A stretch of 64,000 nucleotides of DNA from NCBI RefSeq assembly GCF_032027425.1, contig NZ_JAVSJA010000001.1, positions 4,042,001 to 4,106,000 of the forward strand, given 5' to 3'. The number at the start of each line of letters is the position of its first letter. The stretch's first letter is position 1. This document shows positions 1 to 64,000 of the stretch, in pieces. Both the position numbers and the translations under genes were made by a program. This stretch comes from Microcystis wesenbergii NRERC-220 (lineage in GTDB: Bacteria > Cyanobacteriota > Cyanobacteriia > Cyanobacteriales > Microcystaceae). The notes beneath the pieces were generated by a model, which saw only the letters and a list, made by a program, of their open reading frames with translations, was not told where the DNA came from and ran no database searches.

Positions 1-281
1 TAGAAGTGGAGTCCAATCGCGTTGGAAGAGGGAACAACAGCACCGGAGATGATGTTGTTTCCGTAGAGTAGAGAACCAGCTACAGGCTCGCGGATACCGT
101 CGATATCTACAGGAGGAGCGGCGATAAAGGCGATGATGAAGCAGGTGGTGGCGGTGAGCAGGGTGGGGATCATGATCACACCGAACCAGCCGACATAAAG
201 ACGGTTGTTGGTGCTGGTGATCCACTGACAGAACTGCTCCCACAGGGAAGCGCTCTCGCGCTGTTGTAGAGTGGTGGTCAT
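1..281 (-). CDS. psbA: Photosystem II D1 protein, N-terminal part (cut by window edge)
   Basis: The reverse strand from 281 reads [18 protein letters not shown] and continues into the first transmembrane segment and the lumenal loop of D1, including an [14 protein letters not shown] stretch. D1 is the photosystem II reaction-centre subunit in the thylakoid membrane; it binds P680, the pheophytin, QB and the manganese cluster. About 94 of roughly 360 residues are present; the rest lies off the left edge. The start is unambiguous because this N-terminus is nearly invariant in cyanobacteria. A good promoter lies about 60 bp upstream. Which psbA paralogue this is cannot be told from the fragment. 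Confidence 0.97.
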
Positions 282-338
282 GGTTGGATAATTTCTGTAT
301 GTATTAGGTTGTCAAGGTTCTTTGTTTGACATGAGTTA

Positions 339-367
339 ATACTATCGTCTTTTTATAGTTATGTAAA
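339..367 (-). promoter_or_regulatory. Predicted psbA promoter (-35/-10)
   Basis: On the reverse strand TTTACA (362-367) is followed after exactly 17 bp by TAGTAT (339-344), about 58 bp upstream of the psbA start codon. The -35 TTTACA element and the short AT-rich leader are typical of cyanobacterial psbA promoters. Transcription would start near 330. Assigned by eye only. Confidence 0.6.
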
Positions 368-466
368 GGGGTTTTAAGGAATGTTTTTTTATCAATGTCA
401 TAACTTTTACTTATATAATTGATGTTGAGGTAAACTAGAAGCAGACAAATTCTGCAAAAATAAGCG

Positions 467-904
467 ATGATACCCGAAATTACTGCAAAACTATTGGAAG
501 CGAAGAAGGAAAAAGGCCTGAGTTTCGCTGACCTAGAAGCGATTCTAGGACGAGATGAGGTGTGGATTGCCGCTGTTTTTTACCGGCAAGCGAGCGCCTC
601 CCTAGAAGAAGCAACGAAAATTGTGGCAGCTTTGGGACTGGGAACCGAAATCGTCGCATCCTTAACCGGGTATCCTCTCAAGGGATTGGGTCCTGTTGTC
701 CCCACCGACCCCCTGATTTATCGTTTCTACGAGATCATGCAGGTGTATGGAATGCCACTAAAATCGGTGATTCATGAAAAATTCGGCGATGGTATTATGA
801 GTGCGATCGATTTTACCCTCGACGTGGATAAGGAGGAAGACCCTAAAGGCGATCGCGTTAAAATTACTATGTCGGGTAAGTTTTTACCCTATAAGAAGTG
901 GTGA
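467..904 (+). CDS. cynS: Cyanate hydratase (cyanase)
   Basis: Cyanase converts cyanate and bicarbonate to ammonia and carbon dioxide (via carbamate), a nitrogen-scavenging and detoxifying reaction in the cytoplasm. The 145-residue length is close to the family norm. The catalytic triad is visible: Arg86 and Glu89 in [11 protein letters not shown] and Ser112 in [10 protein letters not shown], matching Arg96, Glu99 and Ser122 of the E. coli enzyme. The N-terminal part is the helix-turn-helix-like domain used for decamer assembly. It stands alone, divergent from psbA, with no cynABD transport genes beside it. No good ribosome binding site precedes the ATG. Confidence 0.95.
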
Positions 905-1439
905 GTCCGGCCAAAGTCAACGGTAAGGAATTTCTATTCCTTGCCGCTCCTGGTATTTTTCTTAACAAAACTTAACAATTGACGGCAAAATTTTGCTTGC
1001 TTTTTTCGGCAGATTTTGGGACAATATTTTTAAAAGAGTTTACTAATAATGGAAATATAAGCACTTTAGTTTAAACACAAGAGTCCCATTATAAGAAAAT
1101 CATAAACCAAGCCGCCGCAAAAGTCAAGGGATCACTCCTAATTCAGTAATCAGTGATCAGTAAACAATGAAAAGACATTAGGAAACTGCTATTTTCAGTA
1201 AACAGTGATCAGTAAACAGTAATCAGTAAACAGTAATCAGTGAAAAGACAGTAGGAAACTGGCATTTGATGAGGCTCACTTAATACATAAGTAGTCGTGC
1301 AAAATTAATTTCCTAGTGAAGATAGGCAAGAGGCACTCTTGCAAGAGGCAAGAGGTGTTTAGATATGTGTAATTAATTTTGCTTAGGTACTTACTGCATA
1401 CTTAAAACTCAAATCTGATAACTGATAACTGATAACTGC
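905..1439. repeat. Gene-free stretch with short tandem repeats
   Basis: No gene seen. From about 1139 to 1259 the sequence is made of variants of CAGTAATCAGTGATCAGTAAA, and 1412-1439 holds TGATAACTGATAACTG units; both are STRR-like repeats that recur through the window. A GCAAGAGGCACTCTTGCAAG-like unit at about 1325-1355 has a relative near 38525. The front part (905-1080) is AT-rich and featureless to me. Confidence 0.7.
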
Positions 1440-3251
1440 CTAACCTAAATCTCGGTCTTTAGTGACGGTAATTTCCTTAGATAAATGTCGATACCAAGTA
1501 AAATAGAGACCGATGGAAAGCAAAAGAAAAACCAAAGCCAAAATCTTAAAACTTTGCCACTGCTTGATGATTAAAACAATCCCCATCATAAAGAGGACTA
1601 ATTGCCAAGGAACGGTGAGAAAAGCGGCGATGATATCCCGTTGATTTTCCGCTTTAATTTTTGCCTGTAGGTTAGGTTTAACACTTTGACGTACTTCTCC
1701 CCAAAAGCCAAAAGGTCGGGTAACATTATAGAAATTTTCCATAACTAAACTATCGGTGGGAGGAGTCAACAAAGTAGCGATAATACAGCCAGCTAAAGCG
1801 AACAAACTCGGCACAAGAAAGAGAATATATTCCTGATATTGACTGTGACGAAAGAAAGGTAAAATTATCGCTTGTGAAGCAATAGCTGCAATCATTCCCG
1901 CTAAAGTTCCCACGGCAAAACCATAACCATTAAAGCGCCACCAATACCAACGTAATAGCAGAGGAACTGCTAATCCTACCCCTAATCCCGTGGTTAACCA
2001 ACCCCAAATATCATTGACATTTTGGATATTAAAACTCAAAACTAAGCCAATTACTACCACAAAAACCGAGGCCAGACGACCTTGAAAAACTAACTCCTGT
2101 TCTCCCGCATTTGGTTTCAAAAAAGCTTGATATATATCTTTGACCCAATAGGCAGCACTAGCGTTAATAACTGCGTTAAAAGTGGACATAGCTGCCGCTA
2201 AAAAAGAAGCAATTAATAACCCCTTCATCCCCACGGGAACGTATTGAGTAATCACCGTGGCCAGAATTCTTTCCGGATCTGTAATCGTGCCTTTAGTTAA
2301 ACCGTAGTGAATACCTAAAACCGCAAAAGCTGTGACTAACGGCCAACGGAAAGAAAGCAGAATAATCCAGAATAAAGATAATAAACCGGCATCTCGATCG
2401 CTTTTGGCGGCTAGGTATCGTTGTAACATATAACCACCGCTGCCGCTGCAACCTTCGATGATGGTTTTAACTAAATAAAAGAAAATCACCCCACCAAACA
2501 AATTAAAGATGGCATAATCTCCGGGTAAATCCAAAGTTAAGGAGGGAAAAATACTAGCCCAGTCGCTTAAATTCCAAGTTTTTGGCTCCGTTGCCCCCGG
2601 AATTGCTACCGTGAAACTATCGGGAAGATTAACGGTAAAAAAGGCCACTGTCGATACATAAATTACCGCCACAAAAATCAGAAATCCTTGAAATAAATCG
2701 GTAATTACCCCACCATAAAAACCACTGGCCACTGTATAAATCAAGGTTAGAAGAATTAATATCACCGAAGCAAGACGATCATCCATACCCAGAAACTGCC
2801 CTAAAAATTTCCCCCCCGCAACGGAGAAATAACTCATCGCACCGATAGAGAATAAGAGAGTGGCGACGGCGCTAATAATTCGGGCAAAATTCCCCTGTTT
2901 TCCAGTTCCAAAGCGAAATTGCATCCATTCCGCCATGGTCATAACTTGGGCCCGGCGATTCCATTTACCCATAAAAGCCATGAGAAAGGCCATAATTAGG
3001 ACAACACCGCCCCGGATTTCGATAAATAGTCCTTTGGGTCCGACGGCGTAAATTAGGGCAGAAATGACCATAGTTCCCGCTAAATCGGTGTTAGCTGCCA
3101 TTCCCGACACCCCTAACATCCACCAGGGCAAATTGCGATTACCTAAAAAGTAGGATTCTAGACCTTGAGAAGCTTTTTTCTCGGCGATAATCCCGATTAT
3201 TAGGGTTCCTGCCAGATAAAGCAGCACAATTACATAATCAATTAACTGCAT
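1440..3251 (-). CDS. Sodium:solute symporter family protein (SSS/SLC5 type)
   Basis: A 603-residue polytopic membrane protein with a dozen or more hydrophobic segments spread from residue 5 to the C-terminus. The N-terminus (DYVIVLLYLAGTLIIGI followed by a loop with SYFLGNRNLPWWMLGVSG) is the hallmark first helix and loop of solute:sodium symporters, and an SFLAAAMSTFNAVINASAAY helix near residue 350 matches the conserved sodium-binding helix of the family. It should move a small organic solute inward with Na+ across the plasma membrane; the substrate cannot be told from sequence. It stands alone, ending in a repeat block, with an unrelated coiled-coil gene upstream on the same strand. Confidence 0.85.
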   Translation of the reverse strand: MQLIDYVIVLLYLAGTLIIGIIAEKKASQGLESYFLGNRNLPWWMLGVSGMAANTDLAGTMVISALIYAVGPKGLFIEIRGGVVLIMAFLMAFMGKWNRRAQVMTMAEWMQFRFGTGKQGNFARIISAVATLLFSIGAMSYFSVAGGKFLGQFLGMDDRLASVILILLTLIYTVASGFYGGVITDLFQGFLIFVAVIYVSTVAFFTVNLPDSFTVAIPGATEPKTWNLSDWASIFPSLTLDLPGDYAIFNLFGGVIFFYLVKTIIEGCSGSGGYMLQRYLAAKSDRDAGLLSLFWIILLSFRWPLVTAFAVLGIHYGLTKGTITDPERILATVITQYVPVGMKGLLIASFLAAAMSTFNAVINASAAYWVKDIYQAFLKPNAGEQELVFQGRLASVFVVVIGLVLSFNIQNVNDIWGWLTTGLGVGLAVPLLLRWYWWRFNGYGFAVGTLAGMIAAIASQAIILPFFRHSQYQEYILFLVPSLFALAGCIIATLLTPPTDSLVMENFYNVTRPFGFWGEVRQSVKPNLQAKIKAENQRDIIAAFLTVPWQLVLFMMGIVLIIKQWQSFKILALVFLLLSIGLYFTWYRHLSKEITVTKDRDLG

Positions 3252-3295
3252 AGTTTCAGATCAATTTAACTTTCGATCGTTATAGCATCAATTGA

Positions 3296-3664
3296 CTACG
3301 ATTTCTGGCTAACGGTTTCTTTTTCTAAGATTTGCACCCGTTGCTCTAGCTTTTTTAAATCTTCCTTTAATTCAATTACTAAAGTAGCTAAACGCTGGAA
3401 CAGTGGGTCAGTTTCCCCGACTACTTCCCCATTTACTATACCCGTTCCCGATCGCCGTTGGGGAATCGGAGCGGCATTTTCCCCGCGGATGGTTATTCCT
3501 CGGACTTGACTTTCAAGGCGCTCGACTCGATTGCGAAGACTAATTAACTCCGATCTTACCGCCGTATCCGATTGTGCTTTGCTGGCATTAACAAAACTCA
3601 GTATTAGCAAAAGGGAGATAATCAGCGTTAAAAAGCCATAAAAAGAGATTTTAGCTAATTTCAT
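3296..3664 (-). CDS. Hypothetical exported or anchored coiled-coil protein
   Basis: I do not recognise the family. The 122-residue product has a hydrophobic N-terminal segment (about residues 7-29) that could be a signal peptide or membrane anchor. It is followed by two heptad-rich stretches (about 38-60 and 88-120) rich in Leu, Glu, Lys and Arg, consistent with a coiled coil, separated by a Gly/Arg/Pro-rich linker. It lies 44 bp upstream of the symporter gene on the same strand, so co-transcription is possible. Function unknown. Confidence 0.6.
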   Translation of the reverse strand: MKLAKISFYGFLTLIISLLLILSFVNASKAQSDTAVRSELISLRNRVERLESQVRGITIRGENAAPIPQRRSGTGIVNGEVVGETDPLFQRLATLVIELKEDLKKLEQRVQILEKETVSQKS

Positions 3665-3817
3665 CGATTTTACCCCCTATCTATCTTACCCAACTTAATG
3701 TTAAGAAACGTGGCTAAATCTAAAGCTTAATTGCAATTCCGCCCCCGGGTGATTAGTGGCTCAAAAGAGGATGATAAGGTAAAAAACACGATTTTGTCGA
3801 AATTTGGCCTTATCTCT

Positions 3818-3991
3818 ATGTATAAAAACTCGGATAAAGATTTTCTCGGAGCGGCAATCACAGCCGGTTTAGGTGCGGGAATCGTCACTTCTTTTGCCGT
3901 CAATCAAGGACAAGACATCGGTACAGCTTTAGGAATTACCGCTTTAGCGGCTCTTTGCGGTGTTATCTGCCGTCATTTTGACCTAATGTGA
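3818..3991 (+). CDS. Hypothetical small membrane protein
   Basis: The reading frame is open from a TTG at 3731, but the first ATG (3818) gives a 57-residue protein starting MYKNSDKDFLG with two glycine/alanine-rich hydrophobic segments separated by a short NQGQD turn, likely a small two-helix membrane protein. I prefer the ATG because the upstream part is polar and lacks a good ribosome binding site. The family is not recognised. It converges on the CpcT-like gene, whose end is only 12 bp away. Confidence 0.45.
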   Translation: MYKNSDKDFLGAAITAGLGAGIVTSFAVNQGQDIGTALGITALAALCGVICRHFDLM

Positions 3992-4002
3992 TGCAATCTT
4001 CC

Positions 4003-4605
4003 TCACACCTCCAATTCTGCCGAAAAATCCCGTTTTTTCTCGTATTGATAGGGACCGAGCAGAGCGCCCCAAATTCCCTTACCACTGCCGGGATCTAGAC
4101 CTTTATCGTAGGTTTTTAGGCTATGACTCGTCACCTCGAAACCCAAAGACACCTGATAGGTTGTACCCTCATAGGTGAATTGACAGTGCTGTTCCGGTTG
4201 CGGTTGGGCGATAAACTGGTATTGATGATCAGCGAGGGTATGGACTTGGACCGCTAAAGTGCAAGTAGGCAGGAAAGTTAGGTCTTCTAAGCTAATTTTT
4301 CGCAAAATATCGGGATTTTTGCCCGCACCTTGCACGGATTTCAGGTCATTAAACATATAATGCCTAACCTCTAACCCTCCCGATTCCGAGCGCGTTAATC
4401 GCCACAGTCGCGGTCGGTAGGGTTGGTCTAAATTGATGATACTGGCTTGTTCGGCAAAAAGCGCGATGCTGTCTTCCCGAAATAAAGGCAGCGGACGCAA
4501 CCATAAACGCAGGTGAACGTACCACACCGGTTCTGCTTGCGCTTGCCGTTGATTTTCAAATTCACCCGCGAGATACCGACCGAAAGTGATTAATTCAGGG
4601 GTCAT
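4003..4605 (-). CDS. cpcT: CpcT/CpeT-type chromophore lyase
   Basis: Members of this family attach phycocyanobilin to the beta subunit of phycocyanin (Cys-153/155) or act similarly on phycoerythrin. The 200-residue length and the landmarks fit: an N-terminal helix (ITFGRYLAGEFENQRQA), an HLRLWLRPLP strand, a YRPRLWRL strand and a C-terminal GSGKGIWGALLGPYQYEK-type motif. These proteins form a calycin-like beta-barrel that holds bilin in the cytoplasm. The gene stands alone, away from phycobilisome structural genes. The symbol is tentative because cyanobacteria carry paralogues and substrate preference cannot be read here. Confidence 0.85.
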   Translation of the reverse strand: MTPELITFGRYLAGEFENQRQAQAEPVWYVHLRLWLRPLPLFREDSIALFAEQASIINLDQPYRPRLWRLTRSESGGLEVRHYMFNDLKSVQGAGKNPDILRKISLEDLTFLPTCTLAVQVHTLADHQYQFIAQPQPEQHCQFTYEGTTYQVSLGFEVTSHSLKTYDKGLDPGSGKGIWGALLGPYQYEKKRDFSAELEV

Positions 4606-4682
4606 AGGTCAAAAAATTCTCCTTATTGCCTCAAAATTAATCCTAACACCCATAGAACTCACTTTTTTGACAAAAATGACCT

Positions 4683-5708
4683 TCAGGCTACCAGAACCCG
4701 CTTAAACCCGGCTATTCCCCCTTTAGTGTACCAATATTCCCAGCGACCGCCAGCAGCACTAGACCAATCCTTGAGGTCAAATTTACCGCTGCCGGAGGGA
4801 GTTCCCGCGATGCGATAGACTTTCACCGCTTGACCGTTATTATTCCAGATTAAAGGTCGATCCGGCTCCATCTGTTCGGGTAGAGTCCTGTTAGTTTGCA
4901 GAAAATAGGCATCTTGTCCCTTATCGGTGCCGTTGCCATAGACTTTGGCGATACCATCCTCATCGATCGCCAGAAAAGCTCCTTCTTCTAAACCGATAGC
5001 GTAGGCAGGTAGTTGATTGTGATTATCGTGTACATTACGGGCTAAAAAACCAAAAAGGCGACCATATCTTGTTTCGGGATGATCTTGATTGAGTCGATCC
5101 AAATGGGTATCTGTCACCACTTTTTTGAGAAAAGGAACCCGAATAAAATCACTCCGATAGAAGTCTTTAGTGTTGAAGTGAAAGGGATTATTTAATATTT
5201 CCGAACTCAGTACCCCTTCGTGAGTGGGCGCATAGTAAAAATCACCCAGAATAGCCATTCCTGCGCTGGTTCCCGCCACGGGAACTTTTTTCTCATTGAT
5301 CAGATAATTGATCGCTGTTTCCACCTTTGTGCTTTCCCACAAATCCTCGTACTGATTTTGATCACCACCGGCAAAAAAAAGAATATCGGCATTACGAATA
5401 TATTCGATAACATCAGGATGATTCGCCGCTTCACGACTATCAATTGATAGTTCCGCCGCCGAGCCGATCAGGGAGGGATAATTGTCGCAAATCCAATCGG
5501 CTTGACTGCCAAGATCGCCAAAGCGCAACACTAAGTAATTACCGCCTTTAGCTCGATTTAATAACCATTTTGTCGCCTGATCTTCTCCTAACTTACCTTC
5601 TTCCGCTCCCCCGATTAATAAAATACCCGATCGATGTTTTACAGACTTAAAATTGGCTTGTCCACAACGACAAGAATAATGGAAATCTCGATCATGATTG
5701 TTAGACAT
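4683..5708 (-). CDS. Cyanophycinase-like serine peptidase (S51 family)
   Basis: Cyanophycinase cleaves the arginine/aspartate storage polymer cyanophycin to beta-Asp-Arg dipeptides. Visible signatures are a GGAEEGK start of the fold, FFAGGDQ, the nucleophile-elbow GTSAGMAILGD with the catalytic Ser, the DTHLDRLNQDH...RYGRL region that shapes the active site, and a GLEEGAFLAID strand. At 341 residues it is longer than a typical cyanophycinase of about 270. The N-terminus carries a short CRCGQ-containing extension, and the last 80 residues form an added domain ending in a WEYWYTKGG segment. It could therefore be a paralogue acting on another beta-aspartyl substrate. No cyanophycin synthetase gene is adjacent. 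Confidence 0.8.
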   Translation of the reverse strand: MSNNHDRDFHYSCRCGQANFKSVKHRSGILLIGGAEEGKLGEDQATKWLLNRAKGGNYLVLRFGDLGSQADWICDNYPSLIGSAAELSIDSREAANHPDVIEYIRNADILFFAGGDQNQYEDLWESTKVETAINYLINEKKVPVAGTSAGMAILGDFYYAPTHEGVLSSEILNNPFHFNTKDFYRSDFIRVPFLKKVVTDTHLDRLNQDHPETRYGRLFGFLARNVHDNHNQLPAYAIGLEEGAFLAIDEDGIAKVYGNGTDKGQDAYFLQTNRTLPEQMEPDRPLIWNNNGQAVKVYRIAGTPSGSGKFDLKDWSSAAGGRWEYWYTKGGIAGFKRVLVA

Positions 5709-5928
5709 GGTCTTATACCCTCGCCCCTTAGCTTACTGCTTCTATCCTAGCTTCAACTAGGACAAAATCAGAGTTTTCTACCATAAAAGTTAACAACAAA
5801 GCCGATCTATAGCTGAAATCGGTAGCGGCAAAACTCCCTAGTTTACATTCTGTTAAAAATCGTCCTATAATAATTCAAGGCTAGAAACTGGCAATTATTA
5901 CTGTTAAAGTTGGGAATCGGCGGGCGAT

Positions 5929-7077
5929 ATGTTAAACAGACGTTCTTTTTTGCAAGGATTAGGTACAATCGCCTTAGCGGGGGGTTTAAGTGGCTGCGCT
6001 TCCAGAAGCGGCGATCCGAGCATTTTTCTCCTGTCCGGTTCGATTCCGCCGCGATTACTAACAGATTTTCGGAAAACTATTGCCGAAAAAAAAGTCAATT
6101 TTCAGTCGGAAAGGCAGCTGAAAGAGCTATTAAAGTTGTTGGAAAAATGGTTAAAAAATCAGGATCAACCAGCCTCACAATTTTCGATTCCTATCCCTTT
6201 TAGGGAACAAAACCCAGCGATGGGTAATTTAGTCACCCTAGGGGATGCTTGGCTAGGAAAAGCGATTACTAACGGTTTAATTCAACCTCTAGATACTTCT
6301 CAACTCTCTAATTGGTCAAAACTGCCCCCCCGTTGGCAAGAAAACATGACTCGCAATGGCCAAGGACAACTGCAAACAGAGGGAAAAGTCTGGGGTGCGC
6401 CCTACCGTTGGGGAATGACAGTAATTGCCTATAATGAGGAAAAATTCGCTCAATTTGACTGGCGACCACAGGATTGGTCTGATTTATGGCGACCGGAATT
6501 AACCGGTAAAATTGCCCTAATTGATAATCGTCGCGAAGTCATCGGTTTAACCCTAAAAAAATTGGGTTATTCTTATAATTCTAGTGATTTAAAACAAGTA
6601 ATGGGACTAAAAGACCAGCTATTCGCTTTACAAAAACAGGTAAGATTTTATAGTTCTCAACATTATTTACAACCCCTAATACTCGGTGATGTCTGGCTGT
6701 CTGTGGGTTGGTCTAATGATATTTTACCAGTGAGTGATCGCTATAAGAAAATTAAAGTTGTTGTCCCCAAATCTGGCACTTCCCTCTGGTCAGATGTGTG
6801 GGTAAAACCAGTTTTAACTACTCCTAATTCTCTTGTCCAGCAATGGATTGATTTTTGTTGGCAACCAGAATCCGCTACTAAAATTTCTTTATTTACCTCC
6901 GGATTATCTCCCCTAATTCTCACTGAAAATCCCGACCAAATTTCCCCAGATATTAGAAATAATCCTTTACTTGTCAATCCGGAAGCGATCAAAAAAAGCG
7001 ATTTTTTAAACCCTTTATCGCCAGCAACCGAGCAAGAATACGAGCAATTGTGGCAAGCAATGCGACAGTTAGTATAG
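5929..7077 (+). CDS. Tat-exported lipoprotein, ABC-type solute-binding protein (PotD/Fbp-like)
   Basis: The first 25 residues are MLNRRSFLQGLGTIALAGG followed by LSGCAS: a twin-arginine RRSFLQG motif and a lipobox (LSGC), so the protein should be folded before export and then lipid-anchored outside the plasma membrane. The remaining 360 residues resemble periplasmic polyamine/iron-type binding proteins (family 1), with GAPYRWGMTVIAYNEEKF and the DWSDLWRPELTGKIALIDN motif near residues 175-200 that is characteristic of PotD-like proteins. The ligand is unknown, and no ABC permease or ATPase gene is adjacent, so the transporter partner must be encoded elsewhere. Confidence 0.82.
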   Translation: MLNRRSFLQGLGTIALAGGLSGCASRSGDPSIFLLSGSIPPRLLTDFRKTIAEKKVNFQSERQLKELLKLLEKWLKNQDQPASQFSIPIPFREQNPAMGNLVTLGDAWLGKAITNGLIQPLDTSQLSNWSKLPPRWQENMTRNGQGQLQTEGKVWGAPYRWGMTVIAYNEEKFAQFDWRPQDWSDLWRPELTGKIALIDNRREVIGLTLKKLGYSYNSSDLKQVMGLKDQLFALQKQVRFYSSQHYLQPLILGDVWLSVGWSNDILPVSDRYKKIKVVVPKSGTSLWSDVWVKPVLTTPNSLVQQWIDFCWQPESATKISLFTSGLSPLILTENPDQISPDIRNNPLLVNPEAIKKSDFLNPLSPATEQEYEQLWQAMRQLV

Positions 7078-7079
7078 TC

Positions 7080-7225
7080 AGGAGATACTAGACAAAATTC
7101 TGCGGGTTGTCTCTTTGTGTCCTCTGTGCCTCTGTAGTTAAAAAAATGCTTATTGCCTGATCTCGAAATCAGACCAAAAAGGAATAGTTTTAAAGCAACA
7201 GGAGATACTAGGCAAAATTCTGTGA
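7080..7225. repeat. Pair of short direct repeats
   Basis: AGGAGATACTAGACAAAATT at about 7080 recurs with one change (AGGAGATACTAGGCAAAATT) at about 7200, 120 bp apart. A stretch related to TCTTTGTGTCCTCTGTGCC lies between them; this looks like intergenic repeat debris rather than coding sequence. Confidence 0.6.
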
Positions 7226-7248
7226 GTCGGAAACTTAATACTGATAAC

Positions 7249-7470
7249 TCATAAATTATACTTTCCTGAAAACCATTTGTATATAAGGTATAAAATGCTC
7301 GCATTAACTACAAGACTAAGAAATTCAGAATATCTGTTTGCTTGTAAATTTGATGATGATCCTCCGAGCATTGCTTGTATATGGTTATTAACTTCTGGAG
7401 CAATTAAAGTTATATAAGCGGCGACAACAAGGATAAATCCTAGCAGATATCGATTAGACTGATTCATCAA
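7249..7470 (-). CDS. Hypothetical small membrane protein, two helices
   Basis: The 73-residue product has a hydrophobic segment at about residues 8-25 and a second at about 52-66, with a polar middle (NNHIQAMLGGSSSNLQANRY). The ATG is preceded on its strand by an AT-rich leader without a clear ribosome binding site. I do not recognise the family. Low-complexity surroundings make a chance ORF possible. Confidence 0.4.
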   Translation of the reverse strand: MMNQSNRYLLGFILVVAAYITLIAPEVNNHIQAMLGGSSSNLQANRYSEFLSLVVNASILYLIYKWFSGKYNL

Positions 7471-7496
7471 TATTAAGGTGAAAACTACATTTACCT

Positions 7497-7540
7497 AACT
7501 GATAACTGCTCACTGATAACTGATAACTGATAACTGATTA
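7497..7540. repeat. STRR-like ACTGATA repeat block
   Basis: Tandem TAACTGATAACTGATAACTG units immediately downstream of the site-2 protease gene; the same unit recurs near 1412, 52705 and 61145. Such blocks flank many genes in the window. Confidence 0.75.
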
Positions 7541-8659
7541 AGCGGTTTGGCTTTGGGTTTCTTGGGCAAGAAAAGTAAGGATAGAAGCTTTCTCAATTAA
7601 CCCCAAAACCGTGCCGTTTTCTTCTACCACTGTCACTTGAGATAAATTTTCTCCTTCCAAAATTTTAACCACATCTAGGAGGGAAGTATGAGACAAAACC
7701 AGTTTGAGACTTTCGCTAGTGTCTAATAACCGGCCGATATTTACCTCTGTCCATTGGGAAGTGGGAATCGTTTTCAGAGCCTCTACATTAATCACCCCCA
7801 ATAGTTTACCTTCGCTATCGGTAACTAGGAATTTAGACCATTGTTGTTTACCGATAACATAATTATTAGCAAACTCCCGCAGGGTTAAATTAATCGGCAC
7901 TACAGGACTATTAGGAGAGATAACATCTTTAGCGGTGTAGCGACTTAGGAAATCTTGAACCTTAGCTGATTGAGCGGAAAAGCCAGCATTTTGTAGAAGG
8001 AAAATGCCAATTAATAGCGTCCAAGCACTGCCAAATTGACTGATTCCGAGAATTGATAGCGCACCGATGACAATCGCTAACCAACCAAAAAATTGACCGA
8101 AACGACTAGCGAATAAAACCCCTTTATTGGGATTACCCGTTACTTGCCAAACGACGGCTTTAAGGATATTACCACCATCTAAAGGTAAACCGGGGATCAG
8201 GTTAAATAGCCCTAGGGCGAGGTTGATATAGGCCAGGAGAGAAAGAATCGCCGCCAGGGGCGCGCTTAAACTAATATTAAGACCAATAATTAGGAAGATA
8301 CCGAAGAGCAGTAAACTAACTAAAGGGCCGGCAATTGCCACAAGAAAAGCTTCTAGAGGAGTTTTCGATTCTCTGCCGAGAGTTGCCAAACCACCGAATA
8401 AAAAGAGGGTAATTGATTTGACCTCAATACCTTGGGTGATGGCAACAAAACTATGACCTAATTCGTGGGCAACCACGGAGGCAAATAGGAGAATAGCGGC
8501 AAAAAATCCTAAGAGCCAGGGCATGATTCCCGTTAACTGGGGAAACTGACTTAATTCTCCTCCATAGGTTAAGGTAATTAACCCCAGAACGAAGAACCAA
8601 GAAGGATTAATATAAAAGGGAATTCCAAAGAGATTCCCGACTCTAATGTTGCCATTCAT
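7538..8659 (-). CDS. Site-2 protease family membrane metalloprotease with CBS domains (M50)
   Basis: An intramembrane zinc metalloprotease. The product from the ATG at 8659 has HELGH at residues 65-69 in a transmembrane helix and NLIPGLPLDGG at 153-163, giving the two His, the Glu and the Asp of the M50 active site, with about six hydrophobic segments in the first 220 residues. Residues about 245-370 form a pair of CBS repeats that could sense adenine nucleotides, as in the SpoIVFB-like group with C-terminal CBS domains. The frame is open to 8767, but MNGNIRVGNLFGIPF is the expected family start and the extra 36 residues do not look homologous. The substrate is unknown. Confidence 0.88.
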   Translation of the reverse strand: MNGNIRVGNLFGIPFYINPSWFFVLGLITLTYGGELSQFPQLTGIMPWLLGFFAAILLFASVVAHELGHSFVAITQGIEVKSITLFLFGGLATLGRESKTPLEAFLVAIAGPLVSLLLFGIFLIIGLNISLSAPLAAILSLLAYINLALGLFNLIPGLPLDGGNILKAVVWQVTGNPNKGVLFASRFGQFFGWLAIVIGALSILGISQFGSAWTLLIGIFLLQNAGFSAQSAKVQDFLSRYTAKDVISPNSPVVPINLTLREFANNYVIGKQQWSKFLVTDSEGKLLGVINVEALKTIPTSQWTEVNIGRLLDTSESLKLVLSHTSLLDVVKILEGENLSQVTVVEENGTVLGLIEKASILTFLAQETQSQTA

Positions 8660-8830
8660 TTTGTATCTTCTCCAATTATTGGGGACTAACGCCAAGAAGA
8701 TTAGGTTATCAATTACGCCATTCACTTCTGTTAACAATTGTAACAAAAATGAAAATCTCTCCGGCATTCTTTCAGGGAGTAAAAACCGTCATCACTGTGG
8801 TTCGGTTATTTTCGTAGGAGAATTAAATCA

Positions 8831-9460
8831 ATGATTAATTATTTACGGGGACAAGCGATCGAGGTGCTCAAAACCCCTAATAACCGACTGATCTTGATTT
8901 TAGACGTAAACCAGATCGGTTACGAAATCCAAATTCCCTCGCGATTAGCCCTAGACATCGGCAACGATAACAATGATAGTTGTCGGATTTTTACTCACCT
9001 ACTCCTTCGCGAGGAGCAGCCTTTATTGTACGGTTTCGGCACCGCCCCAGAGCGAGATCTGTTTCGTCAACTGCTTTCCGTCAATGGAGTTGGAGCGCAA
9101 TTAGCCCTAGCTTTAATCGATACGTTGGGGATTGAGGAACTTGTGGTGGCGATAGTGACAGGAAATACCAAAATTTTGAGCAAAACCCCCGGAGTCGGCT
9201 TAAAAACAGCAGAGAGAATCGCTTTGGAGTTAAAAACTAAATTGGCAGCATGGCGACAGCTAAAAGAAGCGACGACGACAACCACAGCAATACTACCGGC
9301 AGCGGAAATCCTCGAAGATGTGCAGATGACCCTTTTAGCTTTAGGATACAGCCAAGACGAGATCGATCGAGCTATGGTGGTCCTCAGTCAAGATGCTTTA
9401 TTTAGTAAAAATACTCAGCCGGAAGACTGGATTAAAGGAGCCATTAATTGGCTAGGCTAA
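8831..9460 (+). CDS. ruvA: Holliday junction DNA helicase subunit RuvA
   Basis: RuvA binds four-way DNA junctions as a tetramer and positions the RuvB motor for branch migration in recombination repair. The 209-residue protein begins MINYLRGQAIEV, the RuvA OB-fold start. It carries the helix-hairpin-helix motifs (LLSVNGVGAQLALALID and LSKTPGVGLKTAERIALEL) in the middle and a C-terminal three-helix RuvB-binding domain with ALGYSQDEIDRAM. The start ATG follows a GTAGGAGA ribosome binding site. ruvB is not adjacent. The gene is followed directly by a repeat block. Confidence 0.96.
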   Translation: MINYLRGQAIEVLKTPNNRLILILDVNQIGYEIQIPSRLALDIGNDNNDSCRIFTHLLLREEQPLLYGFGTAPERDLFRQLLSVNGVGAQLALALIDTLGIEELVVAIVTGNTKILSKTPGVGLKTAERIALELKTKLAAWRQLKEATTTTTAILPAAEILEDVQMTLLALGYSQDEIDRAMVVLSQDALFSKNTQPEDWIKGAINWLG

Positions 9461-9463
9461 ATC

Positions 9464-9665
9464 AGTCGTCGGTCGTCGGTCGTCGGTCGTCAGGAGATAG
9501 GAGACGGGAGATAGGAGACAGTTTCATTTATTCTCCCCACACCCCACACCCCACACCCCACACCCCACACCCCACCTGCCCCCCCCGATGTCGGGGGGGT
9601 TGGGGGGGCCACACCCCACACCCTACACCCTACACCCTACACCCCGCTCCCCACTTCCCCACTCC
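9464..9665. repeat. Direct repeats plus CCCCACA heptamer array with GC hairpin
   Basis: From 9464 GTCGGTCGTCGGTCGTC units give way to GGAGAYAGGAGAC repeats. About 9535-9576 and 9610-9650 hold CCCCACA/CCCTACA heptamers. These are interrupted by a palindrome built on CCCCCCCGATGTCGGGGGGG at about 9579-9599. The reverse strand reads (GGGGTGT)n, a potential G-quadruplex. The block lies between ruvA and the apc operon promoter. Confidence 0.8.
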
Positions 9666-9800
9666 GGCGCTCCTTTCTCAGGGCAAATGTTAAAAAGTAT
9701 TACGAAAATAGTGAGAAGGTGAACCAGATGCCGCAAAATAGTTGCGTTAGGTCGCTCTAGCTAGGGAAGTCTTGAGACGCTGAGGCGGAAACGAGATAAC

Positions 9801-9829
9801 TTGAGCGTAGTGACCACAACTGCTATAAA
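9801..9829 (+). promoter_or_regulatory. Predicted apcA promoter
   Basis: TTGAGC (9801-9806) and TATAAA (9824-9829) are separated by 17 bp, upstream of a 5' leader of about 40 nt and a strong GGGAGGA ribosome binding site at 9863-9869 before the apcA ATG. Position and spacing fit a strong sigma-70-type promoter, as expected for an abundantly expressed phycobilisome operon. Confidence 0.5.
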
Positions 9830-9877
9830 ATGTCAGATTAAGTTTATTAATCTCACTTAGTTGGGAGGAATCCATCA

Positions 9878-10363
9878 ATGAGTATCGTCACGAAATCGAT
9901 CGTGAATGCTGATGCTGAAGCTCGTTACCTCAGCCCCGGCGAACTAGACAGAATTAAAGCCTTCGTTGGCAGTGGTGCCGCTCGTTTACGCATCGCTGAA
10001 ACCCTGACCGGCGCTCGCGAAACCATCGTCAAACAAGCTGGCGATCGCTTATTCCAAAAACGTCCTGACATCGTTTCCCCCGGTGGCAACGCTTACGGCG
10101 AAGAAATGACCGCTACCTGTCTGCGTGACATGGACTACTACCTACGTTTAATCACCTACGGAGTAGTTGCTGGTGATGTCACCCCGATTGAAGAAATCGG
10201 TTTAGTCGGTGTGCGTGAAATGTACAAATCTTTAGGAACCGACATCGGTGCCGTAGCTCAAAGCGTTCGCGAAATGAAAGAAGTTGCTACCGGTCTTATG
10301 TCTTCTGACGATGCTTCTGAAGCTTCTTCCTACTTCGATTACGTGATCGGCTCTATGTCGTAG
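9878..10363 (+). CDS. apcA: Allophycocyanin alpha subunit
   Basis: Core phycobilisome protein that passes excitation energy from phycocyanin rods to photosystem reaction centres. The 161-residue globin-like protein starts [19 protein letters not shown], as in other ApcA proteins. Cys81 in [13 protein letters not shown] is the phycocyanobilin attachment site. Codon use is strongly biased as in highly expressed genes. It is first in the apcA-apcB-apcC cluster, 79 bp before apcB. Confidence 0.98.
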
Positions 10364-10442
10364 AATAATTCCTTTGTGAATCGTTCTAGACACACCCCTC
10401 GTAAACCTCTTAAGATTAAGCAAAACCCAAGGAAGAACCACC

Positions 10443-10928
10443 ATGCAAGACGCAATTACTTCTGTTATCAACTCTGCTGACGTTCAAGGCAAATACCTTG
10501 ACGCTTCTGCTCTCGGCAAACTGAAAGGCTACTTCGCCACCGGTGAACTGCGCGTGCGCGCCGCTAGTGTCATTAGCGCCAACGCTGCCGGTATCGTTAA
10601 AGAAGCTGTGGCTAAGTCCCTGTTATACTCTGACGTAACCCGTCCCGGTGGCAATATGTACACCACCCGTCGTTACGCCGCTTGTATCCGTGACCTCGAC
10701 TACTATCTCCGTTATGCTACCTACGCTATGTTAGCTGGAGATCCTTCTATCCTCGACGAGCGCGTTCTCAACGGACTGAAAGAAACCTACAACTCTTTAG
10801 GTGTACCCATCTCCTCCACCGTTCAAGCTATCCAAGCGATGAAAGAAGTCACCGCTAGTTTAGTTGGTGCTGATGCGGGTAAAGAAATGGGGATTTACTT
10901 CGACTACATTAGCTCTGGCTTAAGCTAG
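10443..10928 (+). CDS. apcB: Allophycocyanin beta subunit
   Basis: Pairs with ApcA to form the alpha-beta monomer that stacks into trimers in the phycobilisome core. The 161-residue chain carries the bilin-binding Cys81 ([13 protein letters not shown]). It also has the PGGNMY segment with Asn71, the residue that is gamma-N-methylated in beta phycobiliproteins. An AAGGAAGAACCACC leader precedes the ATG. Downstream the operon is interrupted by an approximately 390-bp TnpB-type element before apcC. Confidence 0.98.
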
Positions 10929-11050
10929 AAATAACGAACTCGGACAAAATAGGTTCGGGAAGCCGAGGATGAGTGCTAGGTCTTTAAAGGCTGAATCTGG
11001 CCAAGATAGGTTTTGACGAGCTAGTATTGATCCTTGACTCCCGACCTTTG

Positions 11051-11438
11051 TTATCGAAAATTTGGGTTGAAAACCCCGCCCCTTTTAGGGCGGCTTTGTG
11101 TTAAAATCTTACTGGTCTAAAAAACCCGCCCTATCATAGATACGACCGAATAAATATACTAGGTTGAAATTCCTGCAACGGGTCAACGATGAGTAAGGGG
11201 AAGCTGACGGCCGCTGGGAACTCCATGCTAGAGGCAAAACATACCCTGTGTCGGTATGTATAAACCAAAATTAAATCAGTCGCCGAAGGGCATTCGGAGA
11301 CTTTAAATGGACGTGGAGAAAGTGTCAGACTTAAGCAATTAAGCGTTTTTCGGTGAAGCGTCAACCCCATTCAGCGACCACCCTAAAAAGGTGGCGTGGT
11401 GAGGAATCACCGTCCGTTTACGGCGGTGAGGATGTCAA
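11051..11438 (+). mobile_element. tnpB-less TnpB/IS605-type element between apcB and apcC
   Basis: Both ends match those of the tnpB element at 50.8-52.1 kb. The left end GAAAACCCCGCCCC plus a hairpin (11076-11093) and CTTT corresponds to GAAACCCCG plus hairpin plus GGCTTT there. The right end TCACCGTCCG/CGGCGGTGA (11407-11429) followed by GAGGATGTCAA corresponds to GCCGTCCGTTTTACGGCGGC followed by GAGGATGTCAA. Internally, 11285-11356 reads as a TnpB-like C-terminal tail (ETLNGRGESVRLKQLSV, stop). It therefore looks like an internal-deletion derivative that kept the region encoding the omega/reRNA, co-oriented with apc transcription. Outer boundaries are approximate. Confidence 0.7.
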
Positions 11439-11458
11439 TTTAGGAAAAAGCCTTCGTT
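11357..11458 (+). ncRNA. Putative solo omega (reRNA) scaffold and guide
   Basis: In TnpB systems the guide RNA scaffold overlaps the 3' end of tnpB and runs to the element's right end, with the guide taken from flanking DNA. Here a CCACCCTAAAAAGGTGG hairpin, the TCACCG...CGGTGA hairpin and the terminal GATGTCAA are retained, and the following 20 nt (TTTAGGAAAAAGCCTTCGTT) would be the guide. Expression would come with the apc transcript. Structural inference only. Confidence 0.4.
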
Positions 11459-11501
11459 AGTTTGAGCGACAAGTTTTTCAGCGATTAGGAGAAATCAATC
11501 C

Positions 11502-11705
11502 ATGCGGATGTTCAAAATCACCGCTTGTGTTCCTAGCCAAAGCCGCATTCGGACACAACGGGAATTACAAAATACCTATTTTACCAAACTCGTTCCCTAC
11601 GATAATTGGTTTCGTGAGCAACAACGCATCATGAAAATGGGCGGCAAAATTGTCAAAGTGCAGTTAGCTACTGGCAAACCTGGGACTAATACAGGTTTAC
11701 TGTAA
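11502..11705 (+). CDS. apcC: Phycobilisome core small linker LC7.8
   Basis: The 67-residue linker (MRMFKITACVPSQSRIRTQR...) caps allophycocyanin trimers in the core cylinders and modulates their spectra. It is a basic CpcD-like domain and its length matches other ApcC proteins. A TTAGGAGAAATCAATCC leader gives a strong ribosome binding site. It is the last gene of the apc cluster but lies about 570 bp from apcB because of the inserted element. A strong terminator follows immediately. Confidence 0.97.
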   Translation: MRMFKITACVPSQSRIRTQRELQNTYFTKLVPYDNWFREQQRIMKMGGKIVKVQLATGKPGTNTGLL

Positions 11706-11730
11706 TCGGCTGCCACTGGAACTTAAAAAA

Positions 11731-11757
11731 AAAGAGGTCTTTCCAGACCTCTTTTTG
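11731..11757. terminator. Bidirectional intrinsic terminator between apcC and msrB
   Basis: AAAGAGGTCT (11731-11740), loop TTCC, AGACCTCTTT (11745-11754) with T-rich tails on both strands. It sits between convergent apcC and msrB and should stop both transcripts. Confidence 0.9.
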
Positions 11758-11759
11758 CT

Positions 11760-12176
11760 TTAGGGATTTTTTTCAAACTGCAAAGCGGCAGAGTTGAGAC
11801 AATAGCGTTTTCCCGTTGGGGGTGGACCATCATTAAAAACGTGACCGAGATGAGCATCACAGGTGGCACAAACAATCTCTGTCCGCACCATGAAAAAACT
11901 AATATCTCGTTCGTACTTAATATTAGTCTCGTTAGTAGCGGTCCAGAAACTCGGCCAACCAGTACCCGAATCATACTTGCTGTCAGAAGTAAATAACTCC
12001 GTACCACAGCAGACACATTTGTAAATACCTTTTTCTTTATTATCGTGATATTTACCAGTAAAAGCCCGTTCTGTTCCCTTTTTGCGGGTAACTTGGAACT
12101 GTTCGGGAGTTAGCTGGGCCTGCCATTCCGCCTCGGTTTTACGAACTTTTTCTACCATAGTCAGGACAACCGCCAT
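11760..12176 (-). CDS. msrB: Peptide-methionine (R)-S-oxide reductase
   Basis: Reduces the R epimer of methionine sulfoxide in proteins, part of oxidative-damage repair in a photosynthetic cell. The 138-residue protein has the zinc-binding pairs Cys54/Cys57 (YKCVCCG) and Cys103/Cys106 ([10 protein letters not shown]), and the catalytic Cys126 in RYCLNSAAL. The [16 protein letters not shown] and GTGWPSF motifs are intact. A second ATG at residue 7 ([12 protein letters not shown]) fits the usual family start and may be the real one. It converges on apcC across a shared terminator. Confidence 0.95.
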
Positions 12177-12244
12177 TATGATTAAATTTCTCTTTTTAGT
12201 CTAACCTGAGAATGATGCTTAGGTAAATTTTTCAGATCAATAAT

Positions 12245-14287
12245 TTATTTTACCATTTTTTCTAGCCAAGTTTGTAAGGCATTTTCGAGGTTAATTTGAT
12301 TGGGTAAAAATCCTTGTATTGGCTGTTCGATAGGTTTATCTGTGATTATGGCAATAGAAGCAAAGTCACCGATAAGTTGGCAAATTTCAATAAAAGAGTC
12401 CCTCGGATCATCACCATAAAAAATCAGGGCAAGATTTGGGTTTTCAGTCTTGAGACACCATTCTAAATCATAGATATCATTAATCGGAGAAATTAATTTT
12501 GTCAAGATACGATTACCAAGACCTTTGGCCAGGCGATCGAGGTTAGTCTCTTGGTTTATTGTTTTAATATCAATAGTGCGAACATTGGGGTTATTTGTTT
12601 TAATTTTTTCGAGGATATAGTTTAAGTTTTGCGATTGTAGTTCTTCGGGAATGCTGTTTTCAGTTTGACCGTGCCACGCTTTATAAAATTCGGGGTAGGT
12701 CATCTGTTGAACACATTGGCAGCAAACTCTATAGGATTCTTCAAAAGTTGTTCTATCATAACTGCTATAAGCTTCGGTCAAATATTTTTTTAGTGACTTG
12801 ATTATTAGACATAGTACATCGTTTTTAGACATACTTTCATAGTCAATTTCAATTGGATTTGGAATTCGATCAAAATAATCTGGATAACTACCTTTAATTA
12901 TAGATGCTAAAGCCTGGGAATAATAGTCTATGCTAATATTACTTGTATATGTTTCGATTAATTCTGAAATTTTCACATATTGTACTTCAAGCTCCGTGTC
13001 TTCACCTTCCATGTCTAATTCAAAAAGATATTCCCAGTCTGAATTTTTTAGCTTATTTAATAAAGATTTTTTGTCTTGACTATCAAATATCTTACTATGT
13101 TCTAATTTATTGAAAATATTTTCTTGATACCAAATAGTCAAGCGATCCATGTTATACAACAAATCCCAATTTTCTAAAATCTCATAGATTATTATTTCTT
13201 TGTTTTTAGAAAATTCTGGTTCAGTCATAAGAAAGGGAAAAAAGTTATCAAAAATTAATGGATCAGTAATAGCTAATCTTTCTATAAAGTCCACGGTTTC
13301 CTTATGTTCTAGAAAAAAAAGATAATCTTTTTTTTGATAGTTTGCTTTATGAATAATATCCCACAGTTTTTGATTGAGTTTTTTTAACAATATCGATATT
13401 AGCTCTGGAGTTTCTGAAATAGTTTTTCCTGTTTGCGGCTGCTCCGATAAACTCCATAGCACACATGAACGATAAAGATAATCTAGTTCTTCATCTATCA
13501 ATAGATGAAGACCAATTGATATCCCTAATTGATTGCTACTGTCATAATTCAATAGAAAACCAACTAAAGGAGCCAGATTTTCTGCTTTATTCAGTTTGCA
13601 GTTCTTCTCGATAATCAAGCAATAGTTTGTTAAAGTGGCAATAAATTTATCTTTTTCAAACTCATCCAATAAGTCTAAGAGCGTCCATGAATCCATCCAA
13701 TAAAGATAACGATATATTTCCCCCGTATTTATATCAATTTCACCTAAAGTTATTTGAATGGCCTTGGTGAGAATTTTATCATAATTGCAATATTGTTTGA
13801 ATTCACCTAAAAACTTTATCAGAATTTCAAAAGAAACACGCCAGTAAAAATTACAAAACCCACAACCATCATTAAAATTAAACAACTCCTCCATTAATTT
13901 ATTTTTTTCAGCTATTATCTGATCACTTTGCTGTCCTAACCATAATAAAATAACTTCTGTCCATTGATTTTCAAAAACTCTATAGACTCCTTGTTCTGGA
14001 TTTTCGGGAATATGATTCAAGAAAAATTGATAATCATCAATAACCAAAGCGGCAAAATATTCTTGAAAACTGGGATGAAAGAAAGCATAAACTTCTTCCT
14101 CTGGATTTTCTTCTGCAACCCCAACGATGTTTAACCAACCTATATCTAAAGCTAATTTACCTAAAGGTTGATCGATTTCACCCAAATATTTAACTACTTG
14201 CTCACGACTTAAGCGAAAACGATTTGATGGTTGATTAATTGCTGCCTTTGCCAATTCTCCTAAGGCACGATTTAACTCTTTTTGCTG
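12245..14287 (-). pseudogene. NACHT/STAND-type protein remnant lacking its NTPase domain
   Basis: The open frame keeps the region after the NACHT ATPase: ELNRALGELAKAAINQ, RLSREQVVKYLGE, a winged-helix segment ending YAFFHPSFQEYFAALVIDD that is typical of cyanobacterial NACHT proteins, a long helical sensor-like region (about residues 100-560), and a C-terminal alpha/beta module. No P-loop or Walker B is present. The frame opens directly at the inner edge of a 95-bp MITE, and the longest ORF must start at a TTG (14254). NACHT STAND proteins are often signalling or antiphage proteins; this one has lost its motor, so I treat it as a 5'-truncated gene. It may still be expressed. Confidence 0.75.
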
Positions 14288-14382
14288 GGGTGCATCTCAC
14301 ATTTGTCAATCCAGACAGATAAGGATTTTAGCTATTGTCAGCTTTCCAGACTCAGTATTTTTGCTTTCCCTGAGATGCACCC
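14288..14382. mobile_element. Small MITE with 12-bp terminal inverted repeats
   Basis: GGGTGCATCTCA (14288-14299) and TGAGATGCACCC (14371-14382) are perfect inverted repeats bounding 95 bp without coding capacity. It sits exactly where the NACHT gene loses homology. A GCT trinucleotide borders both sides, but a target duplication is not certain. Confidence 0.7.
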
Positions 14383-14513
14383 GCTCAAACTTTTGTAGTC
14401 ATACCATTTTTCAAAAGTAATGGCACAGAGGGGTACGAACTCCTAATACCACCCACAAAACACACTGATAATTGCCTCACAGTGGCTATTTTGATCAATT
14501 TGGGCTGCAGCCC

Positions 14514-15263
14514 CTATAATTTGCCAAAACGACGATGACGACCCTGATAATCTTTTAAAGCGCGGTGAAATTGCACTCGATCGAAATCGGGCCAGAGGGT
14601 GTCAGTAACGTAGATTTCCGCGTAGGCCATTTGCCAGAGTAAAAAATTACTAATTCGCATTTCCCCACTACTGCGAATTAACAGGTCTGGGTTAGGAATC
14701 CCGGCAGTATAAAGATACTGTTCAAAGAGAGATTCATCGATCGCTTCTGGGGAGACTAAACCCTGTTGCACCTGACGAGCGATCGCCTGACAAGCTTGTA
14801 CAATTTCCTCTCGGCCGCCATAATTAGTAGCCACCGTAAATTGAATACCGGAATTTTCGCTAGTTTCTGCTTGGGATTTAGCAATTTCCCGTCTTAAAGA
14901 CTCTGGCAAGGCTGATAAATTACCAATAAAGCGAATTTTAACATTTTCCTGCATCATTTCTTCTAATTCCCGCCGCAAAACCCGCTCGAATAGAGTCATT
15001 AAAAACTCTACTTCCTCGAGGGGACGACCCCAATTTTCCGTAGAAAAAGCATAAGCGGTTAAAGCGGGAATCCCCCAGTCACGACAACAGCGCAGCAAGT
15101 CCTTTAGTGCATCTACTCCCCGTTGATGGCCCATAATCCGCGGTAAACCACGACTTTTCGCCCAACGACCGTTCCCATCCATAATCACTGCGACGTGCTG
15201 AGGTAAACGGTTTTTATCTAAATCCGTAGGTAATTCTGGTGACAAGCTCGGTTTAAGAGTCAT
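14514..15263 (-). CDS. uppS: Isoprenyl transferase (undecaprenyl diphosphate synthase family)
   Basis: Condenses isopentenyl diphosphate onto farnesyl diphosphate to build the C55 lipid carrier for peptidoglycan and glycan assembly at the plasma membrane. The 249-residue chain carries the [17 protein letters not shown] motif with catalytic Asp29. It also has the [12 protein letters not shown] motif and the C-terminal [19 protein letters not shown] signature. Its start overlaps the end of cdaA by 4 nt, so the two are translationally coupled. The pairing of c-di-AMP synthesis with cell-wall lipid carrier synthesis recurs in cyanobacteria. Confidence 0.95.
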
Positions 15264-16189
15264 TTTCTATCTTTGGGGGTTGCGCTGGGCGAACGGGAGA
15301 ATTTTTCTAAGATTAGACGACCTTTTAAGCCAATTGTACGCCCTAAACGTCCCCAACTCGGTGTGACCACTTCCCCCTCTCCCGACGGAGAAAACTTCGC
15401 TTCGAGCAGCTCTTTTAGTTTACTACTGGTTAAAGGCCGATCCAAATTACCCCCCGACGCGAGGGAAATCGAGCCAGTTTCCTCAGAAACCACAATACAG
15501 ATACAATTATCCAGCCTTTCGGTGATGCCCATGGCCGCCCGATGACGGGTGCCTAATTGCCTAGAGGTACTGCGCTCCGATAAGGGTAGAATAACACCAG
15601 CGGCCACCACTCGATCGCCCCGAATAAATACGGCCCCATCGTGTAGTAAAGTTTTAGTTTGAAAAATAGTTTGAATTAATTCCTTAGATACTTCACCATT
15701 TAGCATCACTCCCGGATTGACAAACACCTTGGTATCGAGATTGCCACTGGTTTCTAATACCATCAGCGCACCGGTGCGATTTTGAGATAGATCCTTCACC
15801 GCGTCCACTAACTCATCAATGACATTATCGGTCTTGGGAGTGGGGGAACTTTTTTGAAATAATTCCCACACTTGACCTTTGCCCAATAATTCTAAAAAAC
15901 GGCGGAATTCCGACTGAAAAATCACAGCAATCGCTACGGCTGCCCCCAAAATCAATTTTTCTAGGACTAACCCCAGCAAGCGCAATCCTAGGGCATCGCT
16001 AATCACCGAGGCCAGCATTAAGTAGATTAGTCCTCGCACCATCCAAAAGGTACGCCGCTCGCCGATAATTAGCAGCAGCATATAGGTAAGGAGGAGAACT
16101 AACCCAAAGTCTAGGACTGACAGACCATGGCTGAGAATCCAGGACAATAACCGGCGAGGGTCCAGAAAAAAACCCGACATGGGGGACAA
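15260..16189 (-). CDS. cdaA: Diadenylate cyclase (c-di-AMP synthase)
   Basis: Makes cyclic di-AMP from two ATP; in cyanobacteria this messenger affects osmotic and night-time metabolism. Three N-terminal hydrophobic segments (about residues 25-95) anchor it in the plasma membrane. The DisA_N/DAC domain follows, with DGAVFIRG (Asp184-Gly-Ala) and [11 protein letters not shown] (Arg215-His-Arg), the two catalytic motifs. It extends to 309 residues with a basic tail. It is 12 bp downstream of lysA on the same strand and overlaps uppS, suggesting a lysA-cdaA-uppS operon. Confidence 0.94.
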
Positions 16190-16201
16190 TAGCGATGAGG
16201 T

Positions 16202-17605
16202 TTACATCAAGGAGAGTCGAGTGGGTAAGCGGTCTTGACGCAGCAAATCCGCCAGATTTTCCCGTTCAAGGATCAGATTAGCTTCTCCGTTTTGGACAAT
16301 TACCGCCGCCGGACGGGGTAAGCGGTTGTAATTAGAAGCCATACTGTAGTTATAGGCCCCCGTGGCTAAAACCACTAAAATATCCCCCGGGTTGGTTTTC
16401 GGTAGCGTAATGTCCTTAATTAGAATATCGCCAGATTCACAATGTTTTCCGGCTATTGTCACCACTTCCTGACATTCTTGACTCATTTTATTGGCGACAA
16501 CGGCCCGATAAACCGATTGATAGGTAATCGGTCGGGGATTATCGGACATTCCGCCATCGACGGCGATATAGGTGCGGATTTCAGGGATTTCTTTGCGATT
16601 ACCCACTGTATAGGCCGTTACGCAAGCGGTGGCAATCAGAGAGCGTCCCGGTTCGGCAATGAGCAGGGGATAAGCGATACCTCTTTCCTGACAAGCTTTG
16701 GCCACTGCTAAGGACACCGCTTGCACCCATTCCTCGATACTTGGGGGGTCATCACTTTCCAGGTAGCGAATCCCTAAACCACCACCCACATTTAATTGCT
16801 GTAGGGGTAAACCCCGTTCTAAACCTAATTTAAACCAATCTGCCAGCACAGCGGCTAAGTCTTGGTGGGGTTGACGTTCAAAAATCTGGGAACCGATGTG
16901 AGCGTGTAAACCCAGACAATTCAGCTGCGGATGAGCTAAAACATAGTCAAATACCGCTTCGATTTGATGGGGGTCAAAACCAAATTTACTGTCTAAGTGA
17001 CCCGTGCGAATATATTCGTGGGTGTGGCACTCGATGCCGGGGGTTAACCGCAATAGGATCGGAATAGGGTTATCAGGACGATTTTCGCCTAATTTAACCA
17101 GATTTTCTAACTCTAGCCAGTTATCAACGATAATAATGCAGTTATGCTCGATCGCATATTCTAACTCGGCGATCGATTTGTTATTACCATGAAAGTATAT
17201 CGGCACATCGGTTTTATTGCTCTGGTCTAAAGCGGTTAACACTGTGTGAATTTCTCCGGCCGACACCACATCAAAACCTAATCCCTCCCTAGCGACCACG
17301 GCCGATACGGCCAGGCAATTCCACGCTTTCGAGGCATAAATTACCCTAGATTCTCCGGGATAATGAGTCTGGAAACCTTGCAGGTATTGACGACAGGCAG
17401 TGCGGAGGGTGACTTCATCGACAATATACAAGGGTGAACCGAAACGTTCCACTAGGGTGGTCACATCGCAACCACCGATTTCTAGACAATCGCGGTTATT
17501 AACCTTGGCTGTCAGGGGGAACAGGGTTTGATTCGGGGATAGACAATCTTGATAGGCTAAATATTTTTGTCCGGAATTGCTGATTTTAGGTTCGGTTGAT
17601 AGCAT
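16202..17605 (-). CDS. lysA: Diaminopimelate decarboxylase
   Basis: Last step of lysine synthesis: PLP-dependent decarboxylation of meso-diaminopimelate. The 467-residue protein has the PLP lysine Lys93 (VIYASKAWNCLAV), the LHAHIGSQI strand, the phosphate-binding NVGGGLGIRY loop, the EPGRSL motif and the CESGDI segment that supplies the cross-dimer Cys. The N-terminal 40 residues are an extension common in cyanobacterial enzymes. It is first in a tight three-gene set with cdaA and uppS. Confidence 0.96.
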   Translation of the reverse strand: MLSTEPKISNSGQKYLAYQDCLSPNQTLFPLTAKVNNRDCLEIGGCDVTTLVERFGSPLYIVDEVTLRTACRQYLQGFQTHYPGESRVIYASKAWNCLAVSAVVAREGLGFDVVSAGEIHTVLTALDQSNKTDVPIYFHGNNKSIAELEYAIEHNCIIIVDNWLELENLVKLGENRPDNPIPILLRLTPGIECHTHEYIRTGHLDSKFGFDPHQIEAVFDYVLAHPQLNCLGLHAHIGSQIFERQPHQDLAAVLADWFKLGLERGLPLQQLNVGGGLGIRYLESDDPPSIEEWVQAVSLAVAKACQERGIAYPLLIAEPGRSLIATACVTAYTVGNRKEIPEIRTYIAVDGGMSDNPRPITYQSVYRAVVANKMSQECQEVVTIAGKHCESGDILIKDITLPKTNPGDILVVLATGAYNYSMASNYNRLPRPAAVIVQNGEANLILERENLADLLRQDRLPTRLSLM

Positions 17606-17833
17606 GATCGGTGTTTTTTGTCAAGAAATCGATAATTTTTGTTACAATCTCTGCCCATCACCGATTCAGTCAAGGGAATTTTGACCGTCGGTGATCTAGA
17701 TAGCCAAAATAGTTCTCTCTTTCAGTGTACGATCAACCACCCGCTAAAAATCCCTTTTTTGTCAGGAAAAAATCGAGCAGCGACCCCGAAATAGTGGTAA
17801 TAGTATTGAAGGAGTGGTCTTAAAAGTGATGAT

Positions 17834-18559
17834 ATGACTGACCAGAATGGCGTGTTAGTAGAAGAACAAAGCGAGGATATTACCGGTTTAGCGAGTCAAT
17901 TAGCCACCGAGTCGCCGAAAAATCAATTACAGATCCTGACACGATTAGCCGGGGCCGGAGAAGGGGGACTAACTGTATTGAGAGATTTTTTATTAGCCCA
18001 GCGGCCGACTCCTGTTAATCTGGTGACAGGTAAGGCTTATCAATTGCTATACCAAGATAATAGCGATCAAAGCAAGGAATTTTTAGCTAATTATTTCCCC
18101 ACGGGTATTGTTCCCCTCGATAGTGCTAAAGGTATCGATTATCGACTTTTACAGGAATTATTGGCTAAACAGGATTTTCAAACTGCCGATAGTCTCACCC
18201 GTCAAAAACTCTGTGAATTAGCAGGAGAAGGGGCAATACAGAGGAAATGGGTCTATTTTACGGAAGTAGAAGCTTTTCCCAAGGTTGACATTCAGACTAT
18301 TGATAATCTTTGGTTGGTTCATTCGGAAGGGAAATTCGGTTGGTCGGTGCAGCGCAAATTATGGCTCGGTGTCGGTCAGGATTTCCCGAAACTTTGGCCG
18401 AAAATTGGTTGGAAAAATGGCAATAATTGGACAAAATACCCCCAAGAATTTATCTGGGATTTAAGCGCTCCCGTGGGCCATTTACCCCTGTTAAATCAAC
18501 TGCGCGGGGTGAGAGTGGCTGCCTCTTTATTCTCCCATCCCGTCTGGGTTGAAAAATAG
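17834..18559 (+). CDS. gun4: GUN4, Mg-chelatase cofactor
   Basis: GUN4 binds protoporphyrin IX and Mg-protoporphyrin and stimulates magnesium chelatase, the branch point to chlorophyll. The 241-residue protein has the N-terminal helical bundle (residues about 15-85) and the GUN4 core (about 95-235). The core includes the DYRLLQELLAKQDFQTAD start, the LWLVHSEGKFGWSVQRKLW stretch and the FSHPVW end. Length and two-domain build match the Synechocystis protein. It has its own upstream region and faces away from lysA. Confidence 0.93.
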   Translation: MTDQNGVLVEEQSEDITGLASQLATESPKNQLQILTRLAGAGEGGLTVLRDFLLAQRPTPVNLVTGKAYQLLYQDNSDQSKEFLANYFPTGIVPLDSAKGIDYRLLQELLAKQDFQTADSLTRQKLCELAGEGAIQRKWVYFTEVEAFPKVDIQTIDNLWLVHSEGKFGWSVQRKLWLGVGQDFPKLWPKIGWKNGNNWTKYPQEFIWDLSAPVGHLPLLNQLRGVRVAASLFSHPVWVEK

Positions 18560-18594
18560 ATTGAGAACACTTGTCTGGCTAGTATATCAGCTTT

Positions 18595-19518
18595 CTACAT
18601 TTTCGGGACGATTTCTTGTAAGGCCGCTTCTAGATTAGGATAACGATAGTCAAAACCGATCGCTTGAGTGGCTTTTGGCAGCACTTCTTGACCTTCTAAG
18701 ACGATTTTTGCTCCTTCTCCCAAGAGAATTTCGAGGGCAAAATCTGGCACTGGCAACCAAGAAGGACGATTCATTACTTCCCCTAAAATCTGACAGAATT
18801 CTTTCATCCGGACGGGATTGGGTGCAGTAGCGTTGAAAGTACCGCTAATTCCCTGGCGATCGAGACAATAGATAATTAAATTAATTAAATCATCCCGATG
18901 AATCCAAGAAAACCACTGACGTCCGCTGCCAATCGGTCCGCCGGCAAACAGTTTGAAGGGTGGGATCATTTTCCCTAAAGCACCCCCATTGCCTAAAACA
19001 ATACCCGTGCGAAGAATGACTAAACGAGTGCCGTAATCTTTAACTTTTTGGGCGGCTGTTTCCCACTTTTTACAGACATCTGCCAGAAAATCGCCACCGG
19101 GAGGGCTATTTTCGTCAAAACTAGCGGTTTCACTGGTTCCATAGTAACCGATCGCCGAGGAGTTAATTAAAACTTTCGGTTTCTGGTCGGCCAGTGCGAT
19201 CGCCTCGACAATTTTCTCGGTGCCGATTTCCCGACTAGCGACGATTGCTCGTTTTGCTTCACCGGTCCAGCGTTCCGAAATCGGTTCTCCCGCTAGATTA
19301 ATCACCGCGTCACATCCGGAAATCTCTTTTTGCCAATCCCCCGATTCTGTGGCGATATAGGGAATAATCTCTATCTTAGGATAGATTGACTTTGGGTAAA
19401 TTCTCTGGGCTTTATCGGGATTGCGAGTCAAAATTAGGATGTCATCGCCGCGATCATAGAGTTTGACCACCAATCGACTACCCACAAATCCCGTCGCCCC
19501 AGTAATCGCTATTTTCAT
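18595..19518 (-). CDS. TIGR01777-type SDR epimerase-like protein
   Basis: Extended short-chain dehydrogenase fold with the NAD(P)-binding [13 protein letters not shown] at residues 4-16, [17 protein letters not shown] (catalytic Tyr) and [15 protein letters not shown]. These motifs, and the C-terminal DUF1731-like segment ([23 protein letters not shown]), place it with YfcH/SDR39U1-type proteins. In plants and some bacteria relatives have been linked to cell division or thylakoid functions, but the substrate is unknown. It is convergent with gun4 (35 bp between stops). Confidence 0.88.
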
Positions 19519-19561
19519 GGTTTCTTGACTAAATTTATCCTTATTTTAGCTGGTTTTTAAC

Positions 19562-19769
19562 TATCAGAATTCAGGAGTCAGGCTTCGGCCGTGAGCTCAG
19601 CGTTCGACCGAGCGTTCGACAAAAGCTCACGCGGCTCGACTGAGCTCGCCGAACGTCCGAAGTCTCACGCCGAGGTCCGAACGGAGTCAGGAGTCAGGAG
19701 TCAGGAGATTATTTTTATTTGTTCTCCCCACACCCTACACCCCACACCCTACACCCCACTTCCCACTTC
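19562..19769. repeat. Palindrome-rich repeat followed by direct repeats and heptamer array
   Basis: A block at 19580-19680 is full of short inverted segments (GTGAGCTCAGCGTTCGACCG, GCGGCTCGACTGAGCTCGCC, ACGTCCGAAG). It is followed by AGGAGTCAGGAGTCAGGAG repeats and then CCCTACACCCCACA heptamers. It lies between the SDR gene and psb28. No gene seen. Confidence 0.75.
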
Positions 19770-20129
19770 TCACTTATCCTGATACCCCATCCCGTTGGCT
19801 GCCGCGTAACGATTCATAAAGCGCAGAAAACGCTCCCAGTGTTCATCGGTGATTTCAAAACCACATTCTACCCGTTGAATTTCATCTCCTTCATCTCCTC
19901 CAAAAATAAACTTAGTCGAGTTGGGAATAACTATAATCACTCCTTCCTCATCGGTGAGACGGAGATCGCCGTAGGTGCGGGTGGTGAAACTTTGGAAACG
20001 TTCGATCGCTTTCAGGGTTTTAAAAGTCATCAGGACATTGCGAATCCCGGTATTTTTATTTTGGCGGAGACTAACACCGCTTAATTCTTCTGATAAACCG
20101 ACAAAAAACTCGATCGTGGGATTGGTCAT
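19770..20129 (-). CDS. psb28: Photosystem II assembly factor Psb28
   Basis: Psb28 binds the cytoplasmic side of CP47 assembly intermediates and protects photosystem II during biogenesis and repair. The 119-residue protein starts TNPTIEFFVGLSEE and carries the diagnostic LRQNKNTGIRNVLMTF, GDLRLTDEEG and ERFLRFMNRYAAANG stretches. Its 3' end abuts a heptamer repeat array. It is in the same orientation as petM, about 100 bp away. Confidence 0.95.
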   Translation of the reverse strand: MTNPTIEFFVGLSEELSGVSLRQNKNTGIRNVLMTFKTLKAIERFQSFTTRTYGDLRLTDEEGVIIVIPNSTKFIFGGDEGDEIQRVECGFEITDEHWERFLRFMNRYAAANGMGYQDK

Positions 20130-20232
20130 AGGTGTGGGTATAAAATTTTAGTTATTGATTTTCTCTTAATTACTTTTGACTGGAAAAAGTAGTTCATGAT
20201 TACTAATAAATAACCATGAACTGAAAAACAAG

Positions 20233-20346
20233 CTATTCCGCTTCCCCACCTTGGATTTTGAGGAGGAGAAAACCCCAAGCTAATCCGACGAGGACGAGAA
20301 CGATCGCCACGATCGGACCATTAAATAACATACTTTCTGCGGTCAT
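20233..20346 (-). CDS. petM: Cytochrome b6f complex subunit PetM (subunit VII)
   Basis: A 37-residue single-helix subunit of the thylakoid cytochrome b6f complex: [20 protein letters not shown], then [17 protein letters not shown]. This is nearly identical to the known cyanobacterial PetM. The frame is open to 20451, but the ATG at 20346 is preceded by CAGGAG at a suitable distance and gives exactly the expected protein. The longer ORF is an artefact. Confidence 0.93.
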
Positions 20347-20639
20347 GGTGATTGCTCCTGAGCCTACAATAATCGATAAATGGTATTTTAACCTACGAAG
20401 GCGATCGACTGCTGCCAGACTGGGGCAAAATTGACGGGGAAAATCAGCCAATAACTTTGAGAACTTTCTTAGTATTTATGTTCTAGTGATTCTATCCCTC
20501 TGCTCAAGCAAGGAAGTACACTCACCCCTAGATATTTTTCATACTATTTTTATATTTGCTGTCGCCACTTTATGATAATGTCTTATCTGCTTAATTCTCC
20601 ACTTATCCTGGGAAAATTAAGTATTGATAACTATTGGTG

Positions 20640-21161
20640 ATGATCGGTAAAAAATCATTTATGCTCAAGCTCAAGTTAATATTATTTTTAGGTTTGTTGC
20701 TGCTGAGTTGTCAATCGACTCATCTCAATGGTAATAATAGTTCGATGGCTCAGATTACGACTGAGAATCAAGGGCAAATATTACCGATCACGGCCAAAGC
20801 AGATATTAATGGTGAGATGATTGAGTTAGAAGTGGCTCAAACCCCAGAACAACAGGCCAAGGGGTTAATGTATCGCTCGTCTTTGCAGAAAAATCGCGGT
20901 ATGCTATTTCCCTTTGCACAACCTCTGATCGCCCGGTTTTGGATGAAAAATGTCTCGATTCCTCTAGACATGATTTTTCTAAAAGATGGTATAGTAAAAG
21001 CAGTTTTGCTAAATGTCCCCCCTTGTGCTGTGGATCCTTGTCCTGTCTATGGGCCAAACACCATGGTTAATCAAGTGATCGAACTAGCCGGGGGTCGAGC
21101 CAAAGAATTAGGAGTGAAAGAAGGAGATAAAATTAAGATTGAGTCTATCTCAAGACCTTAA
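20640..21161 (+). CDS. DUF192 family lipoprotein
   Basis: A predicted lipoprotein: a hydrophobic signal (LKLILFLGLLLLSC) ends in the lipobox LLSC, so Cys is lipidated. The mature part (about residues 50-170) is a DUF192 domain with QTPEQQAKGLMYRSSL, RGMLFPF, FWMKNVSIPLDMIFL and VIELAGGRAKELGVKEGD. These beta-rich proteins are of unknown function. The ATG at 20640 is chosen; an in-frame TTG lies two codons upstream. Alone, with a 380-bp gene-poor region downstream. Confidence 0.85.
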   Translation: MIGKKSFMLKLKLILFLGLLLLSCQSTHLNGNNSSMAQITTENQGQILPITAKADINGEMIELEVAQTPEQQAKGLMYRSSLQKNRGMLFPFAQPLIARFWMKNVSIPLDMIFLKDGIVKAVLLNVPPCAVDPCPVYGPNTMVNQVIELAGGRAKELGVKEGDKIKIESISRP

Positions 21162-21547
21162 TTTTTGAAAATGGGGTTAACTTTCTTATAAAAAGTGTCC
21201 CTTGTCTGGAAGTATAATAAGTATGGCTTTTATAAGCTATTACGCATTTATACTGTTTAAAATCTAACATATCGATTAAGATTTTTATAGTCTATCAAGT
21301 CATAGATTGAATAATCTTCACCCTTGGTATAGATTAAACAGAGACAAAATTCTGATCGAGCTAACGGTACTATCTTAAGAGAGCCAGGGATTTTTAGAAA
21401 AGCTGATTACAATTTAAGCAAATCTATCGAAATCATCGAGATAGCTTAGATACAGAAAAAACGGTCGCAAGACTAACTGTCCTTGAAACCGATCAGGTGG
21501 TGTTTTGTTAAAATCACGAGATGTACTATTGAGGAAAAAATCCCCCT
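21162..21547. other. Gene-free stretch
   Basis: AT-rich DNA with no ORF, tRNA or long hairpin that I can support. It probably holds the promoter of the DUF2949 gene. A C-rich CGGTCGCAAG segment near 21462 is the only GC-rich patch. Confidence 0.5.
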
Positions 21548-21742
21548 ATGTCCACGATTGCCTATTCCCAATTCCGACAATTTCTACAAGAGGAATTGTC
21601 CCTTCCCCAAGAATCGATCGCTATGGCCGAGCGCTCGATCCAATCTGATAAAATTCATTTACCGATGATTCTCTGGCAGTACGGTTTAGTGACTTTGGAA
21701 CAATTAGACAAAATTTATGATTTTCTCGAAAAGGTAGTCTAA
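21548..21742 (+). CDS. DUF2949 family small protein
   Basis: A 64-residue cyanobacterial protein of unknown function (MSTIAYSQFRQFLQEELSLP...). It has a short amphipathic N-terminal helix and the IHLPMILWQYGLVTLEQLDKI segment typical of DUF2949, which predicts a small helical bundle. A TTGAGGAAAAAATCCCCCT leader precedes the ATG. The adjacent 27-codon reading frame and terminator may belong to the same transcript. Confidence 0.75.
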   Translation: MSTIAYSQFRQFLQEELSLPQESIAMAERSIQSDKIHLPMILWQYGLVTLEQLDKIYDFLEKVV

Positions 21743-21781
21743 TCTTACAATTGCTCACTATTGACAAGGAGAATAATTGCC

Positions 21782-21865
21782 ATGGCGGCTCATAGTTTCT
21801 GGCACAATTTGAAAATTCAGATTCCAAAAACTACCAATCATCACTTGAGAAGTGGGTTTAAATAA
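21782..21865 (+). CDS. Possible 27-residue small protein
   Basis: ATG at 21782 is preceded by AAGGAG (21766-21771) and encodes MAAHSFWHNLKIQIPKTTNH, then HLRSGFK. The stop codon lies in the loop of a terminator hairpin. The ribosome binding site and position between DUF2949 and its terminator are suggestive, but nothing else supports translation. Confidence 0.35.
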   Translation: MAAHSFWHNLKIQIPKTTNHHLRSGFK

Positions 21866-21877
21866 CCCACTTTTTTA
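21851..21877 (+). terminator. Intrinsic terminator
   Basis: AGTGGGTT, a TAAAT loop, AACCCACT, then a T-run. It closes the DUF2949 transcription unit and lies about 40 bp before the tandem array. Confidence 0.85.
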
Positions 21878-21918
21878 ATAACTATACAATTGAAAATTAT
21901 CGATTAACTGCTCAGTCC

Positions 21919-22791
21919 ATGAAACCCCATGACCAATTTGCCAAAAACTACCTTGAACAATTACTTTCTCCCCTGGGAATCGTCGAAATCAGCAAAGAAG
22001 TCAGCGACGAAACCCGACAGATAGATTTATTTTTTTCCCCCAATCCCGAACCCAACCCCGATTATCTGGGATTATTAGGCAGAATTGTCCTTAATACTGT
22101 CTTGATTGAACCCTATCGCAATCCTCCCAACCGTAGCGAGATTCGTAATTGTTTAGCGAAACTTTTGACGATTTTAGCTGAACTGCAAAGACAAGCTAAA
22201 CGGGAAAATCAGAGTTACAATGAAGACAATGCCCCTCGTTTGTGGATTTTATCCCCTTCCGCTAGTCTGACTCTTTTAGAGAGTATTGGGGCAAAATTAG
22301 ACCCAGATTGGCCAGAAGGAGTCTATTTTCTTCCCTCGCTTTATCGCACGGCAATTATCGCTATTAATCAATTGCCTGTGACGGCTGAGACTCTCTGGTT
22401 AAGATTATTAGGACGGGGAAAAACTCAAGACCAAGCGGTGCGAGAATTGTTAGAATTACCTCAAGGTAATGCTTTCTGGGAAAATGTCCTGGAATTATTA
22501 ATTAGTTGGCGGGTTAGTATGGAAATAAATAACATCCTAGAAACTGAAGATAGAGAGGTGTTTATGACCTTATCTCAAACCTATCAGGAATGGAAGGAAG
22601 CAACTAAACAGGAAGGAATCGAACAAGGACTAGAACAAGGACTAGAGCGAGGACTAGAGCGAGGTAAACTAGAGGCTAAACTGGAATCTATTCCCCGTTT
22701 GCTTGCTTTGGGTTTAAGTGTGGAACAAATCGCTCAAGCTTTGGATTTAGACTTAGAACAAGTCCGACAAGCTATTCAAGAAACTCCATGA
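21919..22791 (+). CDS. Rpn/PD-(D/E)XK-like protein, tandem copy 1
   Basis: A 290-residue protein common in Microcystis and relatives and often labelled Rpn-family recombination-promoting nuclease or putative transposase. N-terminal MKPHDQFAKNYLEQLLSP and DETRQIDLFFSP (a candidate catalytic Asp) precede a helical middle (about 90-195). Residues about 230-262 are a charged EQGLEQGLERGLERG coiled-coil-like repeat, and the end resembles a helix-turn-helix (GLSVEQIAQALDLDLEQVRQ). A canonical ExK is not obvious, so nuclease activity is unproven. The stop overlaps the next start as ATGA. Confidence 0.55.
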   Translation: MKPHDQFAKNYLEQLLSPLGIVEISKEVSDETRQIDLFFSPNPEPNPDYLGLLGRIVLNTVLIEPYRNPPNRSEIRNCLAKLLTILAELQRQAKRENQSYNEDNAPRLWILSPSASLTLLESIGAKLDPDWPEGVYFLPSLYRTAIIAINQLPVTAETLWLRLLGRGKTQDQAVRELLELPQGNAFWENVLELLISWRVSMEINNILETEDREVFMTLSQTYQEWKEATKQEGIEQGLEQGLERGLERGKLEAKLESIPRLLALGLSVEQIAQALDLDLEQVRQAIQETP

Positions 22792-23660
22792 AACCCCATG
22801 ACCAATTTGCCAAAAACTACCTTGAACAATTACTTTCTCCCCTGGGAATCGTCGAAATCAGCAAAGAAGTCAGCGACGAAACCCGACAGATAGATTTATT
22901 TTTTTCCCCCAATCCCGAACCCAACCCCGATTATCTGGGATTATTAGGCAGAATTGTCCTTAATACTGTCTTGATTGAACCCTATCGCAATCCTCCCAAC
23001 CGTAGCGAGATTCGTAATTGTTTAGCGAAACTTTTGACGATTTTAGCTGAACTGCAAAGACAAGCTAAACGGGAAAATCAGAGTTACAATGAAGACAATG
23101 CCCCTCGTTTGTGGATTTTATCCCCTTCCGCTAGTCTGACTCTTTTAGAGAGTATTGGGGCAAAATTAGACCCAGATTGGCCAGAAGGAGTCTATTTTCT
23201 TCCCTCGCTTTATCGCACGGCAATTATCGCTATTAATCAATTGCCTGTGACGGCTGAGACTCTCTGGTTAAGATTATTAGGACGGGGAAAAACTCAAGAC
23301 CAAGCGGTGCGAGAATTGTTAGAATTACCTCAAGGTAATGCTTTCTGGGAAAATGTCCTGGAATTATTAATTAGTTGGCGGGTTAGTATGGAAATAAATA
23401 ACATCCTAGAAACTGAAGATAGAGAGGTGTTTATGACCTTATCTCAAACCTATCAGGAATGGAAGGAAGCAACTAAACAGGAAGGAATCGAACAAGGACT
23501 AGAACAAGGACTAGAGCGAGGACTAGAGCGAGGTAAACTAGAGGCTAAACTGGAATCTATTCCCCGTTTGCTTGCTTTGGGTTTAAGTGTGGAACAAATC
23601 GCTCAAGCTTTGGATTTAGACTTAGAACAAGTCCGACAAGCTATTCAAGAAACTCCATGA
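22788..23660 (+). CDS. Rpn/PD-(D/E)XK-like protein, tandem copy 2
   Basis: Protein identical to copy 1, and I see no nucleotide difference. It starts in the ATGA that ends copy 1 and ends in the ATGA that starts copy 3, so translation could be coupled through the array. The 869-bp period is not a multiple of three, so successive copies lie in different frames. Confidence 0.55.
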   Translation: MKPHDQFAKNYLEQLLSPLGIVEISKEVSDETRQIDLFFSPNPEPNPDYLGLLGRIVLNTVLIEPYRNPPNRSEIRNCLAKLLTILAELQRQAKRENQSYNEDNAPRLWILSPSASLTLLESIGAKLDPDWPEGVYFLPSLYRTAIIAINQLPVTAETLWLRLLGRGKTQDQAVRELLELPQGNAFWENVLELLISWRVSMEINNILETEDREVFMTLSQTYQEWKEATKQEGIEQGLEQGLERGLERGKLEAKLESIPRLLALGLSVEQIAQALDLDLEQVRQAIQETP

Positions 23661-24529
23661 AACCCCATGACCAATTTGCCAAAAACTACCTTGAACAATT
23701 ACTTTCTCCCCTGGGAATCGTCGAAATCAGCAAAGAAGTCAGCGACGAAACCCGACAGATAGATTTATTTTTTTCCCCCAATCCCGAACCCAACCCCGAT
23801 TATCTGGGATTATTAGGCAGAATTGTCCTTAATACTGTCTTGATTGAACCCTATCGCAATCCTCCCAACCGTAGCGAGATTCGTAATTGTTTAGCGAAAC
23901 TTTTGACGATTTTAGCTGAACTGCAAAGACAAGCTAAACGGGAAAATCAGAGTTACAATGAAGACAATGCCCCTCGTTTGTGGATTTTATCCCCTTCCGC
24001 TAGTCTGACTCTTTTAGAGAGTATTGGGGCAAAATTAGACCCAGATTGGCCAGAAGGAGTCTATTTTCTTCCCTCGCTTTATCGCACGGCAATTATCGCT
24101 ATTAATCAATTGCCTGTGACGGCTGAGACTCTCTGGTTAAGATTATTAGGACGGGGAAAAACTCAAGACCAAGCGGTGCGAGAATTGTTAGAATTACCTC
24201 AAGGTAATGCTTTCTGGGAAAATGTCCTGGAATTATTAATTAGTTGGCGGGTTAGTATGGAAATAAATAACATCCTAGAAACTGAAGATAGAGAGGTGTT
24301 TATGACCTTATCTCAAACCTATCAGGAATGGAAGGAAGCAACTAAACAGGAAGGAATCGAACAAGGACTAGAACAAGGACTAGAGCGAGGACTAGAGCGA
24401 GGTAAACTAGAGGCTAAACTGGAATCTATTCCCCGTTTGCTTGCTTTGGGTTTAAGTGTGGAACAAATCGCTCAAGCTTTGGATTTAGACTTAGAACAAG
24501 TCCGACAAGCTATTCAAGAAACTCCATGA
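23657..24529 (+). CDS. Rpn/PD-(D/E)XK-like protein, tandem copy 3
   Basis: Third copy, again with an identical product of 290 residues, joined to copies 2 and 4 through ATGA overlaps. Identity across copies indicates very recent amplification or ongoing gene conversion. Confidence 0.55.
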   Translation: MKPHDQFAKNYLEQLLSPLGIVEISKEVSDETRQIDLFFSPNPEPNPDYLGLLGRIVLNTVLIEPYRNPPNRSEIRNCLAKLLTILAELQRQAKRENQSYNEDNAPRLWILSPSASLTLLESIGAKLDPDWPEGVYFLPSLYRTAIIAINQLPVTAETLWLRLLGRGKTQDQAVRELLELPQGNAFWENVLELLISWRVSMEINNILETEDREVFMTLSQTYQEWKEATKQEGIEQGLEQGLERGLERGKLEAKLESIPRLLALGLSVEQIAQALDLDLEQVRQAIQETP

Positions 24530-25112
24530 AACCCCATGACCAATTTGCCAAAAACTACCTTGAACAATTACTTTCTCCCCTGGGAATCGTCGAAATCAGC
24601 AAAGAAGTCAGCGACGAAACCCGACAGATAGATTTATTTTTTTCCCCCAATCCCGAACCCAACCCCGATTATCTGGGATTATTAGGCAGAATTGTCCTTA
24701 ATACTGTCTTGATTGAACCCTATCGCAATCCTCCCAACCGTAGCGAGATTCGTAATTGTTTAGCAAAACTTTTGACGATTTTAGCTGAACTGCAAAGACA
24801 AGCTAAACGGGAAAATCAGAGTTACAATGAAGACAATGCCCCTCGTTTGTGGATTTTATCCCCTTCCGCTAGTCTGACTCTTTTAGAGAGTATTGGGGCA
24901 AAATTAGACCCAGATTGGCCAGAAGGAGTCTATTTTCTTCCCTCGCTTTATCGCACGGCAATTATCGCTATTAATCAATTGCCTGTGACGGCTGAGACTC
25001 TTTGGTTAAGATTATTAGGACGGGGAAAAACTCAAGACCAAGCGGTGCGAGAATTGTTAGAATTACCTCAAGGTAATGCTTTCCGGGAAAATGTCCTGGA
25101 ATTATTAATTAG

Positions 25113-26535
25113 GGCTCTTCGGTAATTGTTATGCAAATAATTAACTTAAAATAAAATTCGATGATAGTGCTTACGCTCAAAAATAGCTGAAATCTATACA
25201 GGGAGAAATTTTAGACACAAACAGGTTAATACCAAAAGATAGACAATTGAGTTAAGATTTAATATAATAGCCAAAAACCAGAGTATTTTACTTATGATAC
25301 TTGACAAATTTTTGAACCTAGAAGGAACCTCTATTCAAGGCTATCGACACCTAGAAAATGTCGGTATAGTTTGACGAATCGAATCGAAAAAGAAAAAAGC
25401 AATCTGTCCTCGTTGTGGGTTAGAGAGCGATAAACTACACCAAAATCATCGACATTTAGTCAAAGATTTACCGCTCTCAGGCCAACCAGTGTACCTACAA
25501 GTTAATCGTCGTCAATTTAAGTGCGATAATTGTCAGAAGCCCTTTAGCGAAGAGTTAGATTTTGTCGCCAGTAAACGAACCTATACGAAAAGACTAGCCG
25601 AGAATATACTTGAACAATTAAAATCAGGAGATATTTTTAAATGTTAGCCGAAGAAATGACGTAACGGAAGAAGAGATTCAAAGAATGCTAGAGGACATCG
25701 CTGAAGAAATTACCGAGCCAGATTTATCGGAATTAAAAAGACTAGGAATTGATGAAATCGCTCTAGTGAAGGGACAAAAAAATTACTGTGCAGTTTTAGT
25801 AAATTTAGATACGGGAAAACTAATAGCTATTCTGGAGAAGCGAACACAAGAAGAGTTTAAGAAAACCCTTACGGGCTGGGGAAAAGAGGTGTTAGAGCCA
25901 ATTGAAGAAGTAAGCATAGATCTTTGGTTGTCCTATAAAAATCTGGTAAAAGAATTGATGCCGTCGGCCGAGGTAGTCGCTGATAGATTCCATGTAATGA
26001 AACAAATTAATCAAGAGTTAGACGAACAGAGAAGAGCGGAAAAAAGAGCCGTAGAAGCGCGGAAAAATAAAAAACAGAAAGCGGAAAAAGAAGCGAAGCT
26101 AGAAGTTTTAAAGCGAAGTAAATATAGCCTGTTAAAAAATGAAGAAGATTTAACGGAACCCCAAAAAATCAAACTAGAAGCTATCAAAAAAACTTGGCTA
26201 AATTTGAAAGAGATGCACGAATTAAAGTAAGAATTCAGAAGGATTTACGAAACCTCAAAGAATCCGACAGAGGGAATGCTATCCATCTCGGAATGGTTGG
26301 CAAAATCCTCCAGTGTTTTTACCAAGAGTTGTCAAACAATCCGAAACTGGTTTGGAGAAATCATTAGTTATTTCGAGCGAAGGACAACGAATGGATTAGT
26401 CGAGGGAATCAACAATAAACTTAAACTAATAAAACGAAGAGGCTATGGCTTTAGAAACTTTCGGAATTTTTGGGTTAGAAGTATGTTGTCTTGGCATCTT
26501 GTCTGTTGATTTAGCATAAAGAGTAACGAAGAGCC
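25113..26535 (+). mobile_element. ISL3-family insertion sequence, 1423 bp, decayed
   Basis: Ends are inverted repeats GGCTCTTCGGTAATTGTTAT and GGCTCTTCGTTACTCTTTAT (right end on reverse strand). They are flanked by the perfect 8-bp direct repeat TTAATTAG (25105-25112 and 26536-26543). End sequence, duplication length and transposase type all agree with ISL3. The inserted site is intact in copies 1-3, which proves the insertion. Confidence 0.93.
25294..26509 (+). pseudogene. ISL3-family transposase, inactivated
   Basis: Reading through lesions gives a full ISL3 transposase. It has a zinc-finger-like CPRCGLESD...CDNCQKPF N-terminus, the DDE catalytic core (GIDEIALVKG, SIDLWLSYKNLV, ADRFHVMKQIN) and a C-terminal TTNGLVEGINNKLKLIKR motif with the catalytic Glu. 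Three defects are visible: TGA at codon 27 (25372-25374), an extra T in the run near 25633 that shifts the frame, and an in-frame TAA at 26228. It cannot make functional transposase. Confidence 0.9.
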
Positions 26536-26882
26536 TTAATTAGTTGGCGGGTTAGTATGGAAATAAATAACATCCTAGAAACTGAAGATAGAGAGGTGTT
26601 TATGACCTTATCTCAAACCTATCAGGAATGGAAGGAAGCAACTAAACGGGAAGGACGACTGGAAGGAAAACTGGAAGGAAAACTAGAAGGAAAACTAGAA
26701 GGAAAACTGGAATCTATTCCCCGTTTGCTTGCTTTGGGTTTAAGTGTGGAACAAATCGCTCAAGCTTTGGATTTAGACTTAGAACAGGTCCGACAAGCGG
26801 CGCGAGAGTAAAGGTGGAGAGTTAAAACGCAAAAATGCCACAATGGATAAAATAGGCATTTTCTGACTAACTGACATCTTCT

Positions 26883-29507
26883 ATGAGTAACCACCTAAGC
26901 GGAAGCGAGATTCGCCAGCGATTTTTAGACTTTTTTGCGGCCAGAAACCATAAAATTCTCCCTAGTGCCTCTCTAGTACCAGAAGACCCCACCGTTTTGC
27001 TGACTATTGCGGGAATGCTCCCTTTTAAACCGATTTTCTTAGGGCAAAAGACCCCAGAATTTCCCCGCGCTACCACTTCCCAAAAATGTATTCGCACCAA
27101 CGATATCGAAAATGTCGGCCGGACTGCTAGACATCATACTTTTTTTGAGATGTTGGGCAATTTTAGCTTTGGTGATTATTTTAAAGAACAAGCGATCGCC
27201 TGGGCCTGGGAATTGTCCACAGAAGTTTTTAACCTTCCCCCCGAAAGATTAGTCGTTAGTGTCTTTAAAGAGGATGAGGAAGCTTTCGCTATCTGGCGCG
27301 ATAAAATCGGTATTCCTGCCCATCGTATCCAAAAAATGGGCGAAGCGGATAACTTTTGGGTATCGGGTCCCACGGGTCCCTGTGGTCCCTGTTCGGAAAT
27401 TTACTACGATTTTCACCCGGAATTAGGGGATAAAACCATCGATTTAGAGGATGATAGCCGTTTTATCGAGTTTTATAACCTCGTCTTCATGCAGTATAAC
27501 CGCGACGCGGACGGCAATCTAACACCCCTAGCGAATAAAAACATCGATACGGGGATGGGTTTGGAACGGATGGCGCAAATCCTGCAAAAAGTCGCCAATA
27601 ACTACGAAACTGACCTAATTTTCCCGATTGTCGCTGAAGCGGCCCGGTTAGCAGCCATAGACTACCAGAAAGCGGACGAAAAAACGAAAGTTTCCCTAAA
27701 AGTCATCGGCGATCATGTGCGTTCGGTAGTACACATGATAGCGGATGGTATCTCAGCATCGAATACTGACAGAGGTTACGTCCTGCGTCGTCTGATTCGG
27801 AGAGTAGTACGACACGGGCGTTTGATCGGTATTGAAGGTCAATTTATCACCAAAGTGGCGGAAGTGGCGATCGCTCTTTCCGAGTCCGTCTATGGCAATG
27901 TTCGGGAACGAGAAACGGTTATCAAGGCAGAATTAGAGCGAGAGGAAGCGAGATTTTTAGAAACCCTAGAAAGAGGCGAGAAACTGCTCGAATCGATTCT
28001 AGAAAAAGAAAAAAGCCAGATTTCGGGAGTCGATGCCTTTACCCTTTATGATACCTATGGCTTCCCCCTGGAACTCACTCAAGAAATCGCCGAGGAGCAG
28101 GGTTTAAGCGTCGATACGGCGGGTTTCGAGCAGGAAATGAAAAAACAGCAGCAAAGATCAAAAGCCGCCCACGAAACCATAGATTTGACGGTACAGGGCA
28201 GTTTAGATAAGCTGGCGGAACATATTCACCCGACGGAATTTCTCGGTTATACGGATTTGCAAGCAAACGCAACAGTAACGGCAGTTTTGGTCACTGGTAA
28301 AACGGTGGAATCGGCCGCAGCAGGCACTGAGGTGCAGATAGTTCTCGATCAAACCCCTTTTTATGCCGAATCGGGTGGACAAATCGGTGACAAGGGTTAT
28401 TTAACCGGCGATAATCTGGTTATCCGCGTTGAGGATGTGCAGAAAGAATCGGGGATTTTTATCCATTTTGGTCGGATTGAGCGGGGAATTGTCACCACCG
28501 GCGATACAATTAATGCACAGATTGACCGTTCCTGTCGTCGTCGCGCCCAAGCTAATCATACCGCCACCCATCTGCTACAATCGGCCTTGAAAAAGCTTGT
28601 GGATGGGGGGATTTCCCAAGCAGGTTCCCTCGTCAGTTTTGAGCGCCTCCGTTTTGATTTTAACTGTCCTCGTCCCCTGACTGGCGCTGAATTGCAACAG
28701 GTGGAAGAACAGATTAACACTTGGATTGCCGAAGCGCATGACACCGAGATAGCGGTGATGGGATTGGAAGAAGCGAAGCAGAAGGGAGCTATTGCCATGT
28801 TTGGCGAGAAATACGGCTCAGAAGTGCGAGTTATCGATATTCCTAGCGTTTCTATGGAATTATGCGGGGGAACTCACGTTAAAAATACCGCCGAGATCGG
28901 TTTATTTAAAATCATCTCCGAGACGGGAATCGCCGCAGGAATTCGTCGCATCGAAGCGGTGGCTGGCCCCGCCGTGTTAGCATACCTGAATGAACGGGAT
29001 CAGGTAGTGCGGGACTTGTGCGATCGCTTTAAGGTCAAACCTCTGGAAATTCCCGATCGCATTACGGCCCTACAATCGGAGTTAAAGGGGACACAAAAGC
29101 AGTTAGAAGCGGTTAAACAGGAGTTAGCACTAAATAAATCGGATGCTTTGCTATCTCAAGCTGAATCTATCGGCGAATTTAAGCTATTAGTCGCTTCTTT
29201 GGGCGATATTGATGCCAATGCTTTGATGGCCGCAGCCGAAAGACTACAGCAAAAATTAGGGGAAGGGGCAGTGATTTTGGCCTCGACTCCCGCAGCTGAT
29301 AAAGTGAGTTTAGTGGCCGCTTTTAGTCCCCGGGTGATTAAAGATAAGGGTTTACAAGCGGGTAAATTTATCGGTGTGATCGCTAAAATCTGCGCTGGTG
29401 GTGGTGGTGGTCGTCCCAATTTAGCTCAAGCTGGGGGACGGGATGCTAGTAAGTTAAGCGAAGCTTTAGCTAAGGCCAAAAGTCAGTTAACTAGCAGTTT
29501 ACAATAG
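26883..29507 (+). CDS. alaS: Alanine-tRNA ligase
   Basis: Charges tRNA-Ala and edits mischarged Ser/Gly. The 874-residue enzyme begins with the class II aminoacylation domain ([18 protein letters not shown] motif, residues about 80-97; DTGMGLERM). The editing domain carries HxxxH (NHTATHLLQ) and the CGGTHV zinc site, and a C-terminal coiled coil is followed by a DHHA1 domain with a [14 protein letters not shown] loop. Length and order match other bacterial AlaRS. It begins about 70 bp after the tandem array and is followed by a hairpin terminator. Confidence 0.97.
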
Positions 29508-29509
29508 TG

Positions 29510-29540
29510 TTAAGGGTGGGCATTTTGTCCACCTTTAAAA
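29510..29540 (+). terminator. Probable terminator after alaS
   Basis: AAGGGTGG (29512-29519) can pair with CCACCTTT (29529-29536) around a CATTTTG loop; the tail is only weakly T-rich. Confidence 0.5.
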
Positions 29541-29576
29541 ATTAGTTATCCTCTCGGTGTGATTGGTAAAAATAAT

Positions 29577-31052
29577 ATGGAACTACTGATCAAGAATTTG
29601 GGATCAATTAGAAATAATAATCAAGCTATAGATTTAACTAAGAAGTTTTATACTTTTATTGGCTACAACAATAGTGGCAAAACCCTAGTTTCTCAGCTTT
29701 TATGGACAATTTTTAATGATGACAATATTAGAAAGTTTTCCGAAAATACCCAAATTGATTCTTTAGTAATTGACTCGGAAAAACCTATTAAAAAAATTAC
29801 GATCAATCAAGAATTAATCGATGAGATTCTCAATAAATTTAGCCGATTTATTGAAAAAGAAGTTGTTAATACTTATAATCTTGATGCCAGTATTAAAGAA
29901 ACGATTATTGGTTCCAATAAATTAATTTTTCAAGCAAATATCAAAGAATTTAAAGAGACGAAATTTAAAACAACTTTTTTGGTTCGTGTTGCAGGAAATA
30001 ATGATCTGGAGTATTTACAGATTAGCAAGGGCAAAGGTAGCCTAACAATAAATATAAAAGAGAATAATATCCCTGAAAAAGTATTTGATAAAATACCCAG
30101 AGACTTTTTTGAGAGAGCTAAACCATACAAGGAATCAGTAATTATTCCGTCAATAATAAGAGTGCTTTTGTCTCATGCAGAAGATACTTTTTTTATCCCC
30201 GCTAGTCGTAGCTTTTTTCCTGTTTTCTACCAGTACATTTATGAGATAGAAAGAAATAAGAGAATTGAGTCTAACCGTCTATTTTTAGAATTAATAGAAA
30301 ATATTGATGATGATAGTGACAGTCATGAAGATAAATTAAAACGTCTTCGGGAACAATTACCCAAAAGGTCTTATACAGAACCAATGAATAAAGTGATTGA
30401 GTCGCTTTATTCTCTCAATACCAAGAAAAAAATTAATTCAGTTTATAATTCTCTGATTGAAAAGATGAGCGGATTAATGGGAGGAGAAATCACGATTTCT
30501 AGTCTAGAATCGATCGCACCTATTCAATTTTCTTTTAAATTCGATGAAAGCAAAGATTTACCCATGTATCTAGCTTCATCTTCAGTCAATCAGTTGACTA
30601 TCTTGTATCTTTATCTCAAATATTGGGCCAAGGAAAAAAACAATTTTTTGATGATAGATGAACCAGAAGTTAATTTGCATCCCGAAAATCAAATTCGCTT
30701 AATGGATATTTTAGTTCAATTTGTCACCGAGCATAATAATCGGGTTTTGATCACCACCCATAGCCCAATTTTAACCGATATTCTCAACAATTATGTTTAT
30801 CTTCATACCTTAAAAAGTTATGATGTTGATGTCACAAAAATTATTGAGGATAATCAATTAAAAAATTTAAATCCAGAAATTTCAATTGCTAAAGAAGACT
30901 TAGGGGTTTACTTTTTCACAGGTGATAAAATTATTGATTATGGAACCAGTCAATATGGTGTTTATTTTCGTAATTTTACAGAAGTTATCAACTCCGTGCA
31001 GAAATCTGGAGAAATTTTAACCAATCATATCTATTTAGCAGAGAATGAGTAA
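29577..31052 (+). CDS. AAA/ABC-type ATPase (OLD-like) of a putative two-gene defence pair
   Basis: A 491-residue ATPase of the SMC/OLD/RecF-like class. From the ATG at 29577 it has Walker A GYNNSGKT at residues 29-36, a long variable helical middle (about 90-330), an ABC-signature-like SSSVNQLTILYLYLKYW, Walker B FLMIDEPEVNLHP at about 357 and the switch His in ITTHSP. It lacks a TOPRIM nuclease domain. The stop overlaps the start of the next gene by 8 nt, so the two are coupled. Such ATPases are common in antiphage modules with a separate effector. The frame is also open from a GTG at 29559. The codon mix is AT-richer than its neighbours, suggesting transfer. Confidence 0.75.
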   Translation: MELLIKNLGSIRNNNQAIDLTKKFYTFIGYNNSGKTLVSQLLWTIFNDDNIRKFSENTQIDSLVIDSEKPIKKITINQELIDEILNKFSRFIEKEVVNTYNLDASIKETIIGSNKLIFQANIKEFKETKFKTTFLVRVAGNNDLEYLQISKGKGSLTINIKENNIPEKVFDKIPRDFFERAKPYKESVIIPSIIRVLLSHAEDTFFIPASRSFFPVFYQYIYEIERNKRIESNRLFLELIENIDDDSDSHEDKLKRLREQLPKRSYTEPMNKVIESLYSLNTKKKINSVYNSLIEKMSGLMGGEITISSLESIAPIQFSFKFDESKDLPMYLASSSVNQLTILYLYLKYWAKEKNNFLMIDEPEVNLHPENQIRLMDILVQFVTEHNNRVLITTHSPILTDILNNYVYLHTLKSYDVDVTKIIEDNQLKNLNPEISIAKEDLGVYFFTGDKIIDYGTSQYGVYFRNFTEVINSVQKSGEILTNHIYLAENE

Positions 31053-31799
31053 GTCTAACTCAAAAAAAGAAATATTTTCCCTTAGACAAGAGTTTCACCA
31101 AGCTTTAAAAAATCGGGTTTTATTGAAGAAATCTGCCTTAGTCAGGATGCGTATATTGAAATTCAAGAAACAAATAAGAGCGATTTAAAGAAAGTAGTTA
31201 TTAATCACTTACAGTTATCGTCTAAAAATGACAAAAATATATCTATAGAAGTAGATAAAATCTGGGTTATCAATTTAGAAAAAGAGTTACCCGGTATCTC
31301 TGCTTCTGGCAAAACCCCTGAAAAAGCTATATTAGTTTTACAGAGAAAAGTCGATGATGCTGGTAAAATTCTCAATTATCATCTGCAAATTTGTTTAGTT
31401 GAACTCAAAGCATCCCTACAGGCAAAAAAAGACAAAGAAAGCACATTAAAGCAGCTTGCTGGTAAATTTCAAAGCGGGATGAATAGAATCTATATGCTTC
31501 TGACTCTCAATAATCATGCTAATCCCCAGAAAAACTATCAAGATACAGAAATATTTGTGCATTTCAGAGGAATCATTTTTTATAATCGTAACGAAATTAG
31601 TGAGATTGCCAAAGAAAATGAGCCAGACTATAATTCGCGCGAGAGTACCTTATATAAAATTCTCTCTCAATCTACAACATCAAATTTATTAACCCTAGAA
31701 ACCCTATTAGAAGAACGAGATAAAATCGTCGTTAGGTTTATCCAAAATCCCAATCAAAATCAAAATTATATCACCATAGGACTGAAAGATTTACTCTGA
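31045..31799 (+). pseudogene. Frameshifted PD-(D/E)XK-like putative nuclease partner of the ATPase
   Basis: Starting at ATG 31045, the frame is lost in a run of six A near 31106-31111. One extra A would give a continuous 251-residue protein that includes the ORF from 31479. The reconstructed protein has a beta-strand motif LQICLVELKAS (E120-x-K122) preceded by Asp104/105 and followed by a helix with Gln137, the arrangement expected for a PD-(D/E)XK nuclease. The lesion may be a true mutation, a phase-variable tract or a sequencing error. No named family is recognised. Confidence 0.6.
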
Positions 31800-31969
31800 A
31801 TAAATGCTGCTTCTCTGCAATCTTGACAAGCTTTTTAGCTGGCAGCATTTCACTGTTTACTGTTTACTGGACGGCTACGCCGTGCCTTTGGCAACACTGA
31901 AAAAAAACCGCCACTCTCCTATACCTTTTAAACAGTATTTAGTATAATTTTGATGGGCAAAAATTGCTA
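31800..31969. repeat. Repeat-bearing intergenic spacer
   Basis: Contains CACTGTTTACTGTTTACTGG (STRR-like), an ACGGCTACGCCGTGCC palindrome, and TTTAAACAGTATTTAGTATA near 31930. The last is related to TTTAAACAGGATTTAGTATG at 37109 and to the inverted ATACTAAATCC/GGATTTAGTAT pair at 38484-38594. Confidence 0.6.
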
Positions 31970-33286
31970 TTAACTACCCGGAGGGGGAATTACAGGAATT
32001 TCGATCCCGTCCGGCGCTAAGGGGGGAGGTGTGGGGGTTGGTTCTGGCTGGTAAATAGGTTCAGGGGTACTAACTAAGGGAATATTTTCCAGCACGGGAA
32101 GACGGGGAGTAATGGGTTGGGAAAACATCGCTTGAATTGCCGCTTTTCTGGTTTCTGGAGGTTCCAAAGCTTGCTGCCAGAGACTTTCATAAAAGAAGAA
32201 AATCACCCCTAAACCCCGTTGACGAGCAGCCAATACCTTTTCTTCAATAAAGGGTAGGGCAATCGGTCGATTGCGTAAACCGGTTAAAACTCCCACACCG
32301 GTGGGGATAGTTTGCTGGGTTTCCTGAATTTCGGGACGCTCTATTTGTTTGAGAAAACTGGGCAGATCGGGACGATAAACCTGTACAATTAACTCGTCGA
32401 CTAATCCTTGCCGCACCCAACCGAGCCAATCCTGTAAATGACCATTATAGGCGAATTCGTAGGGATTAGGGGCGATCGAAAGCAGTATATTCGGTTTAAT
32501 TGCCTCAATTGATTCTTTGAGATTAGCCAGAAAAGCAGTGATTTTATCGGCCCGCCATTTTGTCCATTCGGGATCCCGGGGGTTAGCCGGGGGCGTTTTT
32601 TCGGTTTCCTGTTGATAAAGGGCGATAGTATAGGGATCATAGCCGAATTCGTTGGGTAAACTCAGATGATCGTCGAATTGGATGCCGTTAATATCGTATT
32701 GTCTCACCACTTCCAAGACTAATTCCCGCAGAAAATTCTGCACCTCGGGACGGAAGGGATTCAACCACACCACCTCACCGGCTGCCCCCACCCAAGTGGT
32801 CCCTCCGTCGCGTTTTTGGGTTAACCAGTCCTGATGTTTTAAGGCTAATTCTGAGGTGGGAGGGGCCATAAATCCGAATTCAAACCAAGGAATGACTAAT
32901 AATCCCATTCCACGGGTTTGTTCCACCAATTCTGCCAAGATATCTTGTCCCTGCGCTCCCGTAGGCACAAAAGGCTGTATTCCTTCCCGTTGAGCGATCG
33001 CACTAGGATAGAGAGCATAACCGGAATTCCAAACCACGGGATAGATAGCATTAAAATTAAGATTAACTAATTGCTCGATCGCCTGTTGTCGTTTATCCCT
33101 GTCCATCAGCATCGCAGTATCGTTGGTAGTGATCCAAACACCGCGGATATCGCCATCCCGACTTTGAGAGAAAGCAGCGGAAAAATAGCCTAATAGTAGG
33201 ACTATTAGAAAAGATACTAAGAATAGTAGTATGGGGAGCTTTTTAAGAATTTGCCGCCAAACGCTGGTCGGAATTAGAAAAGTCAT
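31970..33286 (-). CDS. Family-10-like glycosyl hydrolase (GHL10/DUF187 type)
   Basis: A predicted exported or membrane-anchored hydrolase of 438 residues: hydrophobic segment at about 17-38, then a TIM-barrel starting RGVWITTNDTAML. It has FNAIYPVVWNSGYALYPS, VIPWFEFGFM, WLNPFRPEVQNFL and the INGIQFDDHLSLP motif with its acidic residues, all typical of the GHL10 group. It is likely to cut a cell-wall or extracellular glycan; the substrate is unknown. The last 45 residues are a Pro-rich tail. It stands between the ATPase pair and the GT39 gene, in line with the latter. Confidence 0.85.
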   Translation of the reverse strand: MTFLIPTSVWRQILKKLPILLFLVSFLIVLLLGYFSAAFSQSRDGDIRGVWITTNDTAMLMDRDKRQQAIEQLVNLNFNAIYPVVWNSGYALYPSAIAQREGIQPFVPTGAQGQDILAELVEQTRGMGLLVIPWFEFGFMAPPTSELALKHQDWLTQKRDGGTTWVGAAGEVVWLNPFRPEVQNFLRELVLEVVRQYDINGIQFDDHLSLPNEFGYDPYTIALYQQETEKTPPANPRDPEWTKWRADKITAFLANLKESIEAIKPNILLSIAPNPYEFAYNGHLQDWLGWVRQGLVDELIVQVYRPDLPSFLKQIERPEIQETQQTIPTGVGVLTGLRNRPIALPFIEEKVLAARQRGLGVIFFFYESLWQQALEPPETRKAAIQAMFSQPITPRLPVLENIPLVSTPEPIYQPEPTPTPPPLAPDGIEIPVIPPPGS

Positions 33287-33378
33287 TTCTTTAAGGTGAA
33301 GATTAACGCTTTTAACTGGTTATGATAACAGCTTTGCTCAACTCTTTCAGGCTAGATTGACCCAAAATATATATTTGC

Positions 33379-34956
33379 CTATTTCTTCCCTCGCCACAAT
33401 TGACCTTGAGGATAGAAATAATCAAGACGAATATCGAATTGATCTAGGGCCAGTAATAACCGATTGGAAGGACGAAAAAGAAATAAGTTGACGCGGGGAA
33501 TTTCTAGGACTTCTTCTAACTTATCGGTATCGGGGTTAGTGGTAGTCAGAAAGTATTGTACATCAGCATTAAGACGATAATTCAGGGAAAGCAAATCACC
33601 TAAGTTAGTCCAGTCATTACCTTCGTCGCTGATAATAATGGCCTTAGGTACAGCATTGATTTTTCTCGCAACTTCGCCATTCCAATAACTAGGAACTTTT
33701 GCCCAACTGGTTTCGGAAAGAGCATTATTGAAGTTCGATATTATACTAGCAGTTAACAGAAAAGTCAAGATAATTTTACCTAAAAATTTACCTTGATTAA
33801 GCAATTGTGACAAGAAAAAAGCCACAGTTATATAGATAGTAGGAAAGGTCGCAATTAGATAACGGGTGACAGTTGATCTAGTGGTGGTCAAAATTAGATC
33901 GGGAATGACTAAAGCTAGGAAAGGTACTAGGGTTGAGGTAATCAGAAAAGTAAAAGCTATCGGGTTATTGTAGCGATAAACTCGCTCAAAAGCATAGATA
34001 GTTAAGATTAAAAAAATTACTCTATATATATAGGTAAAGATGTTATTAAAACCAAAATCGCTATCGCTAAATAGAGAAGTAAAAGTTAAGAGCCATAATT
34101 TACCGAACAATCCCCAATCGAGATAGTTAACGGCAGCCCAACTGGTGGAGTTAAAGGCCCTTTGAGAGTTAGTTAAAAAAACCTGTAACCAGGGTATATA
34201 TAAAATCATCATCGTTAACCCAGATAACAGGAAAAATATCAAGTTATTTTTTCGCTCTGGTTTCATAACAAGATACCAAATTATCAAGGTTGCTTGAGCA
34301 AATAAGTTGAGGATAAAAAAGAGATGGGTGTAGAGTCCGAGAGTATTAGCGAGGGTGTATAAAGACCAATTAACAAGAGTTCTTTTTTTGAGACATTTTA
34401 ACAGCATCAATTGACTGATTATCGTTAACAAAACTAAAAGACTATACTGACGGGACATTTGAGCAAATATTATATCAACTGGGGACAGTGCCAATAAAAT
34501 TACTGCTAAAATTGCCGTTAACTTTGATGTAAATAATTCTAGGGATAGATAGTAAATAAATGGCAGGGAGAGAAGACTAAAAATAATCGCTAAACTGCGG
34601 GAAGAAACGGGAGAAAAACCGAATATTTTTTCCCAATAGCGAGAGATAATAAAGTATAAAGGTGGGTGCTGAGGGTCTTCTTTAGCGAGAGATTGAATCG
34701 TATCAAAAACATTACTTTCGGGTTTCAGTTGTTGAAATTTTCCTAATTCTGTGGTAGATAAAAAACGATTTTGAAAGATAGTATCGGCGATTTCCTTTGC
34801 TTGATAACCAGTGGTTCTAATCGTGGTGTAGGATTCATCATGCCAATAGATTTTTTTATCGATATTCGCAAAACGAAAAACCACACCGAGAGTTAGGATA
34901 ATTGCCAAAAGTATTAAGAGCCAATTGGGAGTTTTATAATTAATAGTTGCTTTCAT
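33379..34956 (-). CDS. GT39-type membrane glycosyltransferase (ArnT/PMT-like)
   Basis: A 525-residue polytopic protein with about 11-12 hydrophobic segments. The first lumenal/periplasmic loop carries YWHDESYTT, whose Asp-Glu pair is the catalytic motif of GT-C transferases, and EDPQHPPLYF follows as in GT39 proteins. Such enzymes move a sugar from a polyprenyl-phosphate donor onto lipid or protein on the outer face of the membrane. Its end is 1 bp from the dnaB stop region on the same strand, so it could be read through from dnaB, though no functional link is evident. Confidence 0.8.
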   Translation of the reverse strand: MKATINYKTPNWLLILLAIILTLGVVFRFANIDKKIYWHDESYTTIRTTGYQAKEIADTIFQNRFLSTTELGKFQQLKPESNVFDTIQSLAKEDPQHPPLYFIISRYWEKIFGFSPVSSRSLAIIFSLLSLPFIYYLSLELFTSKLTAILAVILLALSPVDIIFAQMSRQYSLLVLLTIISQLMLLKCLKKRTLVNWSLYTLANTLGLYTHLFFILNLFAQATLIIWYLVMKPERKNNLIFFLLSGLTMMILYIPWLQVFLTNSQRAFNSTSWAAVNYLDWGLFGKLWLLTFTSLFSDSDFGFNNIFTYIYRVIFLILTIYAFERVYRYNNPIAFTFLITSTLVPFLALVIPDLILTTTRSTVTRYLIATFPTIYITVAFFLSQLLNQGKFLGKIILTFLLTASIISNFNNALSETSWAKVPSYWNGEVARKINAVPKAIIISDEGNDWTNLGDLLSLNYRLNADVQYFLTTTNPDTDKLEEVLEIPRVNLFLFRPSNRLLLALDQFDIRLDYFYPQGQLWRGKK

Positions 34957-34957
34957 T

Positions 34958-36754
34958 TTAATAATTAGAGCGACTTTGTTTAAGATTGAGAAACTTGGTA
35001 AATTCCGGTTGAAAAAGTAGCTTAATTGTGCCGGTGGGACCGTTACGGTGTTTAGTAATAATTACTTCGGCCACACCTCGATCGGGACTATCGGGGTTAT
35101 AATATTCATCTCGGTATAACATCATAATTAAATCCGCATCCTGTTCGATACTATTATGAACGATGATATTATTGGCAATAAAGTTATGCAGTTTATCTAC
35201 TGTTAAATCATACACTTCTGTCTCTCCATCCGCTTGAATTGCCATAACTTCATCCCAATTAAAAGTTAGGTCTGAATTACTCAGAGAGCGAGGTAAAGCG
35301 ATATAATTACCAATATTTAATTCATCTAATCTTTGCCAACCGTGGACAGTCAAAAACTTATGATTGGCTGTAGCTCTAATCGTGCAACCTAAACGAGTTG
35401 TTAATCGAAAAACTGGCTTAAATCCTGTGGAAAAGACTTTAGTTACCAGTGCTTTTTCTAATTTCATTGTTTCCTCATTAAGAGCAAAAACCGTAAAATT
35501 AGAGCAATTAACTAACTGACAAATTGGCACTTTAGCACGAGGATCTGCTAACTCAACTAAACTATCACCCGCTAAACATCCCGACTCGCGTAAATCGGAC
35601 ATCATCGGTCTTTTATTATTGCGAGATTCCACAGCGCGACTTAACTGAGAAAGGGCAATTACTGGAGCATGAATTTCTCTCGCTAAACCCTTAAGACTGC
35701 GGGTAATTTTAGAAATTTCCTGAACGCGATTATCACCTCCCCCTTCCATTAATTGCAGATAATCGATTAAAACTAAGCCCATTTGTCCCTTTTTTTCCGC
35801 CTGTAAACGCCGCACTTGGGAACGCATTTGAATTACACTTAAATTGGCACTGTCATCGATATATATGGGCAAATTTAATAACTTTTCTAGTCCCCCAAGA
35901 ACCTTCTCTAAATCATTTTGTCCCAAACGGCCCGAGCGAATCCGATTACTTTCGATTTTAGCCTCATTCGATAACAAACGTTGGGCTAATTGTTCCTTGG
36001 ACATCTCCAAACTAAAGACAGCCACAGGTAAATTCTGTTGAGCGATATTATAGGCAATATTAAGAGCAAAAGAAGTTTTTCCCATGGAAGGCCTACCCGC
36101 GATAATAACTAAATCCGAGGGTTGTAAACCACTGGTCATCGCATCGAGATCATAAAATTGAGTTTCGATACCGGGTAGAGTGGTCGTCTCCTGCATTTTC
36201 TCAATTTCATTAAAAGTTTCAATTAAAGTATCCCCCAGAAAAATTAAACCCTCCTGGGGTCGTTTTTGGGTGAGACGAAAAATCTTTTGTTCCGATTCAT
36301 CGAAAACATTTTCTAATTCTAGCGTCGTATCCCTGGCTAACTCAATAATTTCTCCCCCGGTGGAAATTAACTGACGACGCATATATTTATCCATCACTAA
36401 TTCAGCATAGCGATCGATGTTGGCAGCCGAAACAGTGCGCTCAATTAATTGTAACAATCGCGGCATTCCCCCGATTTCTTCCAACAGATGATTATCCTGT
36501 AACCAACTGCTAACCGTCATTAAATCCGTCGGTTTTCCCTTCCCTTGTAAAGCAAGCGCCGCACGATAAATATCTTGATGGGTTTTCACATAGAAAGCTT
36601 CTGGAATTAAAAAATCACTGATTCTACCTAACGCTTTTGGATCTAGTAAAATGCCACCTAAGATAGATTCTTCCGCTTCAATATTTTGGGGGGGGAGGGA
36701 TTGATCGCTAATCATTATCAATGCTGACTGTGCTTTATCATTAATTATAGTCAT
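34958..36754 (-). CDS. dnaB: Replicative DNA helicase DnaB with mini-intein
   Basis: The hexameric helicase that unwinds the replication fork. The N-terminal primase-interacting domain (residues about 17-120) is followed by a linker and the RecA-like core: Walker A AGRPSMGKTS at 219-228, VLIDYLQLM (Walker B) at 328-336 and SQLSRAVESRNNKRPMMSDL. After RESG (residue 392) an intein interrupts the chain and the helicase resumes with SIEQDADLIMMLYRDE at 535. Without the intein it is about 456 residues, normal for DnaB. A second ATG at residue 14 (36715) is possible. A MITE A copy begins 12 bp before this start codon. Confidence 0.96.
   Translation of the reverse strand: MTIINDKAQSALIMISDQSLPPQNIEAEESILGGILLDPKALGRISDFLIPEAFYVKTHQDIYRAALALQGKGKPTDLMTVSSWLQDNHLLEEIGGMPRLLQLIERTVSAANIDRYAELVMDKYMRRQLISTGGEIIELARDTTLELENVFDESEQKIFRLTQKRPQEGLIFLGDTLIETFNEIEKMQETTTLPGIETQFYDLDAMTSGLQPSDLVIIAGRPSMGKTSFALNIAYNIAQQNLPVAVFSLEMSKEQLAQRLLSNEAKIESNRIRSGRLGQNDLEKVLGGLEKLLNLPIYIDDSANLSVIQMRSQVRRLQAEKKGQMGLVLIDYLQLMEGGGDNRVQEISKITRSLKGLAREIHAPVIALSQLSRAVESRNNKRPMMSDLRESGCLAGDSLVELADPRAKVPICQLVNCSNFTVFALNEETMKLEKALVTKVFSTGFKPVFRLTTRLGCTIRATANHKFLTVHGWQRLDELNIGNYIALPRSLSNSDLTFNWDEVMAIQADGETEVYDLTVDKLHNFIANNIIVHNSIEQDADLIMMLYRDEYYNPDSPDRGVAEVIITKHRNGPTGTIKLLFQPEFTKFLNLKQSRSNY
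35153..35578 (-). other. DnaB mini-intein (142 residues, no endonuclease)
   Basis: Residues 393-534 of the DnaB ORF. It begins with Cys (CLAGDSLV, block A) and contains block B TANHKFLTVHGW with the conserved His. It ends with EVYDLTV...LHNFIANNIIVHN (blocks F and G, His-Asn) before Ser535 as the +1 residue. All splicing residues are present, and the DOD homing-endonuclease region is missing, so it should splice but not home. The insertion site, in the DnaB motif between RESG and SIEQD, is the classic cyanobacterial DnaB intein site. Confidence 0.95.
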
Positions 36755-36766
36755 TCACCCTAATTA

Positions 36767-36980
36767 GGGTCTGCTGAAAAAGTTTGTTGGTGGGGGCAGG
36801 GTGTGGGGTGTGGGGTGTGGGGTGTAGGGTTTTACCGATTTTGAGGTAGTCAGTTACCTAATTTTCAGGGAAAAAGTACCTGAATTTTACCCCCGATCCC
36901 TCCAATGGTCGGCACTTTTTGAGGAAAAAAAAGTCTAAAAGCCTTATCCAACAAGGTTTTTAGATTTATTCAGCAAGCCC
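36767..36980. mobile_element. MITE family A, full copy 1
   Basis: 214 bp bounded by GGGTCTGCTGAAAA and TTCAGCAAGCCC inverted ends, with TA (and even TAATTA) on both sides, as expected for a Tc1/IS630-type target. Inside are GGGGTGT heptamers, TTTTACCGATTTTGAGG, a TTTTCAGGGAAAAAG segment and AACAAGGTTTTTAGATTTAT, all shared with the other copies. It has no coding capacity. Confidence 0.88.
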
Positions 36981-37045
36981 TAATTAAATACAAATGTTCA
37001 GGTTAATGATAGGATTCAGTATTCAGGATTCAGGAGATTGTTTTT

Positions 37046-37107
37046 ATTTATTCTCCCCACATCCCCACACCCCACACCCCACACCCCACACCCCACTTCC
37101 CACACCC
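37046..37107. repeat. CCCCACA heptamer array upstream of cobM
   Basis: Tandem CCCCACA units between a GATTCAGGAGATTG block and the cobM start; the reverse strand is (GGGGTGT)n with G-quadruplex potential. It occupies the expected promoter/leader region of cobM. AAACAGGATTTAGTATG covers the start codon region. Confidence 0.8.
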
Positions 37108-37126
37108 CTTTTAAACAGGATTTAGT

Positions 37127-37915
37127 ATGACTTTAATTGACTCCTCTCCTCTCCCCCCGGCCGTTTACTTTATTGGTGCAGGTCCTGGAGATCCAGAATT
37201 ATTGACGGTAAAAGCCTATAAAATTCTCCAAAAAGCCGATGTTATCCTCTTTGCTGATTCCCTCGTCCCCAAACAGATTCTTGAGGATACTCGTCAAGAT
37301 GCCGAGTTAATTCCCACCAGTAGCATCACCCTAGAGGAAATTATCCCTTTAATGATCGATCGCGTGCGTCGGGGTTTAGCGGTGGTGCGACTGCAATCGG
37401 GGGATTTAAGTCTTTATAGTGCCATCCAAGAACAAATTCATCTTTTGACAGCAGCAGATATCCCCTTTCAGCTAATCCCCGGAATTAGTGCCTTTCAAGG
37501 ATTAGCGGCCAAATTGGCCCTAGAATTAACGATTCCTGAATTAGTCCAGACAATTATTCTAACCCGGGTGGAAGGGAAAGCCTCTCATATACCAGAAAGT
37601 GAAGAATTAGCCTCTTTAGCCGCTCATAAAGCCAGTTTATGCCTATATTTATCCGCCCGTCATATTGACAAAGCCCAGGAAAAACTCCTACGATACTACC
37701 AGCCAGAGCAACAGGTGGCCGTTTGTTACCGTCTCGGTTGGCCTGACGAAAAAATCTGGGTTGTCCCCCTGTCAGAGATGGCCCAATTAACCCATAGGGA
37801 AAATTTAACTAGAACTACCCTTTATCTAATTAGTCCCGCTTTAAACCAGATTACAGGAACTCGATCGCAACTTTATCACCCGCAACATTCCCATCTTTTC
37901 CGTCCTCATTCTTAG
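37127..37915 (+). CDS. cobM: Precorrin-4 C(11)-methyltransferase
   Basis: Adds a methyl group to C-11 of the corrin ring during cobalamin synthesis, using SAM. The 262-residue protein shows the tetrapyrrole methylase fold: YFIGAGPGDPELLTVKA near residue 14, ILFADSLVPKQIL, VRLQSGDLSLYSAI and the PGISAFQGLAAKL motif, which together separate CobM/CbiF from CobA, CobI and CobJ. It is isolated from other cobalamin genes. No cobalamin riboswitch is recognisable upstream; the leader is repeat DNA. Confidence 0.93.
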   Translation: MTLIDSSPLPPAVYFIGAGPGDPELLTVKAYKILQKADVILFADSLVPKQILEDTRQDAELIPTSSITLEEIIPLMIDRVRRGLAVVRLQSGDLSLYSAIQEQIHLLTAADIPFQLIPGISAFQGLAAKLALELTIPELVQTIILTRVEGKASHIPESEELASLAAHKASLCLYLSARHIDKAQEKLLRYYQPEQQVAVCYRLGWPDEKIWVVPLSEMAQLTHRENLTRTTLYLISPALNQITGTRSQLYHPQHSHLFRPHS

Positions 37916-38050
37916 GTATTTTCTGGGAAATCTATCGAAAGAAATACCCGGTTTCTACCTAAAGTTAGATTTAAAGAGCGGCGATTTTGTTTAAGATTAT
38001 TTCAGGAGGTAGGACGATTTTAAAAACGTTTAAAATTAGTCTGACAATCC

Positions 38051-38209
38051 ATGCACAGCTGCCCTATTTGTTCGGGAATTACCCTTCGTCACCTTGTGGC
38101 TAGTCGTGCCTACTGGTATTGTCCTCACTGTCGTCAGGAGGTTCCTAACTTCCTCGATTGCTCCATTCCTCGCAGGGTAGAGCGAGTTAGAGCGGAAAAA
38201 ACAGTCTAG
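38051..38209 (+). CDS. Small zinc-ribbon protein
   Basis: A 52-residue ORF, MHSCPICSGITLRHLVASRA, then YWYCPHCRQEVPNFLDCSIP and a basic tail. Two CxxC pairs (CPIC and CPHC) form a probable zinc ribbon. Short proteins of this pattern are common in cyanobacteria and unassigned. It ends just before a good terminator, which supports it being a real transcript. Confidence 0.65.
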   Translation: MHSCPICSGITLRHLVASRAYWYCPHCRQEVPNFLDCSIPRRVERVRAEKTV

Positions 38210-38240
38210 ATTTTCAAGTTGGTAGATGGCAATAAGACTT

Positions 38241-38276
38241 GTGGGATGTGTTAATTTTTAACCCATCCCACTTTTC
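38241..38276 (+). terminator. Intrinsic terminator after the zinc-ribbon gene
   Basis: GTGGGATG (38241-38248) pairs with CATCCCAC (38264-38271), followed by TTTTCC. Confidence 0.75.
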
Positions 38277-38283
38277 CTATCTA

Positions 38284-38763
38284 GGGTTCGCTGAATAAAT
38301 CTAAAAACCTTGTTGGATAATATCTTTCGGCTTTTTTGAAATCAAAAAGTACCAGCGATGGGAGTGATCGGGGGGAAAATTCAGGGACTTTTTCCCTGAA
38401 AATTAGGTAATTTACCAGATGAAAATGGGTAAAAGCCTACACCCTACACCCTCTTTCAAGTCAGGAGTCTGGGGAGTCAGGAGTCATACTAAATCCGTTG
38501 AGTATAGGCTACATATCAGGATAGGCACTCATGCAAGAGGCACTCATGCAAAGGGGAGAATAAATAATCAGTTTTTAATAACTGGATTTAGTATCAGGAG
38601 TTTCAGGCTTTGTTGCCCTCTTTTTTGTACCAGTTTATGTACTATAAGAAGGATAATGCCAGGTTTTTGAAGGTCCCAATCCTATTTTCGCAGCATGAAC
38701 ATCGGATTTTAACAGGTCAAAAGCCTTATTTTAAAAGGGGTTTTACCATTATTCAGCCAGCCC
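38284..38763. mobile_element. Composite remnant of MITE A with another repeat inside
   Basis: A MITE A left end (TA then GGGTTCGCTGAATAAATC at 38284) runs through shared internal sequence to the heptamer region near 38450. A right end (TTCAGCCAGCCC then TA) stands at 38752-38765. Between them are AGGAGTC repeats, an ATACTAAATCC...GGATTTAGTAT inverted pair (38484-38594) and unrelated DNA. This is one copy disrupted by further insertions, or two partial copies. Confidence 0.6.
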
Positions 38764-39200
38764 TAGCTACTTCTGATGGTGAACTTGTAGGAGGTACAAA
38801 GTTTTCCTTTTCGGCAGTTGATCCCTCCGGTCGCAGTTCGATCGAGAGGCCTTCCTGGGCGAGAATAGTTTCAGGGAAAATCTTTCTTGCTTCTTCCCCG
38901 ATGCGATCGAGAAAATCGTCATTATGGGCGGGATCGTGATGAAATAGAACTAACTGCTTAACTTGCGCTGCCTGGGCGATTTTGACTGCCTGCTGCCAAG
39001 TGGAATGACCCCAACCCACCTTAGAATACTTAGGATCGTTGTATTCCTCATCGGTGTAGGTAGCATCAATAATCATGACATCCGCCGACTTGCATCTCCA
39101 CACAGGAAGTATTACCACCATAACGAACGGTTTCTGAACCTGGACAGGGAATACTCCCCCGTACTCCCCAAAATTTGCTCTGGAAGCAATTGTAGGGCAT
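38753..39200 (-). pseudogene. MBL-fold metallo-hydrolase, internally deleted
   Basis: From ATG 39200 the frame reads MPYNCFQSKFWGVRGSIPCP, then GSETVRYGGNTSCVEMQVGG and a stop. This is the N-terminus of a PqsE/phosphodiesterase-like MBL protein. A second frame resumes SADVMIIDATYTDEEYND... through GWGHSTWQQAV and VLFHHDPAHNDD to SIEL, the C-terminal third. The central part with the HxHxDH metal site is missing and the two halves are out of frame. The last residues and stop codon come from a MITE A end. Confidence 0.8.
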
Positions 39201-39331
39201 ATCAAAAGCTCCTCTACTGGTGCTGATGGGCTAATAGATCAGATTAGCACTCTTCTACAATTAAGTCTGTGACTTCATCCCTAACACAACGATCTATGAT
39301 TAGAGGTGAGGATCGTCACTTTTGCAAGAGC

Positions 39332-40561
39332 ATGGATTTACAGAAATTCTTAGAACAATTGCCTCAACAGTATCAGGATTGGGGATCGGCTTTAATGTCG
39401 CCTATTTCCGAGCAATTAACCATTTTAAGCCAAAAAACCGCCTCCTATCCCGATCGCAATCTCTTTCCCCTGCTCAATCTAGCCGTTGCCTGTCTGCAAC
39501 CGGACGAGGTTTACTGTCAAGTGGGTTGTTTTCGTCGCGGTAGTTTAGCCGCCGCTTTCTGCGATAATAGCGATCGCTGCGGTTATGGCGTAGAAGCTTT
39601 TTTTAAATACGATCCATCGGGAGAAAAGCTAACTATATTATCTGAGGATTTGGAGGATTTTCAACTATCAGAACAGATATTTTTAAGCGATCAAGAAACG
39701 GAAAACTTTTTCGATGATCTCGAAGAATTAAACAGTGAAGAAAAGCTGGGAGTTTATTACTACGATGCCGCCGAAGACTATCGATCGCTCTTCATATCCC
39801 TACTTTTAGCCAAAAACTTCTGGTCTGATTCCGCTTTAATTATCATCAATAAATGTCAGCATCCTGCTCTCCAACAGGCAATAAAAGATTTTACTAAAAC
39901 CCATCCCCAAGCCCAGATAATTTTAGATGATCAAGTCGCTAATCACGGTTTGCTTGGTTTCAAAAATATTTGTTTATTAGCTTGGAATGCTCCCCCGGAG
40001 ATAACAGCGCTAAAATCCCCGAAAAAACTGGTTTTAAATGTGGGTTGTGGTCCCTATAATCCCGAAGCCTTACCCCAACTATTCCGCGATGGCAATTGGC
40101 AAGAAATTCGCCTCGATATCAATACTGCTGTTAACCCCGATATTTTAGGAACGATTACCGATTTAAGTGCCGTTCCCGATAACTCCGTCGATGCGGTTTT
40201 TTCTAGTCATAATTTAGAACATATTTATCATTACGAAGTTCCCATCGCCCTAGGGGAATTTAAACGCATTCTTAAACCTGAAGGCTTTTTGATGATCGTG
40301 GTTCCCGATATGCAAACTGCCGCCGAATTTGTCGCTAGAGGTGATATGGAAAATGAACCTTTATATATTTCTCCCGGAGGTCCGGTGCGCGCTTTATGGA
40401 TGTTTTACGGCATGGGAACAGAAGTCCCCGGAATGCCCTATATGGCTCATAAAACTGGTTTTACCTCTCAAAATCTCAACCGGAAATTACAAGAAGCAAA
40501 TTTTGCCAGAGTCGAGGTAATTCGGAGAGAATTTGAGTTAGTTGCTTTTGGGTATAAGTGA
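39332..40561 (+). CDS. Two-domain SAM-dependent methyltransferase
   Basis: A 409-residue protein. The N-terminal half has a FkbM/TylF-like segment (CLQPDEVYCQVGCFRRGSLA, then KNFWSDSALIIIN). The C-terminal half is a clear class I methyltransferase of the Methyltransf_11 type: LVLNVGCGPYNPE, a DIN acidic motif, DNSVDAVFSSHNLEHI and LKPEGFLMIVVPD. The substrate is unknown; similar C-terminal domains occur in glycan-biosynthesis genes. The frame is open from a GTG at 39269, but the ATG at 39332 is the better start. Its last 24 bp overlap the convergent EamA gene. Confidence 0.8.
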   Translation: MDLQKFLEQLPQQYQDWGSALMSPISEQLTILSQKTASYPDRNLFPLLNLAVACLQPDEVYCQVGCFRRGSLAAAFCDNSDRCGYGVEAFFKYDPSGEKLTILSEDLEDFQLSEQIFLSDQETENFFDDLEELNSEEKLGVYYYDAAEDYRSLFISLLLAKNFWSDSALIIINKCQHPALQQAIKDFTKTHPQAQIILDDQVANHGLLGFKNICLLAWNAPPEITALKSPKKLVLNVGCGPYNPEALPQLFRDGNWQEIRLDINTAVNPDILGTITDLSAVPDNSVDAVFSSHNLEHIYHYEVPIALGEFKRILKPEGFLMIVVPDMQTAAEFVARGDMENEPLYISPGGPVRALWMFYGMGTEVPGMPYMAHKTGFTSQNLNRKLQEANFARVEVIRREFELVAFGYK

Positions 40562-41524
40562 GGAAAGATTAGCAAAAATTGCCCGCAATTGTGGGGCGAT
40601 TCTTTCCCTTTGATTGATTAAATAAATACTAACGAGGGTTAAAGATACCCCCACCCATTGCAATACACTTAACATCTCACCGAGAAATAAATTCCCGAAA
40701 GTGAGGGCAAAAACTGGAGTTAAAAAAGTTAAAGAACTTAAACTGGTTAAATTGCCCTTGGCGGCTAAATAAAAGAATACTCCGTATGCGATCGCACTAC
40801 CAAAAATAGTGGCATAACTTAAAGCTAACCAACCATTTAAATCTATATTCTGCCATTGATGGGATTCGGTGAAGGCTGAAGCTAAAAATAGCGGCAATCC
40901 TCCTAAAATCATGTGCCATCCCGTGGCGCTGACGGGATCCGCATGACGACAGACAAACCGGATTAAGACTGTTCCCACTGCCATGGACAGGGAAGCCAAA
41001 AGCATGAGCATTTCGCCGCTATTTAGTAATTCCTGCCAGCTAAAGTCAATATTTACTGCTTTTTGTCCAAAAAAGTCATAAAACCATTGATCGGGCAAGC
41101 CGATTAAACTAATTCCCCCAATTCCTAAACCCAATCCCAACCATCCCCAGACACCGATAACTTCCTTAAATAGCCAACTGGACATTAAAGCCACCGCTAG
41201 AGGTTGGGAGTCAATAATTACCGATCCTAACCCCGCCCCGGTGCGATTTAATCCCAATGCCAGAAAACCTTGAAAAAGAGTGGCATCCATCAGAGCAAAA
41301 AGGGCAATCCATAACCATGCTTGCAGGGTTTTGGGCTGAGGACGACCTAAAAACCAAGCTACTATTAAAACTAACATTCCGGCGGGGACAAGGCGAATTC
41401 CCGCCATAAATAGGGGGGTGGTGTGGGGGATAACACCCTTCATCGCTACCATCGCTGTTCCCCAGAGAAAAAACGGTGAGATAAGTAAGAGGGGCGAGGA
41501 TTTCTTTAAATCTAAGTTTTCCAT
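40538..41524 (-). CDS. EamA/DMT family transporter
   Basis: A 328-residue inner-membrane protein with ten hydrophobic helices in two EamA repeats (about residues 10-135 and 165-305). FFLWGTAMVAMKGVI opens the first repeat and ATIFGSAIAYGVFFYLAAKG is in the second. Drug/metabolite transporters of this type usually export amino acids or related metabolites; the substrate cannot be told. Its 3' end overlaps the methyltransferase gene on the other strand by 24 bp. Confidence 0.85.
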   Translation of the reverse strand: MENLDLKKSSPLLLISPFFLWGTAMVAMKGVIPHTTPLFMAGIRLVPAGMLVLIVAWFLGRPQPKTLQAWLWIALFALMDATLFQGFLALGLNRTGAGLGSVIIDSQPLAVALMSSWLFKEVIGVWGWLGLGLGIGGISLIGLPDQWFYDFFGQKAVNIDFSWQELLNSGEMLMLLASLSMAVGTVLIRFVCRHADPVSATGWHMILGGLPLFLASAFTESHQWQNIDLNGWLALSYATIFGSAIAYGVFFYLAAKGNLTSLSSLTFLTPVFALTFGNLFLGEMLSVLQWVGVSLTLVSIYLINQRERIAPQLRAIFANLSSLIPKSN

Positions 41525-41591
41525 AGGTAGCGATCGAGTTTTGTAGATAACAAATTTCCCTAATTGTATAGTAGAGACCGGGGATCGGCTC

Positions 41592-42635
41592 TTAATTATC
41601 TTGACTTTCTCCTAACTGATTTTCCTCTAAAGCTGTTATTGGTTTTTCTTCGCTCGATCCGATCCAGATCGCAATCATTCCGGCGATAGGTATGGAGAGA
41701 AAAACCCCTAATAATCCCGCAACTCTTTCGCCGATAAAGAGAGATAAAAATAAAATTACCGGGTTTAATTCTAGGGCATTGCCCATAACTTTAGGGCGAA
41801 TAATATTATCTTGAATTTGCACCAAGACAACACAGACAATAAAAGCTTTAACGGCAATTGCTAGTCCCTGGGAGGTAAAAGTCAAGATAGTTACCAACAA
41901 AATGCCCAGGGTTGCCCCGATACCAGGGATAGCATCGATAACACCGAGAATGCTCGCTAAAATTAGCCCATATTTGATTCCTAATAGGGAAAAACTTAAG
42001 AAACTCGTCACCGATAAAAAGAGCATTAACAACAGTTGCCCGCGAATAAATCCCAGAAAACTTTGTCGAAAAGACTTGGCAAAACGCTCCCGGTATGCTA
42101 GGGGGAGAAGTTGCAAAAAACCTCGCCAAAGTTTATCACCATCGATGAGCATATAAACACTGATCACCGCCCCGAAAATGCCCGTAAAGACACTGGAAAA
42201 AACTCCCTGTACGATCGATAAACCCGTGGCTAAACCGGTTTGTAAGCTTCCCACCATTTTATTCAAATCTAACCGATCAAGAAAGTCTTGAAAGGGTAAA
42301 AAATCTTTTTGACTAAGGGCATCGGTAAGATTGAATAGTAGTCCTCTCCCCTGATTAACCGCTTCTAATCCTATGCCTGTGACTAATCTAAATAGGAGGA
42401 TAAAAGCTACTAGGGTGGTAATAGCAATGGCTAGTCCTCTCGGTAGATAACGGGATAACCAAACCACGGGATAATTTAATAGAGCGGCCAGGACTGCCGA
42501 ACCGGTAAAAATAGCGATCATCCCGTAGAAATAGTTAATTAAGACAATCAGACTCCAGCCACAGCCAAATAATAATAGATAGCGCACTAGAATCGAGTTA
42601 TTCAGAGTTTTCCAAAAGGAGCTAGAAGGGGGCAT
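41592..42635 (-). CDS. AI-2E family (PerM/TqsA-like) membrane transporter
   Basis: A 347-residue membrane protein with about eight hydrophobic segments and the characteristic C-terminal half: FLGFIRGQLLLMLFLSVTSF, IPGIGATLGILLVTIL, IQDNIIRPKVMGNALELNPV and LSIPIAGM. Members form pentameric channels or exporters; some exchange Na+/H+ and others export AI-2. The role here is unknown. It is in line with aroE upstream (29 bp apart), possibly one operon. Confidence 0.88.
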   Translation of the reverse strand: MPPSSSFWKTLNNSILVRYLLLFGCGWSLIVLINYFYGMIAIFTGSAVLAALLNYPVVWLSRYLPRGLAIAITTLVAFILLFRLVTGIGLEAVNQGRGLLFNLTDALSQKDFLPFQDFLDRLDLNKMVGSLQTGLATGLSIVQGVFSSVFTGIFGAVISVYMLIDGDKLWRGFLQLLPLAYRERFAKSFRQSFLGFIRGQLLLMLFLSVTSFLSFSLLGIKYGLILASILGVIDAIPGIGATLGILLVTILTFTSQGLAIAVKAFIVCVVLVQIQDNIIRPKVMGNALELNPVILFLSLFIGERVAGLLGVFLSIPIAGMIAIWIGSSEEKPITALEENQLGESQDN

Positions 42636-42664
42636 AAATAAAGCTAGAAATAGGATTTTAGCAT

Positions 42665-43525
42665 TTAGAATTGTTTTAACAAAGCTTCCCGCATGACCGA
42701 GACGGGGACGGGTTGACCTAACCAGATTTCTAACGCAATCGCTCCCTGATTAACTAACATTTCTAGCCCATCAATAATTCTGATCCCTCTAGTCTGGGCT
42801 AACCGGAGAAATTTGGTCGGTCGGGGATTATAAATCAGATCGTATGCGATCGCCGATGGGGGTAAAAGGTCTAATAATTCTAACTCAACAGGGGATTGTT
42901 CGCCCTGGGGGGACATTCCGATCGGGGTAGAATTAATCAGGAGTTCTGTGGTGGATACCAGCCCCTCTAATTCGTCCCAGCTATGCACTTCTAGGAGGTC
43001 ATAGAGGCTTGTATTCGCCCAACTTTCTTTAAAAGGATCTAATTTCCTTTGATTGCGTCCTACCACATGAATTTTGCCACAGCCCAACTGGGCGCAAGCC
43101 ACCACTACCGCCCGGGCAGCGCCGCCATTGCCTAAAATAACTGGATTCACCCGACTCCAATCTTTGTCAAGGGATTTCAAGGGTGCGAGAAAGCCATCCA
43201 CATCGGTATTCGTTCCCCGCCAGCCAGTTTCCGTGCGCCAAACGGTGTTAACTGCGCCCACTAGCCTGGCTTTCTCGGTAATTTGCGATAATAAGGGAAT
43301 AATTGCTAATTTATGGGGAATTGTGACGCTAAAACCCTCTAGATCGATGGCGGCCAAGCCAGCGATCGCAGTTGCTAAATTTTTCGGGGCGATCGGTAGG
43401 GGAAGATAGACATAATTTAGCCCCAAGGCATCGATAGCGGCATTGTGCATGGGGGGAGAAAGAGTATGGCCGATAGGATCGCCGATTACGCCTAATAACT
43501 TGGTTTTTCCGTTAATAATGGTCAT
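42665..43525 (-). CDS. aroE: Shikimate dehydrogenase (NADP+)
   Basis: Reduces 3-dehydroshikimate in the aromatic amino-acid pathway. From the ATG at 43525 it has 286 residues: LGVIGDPIGHTLSPPMHNAA (substrate Ser/Pro loop), VTIPHKLA with catalytic Lys, the NTDVDGF motif and the NADP-binding GNGGAARAVVVA. The C-terminal DGLEMLVNQGAIALEIW helix is intact. The frame extends to an ATG at 43573, but the MTIINGKTKLLGVIG start matches the family better. A MITE A copy lies about 70 bp upstream. Confidence 0.95.
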   Translation of the reverse strand: MTIINGKTKLLGVIGDPIGHTLSPPMHNAAIDALGLNYVYLPLPIAPKNLATAIAGLAAIDLEGFSVTIPHKLAIIPLLSQITEKARLVGAVNTVWRTETGWRGTNTDVDGFLAPLKSLDKDWSRVNPVILGNGGAARAVVVACAQLGCGKIHVVGRNQRKLDPFKESWANTSLYDLLEVHSWDELEGLVSTTELLINSTPIGMSPQGEQSPVELELLDLLPPSAIAYDLIYNPRPTKFLRLAQTRGIRIIDGLEMLVNQGAIALEIWLGQPVPVSVMREALLKQF

Positions 43526-43592
43526 AAAAAAGGTGGGCTTTCCCCACCAAAGTTTGATATCAAGGGTGGCCAATGCTCACCTTACTATACTA

Positions 43593-43805
43593 GGGTTTGC
43601 TGAAAAAGTTTTTCCTGGGGGCAGGGTGTAGGGTGTGGGGTGTGGGGTGTAGGGTTTTACCGATTTTGAGGGGGTCAATTACCTAATTTTCAGGGAAAAA
43701 GTCCAGGGATTTTTCCCCCGATCACTCCCAGATCCATTACTTTTTGATGGCCAAAAGGTCTAAAAGTTTTACCCAACAAGGTTTTTAGATTTATTCAGCA
43801 AACCC
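43593..43805. mobile_element. MITE family A, full copy 2
   Basis: 213 bp between GGGTTTGCTGAAAA and TTCAGCAAACCC, flanked by TA on both sides. The internal GGGGTGT heptamers, TTTTACCGATTTTGAGGG and TTTTCAGGGAAAAAG are shared with copy 1. It separates aroE from the upstream hypothetical gene and ends 4 bp from that gene's stop codon. Confidence 0.88.
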
Positions 43806-43809
43806 TATA

Positions 43810-44187
43810 CTATTTCTTGATTTCGCGGGCCATTTTCAGGAAAGGATTGATATTGTCATCGTTAGCGCGACGAACGTTATCATTAGCGCCGTTAGCCTTA
43901 CTATTAGCCTCGGAAGTCGCCGATTTTGCCACAATCCCGTTATCGGTGACTTTGCTGACTTCCATAGAAGAAATCTGTTTAATCGATTCGCCACCCTTCT
44001 TATTCGAGGCAGTTTTCGGGAAAGTACGTCGGATCGTGATCGGTGTCCGCATAAAGTCGATATTACCGAGAGTTTTAGCGTCATCGGGTTCCAAGTAAAA
44101 AGCCTCTTTCGGTTCCGGTGCGCTCATATCCATCGGTTCATCGACGTATTTCGTCTTATTGCCAAACAGGCCAAAGAATCCAGCCAT
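43810..44187 (-). CDS. Conserved-looking hypothetical protein
   Basis: A 125-residue, polar, soluble protein not recognised. It starts MAGFFGLFGNKTKYVDE, has a central LEPDDAKTLGNIDFMRTP and TIRRTFPKT motif that looks conserved, and ends in an Asn/Ala-rich low-complexity stretch and a basic NPFLKMAREIKK helix. A CTTAGGAGAGCGAG-type leader on its strand (GGAGAGCGAG) gives a ribosome binding site. Function unknown. Confidence 0.65.
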   Translation of the reverse strand: MAGFFGLFGNKTKYVDEPMDMSAPEPKEAFYLEPDDAKTLGNIDFMRTPITIRRTFPKTASNKKGGESIKQISSMEVSKVTDNGIVAKSATSEANSKANGANDNVRRANDDNINPFLKMAREIKK

Positions 44188-44273
44188 TTTCTCGCTCTCC
44201 TAAATAAATATATCTACCATAAATTGCTGCTCATTGTTAAATAATATCAATATTTATGACAAAAAGCCAGGTA

Positions 44274-44511
44274 GGGTGTGCTGAATAAGTCTGTTGGTGG
44301 GGTTAGTAGCCGGTCATCAGGAGACAGGAGACGGGAGACAGGAGATTATTTCTATTTATTCTTCCGACACCCCACACCCCACACCCTACACCCCACACCC
44401 CACACCCCACACCCCACACCCCACACCCCACACCCCACACCCCACACCCCACACCCCACTTCCCCATCACCCCATCACCCCACACCCCACACCCCACACC
44501 CCACACCCCAA
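44274..44511. repeat. MITE A left-end fragment plus long heptamer array
   Basis: GGGTGTGCTGAATAAG after TA at 44272 is a MITE A left end. It is followed by GGAGACRGGAGAC repeats and then, from about 44367 to 44511, roughly twenty CCCCACA-type heptamers with a few CCCTACA and CCCCATCA variants. This is the longest such array in the window and directly abuts the stop codon of the ABC permease. The reverse strand is (GGGGTGT)n. Confidence 0.85.
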
Positions 44512-45507
44512 TCAACGCTGTTCTAACCTACGACTGGCTAGGGACATAGAATAACAGAAAATCCAGTAAATAAAAGCCAAAAATAGATAAACCTCTGGAT
44601 AATCGCCGATAAATTTCGGATTAGCTAAAACAGAGCCTGCCATACCCAAGAGGTCCACCAGTCCCACGATCGCCAGTAGAGAAGTATCCTTAAATAAACT
44701 GATAAATTGACCAACAATAGCGGGAATGACCGCTTTTAAAGCTTGGGGTAGAACGATCAATAATAAAACGAAAATCGGTTTTAAACCCAAAGCTTTGGCC
44801 GCTTCAATTTGACCCTTGGGAATCGCTTGTAAACCACCGCGGACATTTTCGGCCAGATAGGCTGCTGCAAAAAGGGTAAATCCGGCGATCGCTCTGATCA
44901 CCCGTTCTGGTCTCGTCCCGGCGGGTAAAATTAAGGGTAACATCACCTGGGCCATGAATAAAATTCCCAACAAAGGTAAACCGCGCAATAATTCGATATA
45001 ACCAATAGATAGCCAACGAATTGCCGGTAATTCACTCTGTCTCCCCAGGGCTAATAATACCCCCAAGGGGAAAGATAAAATCATACTGGCGATCGCTACT
45101 AATAAAGTTAAGATTAAACCACTGAGATCATCGAGGGGAATGGCCTTTAAAAATAATCCTCCCAATAGTAACCAAGCGATTAAAGGTAAAGTCAATAACC
45201 AGAGCAATCCCCACCAGCGTTGGAGAAAAGCGGGGCAATTGGGGAAGCGACCCCGGGTTAATTGCCAAGAAAACAGCGATAAAGCCGCAAGTATCGTTAA
45301 AATCAGCCAAATCCGCCATATTGACTGGTCTGGATAACGACCGACCACAAATAAACCGAGATTTTCCGTCACTACAGCCCATTTTGCCCCATTTATCGCC
45401 CAATCGAGAAAACTTAAACCACCCCAGAGGCTGAGAAATAGACCCGCAAGGGTTAAGATGACGTTGTACCAAGTGTTAAAGAGATTTTTTCTTAACCAGA
45501 GTCCCAT
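44512..45507 (-). CDS. Polar amino-acid ABC transporter permease (NatH/HisM-like)
   Basis: Membrane subunit of an amino-acid uptake ABC transporter. The 331-residue protein has about eight hydrophobic segments. Residues about 125-325 form the HisMQ-type permease domain with the EAA loop ENVRGGLQAIPKGQIEAAKALGL, and GYIELLRGLPLLGILFM precedes it. The long N-terminal extension with extra helices is typical of the NatG/NatH type in cyanobacteria. The partner permease, ATPase and binding protein are not adjacent. Confidence 0.87.
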   Translation of the reverse strand: MGLWLRKNLFNTWYNVILTLAGLFLSLWGGLSFLDWAINGAKWAVVTENLGLFVVGRYPDQSIWRIWLILTILAALSLFSWQLTRGRFPNCPAFLQRWWGLLWLLTLPLIAWLLLGGLFLKAIPLDDLSGLILTLLVAIASMILSFPLGVLLALGRQSELPAIRWLSIGYIELLRGLPLLGILFMAQVMLPLILPAGTRPERVIRAIAGFTLFAAAYLAENVRGGLQAIPKGQIEAAKALGLKPIFVLLLIVLPQALKAVIPAIVGQFISLFKDTSLLAIVGLVDLLGMAGSVLANPKFIGDYPEVYLFLAFIYWIFCYSMSLASRRLEQR

Positions 45508-45592
45508 AAAATTCCCTAACCTCTACAGTGGTGATCCTTGTACTTATTCAGTACAATGGTGCTATTAGAAAAATTCAGACTGATTTTCGACC

Positions 45593-46108
45593 ATGAACAG
45601 TTGCATTTTAATGGCTAAAATTGTCCGTCGTCCCGAATTACGTTATACCCAAGATAATCAAACTCCCTACGCTCAAATGTTAGTCGAGTTTTCTCCCAAT
45701 CGTGCCGAGGCAACCCCGACTAATTTAAGGGCCGTAGCTTGGGGAAATTTAGCCTCAGAAGTCGCTCAGAACTATAATGAAGGCGATCAAGTAATTTTGG
45801 AAGGTCGTCTCTCCATGCAGATGATCGATCGTCCCGAAGGTTTTAAGGAAAAACGGGCCGAATTAGTCATTAGTCATCTCTATCATCTTGACGGCAGCAT
45901 GAGTAGCGGTGAAATGGCAGCCCCGACTCCAGAAAAAGTCGTGCCAATCAATACCCACAAATCGAATAAAACTGAGGTGGAAAAACCCGTCGCACCTGTC
46001 TCCACCGGGGACTTTGAATACGACGCATCCTATGAACTTTCTAATCCTTCCGCTTGGCAACCCAGCGACACATCGGTGGAGGAAAATTTAGACGATATTC
46101 CTTTCTAA
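45593..46108 (+). CDS. ssb: Single-stranded DNA-binding protein
   Basis: OB-fold protein that coats ssDNA during replication and repair. The 171-residue chain starts MNSCILMAKIVRRPELRYTQ. The OB fold covers about residues 1-100 (LRAVAWGNLASEVAQNYNEG and VILEGRLSMQ are the typical strands). A disordered linker leads to the acidic tip DDIPF, which recruits partner proteins. It is the atypical, short-spaced cyanobacterial SSB rather than the E. coli type. Confidence 0.9.
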   Translation: MNSCILMAKIVRRPELRYTQDNQTPYAQMLVEFSPNRAEATPTNLRAVAWGNLASEVAQNYNEGDQVILEGRLSMQMIDRPEGFKEKRAELVISHLYHLDGSMSSGEMAAPTPEKVVPINTHKSNKTEVEKPVAPVSTGDFEYDASYELSNPSAWQPSDTSVEENLDDIPF

Positions 46109-46127
46109 TCACCCCGACAGAATTAAT

Positions 46128-46260
46128 GGCTCTTCTCGATTTTGTCTGATAATTTTTGCCTATGGAATCGTGAAATGCTGATCAGGCAAGACTTTAAGCA
46201 CTATTTTGACGGATATTCTATCAGTATAGACCTCGTTTCCACACAGAAACCAGAAGAGCC
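46128..46260. mobile_element. Possible ISL3-type MITE (133 bp)
   Basis: GGCTCTTCT (46128-46136) and AGAAGAGCC (46252-46260) are 9-bp inverted repeats identical in their first eight bases to the ends of the ISL3 element at 25.1 kb. No coding capacity. The 8-bp flanks do not match each other, so the case rests on the ends. Confidence 0.45.
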
Positions 46261-46272
46261 AGTTCTTGCCTT

Positions 46273-46491
46273 CTAACCCCCTAACTCCCCACCATTGATA
46301 CTTTTCTTTTGTTGAACGTAGCTCTGAAAATCGGCGAGGGTCAGTTCATCTAACCACTGGTGTCGCTCGGCGGTGTAATCGCCATGGCCGACTTCCAATT
46401 GTTGCAGGAAGCGGAGCATTCCCACCACCCCTAAAGAGTCAACTAAAGCTTGATATCCTTGTTTTCTCAGTTCAGCTAATTTCATTGCCAT
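46273..46491 (-). CDS. Small protein beside PIN fragment, possible antitoxin
   Basis: 72 residues beginning MAMKLAELRKQGYQALVDSL and ending in a polar QQKKSINGGE tail. It is mostly helical and charged, and its start overlaps the end of the PIN-domain fragment by 20 bp, as in toxin-antitoxin pairs. I do not recognise the family. Because the toxin fragment is broken, this gene may be an orphan. Confidence 0.5.
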   Translation of the reverse strand: MAMKLAELRKQGYQALVDSLGVVGMLRFLQQLEVGHGDYTAERHQWLDELTLADFQSYVQQKKSINGGELGG

Positions 46492-46687
46492 CCTCCTTTG
46501 ACACTCCCATCGCTAAAAGCGAGGGATTCTCTACCGTTACCTTAATTGAATCTCTATATTGTTGAGCTTTTCGCAGCAGCCTGTCATCGGTGGTCAGGAA
46601 AATATCAGCGCCCCCCGCTTCAGCAAAAGCCAGATGTAAGGCATCATAAAACTTAAAACCCAGTTGGGAGGTACGGAGTAGGGGCAA
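46472..46687 (-). pseudogene. PIN-domain toxin, C-terminal fragment
   Basis: Residues GFKFYDALHLAFAEAGGADIFLTTDDRLLRKA match the second half of a VapC-like PIN domain, with the Asp of YDALHLA and the TTDD acidic pair. The N-terminal half with the first catalytic Asp is missing. The frame starts at a TTG inside a 28-bp palindrome at 46678-46705, which marks the break. PIN toxins cleave RNA, but this fragment should be inactive. Confidence 0.7.
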
Positions 46688-46705
46688 TTCATGAATTGCC
46701 CCTAC
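46678..46705. repeat. Perfect 28-bp palindrome
   Basis: GTAGGGGCAATTCA (46678-46691) is followed immediately by its reverse complement TGAATTGCCCCTAC (46692-46705). It sits between two toxin-antitoxin fragments and provides the stop codon of one and the TTG start of the other. Confidence 0.95.
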
Positions 46706-46862
46706 TGGCGATGGGCGTTTCCCTCGATACCATCCAACGGGCAGCTTCTACAGTAGCTTCTTGCCAAAATTCGGCATCAGTAGCAGCTATATCTGAATAA
46801 TCTATATCAGAATCTTTCATCTGACCAAGGAGCTTTAATTGTTCCTCTCTCGACATACTCAT
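46689..46862 (-). CDS. BrnA-like antitoxin, C-terminus replaced
   Basis: A 57-residue ORF: MSMSREEQLKLLGQMKDSDI, then DYSDIAATDAEFWQEATVEA and ARWMVSRETPIASRGNS. The MKDSDIDYSDI...EFWQEA pattern is typical of BrnA/CopG-type antitoxins. No BrnT toxin lies beside it. The last residues and the stop are read from the palindrome, so the natural C-terminus is lost. Confidence 0.55.
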   Translation of the reverse strand: MSMSREEQLKLLGQMKDSDIDYSDIAATDAEFWQEATVEAARWMVSRETPIASRGNS

Positions 46863-46876
46863 AATAAATAATCACC

Positions 46877-46997
46877 TAAGTAGGTAGGCGTTAAAAATCA
46901 TCAGATCCCCCCGCCTATCGGCACCCCCCTTATCAAGGGGGGCAGGGGGGATCGAACCTAAAATCCATTTTTAATTTAATTATAACCAGCTACTTAA
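46877..46997. mobile_element. MITE family B, copy 1
   Basis: About 121 bp between TAAGTAGGTAGGCGTTAAAA and TATAACCAGCTACTTAA ends. The CCCCCCTTATCAAGGGGGG hairpin and CGAACCTAAAATCCATTTTT core are shared with copies at 54236 and 61020. No coding capacity. It lies just left of the IS630 element. Confidence 0.85.
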
Positions 46998-47023
46998 CAA
47001 TGTTAGCGAAATTTTGAACCCTA

Positions 47024-47971
47024 TAGCAAAGAGCGGGATAGTTAGGACATAATAGAGAAAAAGAAATGAGGAGAAGCTTTCATGGCAGCACCCTATAGTG
47101 ATGATTTAAGACAGAAAGCAGTGAGTGCCGTAGAGCGAGGGGAGAAAAAAAGCCATGTCTGTCGCACCCTCAATATTAGTCGTAATACATTAGACCTATG
47201 GCTGAAACGGAAGAAACAAACTGGGACGGTGGCCGCTAAAACTAACTATCGTCGAGGGCCGAAGCCCAAAATTGACGATTTAGAAGCCTTTCAAAAGTTG
47301 GCCGAACAATATGGGCATTTGACCCAAGAAAAAATGGCGCAAAAATGGGCTAACCCAGTCAGTAGGATGAGAATTGGTCAAGCGCTCAAAAGAATTGGAT
47401 TTACTAGAAAAAAAAAACTTATGGCTACAGAGAAAGAGATGAAGAAGCCCGAAAAGAGTTTCTCCAAAAAATCAGAGGTTATGCCCCGGAAAGATTTGTC
47501 TATATTGATGAAGCTGGAATAGATAACACCATCGATTATCCTTATGGATATTGTCACAAATCAGAAAGATTTGAGGCTTTAAAGTTAGGTCACTGTAGCG
47601 AACGAGTTAGTGTGATCAGCGGTTGGTGGCGTGGTTCCACGATCGCGCCAATGGTGTTTGAGGGGTACTGTAATACAGAGTTGGTGTGTGAGTGGATAGA
47701 ACAATTGCTATTACCCGAACTACTACCCGGTCAAATTATCATCATTGATAACGCCAGTTTTCATCCCAAAGAGAGAATCAAAAAATTGTTAGCTAAAGCG
47801 GGATGTGAAGTGCTATTTTTACCCGCCTATTCTCCAGACCTCAACAAAATTGAAAAGTTCTGGGCTAGATTGAAAAACTATGTTAGTCAGATTATCAATG
47901 ATAGTGAAAACCTTGTGGATGCTGTGAGTAAAGCCTTCAGGCATCTGTCCTAACTAACTCGTTCTATGCCA
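47024..47971 (+). mobile_element. IS630-family insertion sequence (948 bp)
   Basis: Imperfect 28-bp terminal inverted repeats (left TAGCAAAGAGCGGGATAGTT, right on reverse strand TGGCATAGAACGAGTTAGTT) both run into AGGACA. The element is flanked by TA on both sides, the IS630/Tc1 target duplication. It encodes a transposase in two frames. Confidence 0.88.
47082..47953 (+). CDS. IS630-family transposase, two frames joined at an A-run
   Basis: The first frame (47082-47522) carries the HTH region (MAAPYSDDLRQKAVSAVERG..., NISRNTLDLWLKRKK). The frame changes at a run of ten A near 47408-47417, after which YVDEAGIDN, IIIIDNASFHP and LNKIEKFWARLK supply the DDE catalytic triad up to the stop at 47951. 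IS630 elements often use slippage at such runs, so this may be an intact, frameshift-controlled gene rather than a pseudogene. It needs about 290 residues when fused, normal for the family. Confidence 0.8.
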
Positions 47972-48211
47972 TATTACCGAATCTGACACACCGCGCCACA
48001 ATCCCTCACGGAAGGCGATCGGTCGCCTGAGAAGCAGTAAAACAGGGGAAAATACCTGAAACTCTTTCCCCTATGAATCCCTAAGCTAGGGAGAAGAATA
48101 TAAAGATTTATTAAATTGTAGCTTAGGATACAGTTGTGGGGGGGGGAGTGTGTATGCTGGCTTCAAGTTGTCCTTAACGGAGTGTCGCCATTAACGGAGT
48201 GTGTAAATTAC

Positions 48212-49012
48212 ATGAGTGTCGCAAAGCAATATTCTATCAAGCAGACCATTTTTAAGCAGCTTTTATTTCTGCTCCCTTCTTTTCTTGCTTGGAGCAATTT
48301 ACCAGCAAATAGCCAACCCGTAGGTTCTGGAGTGACGAACGGTGTTTTTAATAGCTTAGACTTAATTGGTGCTCCTGACATTACTTATCCAGATGTCAAT
48401 GGAATTGGTACTAATCAACTTAATTTTAGTTTTCCCAGTTTCGATCCCAACTTTTTTAAATTCGATGGAACATCTTTTGAGAATGTTCAAGTTGGACAAA
48501 CTTTTGTCTTAGGAACACTTAGCTATAAAAATGGACTTGGTTTTGTTGGTGGTCACACCTCAGAACTAGCAGTTTCTAGTAGTTCGTCCACCACCACTCC
48601 ATTTGATTTTAATCAGATTTTGACTGAACAGATCAGATTAGAGCTAACCCCCAATTTTCTTCTGGTCGATGGAGTGATTTTTGATGCGACTCCTGAACAG
48701 CAAGCTGATATCTTATATTTTCCTAATAGACCAGAGTTAGGAAGCTTTCGTATTTATGAAAATTCCACTGGTACTGTGGAAGTTTTAGGAAGATTTGGTT
48801 CACTTCAGTTGGCAGGTTTTGGGAATGCTATATCAGGGGGTTTTGTTGATCCAACCATTGATCCTATTCCGACTGCTCCTGCTGTTTCCGTTCCTGAATC
48901 CAGAAATATAGCTGGCTTACTTGCGATTAGTATTGTGGGTGCAGCCTCAACCCTCAAGCGCAAACTAAAACCCTCCCAATCCACCGAAAAAGAAACCACA
49001 AAAGTCTCCTAA
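48212..49012 (+). CDS. PEP-CTERM-type secreted protein
   Basis: A 266-residue exported protein from the ATG at 48212 (MSVAKQYSIKQTIFKQLLFL). A hydrophobic signal region is followed by a Ser/Thr/Gly-rich beta domain, then a C-terminal VPESRN, hydrophobic helix and KRKLK basic end, the PEP-CTERM sorting signal for exosortase-linked processing. Its beta domain resembles choice-of-anchor type domains. The longer frame from 48134 has no support. Function is probably at the cell surface. Confidence 0.75.
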   Translation: MSVAKQYSIKQTIFKQLLFLLPSFLAWSNLPANSQPVGSGVTNGVFNSLDLIGAPDITYPDVNGIGTNQLNFSFPSFDPNFFKFDGTSFENVQVGQTFVLGTLSYKNGLGFVGGHTSELAVSSSSSTTTPFDFNQILTEQIRLELTPNFLLVDGVIFDATPEQQADILYFPNRPELGSFRIYENSTGTVEVLGRFGSLQLAGFGNAISGGFVDPTIDPIPTAPAVSVPESRNIAGLLAISIVGAASTLKRKLKPSQSTEKETTKVS

Positions 49013-49034
49013 AATCCCCCATAAAACCCCACAA

Positions 49035-49068
49035 AAACCCCTTCATTAATTGCAGGGGTTTTTGTCAT
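49035..49068 (+). terminator. Intrinsic terminator after the PEP-CTERM gene
   Basis: AAAAACCCC and GGGGTTTTT, separated by TTCATTAATTGCA, form a stem with a T tail. Confidence 0.75.
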
Positions 49069-49128
49069 AAAACCCAGTCGTTGATCGTTAGGAGAATTGA
49101 GATTGATTGTATATACCCCAAAATAGTC

Positions 49129-50700
49129 CTACTGTTCACTAATTTTACTTTCAGCGAGAATTTCTTGGAGGACGGGGGATAAATTGCTAGTTAAACGGCC
49201 GGATCGAATAAATTCAGCGTAGGTATCAGCTTCGATATCTAGGAGGGTTTCCCGAAGTTGTTCCATTGTCAATAGCTGTAATTGGGGATAACTATCGTTG
49301 AGAGATTGTATTTCCGCTTCTACGGTCTTTAACTTTTCTTTGACGAGATGCTGCTCATAACTAAAGAATTCGGGGGCAACATCGGGAGATTTATCTAACT
49401 TAGAAAGATAGTCTAAAACTCTTTTTAAAGCTACCCGTCGGGCTAAAAGTTCCGCATAGTTTTCTCGAATTGGTTGATCGCCGATCAAGTCTAATCTCGA
49501 TAGGAAAGTTTGAATAGTTAATCCTTGAACCAAAAGGGTAAAGAGAACAACTCCGAAGACGATATCGATGATATCCTGACGATTGGGAAAAATAACCGGC
49601 ACACTTAAAGCTAGGGCAATAGAAACGGAACCGCGCAAACCTCCCCACCATAAAACCGTTTTTTCTCGCCAATTAATTTTAGTTTCCATCAAGGCATTAC
49701 TAACAGTTGCCAAAGCAAAGGTAGCCAGAAAACGGGCCGCTACCACAGCGGCGATCGTGATAAAAATTAAATTGAGATTATCGGCTAAACTGGAGAGACG
49801 AATCTGATCGCCGATGAGGAGAAAAACGATCGAATTGACAAAAAAAGCAAGAAACTCCCAGAATTCCGTGACTAATAGTCTGGTACGGGGACTCATACTG
49901 ATTCTAGAGCCAAAATTACCCAAAATAATCCCCGTAGTCACCACTCCGATTACCCCCGAACCCCCGAACTCCTCGGTTAATAGATAAGCACCGTAGGCGG
50001 ACACAAGAGTTAAAGACTGTTCCACTAGGGGTAAATCGAGACGCTGAGTCAGATAGGAAATACCAAAACCCACTAAACAACCCACTGCCACCCCGATACC
50101 GATAAAAGCGGCAATCCGGCTAATGGTTGTCTCTAAGGATAGACCACTAGCACCGAGGGGAATTTCCACCAAAAGAGCGAAAGCGACGACAGCGACCCCA
50201 TCATTAAATAAGCTTTCCCCTTCCAAAAGCACGGTGAGCTTTTTACTCGCCCCTAATTCGCGAAAAAGAGCGACAACAGCGACGGGATCCGTAGAAGAAA
50301 GGCTCGCACCCACTAATAAGGCCGTAAATAGGGGTAAATTGGTCAATTCATCGAGGGTAAAACCAACCCCGAAAATCGAGATAATTACGCCGACAATGGC
50401 GAAAAGACTGACGGGAATCCAATTATCCTTCAGATCTCGCCAGCGGGTATTCCAAGCGGCTTCAAATAGCAAAGGGGGCAGAAAAATTTCTAGAATCAGT
50501 TCGGGGGATAGGTTCACCAGACGGATATCGATGAAAGCTAAACCTAAACCGACTATCACTAACAATAGGGTGTAAGGAATTTGGCGAAACCAGCTAAAAA
50601 TCCTCGAAACCGTGGCCACACTCAAGGAAACGGACAAAACAATTAGAAATTGTTCTAAATTTTGCTTAATGACTTCATCGGTAGCGGATTCTAAACTCAT
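49129..50700 (-). CDS. Na+/H+ antiporter (CPA1/NhaP type)
   Basis: A cation/proton antiporter of 523 residues from the ATG at 50700 (MSLESATDEVIKQNLEQFL). It has about 12 hydrophobic segments, the EIFLPPLLFEAAWNTRW motif, the SSTDPVAVVALFRELG segment with the conserved Asp, the LLEGESLFNDGVAVVAFALL stretch and GGLRGSVSIALALSVP, all typical of NhaP/NHE proteins. A cytosolic tail of about 110 residues follows. The frame is open to 50802, but that extension overlaps the right end of the TnpB element and is unlikely to be coding. Confidence 0.92.
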   Translation of the reverse strand: MSLESATDEVIKQNLEQFLIVLSVSLSVATVSRIFSWFRQIPYTLLLVIVGLGLAFIDIRLVNLSPELILEIFLPPLLFEAAWNTRWRDLKDNWIPVSLFAIVGVIISIFGVGFTLDELTNLPLFTALLVGASLSSTDPVAVVALFRELGASKKLTVLLEGESLFNDGVAVVAFALLVEIPLGASGLSLETTISRIAAFIGIGVAVGCLVGFGISYLTQRLDLPLVEQSLTLVSAYGAYLLTEEFGGSGVIGVVTTGIILGNFGSRISMSPRTRLLVTEFWEFLAFFVNSIVFLLIGDQIRLSSLADNLNLIFITIAAVVAARFLATFALATVSNALMETKINWREKTVLWWGGLRGSVSIALALSVPVIFPNRQDIIDIVFGVVLFTLLVQGLTIQTFLSRLDLIGDQPIRENYAELLARRVALKRVLDYLSKLDKSPDVAPEFFSYEQHLVKEKLKTVEAEIQSLNDSYPQLQLLTMEQLRETLLDIEADTYAEFIRSGRLTSNLSPVLQEILAESKISEQ

Positions 50701-50734
50701 TGGGTGGGAGGCAATCGGTGAGCGGACGTGCAAG

Positions 50735-50860
50735 AAAAGAACAATCTCAATTATTTTGACATCCTCGCCGCCGTAAAACGGACGGCGATTCCCAAACCTC
50801 ACGATTTAGGTTTCTGCTTCTTTCCCGAAGGATTTTTCGCACCTGCCGCCCCAGTTTTAC
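50735..50860 (-). ncRNA. Predicted omega (reRNA) of the TnpB element with guide
   Basis: The scaffold should overlap the 3' end of tnpB and end in the GCCGTCCGTTTTACGGCGGC hairpin plus GAGGATGTCAA. The following flanking bases (AATAATTGAGATTGTTCTTT on the reverse strand) would be the guide. The scaffold start is not determined here. Confidence 0.5.
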
Positions 50861-52062
50861 TCTGTTCTGGTCTTATGGTCGCTCCACAGACTGACACCGC
50901 AAGCCCTGCGGCCAAAATATTTTTACTGGCGTTAATGTCTCGGTCATGGTGAGTCCCACAGTTCGGACAGTCCCACTCTCGAACATTTAACGGCAGCTTT
51001 TTCACAATATACCCACAATTACTGCACCGTTTAGAACTGGGAAAACATCTATCTATTTCGATGTAATTTTTCCCGTACCAACGGCATTTATAGGCTAATT
51101 GTCGGGTGATTTCTCCCCAGCTTACATCAGATATTGCCTGAGATAATTTCGGGTTTTTGACCATATTCTTAACGGCTAAATTCTCAACCACAATCGTTTG
51201 GTTTTCACGAACTAATTGAGTGGTTAGCTTGTGTAAATGGTCTTTCCTGCTATCGGTGATTTGAGCGTGAATTTTGGCTACTTTGATTTTTGCCTTTTCT
51301 CGATTCTTTGAGTCTTTCTGTTTTCTAGAAAGATTTTTCGATGCTCTTCGCAACCTCTGATAATGTTTCTTAAAATGCTTAGGATTAGATACTTTATCGC
51401 CATCGCTGGTAATCACGAGGCTACTAATTCCTAAGTCAATTCCAATGGCTTTATCTGTTACTGGTAGAGGCTTAATCGTTGGGTCATCAAATCTTATTGA
51501 GATATGCCAACGTCCAGAAGGATGTAATCTGACCGTTACTGTACTTGGTTCACATCCGTCTGGTATTTGTCTTGACCATCGAATAGGTAAAGGTTCTGTG
51601 CATTTAGCTAAATAGATTTGTCTGTCTTTGAATTTAAAAGCAGACTTAGTAAATTCGGCACTTCCTCCTTGATGTTTTTTCTTAAAGTTAGGATACTTAG
51701 TACGACCAGCAAAGAAATTAGTAAAAGCTGTTTGTAGGTGTCTTAAACCTTGTTGTAAAGGAACACAGCTAACCCCATTCAAGAAGTCTAATTCTTCTTG
51801 TTTTTTCCACTCAGTCAACATCGAAGAAGTTTCAGCATATCCTACTCTTTCTTGTCTTTCGTACCAAGCTTGTGTTCTGAGATGGAGAGCTTTATTGTAA
51901 ACTAATCTTACACAGCCCAAGGTGCGCCGCAATAGCGACTCTTGTTCTGCTGTGGGGTAAAATCGAAACGAATAGGCTTTCTCCATATCTCACATTCTAG
52001 CATATATCGTGTAAATGCGCTAGTATTTCATAGTAAAGCCGTCCTTTGAGAACGGGGTTTCA
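50755..52062 (-). mobile_element. TnpB-type element (IS605/IS1341 group, tnpB only)
   Basis: tnpB is flanked by element ends. The left end at about 52035-52062 has CCGTCC/GGACGG-type pairing, with GAAACCCCG at the outer edge and GGCTTTACTATG inside. The right end at 50755-50795 has GCCGTCC...GGACGGCG and ends GAGGATGTCAA on the reverse strand. No tnpA is present, so movement would need a partner in trans. Outer boundaries are approximate. Confidence 0.8.
50799..51986 (-). CDS. tnpB: RNA-guided endonuclease TnpB
   Basis: TnpB uses a guide RNA from its element's right end to cut DNA beside a short target-adjacent motif. The 395-residue protein starts MEKAYSFRFYPTAEQESLL and is full length. RuvC residues are intact: Asp184 (AIGIDLGISS), Glu268 (TIVVENLAVKN) and Asp350 (HDRDINASKNI). 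The zinc finger uses Cys321, Cys324, Cys340 and Cys343 (CSNCGYIV...CPNCG). The C-terminal tail is basic and overlaps the guide RNA. It is probably active unless non-coding parts are damaged. Confidence 0.93.
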   Translation of the reverse strand: MEKAYSFRFYPTAEQESLLRRTLGCVRLVYNKALHLRTQAWYERQERVGYAETSSMLTEWKKQEELDFLNGVSCVPLQQGLRHLQTAFTNFFAGRTKYPNFKKKHQGGSAEFTKSAFKFKDRQIYLAKCTEPLPIRWSRQIPDGCEPSTVTVRLHPSGRWHISIRFDDPTIKPLPVTDKAIGIDLGISSLVITSDGDKVSNPKHFKKHYQRLRRASKNLSRKQKDSKNREKAKIKVAKIHAQITDSRKDHLHKLTTQLVRENQTIVVENLAVKNMVKNPKLSQAISDVSWGEITRQLAYKCRWYGKNYIEIDRCFPSSKRCSNCGYIVKKLPLNVREWDCPNCGTHHDRDINASKNILAAGLAVSVCGATIRPEQSKTGAAGAKNPSGKKQKPKS

Positions 52063-52146
52063 GAGCCAAAATTGGCGATGACACTTTAGAACCAGTGATT
52101 TTTTCTCCTAAACCCAAGTTTTTCTGCTGGCAATTCCTTATTATCT

Positions 52147-52698
52147 ATGTCCTTGACTATGCCTCAGTCTGCCGAGTCCTCCACGGGTGAGGATTTACCC
52201 CTAGCTATCTCACCCAGTAACGAGCAGTTAGAGAGTATTAATAGCTATTTAAACCTGATTTTGGCATCTTTAGTCTCTCTAGCTAATTTAGACTCTGAGT
52301 CTATCACCCAAGCAGCCCAGGAATTAGCCTTAGATGCGGATACAAGCGATCGCCTAGTTGCCTACTACTGGCAACCCCAGTCAAACCTCTCCCTAGCGGA
52401 CATCCGTTCTCTAGTTCTCCTCCTCTGTCATCTAGCCCAAAAAAAGCAAGAGTTAATCCGTCGCGCTGTAATTCTTTTGGAACAAGTGGGGACTCAAGGA
52501 GAAGAACCGGTCAAAACCACGCTTTTGGGCAATTATATCGATAATTTTCGCTTAAAATACCCAGAAATATCGGAAAATAATCTCAGCGATTCTAGCCTGA
52601 CTTCCCTAGCCTGGAAATTATTAATCGATTTATTGTTCTACAGCAGCCCCCGCAGTCATCTCCTTCTCTGGCACACCCTTTTGGCAAGTAAAAAGTAA
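52147..52698 (+). CDS. DUF3038 family protein
   Basis: A 183-residue cyanobacterial protein, helical, with SINSYLNLILASLVSLANLD, ADTSDRLVAYYWQPQSNLSL and LLIDLLFYSSPRSHLLLW segments matching DUF3038. It is the usual upstream neighbour of a DUF4335 gene, here with a 190-bp repeat-filled gap. Function unknown; the conserved pair suggests that the two act together. Confidence 0.8.
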   Translation: MSLTMPQSAESSTGEDLPLAISPSNEQLESINSYLNLILASLVSLANLDSESITQAAQELALDADTSDRLVAYYWQPQSNLSLADIRSLVLLLCHLAQKKQELIRRAVILLEQVGTQGEEPVKTTLLGNYIDNFRLKYPEISENNLSDSSLTSLAWKLLIDLLFYSSPRSHLLLWHTLLASKK

Positions 52699-52699
52699 A

Positions 52700-52870
52700 A
52701 AGGCTATCAGTTATCAGTTATCAGTTATCAGTTATCAGATATAAGTTATCAGATGTAAGTTTTCAGATGTAAGTTTTCAGTTCACCGATTACTGTTTACT
52801 GTTTACTGATCACTGAAAAAAAGCTTCCCAGTTCATAATTCATAATTCATAATTCATAATTTATAATTCC
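52700..52870. repeat. STRR-like repeats between DUF3038 and DUF4335 genes
   Basis: Tandem TCAGTTATCAGTTATCAGTT units, then TCAGATGTAAGTTT units, ACTGTTTACTGTTTACTGAT, and CATAATTCATAATTCATAAT. Repeats separate two genes normally found together. Confidence 0.9.
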
Positions 52871-52885
52871 CACCGATAACTAAAA

Positions 52886-54223
52886 ATGAGTAATCTAATT
52901 CGCAAATATACACCCCCCACCTGTACCCTAGAAATTTGGGGAAATAGTTCGCCCCTAGCGGTTTGGCTGGGTAAAAATGTCTTAAACGATGCCCACTTTC
53001 AATTGCGCTTTGATGATCCTAGATTGAGTGAGGAAAAACAGGTGACGATCAAAGGCGATCGCACACAATTACAACTCCTAGGGGAAATTGTCGCTAATTA
53101 TGTGCAGAATTTACTCTCTAGTCCCGTTTCTACCCTCTCTTTCGTGGCTAGTGGTTCCCCCGAAAGTCATCTCCCCTCCTTGCCTTCTCTCCGTTGTCAG
53201 GGACTTCTCCAGCATCAATTATTTTTAGGTTCCCTGCTAACCGATCAGGATCAACAGGAGATCGAATTAACCACATCGCAATTATTCGATCTAGCCAATG
53301 CTTTAGGGGAATATAACCATGAAATCCCCCTAATACCCCCATTAATTCGCCAGAAAACTCGAAAAAATGTCCTGATCTGGACGGGATTAATCGCTTCGGC
53401 CCTAATAACTATCGGGGGAATAGCGATCGCATTTTATCAACAGCAAGAGGCGGTCAACAATGATTTAAGCACCGATCCCAATAGTGCCAAGATTCCCCAA
53501 CCCTTGCCAACGCTGCCTTTACCCCCGACGGGAACGGCCGCCCCCAACCCGCAGTTACCGGCAAATTTGGGCAATAAAACCCCTTTACCGCCACCGCCGC
53601 CCGTGGCAACCGTTCCAGTCCCAGTGCGCCCCTCTAGCGTCCCCCTAGTGATTCCGCCGTCCACTTTACCGCCGCCACCAGTCACAGGTTCGCGTCCCGG
53701 CGGTACGGCGATCGTAATTGAACCGGATAATCAGAAAATCCCGATTACTGCCCCCCCCGTCACCGGTGATCAGGGTACAAATGCACTGGCAAATGTTCCC
53801 CCCACCACGATGAATCCGACTCCAGCACCGCCAAAATTGCCAGATTTACCGCCTATAAGCCCTATTAACCCCGAAAATGTCAATTTAAACCCTAAACCGC
53901 CCACAAGCACTGCTAAAGCCCCAGAGACGAATTTACTAGATACAATTCCCCAAGTGGCAGAAACCAGAGAATATTTTCAATCCCGTTGGCAACCGCCGGA
54001 AAGTCTCAAGCATACTCTAGAGTACCGTTTGGTCTTAAATCAGGATGGTTCCCTAAAACAGATTATTCCCCTGGGACAGGCGGCGAAAATCTATCTCGAT
54101 CGCACTAATATGCCCCTGCTCAATCAACCTTTCGTTTCTCCCCTCGATATCCCCGGTAATCCCCAATTGCGTCTGGTGCTTGGTTCCGATGGTACGGTGC
54201 GGACTTTTATGGAACAGCAATAG
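52886..54223 (+). CDS. DUF4335 family protein with Pro-rich linker
   Basis: A 445-residue protein. Residues 1-140 are the DUF4335 domain (IRKYTPPTCTLEIWGNSSPL, QLRFDDPRLSEEKQVTIKG, ATSQLFDLANALGEY-like). A transmembrane helix at about 155-178 (VLIWTGLIASALITIGGIAI) follows, then a long Pro/Thr-rich linker (about 190-345) and a C-terminal module (EYFQSRWQPPESLKHTLEYR). The form suggests an inner-membrane protein with an external domain. The paired DUF3038 gene lies upstream. Confidence 0.82.
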   Translation: MSNLIRKYTPPTCTLEIWGNSSPLAVWLGKNVLNDAHFQLRFDDPRLSEEKQVTIKGDRTQLQLLGEIVANYVQNLLSSPVSTLSFVASGSPESHLPSLPSLRCQGLLQHQLFLGSLLTDQDQQEIELTTSQLFDLANALGEYNHEIPLIPPLIRQKTRKNVLIWTGLIASALITIGGIAIAFYQQQEAVNNDLSTDPNSAKIPQPLPTLPLPPTGTAAPNPQLPANLGNKTPLPPPPPVATVPVPVRPSSVPLVIPPSTLPPPPVTGSRPGGTAIVIEPDNQKIPITAPPVTGDQGTNALANVPPTTMNPTPAPPKLPDLPPISPINPENVNLNPKPPTSTAKAPETNLLDTIPQVAETREYFQSRWQPPESLKHTLEYRLVLNQDGSLKQIIPLGQAAKIYLDRTNMPLLNQPFVSPLDIPGNPQLRLVLGSDGTVRTFMEQQ

Positions 54224-54235
54224 GCTGTACTGCAT

Positions 54236-54344
54236 TTAAGTAGCTGGTTATAATTAAATTAAAAATTGATTTTAGGTTCGATCCCCCCTTAATCCCCCCT
54301 TAATAAGGGGGGCATCTGATAATTTTTAACGCCTACCTACTTAA
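54236..54344. mobile_element. MITE family B, copy 2 (reverse orientation)
   Basis: TTAAGTAGCTGGTTATAATT at the left and CGCCTACCTACTTAA at the right, with CTTAATAAGGGGGGC and TTTTAGGTTCGATCCCCCC inside; the reverse orientation of the copies at 46877 and 61020. It lies immediately left of a MITE A copy. Confidence 0.85.
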
Positions 54345-54347
54345 TTA

Positions 54348-54560
54348 GGGTCTGCTGAATAAATCTAAAAACCTTGTTGGATAAGACTTTTGGACTTTTT
54401 TCCCCTCAAAAAGTGCCAGCCATTGCGGGGATCGGGGGAAAATTCAGGTACTTTTTCCCTGAAAATTAGGTAGTTGACCACCTCAAAACTGGTAAAACCC
54501 CACACCCCACACCCCACACCCCACACCCTGCCACCACCGAAAAGCTTTTTCAGCAAACCC
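54348..54560. mobile_element. MITE family A, full copy 3
   Basis: About 213 bp between GGGTCTGCTGAATAA and TTCAGCAAACCC ends with TA on each side, reverse orientation to copy 1. Internal CCCCACA heptamers and the TTTTCCCTGAAAATTAGG segment are shared. The right end supplies the final G of the stop codon of the Trp-rich gene. Confidence 0.88.
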
Positions 54561-54826
54561 TAATTAACAATAATCTCGTCGGCGCTGTCGGGTTGGTTCA
54601 TTTCCGTTAGGGTTTGCCAACCTGATTGCCAGAGATTCGCATCTTGCAACTGTTTAGCATTAATCCAGAAGCGGACAGTCGGATCGCAGGAAGCGACTAA
54701 TTCGGCAAAAACCCATTGACCGCGATTTTGACGATTGACCACTTGAAAATGTCGCCAGCCCCATGTTTTTTGTTTTGCCGTCCATTTTGATCCCAAGAGA
54801 TGGGGATACTTCTGTTTTTTGGGCAT
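54560..54826 (-). CDS. TIGR02450 family Trp-rich small protein
   Basis: An 88-residue protein with the family pattern: LLGSKWTAKQKTWGWRHFQV, NRGQWVFAELVASCDPTVRF and LWQSGWQTLTE, rich in Trp. Function unknown; it is conserved in cyanobacteria and some other bacteria. The TAG stop is made of the TA target of a MITE A copy plus the element's first base, so the C-terminus may have been shortened. Confidence 0.8.
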   Translation of the reverse strand: MPKKQKYPHLLGSKWTAKQKTWGWRHFQVVNRQNRGQWVFAELVASCDPTVRFWINAKQLQDANLWQSGWQTLTEMNQPDSADEIIVN

Positions 54827-54955
54827 AAAAGTTAAGACACCTGAGTTCGGGATAGGCTAAAACCCTTATATTATCCTAGTTTGCCAACCCGATTCTTTAC
54901 CTGGAGCCAAGGAGAGGAAAAATTATCGGGGCGCTTAAGTGCGCCCCAGTTTTGG

Positions 54956-55570
54956 CTAATAACCGCGCCAAACACCAACCAAAACCCCTTGTACTTGTAC
55001 TTGTTCGGTATTGGCTGTAATTGGTTGATATTTTTGATTGGAGGGTTGGAGAGTGATGATTTCTCCTTCTTGGTAGAAACGTTTTAAAGTAGTGCCGTGG
55101 CCTTCGACTCTGGCGGCGACGATTTCCCCATTGGACACCGCTTCATTACCCGTCAGAGAACGCATAATCACTAGATCCCCATCGGCAATATGATCCTCGA
55201 TCATACTGTCTCCGGAAACGCGCAGGGCATAACAGTCTTGACTGCGTTGCAACAGGTTAGAAAGATCGAGTTTTTCTTCCTCATCGGTGAAGGGTTCCAC
55301 TAAACCACCAGCAGCGATCACGCCTAGAACCGGTAAACCTTGCACTGGTTGTTTGAGAATCCGCAGGGTGCGTGCTTTTCCTTCTGTCCAATCAATATAG
55401 CCTTTGGCCCGTAAACGTTCTAAACGGCTTTGAATCGGTGCGGGAGAGCGTAAATTCATCGCTCGCATCATTTGCCGGATAGAAGGGGCGTGTTGTGTAG
55501 TGCGAATGTACTCAATTAGCCAGTCGTACAACTCCTGTTGCGCTTGAGTAAGGGATTCGAGGTTAGTCAT
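54956..55570 (-). CDS. lexA: LexA-type transcriptional repressor
   Basis: A 204-residue repressor with an N-terminal winged HTH (residues about 1-65) and a self-cleaving C-terminal domain. The Ala87-Gly88 cleavage site (VIAAGGLVEP), nucleophile Ser122 (SGDSMIEDHI) and Lys163 (TTLKRFY) are intact, so cleavage after RecA activation is possible. In cyanobacteria LexA often controls carbon, redox or other genes besides DNA repair. No SOS-type operator was identified by eye. Confidence 0.92.
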   Translation of the reverse strand: MTNLESLTQAQQELYDWLIEYIRTTQHAPSIRQMMRAMNLRSPAPIQSRLERLRAKGYIDWTEGKARTLRILKQPVQGLPVLGVIAAGGLVEPFTDEEEKLDLSNLLQRSQDCYALRVSGDSMIEDHIADGDLVIMRSLTGNEAVSNGEIVAARVEGHGTTLKRFYQEGEIITLQPSNQKYQPITANTEQVQVQGVLVGVWRGY

Positions 55571-56347
<777 letters not shown>

Positions 56348-59300
56348 ATGACCACAAAAACCTATGCAACCATAGATGGTAACGAAGCTGTTGCACGCGT
56401 TGCCTATCGTCTCAGTGAAGTAATCGCTATTTATCCTATCACTCCCTCCTCGCCTATGGGTGAATGGTCCGATAGTTGGGCAGCCGAACGCAGAGCTAAT
56501 CTCTGGGGAACCATTCCTTCCGTAATCGAAATGCAGAGCGAAGGTGGGGCAGCGGGAACCCTGCACGGAGCGCTACAAACAGGCTCTTTAACTACTACTT
56601 TCACTTCCTCCCAGGGATTATTATTAATGCTCCCCAACTTCTACAAAATTGCGGGGGAATTAACCTCTTCAGTAGTCCATGTGGCAGCCCGTGCTTTAGC
56701 AGCCCAAGGATTGTCAATTTTTGGAGATCATAGTGATGTCATGTCTGCCAGAAGTACGGGTTGGGCTATGTTAGCGGCTAATTCCGTTCAAGAAGCTCAA
56801 GATCTGGCGGCTATTGCCACAGCTACCACCCTAGAAACGCGGATTCCTTTTCTGCACTTTTTTGATGGTTTTCGTACCAGTCATGAGGTGCAAAAAGTCG
56901 AATTAATTAGCGATGAAACTCTCAAAGAACTGATCGATGAAGATCTAATTATTGCCCATCGTCAAAGGGCTTTAACTCCCGATCGACCGGTTTTACGAGG
57001 CACGGCACAAAATCCCGATGTTTATTTCCAGGCAAGGGAAAGCGTCAATCCTTTCTATTATGCTTGTCCCGATATCACTCAAAAAATTATGGATCGTTTT
57101 GCCCAATTAACAGGACGGCAATACCATCTTTATGAATACCACGGTGCGCCCGATGCCGAAAGAGTGATTATTTTAATGGGATCGGGAGCGGAAGCCGTCC
57201 ATGAAACCGTGGATTATCTCAATCAAAATGGGGCGAAAGTTGGGGTTTTAAAAGTTCGTCTCTATCGTCCCTTTGCCGCCGAAAAATTACTGGCAGCTTT
57301 GCCAGCCACGGTGAAAAAAATAGCCGTTTTAGATCGCTGTAAAGAACCCGGTGCCGGGGGCGATCCGCTATATTTAGACGTGGTAAATGCCTTTATGGAA
57401 GAGTACGAAGGCAAGCTGCCGAAAATTGTGGGAGGACGCTACGGTTTATCTTCCAAAGAATTTACTCCGGCCATGGTTGCCGGTATATTTGATAACTTAA
57501 GTCTCGACAAACCGAAAAATCACTTCACTATTGGGATCGTTGATGATCTCACCTTTTCCAGTCTGGAATATGACCGCAGTTTTTCCACTGAACCGGACGA
57601 AGTAGTGCGGGCGGTTTTCTACGGTTTAGGTTCCGATGGTACGGTGGGAGCTAACAAAAATTCAATTAAAATTATCGGTGAAGATACTGATAATTATGCC
57701 CAGGGTTATTTCGTTTACGATTCCAAAAAATCTGGGTCTGTCACCGTTTCTCACCTACGCTTTGGCCCCCATCCGATTCGCTCTACCTATTTAATCACCG
57801 ATGCTAACTTTATCGCCTGTCATCAGTGGGAATTTATCGAACAATTTGACCTGCTAGAAACCGCTAAATCGAACTCAATTTTTCTCCTGAATAGTCCCTA
57901 TCCACCGGAGGAGGTGTTTAGTCACTTACCCCGCCATCTCCAGCAAACTATCATCGACAAAAATCTGCAAGTTTATACGATTAATGCCACTCAAGTGGCC
58001 AAAGAAGCGGGGATGGGCAGCCGGATTAATACCGTTATGCAGGTGTGTTTCTTTGCCCTAGCGGGAGTTTTGTCTCGGGAAGACGCGATCGCACAAATCA
58101 AAAAAGCCATCCGCAAGACCTACGGCAAGAAAGGCGAAGAAATCGTGCAGATGAACATCAAAGCTGTGGATTCTGCCCTAGAACACCTCTATCAAGTCCC
58201 AATTCCCGCCACTGTCACCCCTGAAGCTTTTGAATTAAGACCACCGATTCCCGACAACGCACCCACTTTCGTCCAAGAAGTCCTCGGCAAAATTATCGCC
58301 CGTCACGGGGATGAATTGCCCGTTAGCGCCCTTCCCAACGATGGGACCTATCCCACCGCCACTAGCCAATGGGAAAAACGCAATATTGCCCAAGAAATCC
58401 CCGTTTGGGATGCGGATGTCTGTGTTCAATGCGGTAAATGCGTTCTTGTTTGTCCCCACGCCGTTATTCGCTCGAAAGTCTATGATGAGGCCGAATTAGC
58501 CACGGCCCCGGAAACCTTTAAAGTCGCTAATGCCAAGGATCACGACTGGAAAGGGCTAAAATTCACCATCCAAGTGGCCGCCGAAGATTGTACCGGTTGC
58601 GGTCTCTGTGTTGATGTTTGCCCCGCTAAAAACAAATCGCAACCACGTCTAAGAGCGATTAATATGGCTCCCCAATTGCCCCTGCGGGAACAGGAACGAG
58701 TTAACTGGGATTTCTTCCTTAATTTGCCTAATCCAGACCGATTAAGCTTAAATCTCAATAAAATTAACCATCAGCAAATGCAGGAGCCTCTCTTTGAGTT
58801 TTCCGGCGCTTGTGCCGGTTGTGGTGAGACTCCCTACGTTAAATTAGTCAGTCAGCTATTTGGCGATCGCATGATAGTGGCTAATGCTACCGGTTGTTCA
58901 TCTATCTACGGAGGTAATTTACCGACAACACCCTGGGCAGTTAACGCCGAAGGTCGCGGTCCGGCCTGGTCGAATTCCCTCTTTGAAGATAATGCCGAAT
59001 TTGGCTTAGGATTCCGAGTTTCCATCGATAAACAGGCAGAATTTGCCGCAGAACTCTTAGGAACCCTCGCTAGTGAAATCGGAGAAAGTCTAGCGGCAGA
59101 TATTCTCAATTGTCACCAAGTCGATGAAGCGGAAATTTACGAACAACGGCATCGGGTAGAGGCCCTAAAATCCCGTTTAGGGCAATTAACCCCGACCACG
59201 CAGGTGAAAATGTTGTTATCCGTGGCCGATTATCTGGTCAAGAAAAGCGTCTGGATTGTCGGGGGTGACGGTTGGGCCTACGACATCGGTTATGGTGGTT

Positions 59301-59902
59301 TAGATCACGTTTTAGCCAGTGGTCGCAATGTGAATATTTTGGTCATGGATACGGAAGTTTACTCGAATACGGGCGGCCAGGCCTCGAAAGCTACTCCTCG
59401 CGCCGCCGTAGCTAAATTTGCTTCTGGTGGCAAACCAGGACCGAAAAAAGACCTCGGTTTAATGGCCATGACCTACGGTAACGTCTATGTGGCCAGCGTG
59501 GCTATGGGGGCAAAAAACGAGCAAACTATCAAAGCTTTCCTAGAAGCGGAAGCTTACAACGGGCCATCGTTAATTATCGCCTATTCTCACTGTATTGCTC
59601 ACGGGATCAACATGACCACCGCCATGAACCATCAAAAAGAAGTGGTGGAAAGCGGTCGCTGGTTAATGTACCGTTATCATCCCGATTTAGCTAAAGAAGG
59701 CAAAAATCCCCTGCAATTGGACAGCCGTGCGCCTAAACTTACCGTAGCGCAAACTCTCTACTCGGAGAATCGCTTTAAGATGTTGGCCACCAGTAAGCCG
59801 GAGGAAGCTAAACGTCTGCTCAAAGAAGCACAGGCAGATGTGGATACGCGCTGGCAAATGTATCAGTATTTAGCAGCAAAAGGTACAGGAGGCAAGGAAT
59901 AG
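56348..59902 (+). CDS. nifJ: Pyruvate:ferredoxin (flavodoxin) oxidoreductase
   Basis: Homodimeric enzyme that oxidises pyruvate to acetyl-CoA and CO2 and reduces ferredoxin; in cyanobacteria it serves dark/anoxic fermentation. The 1184-residue chain holds, in order, the pyrimidine-binding domain (TIDGNEAVARVAYRLSEVIA, YPITPSSPMGEWSD) and the transketolase-C-like and gamma domains. Two 4Fe-4S motifs follow (CVQCGKCVLVCPH near residue 692, CTGCGLCVDVCP near 748). The C-terminal TPP domain has GACAGCGETPYVKL and GDGWAYDIGYGGLDHVL. It forms a unit with the DHOD-like gene 2 bp downstream. Confidence 0.97.
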   Translation: MTTKTYATIDGNEAVARVAYRLSEVIAIYPITPSSPMGEWSDSWAAERRANLWGTIPSVIEMQSEGGAAGTLHGALQTGSLTTTFTSSQGLLLMLPNFYKIAGELTSSVVHVAARALAAQGLSIFGDHSDVMSARSTGWAMLAANSVQEAQDLAAIATATTLETRIPFLHFFDGFRTSHEVQKVELISDETLKELIDEDLIIAHRQRALTPDRPVLRGTAQNPDVYFQARESVNPFYYACPDITQKIMDRFAQLTGRQYHLYEYHGAPDAERVIILMGSGAEAVHETVDYLNQNGAKVGVLKVRLYRPFAAEKLLAALPATVKKIAVLDRCKEPGAGGDPLYLDVVNAFMEEYEGKLPKIVGGRYGLSSKEFTPAMVAGIFDNLSLDKPKNHFTIGIVDDLTFSSLEYDRSFSTEPDEVVRAVFYGLGSDGTVGANKNSIKIIGEDTDNYAQGYFVYDSKKSGSVTVSHLRFGPHPIRSTYLITDANFIACHQWEFIEQFDLLETAKSNSIFLLNSPYPPEEVFSHLPRHLQQTIIDKNLQVYTINATQVAKEAGMGSRINTVMQVCFFALAGVLSREDAIAQIKKAIRKTYGKKGEEIVQMNIKAVDSALEHLYQVPIPATVTPEAFELRPPIPDNAPTFVQEVLGKIIARHGDELPVSALPNDGTYPTATSQWEKRNIAQEIPVWDADVCVQCGKCVLVCPHAVIRSKVYDEAELATAPETFKVANAKDHDWKGLKFTIQVAAEDCTGCGLCVDVCPAKNKSQPRLRAINMAPQLPLREQERVNWDFFLNLPNPDRLSLNLNKINHQQMQEPLFEFSGACAGCGETPYVKLVSQLFGDRMIVANATGCSSIYGGNLPTTPWAVNAEGRGPAWSNSLFEDNAEFGLGFRVSIDKQAEFAAELLGTLASEIGESLAADILNCHQVDEAEIYEQRHRVEALKSRLGQLTPTTQVKMLLSVADYLVKKSVWIVGGDGWAYDIGYGGLDHVLASGRNVNILVMDTEVYSNTGGQASKATPRAAVAKFASGGKPGPKKDLGLMAMTYGNVYVASVAMGAKNEQTIKAFLEAEAYNGPSLIIAYSHCIAHGINMTTAMNHQKEVVESGRWLMYRYHPDLAKEGKNPLQLDSRAPKLTVAQTLYSENRFKMLATSKPEEAKRLLKEAQADVDTRWQMYQYLAAKGTGGKE

Positions 59903-59904
59903 TT

Positions 59905-60930
59905 ATGAATCTACACACTACCTACATGGGTTTACAATTGCGATCGCCGTTAGTCATCGGTGCGGCCGCACCCTTGAGCGAGGATATCGACAATATCAAG
60001 AAAATGGAGGACTTTGGAGCCGCTGCCGTGGTTTTACACTCCTTTTTCGAGGAGCAGATTAAACAGGAAAGACTGGCTCTACACCATCATTTTACCCACG
60101 GAGCCGAGAGTTTTGCGGAGGCTTTGACTTATTTTCCCGAACCGGAGGTTTTTCACGTTGGTTCCGACGAATATCTCAACCATATTCGCAAAGCCAAAGA
60201 AATGGTCGATATTCCCATTATTGCCAGTCTCAACGGTGAGACCGCCGGGGGATGGTTAGAGTATGCCACTCAAATTCAACAAGCGGGCGCTGATGCTTTG
60301 GAGTTGAATGTTTATTATGTTCCCAACGACCTGGAATTAACCGGAAATCACGTCGAACAAAACTATATTGATATCCTCAAAATTGTCAAATCGGAGGTAT
60401 CAATTCCCGTCTCGATGAAGTTAAGTCCCTACTTTAGCAATACGGCCAATATGGCTAAACAATTAGCGGAAGCAGGGGCCGATGGGTTGGTATTATTTAA
60501 CCGTTTCTATCAGCCGGATATCGACTTAGAAACCTTAGATGTTCACCCCAATATTATCCTCAGTAATCCCCAAGCAATGCGTTTACCCCTGCGCTGGATT
60601 GCCATGCTTTACGGTCGTGTACCGACGGATTTTGCCGCTACCAGTGGCATTCATAACGCCATCGACGTGATCAAAATGATGATGGTGGGGGCAAAAGTGA
60701 CTATGTTAGTTAGTGTTTTATTACGCCACGGTTTGGAGGAAATTACCAAGATCGAACAGGGTTTATTGCATTGGTTGGAAGAAAATGAATACGAATCGAT
60801 CGAGCAGTTAATTGGCAGTATGAGTCAAATGAATTGCCCCGATCCGACGGCTTTTGAACGGGTACAGTATATGAGGGCCCTGCAAAGTTACGAACCTGTT
60901 TGGAAACGTTTTCAAACCACCAGTAAATAA
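59905..60930 (+). CDS. Dihydroorotate dehydrogenase-like flavoprotein
   Basis: A 341-residue TIM-barrel protein of the DHODH-like family: MNLHTTYMGLQLRSPLVIGA, then VVLHSFFEEQI, IIASLNGETAGGW, ALELNVYYVPND, VSMKLSPYFSN and GADGLVLFNRFYQPDIDLE. Class 1/2 pyrD enzymes differ in length and signature, so it may be a paralogue with another substrate. Its stop-to-start distance from nifJ (2 bp) shows co-translation with the pyruvate oxidoreductase, hinting at a role in fermentative redox balance. Confidence 0.85.
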   Translation: MNLHTTYMGLQLRSPLVIGAAAPLSEDIDNIKKMEDFGAAAVVLHSFFEEQIKQERLALHHHFTHGAESFAEALTYFPEPEVFHVGSDEYLNHIRKAKEMVDIPIIASLNGETAGGWLEYATQIQQAGADALELNVYYVPNDLELTGNHVEQNYIDILKIVKSEVSIPVSMKLSPYFSNTANMAKQLAEAGADGLVLFNRFYQPDIDLETLDVHPNIILSNPQAMRLPLRWIAMLYGRVPTDFAATSGIHNAIDVIKMMMVGAKVTMLVSVLLRHGLEEITKIEQGLLHWLEENEYESIEQLIGSMSQMNCPDPTAFERVQYMRALQSYEPVWKRFQTTSK

Positions 60931-61019
60931 AAGTGGGGAGTGCTGGAGTGGGGAGCTTTTTTCAGTGATCAGTAAACAGTAATCAGTAATCAGTAATCAG
61001 TAATCAGTGAACTGAAAAC
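60931..61019. repeat. STRR-like repeats
   Basis: CAGTGATCAGTAAACAGTAA and four to five TCAGTAATCAGTAATCAGTA units, directly left of a MITE B copy; the same unit as at 1139. Confidence 0.8.
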
Positions 61020-61125
61020 TTAAGTAGGTAGGCGTTAAAAATTATCAGACACCCCCCTTATCAAGGGGGGCAGGGGGGATCGAACCTAAAATCCATTTTT
61101 AATTTAATTATAACCAGCTACTTAA
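61020..61125. mobile_element. MITE family B, copy 3
   Basis: TTAAGTAGGTAGGCGTTAAA to TATAACCAGCTACTTAA, 106 bp, with the CCCCCCTTATCAAGGGGGG hairpin. Almost identical in its arms to the 46877 copy. STRR-like units flank it on both sides. Confidence 0.88.
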
Positions 61126-61217
61126 CTGAAAACTGAAAACTTACATCTGATAACTGATCACTGGTAACTGATAACTGATAACTGATAACTGACAAAAAAA
61201 TCCTGGAGGATATAACC

Positions 61218-62426
61218 ATGAACGAGAATCAAAGGAAAAAAATCGGTATTCTGACCAGTGGTGGCGATTGCCCGGGGTTAAATGCGGTAATTCGTGCCGT
61301 GGTGAAATCATCAAAACTAAAGGGTTGGGATGTGTACGGCATTCCCTACGGGACCGACGGTTTTATGCAGATTGCTGAGGGGAAATATCACCCCCAAGAT
61401 TTGATCCTGACTCAGCATGGCTATGACCTACCCGGGATATTGAAAGGATTAGACGTTTTGCAGTTTCTTAGTGGTAGTGTACTGGGTTCTTTGAGCAAAG
61501 GACATCCCGAAAACCCAGAAATTGCCACGAAAATCCTGCAAGGATACGAAATGCTGGGATTAGATGCCCTGATCGTCGTCGGGGGCGATGGGAGCGTCGA
61601 TATCATCTACGATCTCGCCCAGAAAGGCAATTGGAATATTATCGCAGTTCCCAAAACCATCGATAATGACGTTCCCTATACGGAATGGTCCGTCGGTTTT
61701 ACCACTGCCGTGGATATCGTCACTCAAGCTTTGTATGATCTCACCTTTACCGCCGCTAGTCACGAAAGGGTGATGATTGTGCAGGTGATGGGTAGAGATG
61801 CTGGTCATTTGGCCCTTCATGCCGGAATTGCCGGGGGGGCCGATGCGATTTTTATTCCCGAATTAACCCCGGCTCTCACTCCCGCAATTATCGACGGTTG
61901 TTGTCGTCATTTGGCACAATTACGCGCTCAAGGTCGTCAATTCGCTCTCATTGTAATTTCTGAGGGCGTTAAGGACGAAAATAACCAAAAAGAGAAGTAT
62001 ATTGCCGATTATTTAGAAAAATTAATATTTGACAAAACTCGCTCTTTGTGCGTTACCGATCCCGTCTTCTGTTATCTCAATTCCATGGATGTGCGGGCCA
62101 TGTCTTTGGGACACCTGCAAAGAAGTCGTCCTCCTTTGGCCATGGATCGACTGTTGGCGACGGCTTTCGGCATTAAGGCCGTAGAATTAATCGAACAGGG
62201 TAAACTCGATCGCGTGGTGATTTGGCGCGGGGGACAAGTGCGTAGTCTGCCCCTGAAACCGGTGATCAAAATTATCAAACAATGTCATCAAGAGAATCGC
62301 TGTGCCTATCCCGTTGATCCCCATGGTTTCATCGTCAAAACAGCCCGTTCTTTGGGAATTTACCTAGGGGAAAATACCACGACTGGGACGGCAGTGGTTC
62401 CGCAAGCTGTGGAGGTGTTAGTTTAG
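61218..62426 (+). CDS. pfkA: 6-phosphofructokinase
   Basis: Phosphorylates fructose-6-phosphate in glycolysis. The 402-residue chain has the fold motifs [25 protein letters not shown] at 122-126 and PKTIDND at 145-151, plus [11 protein letters not shown] and a C-terminal substrate region. GGDGS points to ATP as phosphoryl donor, while Lys in PKTIDND is a feature shared with PPi enzymes, as in mixed group III PFKs. An AGGAGGATATAACC ribosome binding site precedes the ATG. It has its own terminator. Confidence 0.94.
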
Positions 62427-62433
62427 TTATAAT

Positions 62434-62470
62434 AAAGCGAGAAGGGTTGCTCATACTTTCTCGCTCTGTT
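62434..62470 (+). terminator. Hairpin after pfkA
   Basis: AGCGAGAA pairs with TTCTCGCT about 20 bp later, followed by a weak T tail; a likely terminator. Confidence 0.65.
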
Positions 62471-62654
62471 CATTGGTTAAGATTGGGTATTTCTCAACCC
62501 TACAATTACGAGAGATACTGACAGCCATAAAATCAGGATCAGGCTTCGGACTACTTTAATGATCATCCCAGCTTTTTTTAATGACCCTAACTTTTACAAT
62601 TCTGTCGGGTTATGCCAGGGGTTAAGAATAAACCCTTCTTAGCTTATTAGACAG

Positions 62655-62755
62655 GCTTCCTAAAATAGATCGTCATCAAGTAGAAGCGGGTTGAAACTGC
62701 GCTTCTACTCACCGATGAGAATCCCCGTCTTTTGCAAGCGGGGAGATGTCAACAC
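62655..62755 (+). mobile_element. Remnant right end of a TnpB-type element
   Basis: TAGAAGCG/CGCTTCTA and TCCCCG/CGGGGA hairpins precede AGATGTCAA (62744-62752), the pattern GATGAGAATCCCCGTC...GGGGAGATGTCAA seen at the right ends of TnpB elements. No left end or tnpB is near, so it is a solo fragment, beside rpsN. Confidence 0.5.
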
Positions 62756-62794
62756 ACCTCTATCAGAGGATTTTTCCGAGGATTTTGTTTCTGA

Positions 62795-63097
62795 CTACCA
62801 GCTAGACTTGACTACACCGGGTAAGAGACCTTGGTGGGCCCATTCGCGTAAAACGTTGCGGGATAAACCAAAATCGCGATAGTATCCTCTCGGTCTGCCC
62901 GTCGTTAAACAACGGTTGCGGTGACGACTGGGGGCGCTATTGCGGGGTAATTCCTGTAATTTTTGGTGAATTGCCAGTTTTTCTTCAAAATCTTCGGCGG
63001 TACGGAATTGTTCTTTTAGTTCCGCCCGTTTAGCTTCGTATTTTTGTCTGAGACGATCGCGTTTTTTCTCGCGTTCTACCATCGATTTTTTTGCCAT
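62795..63097 (-). CDS. rpsN: 30S ribosomal protein S14
   Basis: A 100-residue small-subunit protein of the zinc-free class. From ATG 63097 it begins [20 protein letters not shown] and has [20 protein letters not shown], then [20 protein letters not shown]; the CxxC pairs of the zinc form are absent. The frame extends to an ATG at 63136, but the internal ATG matches the family start. It is a solitary gene rather than in the spc operon, as is common in cyanobacteria. Confidence 0.95.
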
Positions 63098-63258
63098 GGG
63101 GTTTCTCGAAAAAGATTTAACCTGTAAAGACAGCATTTTCCATTATAACCTGAATCTCTCCCTGGCCGTCAGACGATAATTCTGACCGCTCCCTAACACC
63201 GGTGACAAAGGTGACATTTGTTGATATTAATTCTTAAAGTCCTAGTTGAAAATTTTCT

Positions 63259-63798
63259 ATGTCTGAACCGCCTCAATTTCTCCAACAACGTCTTTTTTAT
63301 CAAGGTCGCGTCTTTCAATTTCAAGTCTCGAAACTCCGTTTACCTAACGGTGTCGAGGGAGAATGGGAATGTGTCCGTCATCCGGGGGGTGCTTTAGCAG
63401 TTCCGATCACCAAGGAAGGTCAATTAGTTTTAGTACGTCAGTATCGGTTTAGTTTGCAAGCTCGAATTCTGGAATTTCCCGCCGGAACGATCGATGAAGG
63501 AGAAGACCCCGCTACGACGGTAAAACGAGAATTAGAGGAAGAAGCGGGCTATCGGGCCCACAATTGGCAATCTTTGGGTAAATTTGCCCTGGCACCGGGT
63601 TATTCCGATGAATACATCTATGCTTTTCTGGCGCGAGATCTGGAACAATTAAGCTTGCCCCCCGCTCAAGATGCCGATGAAGATCTAGAAGTGGTTTTTA
63701 TGAGTTTTGAGGAAATGGAATCAGCGATCGCTCGGGGAGAATCGATCGATGCTAAAACTATTACTAGCTTCTATCTGGCCCGTTTAGCCCTTAATTAA
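63259..63798 (+). CDS. Nudix hydrolase (ADP-ribose pyrophosphatase-like)
   Basis: A 179-residue hydrolase with the Nudix box GTIDEGEDPATTVKRELEEE, then AGY, with RELEEEAGY intact for metal binding. The preceding LVLVRQYRFSLQARILEFPA and following KFALAPGYSDEYIYAFLARD resemble ADP-ribose pyrophosphatases. It likely hydrolyses ADP-ribose or a similar nucleoside diphosphate linked to another moiety. It ends by overlapping a small gene on the other strand by 8 bp. Confidence 0.9.
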   Translation: MSEPPQFLQQRLFYQGRVFQFQVSKLRLPNGVEGEWECVRHPGGALAVPITKEGQLVLVRQYRFSLQARILEFPAGTIDEGEDPATTVKRELEEEAGYRAHNWQSLGKFALAPGYSDEYIYAFLARDLEQLSLPPAQDADEDLEVVFMSFEEMESAIARGESIDAKTITSFYLARLALN

Positions 63799-63973
63799 TC
63801 TTTTCAATCACCGCTTGTCCCAGTTGAATCAACTCAAAACCGATAAAAAGGCTTAAAATCACGGTGACAGCCTGATTAAGCAGGGGTATATTGCCTTTGC
63901 CTAGAGCAGAAGCGACGAATTTGACCACAACTAAAACGAGAGCGCTAACAACGGCGATTTTGACGGCGATCAT
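63791..63973 (-). CDS. Hypothetical small membrane protein
   Basis: 60 residues: MIAVKIAVVSALVLVVVKFV, a short loop, then PLLNQAVTVILSLFIGFELI and a polar end. Two hydrophobic helices suggest a small membrane protein of unknown family. Its 3' end overlaps the Nudix gene by 8 bp, and it is near the right edge of the window. Confidence 0.5.
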   Translation of the reverse strand: MIAVKIAVVSALVLVVVKFVASALGKGNIPLLNQAVTVILSLFIGFELIQLGQAVIEKIN

Positions 63974-64000
63974 AGATTAATTTTTCCTCACGGTTAACCG

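Follow-up and report, generated by a model that had tools for sequence, protein, structure and literature searches.

A tnpB-less IS200/IS605-type element with a TnpB guide-RNA scaffold, inserted between apcB and apcC in Microcystis

The window, meaning the whole 64-kb stretch of DNA that was analyzed, holds a short inserted element between two genes that we take to be apcB and apcC, the former having the domain PF00502 and the latter PF01383. The element is co-oriented with both neighbors, and the locus reads as follows.

10443..10928, plus strand: phycobilisome protein gene (PF00502), presumably apcB, the upstream neighbor
11051..11054, plus strand: TTAT, target and expected TAM, in a single copy (empty sites and copy comparison)
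11055..11438, plus strand: complete 384-bp IS200/IS605-type element without tnpB or tnpA (borders given by 10 empty sites)
11439..11454, plus strand: TTTAGGAAAAAGCCTT, the predicted guide of 16 nt, which the right flank supplies (empty-site comparison)
11502..11705, plus strand: CpcD/linker-domain gene (PF01383), presumably apcC, the downstream neighbor

An apcB-apcC query matched all 12 genomes of the genus, in one piece in two of them and in two abutting pieces in the other 10. The carriers are the genome under study (G000) and G001, which belongs to the same genus and is not listed as the same species; the site is empty in the remaining 10, among them G011, the only other member of the same species among these genomes. 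Because the empty sites (8 of 10 aligned, all 10 read) have the sequence GTTAT|TTTAGGAAAAAG, the insert must begin with CGAAAATTTGGG and end with GAGGATGTCAA, and it came in without a target duplication. An earlier sequence-only reading had proposed a tnpB-less TnpB element inside apcB-apcC, in the orientation of the genes, and had suggested looking for empty sites in relatives; the borders and the scaffold homology described below uphold the proposal, and the empty sites exist in 10 of the 12 genomes. That reading placed the borders wrongly, at 11051 and 11458, and was right that the right flank, and with it the guide, starts TTTAGGAAAAAGCC.

Insertion 3' of a conserved short target without duplication is characteristic of non-autonomous IS200/IS605 elements. 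From its identity as the target, TTAT is also the putative TAM. It is present in 10 of 10 empty sites, where the adjoining 16 nt equal TTTAGGAAAAAGCCTT exactly in seven, with one mismatch in G009 and two in G006 and G011; a guide match beside the TAM of the empty site is a property of omega-RNA (reRNA) genes.

Both ends of the element carry subterminal hairpins, as do non-autonomous IS200/IS605 derivatives of the PATE and MITE kinds, and a promoter-like motif follows the left one.

11070..11073, plus strand: AAAA, the guide tetranucleotide of the left end, immediately before the left hairpin; it covaries with the target across copies
11076..11093, plus strand: left-end hairpin, six GC pairs and a loop of 6, with a weak terminator-like score (terminator scan)
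11099..11107, plus strand: extended -10 promoter-like motif TGTTAAAAT, kept in the tnpB-less lineage (alignment of relatives)
11407..11429, plus strand: right-end hairpin, with GAAT (11404-11407) before its foot and TCAA (11435-11438) as the end (sequence, alignment)

The ends of IS608 have the same GAAT and TCAA. GGCTTT belongs to the left end together with the hairpin at 11076-11093, and the two ends that had been picked out by eye (hairpin plus GGCTTT, hairpin plus GAGGATGTCAA) proved real and repeated: the own genome gave 39 matches, mostly to one end only. A second copy in the own genome matches the element at E=6e-161, well beyond chance. Three size classes share these ends, namely, elements of 384 to 407 bp like that at apcB-apcC (five copies with both ends), elements of 357 to 360 bp with a different interior but sharing the outer ~43 nt on the left and ~161 nt on the right (15 copies), and full IS605 copies of 1.6 to 1.8 kb. 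A further class of 209 to 230 bp in G009 was rejected, since those copies hold runs of N. The left end of the family, with a TTAT flank and the promoter motif, was also seen in phage Mic1 (MN013189.1, L288:1497-1582), the right part being absent from the stretch examined, and the Microcystis phages MaMV-DL01, DL02, and DH01 gave a right-end match.

The insertion could act mainly on its host, the left hairpin attenuating read-through from apcAB and the element's own promoter and hairpins setting the dosage of apcC. The left hairpin does resemble a weak terminator (two terminator-like sites in 10900-11800 versus 0.9 expected) and an extended -10 motif does lie upstream of apcC, but only 2 of 12 genomes have an insertion at apcB-apcC and the same family is inserted at many unrelated sites. 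We consider such a host effect highly improbable, the least likely of the explanations weighed here.

The right-hand part of the element is a structured module.

11278..11438, plus strand: TnpB guide-RNA scaffold plus right end, 161 nt, overlapping the 3' end of tnpB by homology (alignment, covariance model)
11278..11302, plus strand: stem P1 (alignment, covariation)
11330..11343, plus strand: stem P2, CTTAA/TTAAG (all cells paired)
11374..11397, plus strand: stem P3, whose flanks CCCCATTCAGCGACC and GGCGTGGTGAGGAATC mark the tnpB-less lineage (alignment, signature search)

In IS605 copies, the stretch homologous to this scaffold comprises the tnpB 3' end together with the right end, which is the position of an omega-RNA or reRNA gene. 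Nucleotide homology to the 3' end of tnpB covers positions 199 to 312 of the element, at 76 to 78% to the two IS605 copies of the own genome. The TnpB-like C-terminal tail claimed earlier is in part correct: 13 codons (VAEGHSETLNGRG) match the IS605 TnpB (E=1.75e-4 in one pairwise search), and beyond them the frame is broken.

A covariance model was built solely from tnpB-less copies (alignment A1, leaving out L009+557, L065+288, L093, L094, and copies with N near the end or without a recognized left end). At E values up to 1e-5 it matches 33 of 50 genomes and 12 of 14 genera of the family. Outside the genus, taking the best locus per genome, the matches at 10 of 15 loci reach into the 3' end of a TnpB frame, whereas five loci (L155, L165, L168, L169, and L170) have no such frame; the P3 flank of tnpB-less elements is missing from L169 and L170, which are perhaps decayed tnpB copies. 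Left ends at these loci had been sought with a loose expression, and the distances it gave were set aside. Since a model of tnpB-less copies finds the 3' ends of TnpB frames in other genera, homology, and more than resemblance, identifies the module as a TnpB scaffold, and the guide-RNA-like right end of the sequence-only reading thereby finds support in covariance tests. In the own genome, the model scores four tnpB-less places at 200.6, 192.6, 137, and 80.5 bits, the first being the apcB-apcC element, which is among the sequences that built the model, and the last two being damaged; of two IS605 copies, one scores 98 and the other 94.5 bits; a further 17 places, the TCAT group among them, are weaker, at 33 to 46 bits. 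A search of the window and the elements against Rfam returned nothing at the gathering threshold and a few weak matches far below it, a tRNA search of the window returned none, and the folding energy of the element RNA is not unusual (z of -1.2). A weak match to the model at 62617-62752 (14.9 bits, E of 0.024), which ends GATGTCAA, is possibly an old scaffold remnant or chance.

The stems show compensatory changes, a trait of omega-RNA and reRNA genes. Among 20 tnpB-less rows (17 distinct), 94.4% of cells pair in a structure of 31 pairs, pairing falls to 28 to 53% when partner columns are slid by 1 to 3, and doubly changed cells number 22 versus 6.1 in shuffles (0 of 500 as high), figures to be read with the structure having been drawn on the tested sequences themselves and with kinship among the sequences inflating such tests. 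Adding 11 IS copies (29 rows, two of the IS rows being from decayed copies) gives 93.9% pairing and 80 versus 35.6 doubly changed cells, and in P2 every cell is then paired and three of five pairs have changed on both sides. Two of five covariation measures lie close to the shuffled values, namely, the counts of pairs with double change (22 of 500 shuffles as high for the tnpB-less rows, 157 of 500 with IS copies) and of pair types (213 and 137 of 500, respectively). In a 24-row alignment (A5) fitted to the model, 27 of 31 pairs have double changes, in 126 cells versus 40.9.

Stem P2 has CTACC/GGTAG, CTTCT/AGAAG, and CTTTC/GAAAG as counterparts in relatives. Across 15 diverged elements its 5' arm takes 11 different forms; of 75 cells, 62 are paired (62 of 68 ungapped), and 7 of the 13 unpaired cells are gaps. 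The pair identities in the same 15 elements are as follows: left hairpin to -10 box, 0.37; box, 0.65; 5' domain, 0.41 to 0.54; linker, 0.25; P1, 0.88; joint, 0.78; P2, 0.37; connector after P2, 0.46; two sides of the P3 loop, 0.92 and 0.85; P3 loop, 0.29; right hairpin, 0.51; end, 0.96. Apart from P2, most scaffold segments stand at 0.78 to 0.92, versus 0.25 for the linker that precedes them.

An ordinary gene-less IS200/IS605 derivative, a MITE or PATE, would need no functional RNA: TnpA would move it, and the scaffold would be a passenger left over from the 3' end of tnpB. The ends that TnpA recognizes are wholly kept, and damaged copies persist, namely, L009+557 (306 bp, own genome), which is missing P1 and P2, L010, which has lost the right hairpin, and L146, a short copy in another genus in which P1 and P2 are absent as judged by eye. 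One subfamily also changes in the wrong direction, since in the class of 357 to 360 bp (e.g., L058-L077) the scaffold and right end are 91.7% identical versus 97.5% for the interior, the reverse of what simple constraint predicts. These scaffold differences come in blocks, some of them common to IS copies, which suggests module exchange or templated correction of palindromes, and templated correction of imperfect palindromes could itself be a source of apparent covariation. Against a passenger, the scaffold segments and their pairing are kept across families whereas the adjoining linker is scrambled, P2 has been re-formed with other bases although the reading frame is lost, and the promoter motif is conserved. 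We regard a functionless scaffold as rather unlikely and a working guide-RNA scaffold as the preferred reading.

Other rearrangements were seen among the copies. In L010 (near 535-553) and L155 (1501-1634), which are from different genera, the right-end hairpin has been lost, apparently between flanking GTGAG repeats. In the own genome, two gene-less elements lie ~375 bp apart (L009:557-1644); the left flank of the first, AAGTATTAC, and the right flank of the second, CAATGG, are those of one G010 site (L058), and hence nested or tandem insertion is possible. Compared with L098-L103, the TnpB-type Microcystis copies L104, L105, and L114 (the last decayed) have a P3 module otherwise typical of tnpB-less elements, so that IS and gene-less copies seem to exchange scaffold modules. 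Inside the left end of L101, L104, and L105, where a full IS605 has tnpA, there are runs of TTATCAG-type heptamer repeats.

Upstream of the scaffold, a second conserved region sets the tnpB-less elements apart.

11118..11240, plus strand: 5' non-coding domain of tnpB-less elements, with approximate borders (alignment of relatives)

The first bases of this domain carry the extended -10 motif: TGNTANNAT occurs in 16 of 24 sequences, five of those 16 from Microcystis, and positions T3, G4, T6, A7, and T11 of the -10 motif are nearly invariant in 21 rows of 50% mean identity; a sigma-70 scan of 10900-11800 did not report the motif at 11099..11107. At E values up to 1e-8, a search with L165, a tnpB-less element of another genus, had matches in 34 of 291 genomes of the order (21 of 122 genera), counts that include some scaffold-only matches. 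When 22 of 30 loci so matched were examined together with L155, 19 had no TnpB frame near the scaffold, and 17 of these 19 could be aligned with the Microcystis copies across the 5' domain joined to the scaffold (alignment A6, which left out L191, L196, and L009). L181 and L190 match chiefly via the 5' domain, and at the TnpB-bearing loci L198, L199, L202, and L204 the match begins only at the scaffold, not in the 5' domain. RNAalifold applied to the 5' domain of 21 sequences gave six pairs, three with double change, which does not support a conserved fold, and two subgroups showed almost no covariation save an AU/UA exchange (CAAG/CTTG versus CTAG/CTAG); for this domain we therefore claim sequence conservation alone.

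A 21-base signature from the P3 flank was found in 68 stretches of a named genome collection, in records that include Microcystis, Planktothrix, Okeania, Brasilonema, Scytonema, Calothrix, Lyngbya, Kastovskya, Chamaesiphon, and Crocosphaera. A match in Limosilactobacillus (L247), where the right end is absent, was dropped as chance. At the 37 signature places with at least 330 bases upstream, a loose motif test flagged 12, and a TnpB-like frame of at least 170 aa was present at three, all in Microcystis (L236, L237, and L283); excluding Limosilactobacillus, 33 of 36 have no TnpB-like frame, three of the 33 having assembly gaps. Judged by these sequence matches, related tnpB-less elements occur across cyanobacterial families.

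Such elements would need enzymes made elsewhere, and the target and left-end guide indicate which. In the IS200/IS605 family, the tetranucleotide 5' of the hairpin foot is described as selecting the flanking target (PMC6006769), and the two vary jointly here. Among 83 distinct pattern places, 14 unreadable ones look like chance matches, and the 69 readable ones comprise TTAT with AAAA (41), TCAT with GAAA (20), TTAC with AAAG (2), TTAC with AAAA (1, an exception), and five others that we judge to be TCAT one base off (two), left-end repeats (two), and chance (one). The apcB-apcC element and the IS605 copies of the own genome are of the TTAT-AAAA type, the agreement of guide and target being another trait of non-autonomous IS200/IS605 elements. 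The rule extends to the P3-signature places in which a left end was found (17 of the 37 with enough upstream sequence), all 11 TGAC places having CAAG and all 6 TTAT places having AAAA, although their borders were set by eye, four of the six TTAT places are in Microcystis, and some are the same elements as other loci examined. TnpB-bearing copies have TGAC-CAAG (L209 and L161), TTAT-AAAA (L216 and L202), TTAC-AAAG (L204), and TCAC-GAAG (L219), the left end at the remaining TnpB loci in that comparison being unrecognized or, at L198, ambiguous. In G206, TGAC-CAAG is common to one TnpB-bearing and one tnpB-less element. Exceptions outside the genus are L180, with TGAC and AAAG, and L190, which is ambiguous.

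The own genome has two IS605 copies of 1757 bp with the left end, TTAT target, and right end of the apcB-apcC element. Both have an open 407-aa TnpB (guided_TnpB; Pfam OrfB_IS605, TNB domain), and on the opposite strand a 133-aa Y1 transposase, TnpA, is open in one copy and interrupted by TAG in the other. The TTAT-type TnpB is the expected reader of the element's RNA because, in the account of ISDra2, the TAM is identical to the TnpA target (PMC8612924). From target and guide, the natural partner is this IS605 elsewhere in the genome, of TTAT-AAAA type, and the tnpB-less lineage probably borrows its cutting and moving enzymes from related transposons. Near full-length members of the 407-aa TnpB group (392 or more of 407 residues aligned, without a stop) number 11 copies in 8 of 12 genomes, all 8 of which hold at least part of a 357-bp-type tnpB-less element. 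The four genomes without one comprise G009 and G010, which have the 357-bp type, and G005 and G007, from which it is absent; G009 has many element matches and, in a gapped assembly, no near TnpB copy was found, and G010 has TnpB fragments only. This co-distribution fits use in trans weakly.

The sequence-only reading had named a different partner, within the window.

50756..52077, minus strand: other TnpB element, with a 395-aa TnpB at 50799-51986, target TCAT, and left guide GAAA (target, guide, model score)

It suggested that RNA could be made in bulk from the apc operon and used by this TnpB. The two elements do have the right-end hairpin and GAGGATGTCAA in common (about 36 nt, 92%), and the covariance model scores 45 bits there. 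Most of that score, however, lies in the right-end hairpin and the scaffold upstream of it aligns poorly, as against 94.5 and 98 bits for the IS605 copies of the own genome and about 87 to 103 bits for TnpB-bearing copies of the TTAT group in sister genomes, two of which reach 158 and 163 bits. The 395-aa protein belongs to a different group from the IS605 TnpB, with 46% protein identity, and a TnpB that reads TCAT is not expected to cut a TTAT empty site. On the grounds of its TCAT target, GAAA guide, and low model score we rejected this TnpB as the partner, and its use of the apc RNA seems very unlikely.

Our favored interpretation is that the apcB-apcC element is probably a non-autonomous IS200/IS605 element that serves as a mobile gene for a guide RNA, with TnpA and TnpB acting in trans, the one to move it and the other to retain it. 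Transposition would begin with a Y1 TnpA of the IS605 relatives, for which a matching open tnpA is present in the genome, recognizing the end hairpins, excising a single strand, and inserting it 3' of TTAT. Transcription would proceed from the element's own extended -10 promoter and by read-through from the apc operon, giving a predicted RNA in which the 5' domain is followed by the TnpB scaffold and then by some 16 nt of the right flank. The ISDra2 reRNA is described as ~150 nt of the tnpB 3' end, the right end, and ~16 nt of flank (PMC8612924), and the size of the apcB-apcC scaffold fits this. The TTAT-type TnpB of the same IS605 relatives would process and load the RNA in trans; TnpB and reRNA expressed from separate plasmids formed an RNP (PMC8612924), and in vitro TnpB is reported to trim only the 5' end of its RNA (PMC10278001). 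Trimming of the apc read-through RNA would, we infer, also split apcC from apcAB. The loaded RNP would then cut insertion-free copies of the chromosome at TTAT|TTTAGGAAAAAGCCTT, and repair of the cut is proposed to restore the element. For TnpB-bearing elements, a retention role and a gene-drive effect have been proposed or shown (PMC8612924, PMC11870625).

For the cyanobacteria at large, we put forward more tentatively, as a possibility somewhat short of even, a lineage that carries a guide-RNA gene only, made up of TnpA-type ends, a promoter, a 5' RNA domain in the place of tnpB, and the scaffold. It would borrow TnpA and TnpB to move and to home into empty sites, would be older than the genera in which it is found, and would have exchanged scaffold modules with its TnpB-bearing relatives. 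If so, the apcB-apcC copy could gain strong expression from the apc operon. By cutting empty sites, TnpB is thought to secure the place of its transposon; gene-less guide-RNA elements, if real, would parasitize both that retention system and the transposase, and they would multiply the sites policed by one TnpB. The paired changes of target and left guide provide a way of matching gene-less elements to TnpA and TnpB partners by sequence, and Microcystis, with the apcB-apcC site filled in 2 and empty in 10 of 12 genomes, allows a direct test of the retention idea.

Neither gene-less IS200/IS605 derivatives nor TnpB guide RNAs are new. Among the papers listed in our literature search, judged mostly by titles and the starts of abstracts, we found no description of a gene-less lineage with a scaffold, promoter motif, and conserved 5' domain across cyanobacterial families. 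The apcB-apcC element resembles ISDra2 and IS608 in its end hairpins and guide tetranucleotides, in insertion 3' of a short target without duplication, and in having the scaffold at the tnpB 3' end and the guide from the right flank; it differs in lacking tnpA and tnpB and in having a conserved non-coding domain in the place of tnpB. With PATEs and IS200/IS605-derived MITEs it shares the status of a gene-less derivative, presumably moved by TnpA in trans, but it retains a covarying TnpB scaffold of about 160 nt, the promoter motif, and the 5' domain. The PATEs of Geobacillus, close prior art, are reportedly defined by their ends only. Stand-alone omega-RNAs acting in trans, also close prior art, are said to have been reported for IscB, and they too are guide RNAs without their nuclease gene, whereas the apcB-apcC element is of the TnpB type and sits on a transposable unit with both ends. 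Short gene-less mobile elements are also on record in Microcystis itself, as 187-nt MITEs of ISL3 type with 9-nt terminal inverted repeats and 8-nt direct repeats (PMC11448079); unlike these, the apcB-apcC element has no target duplication and has subterminal hairpins instead.
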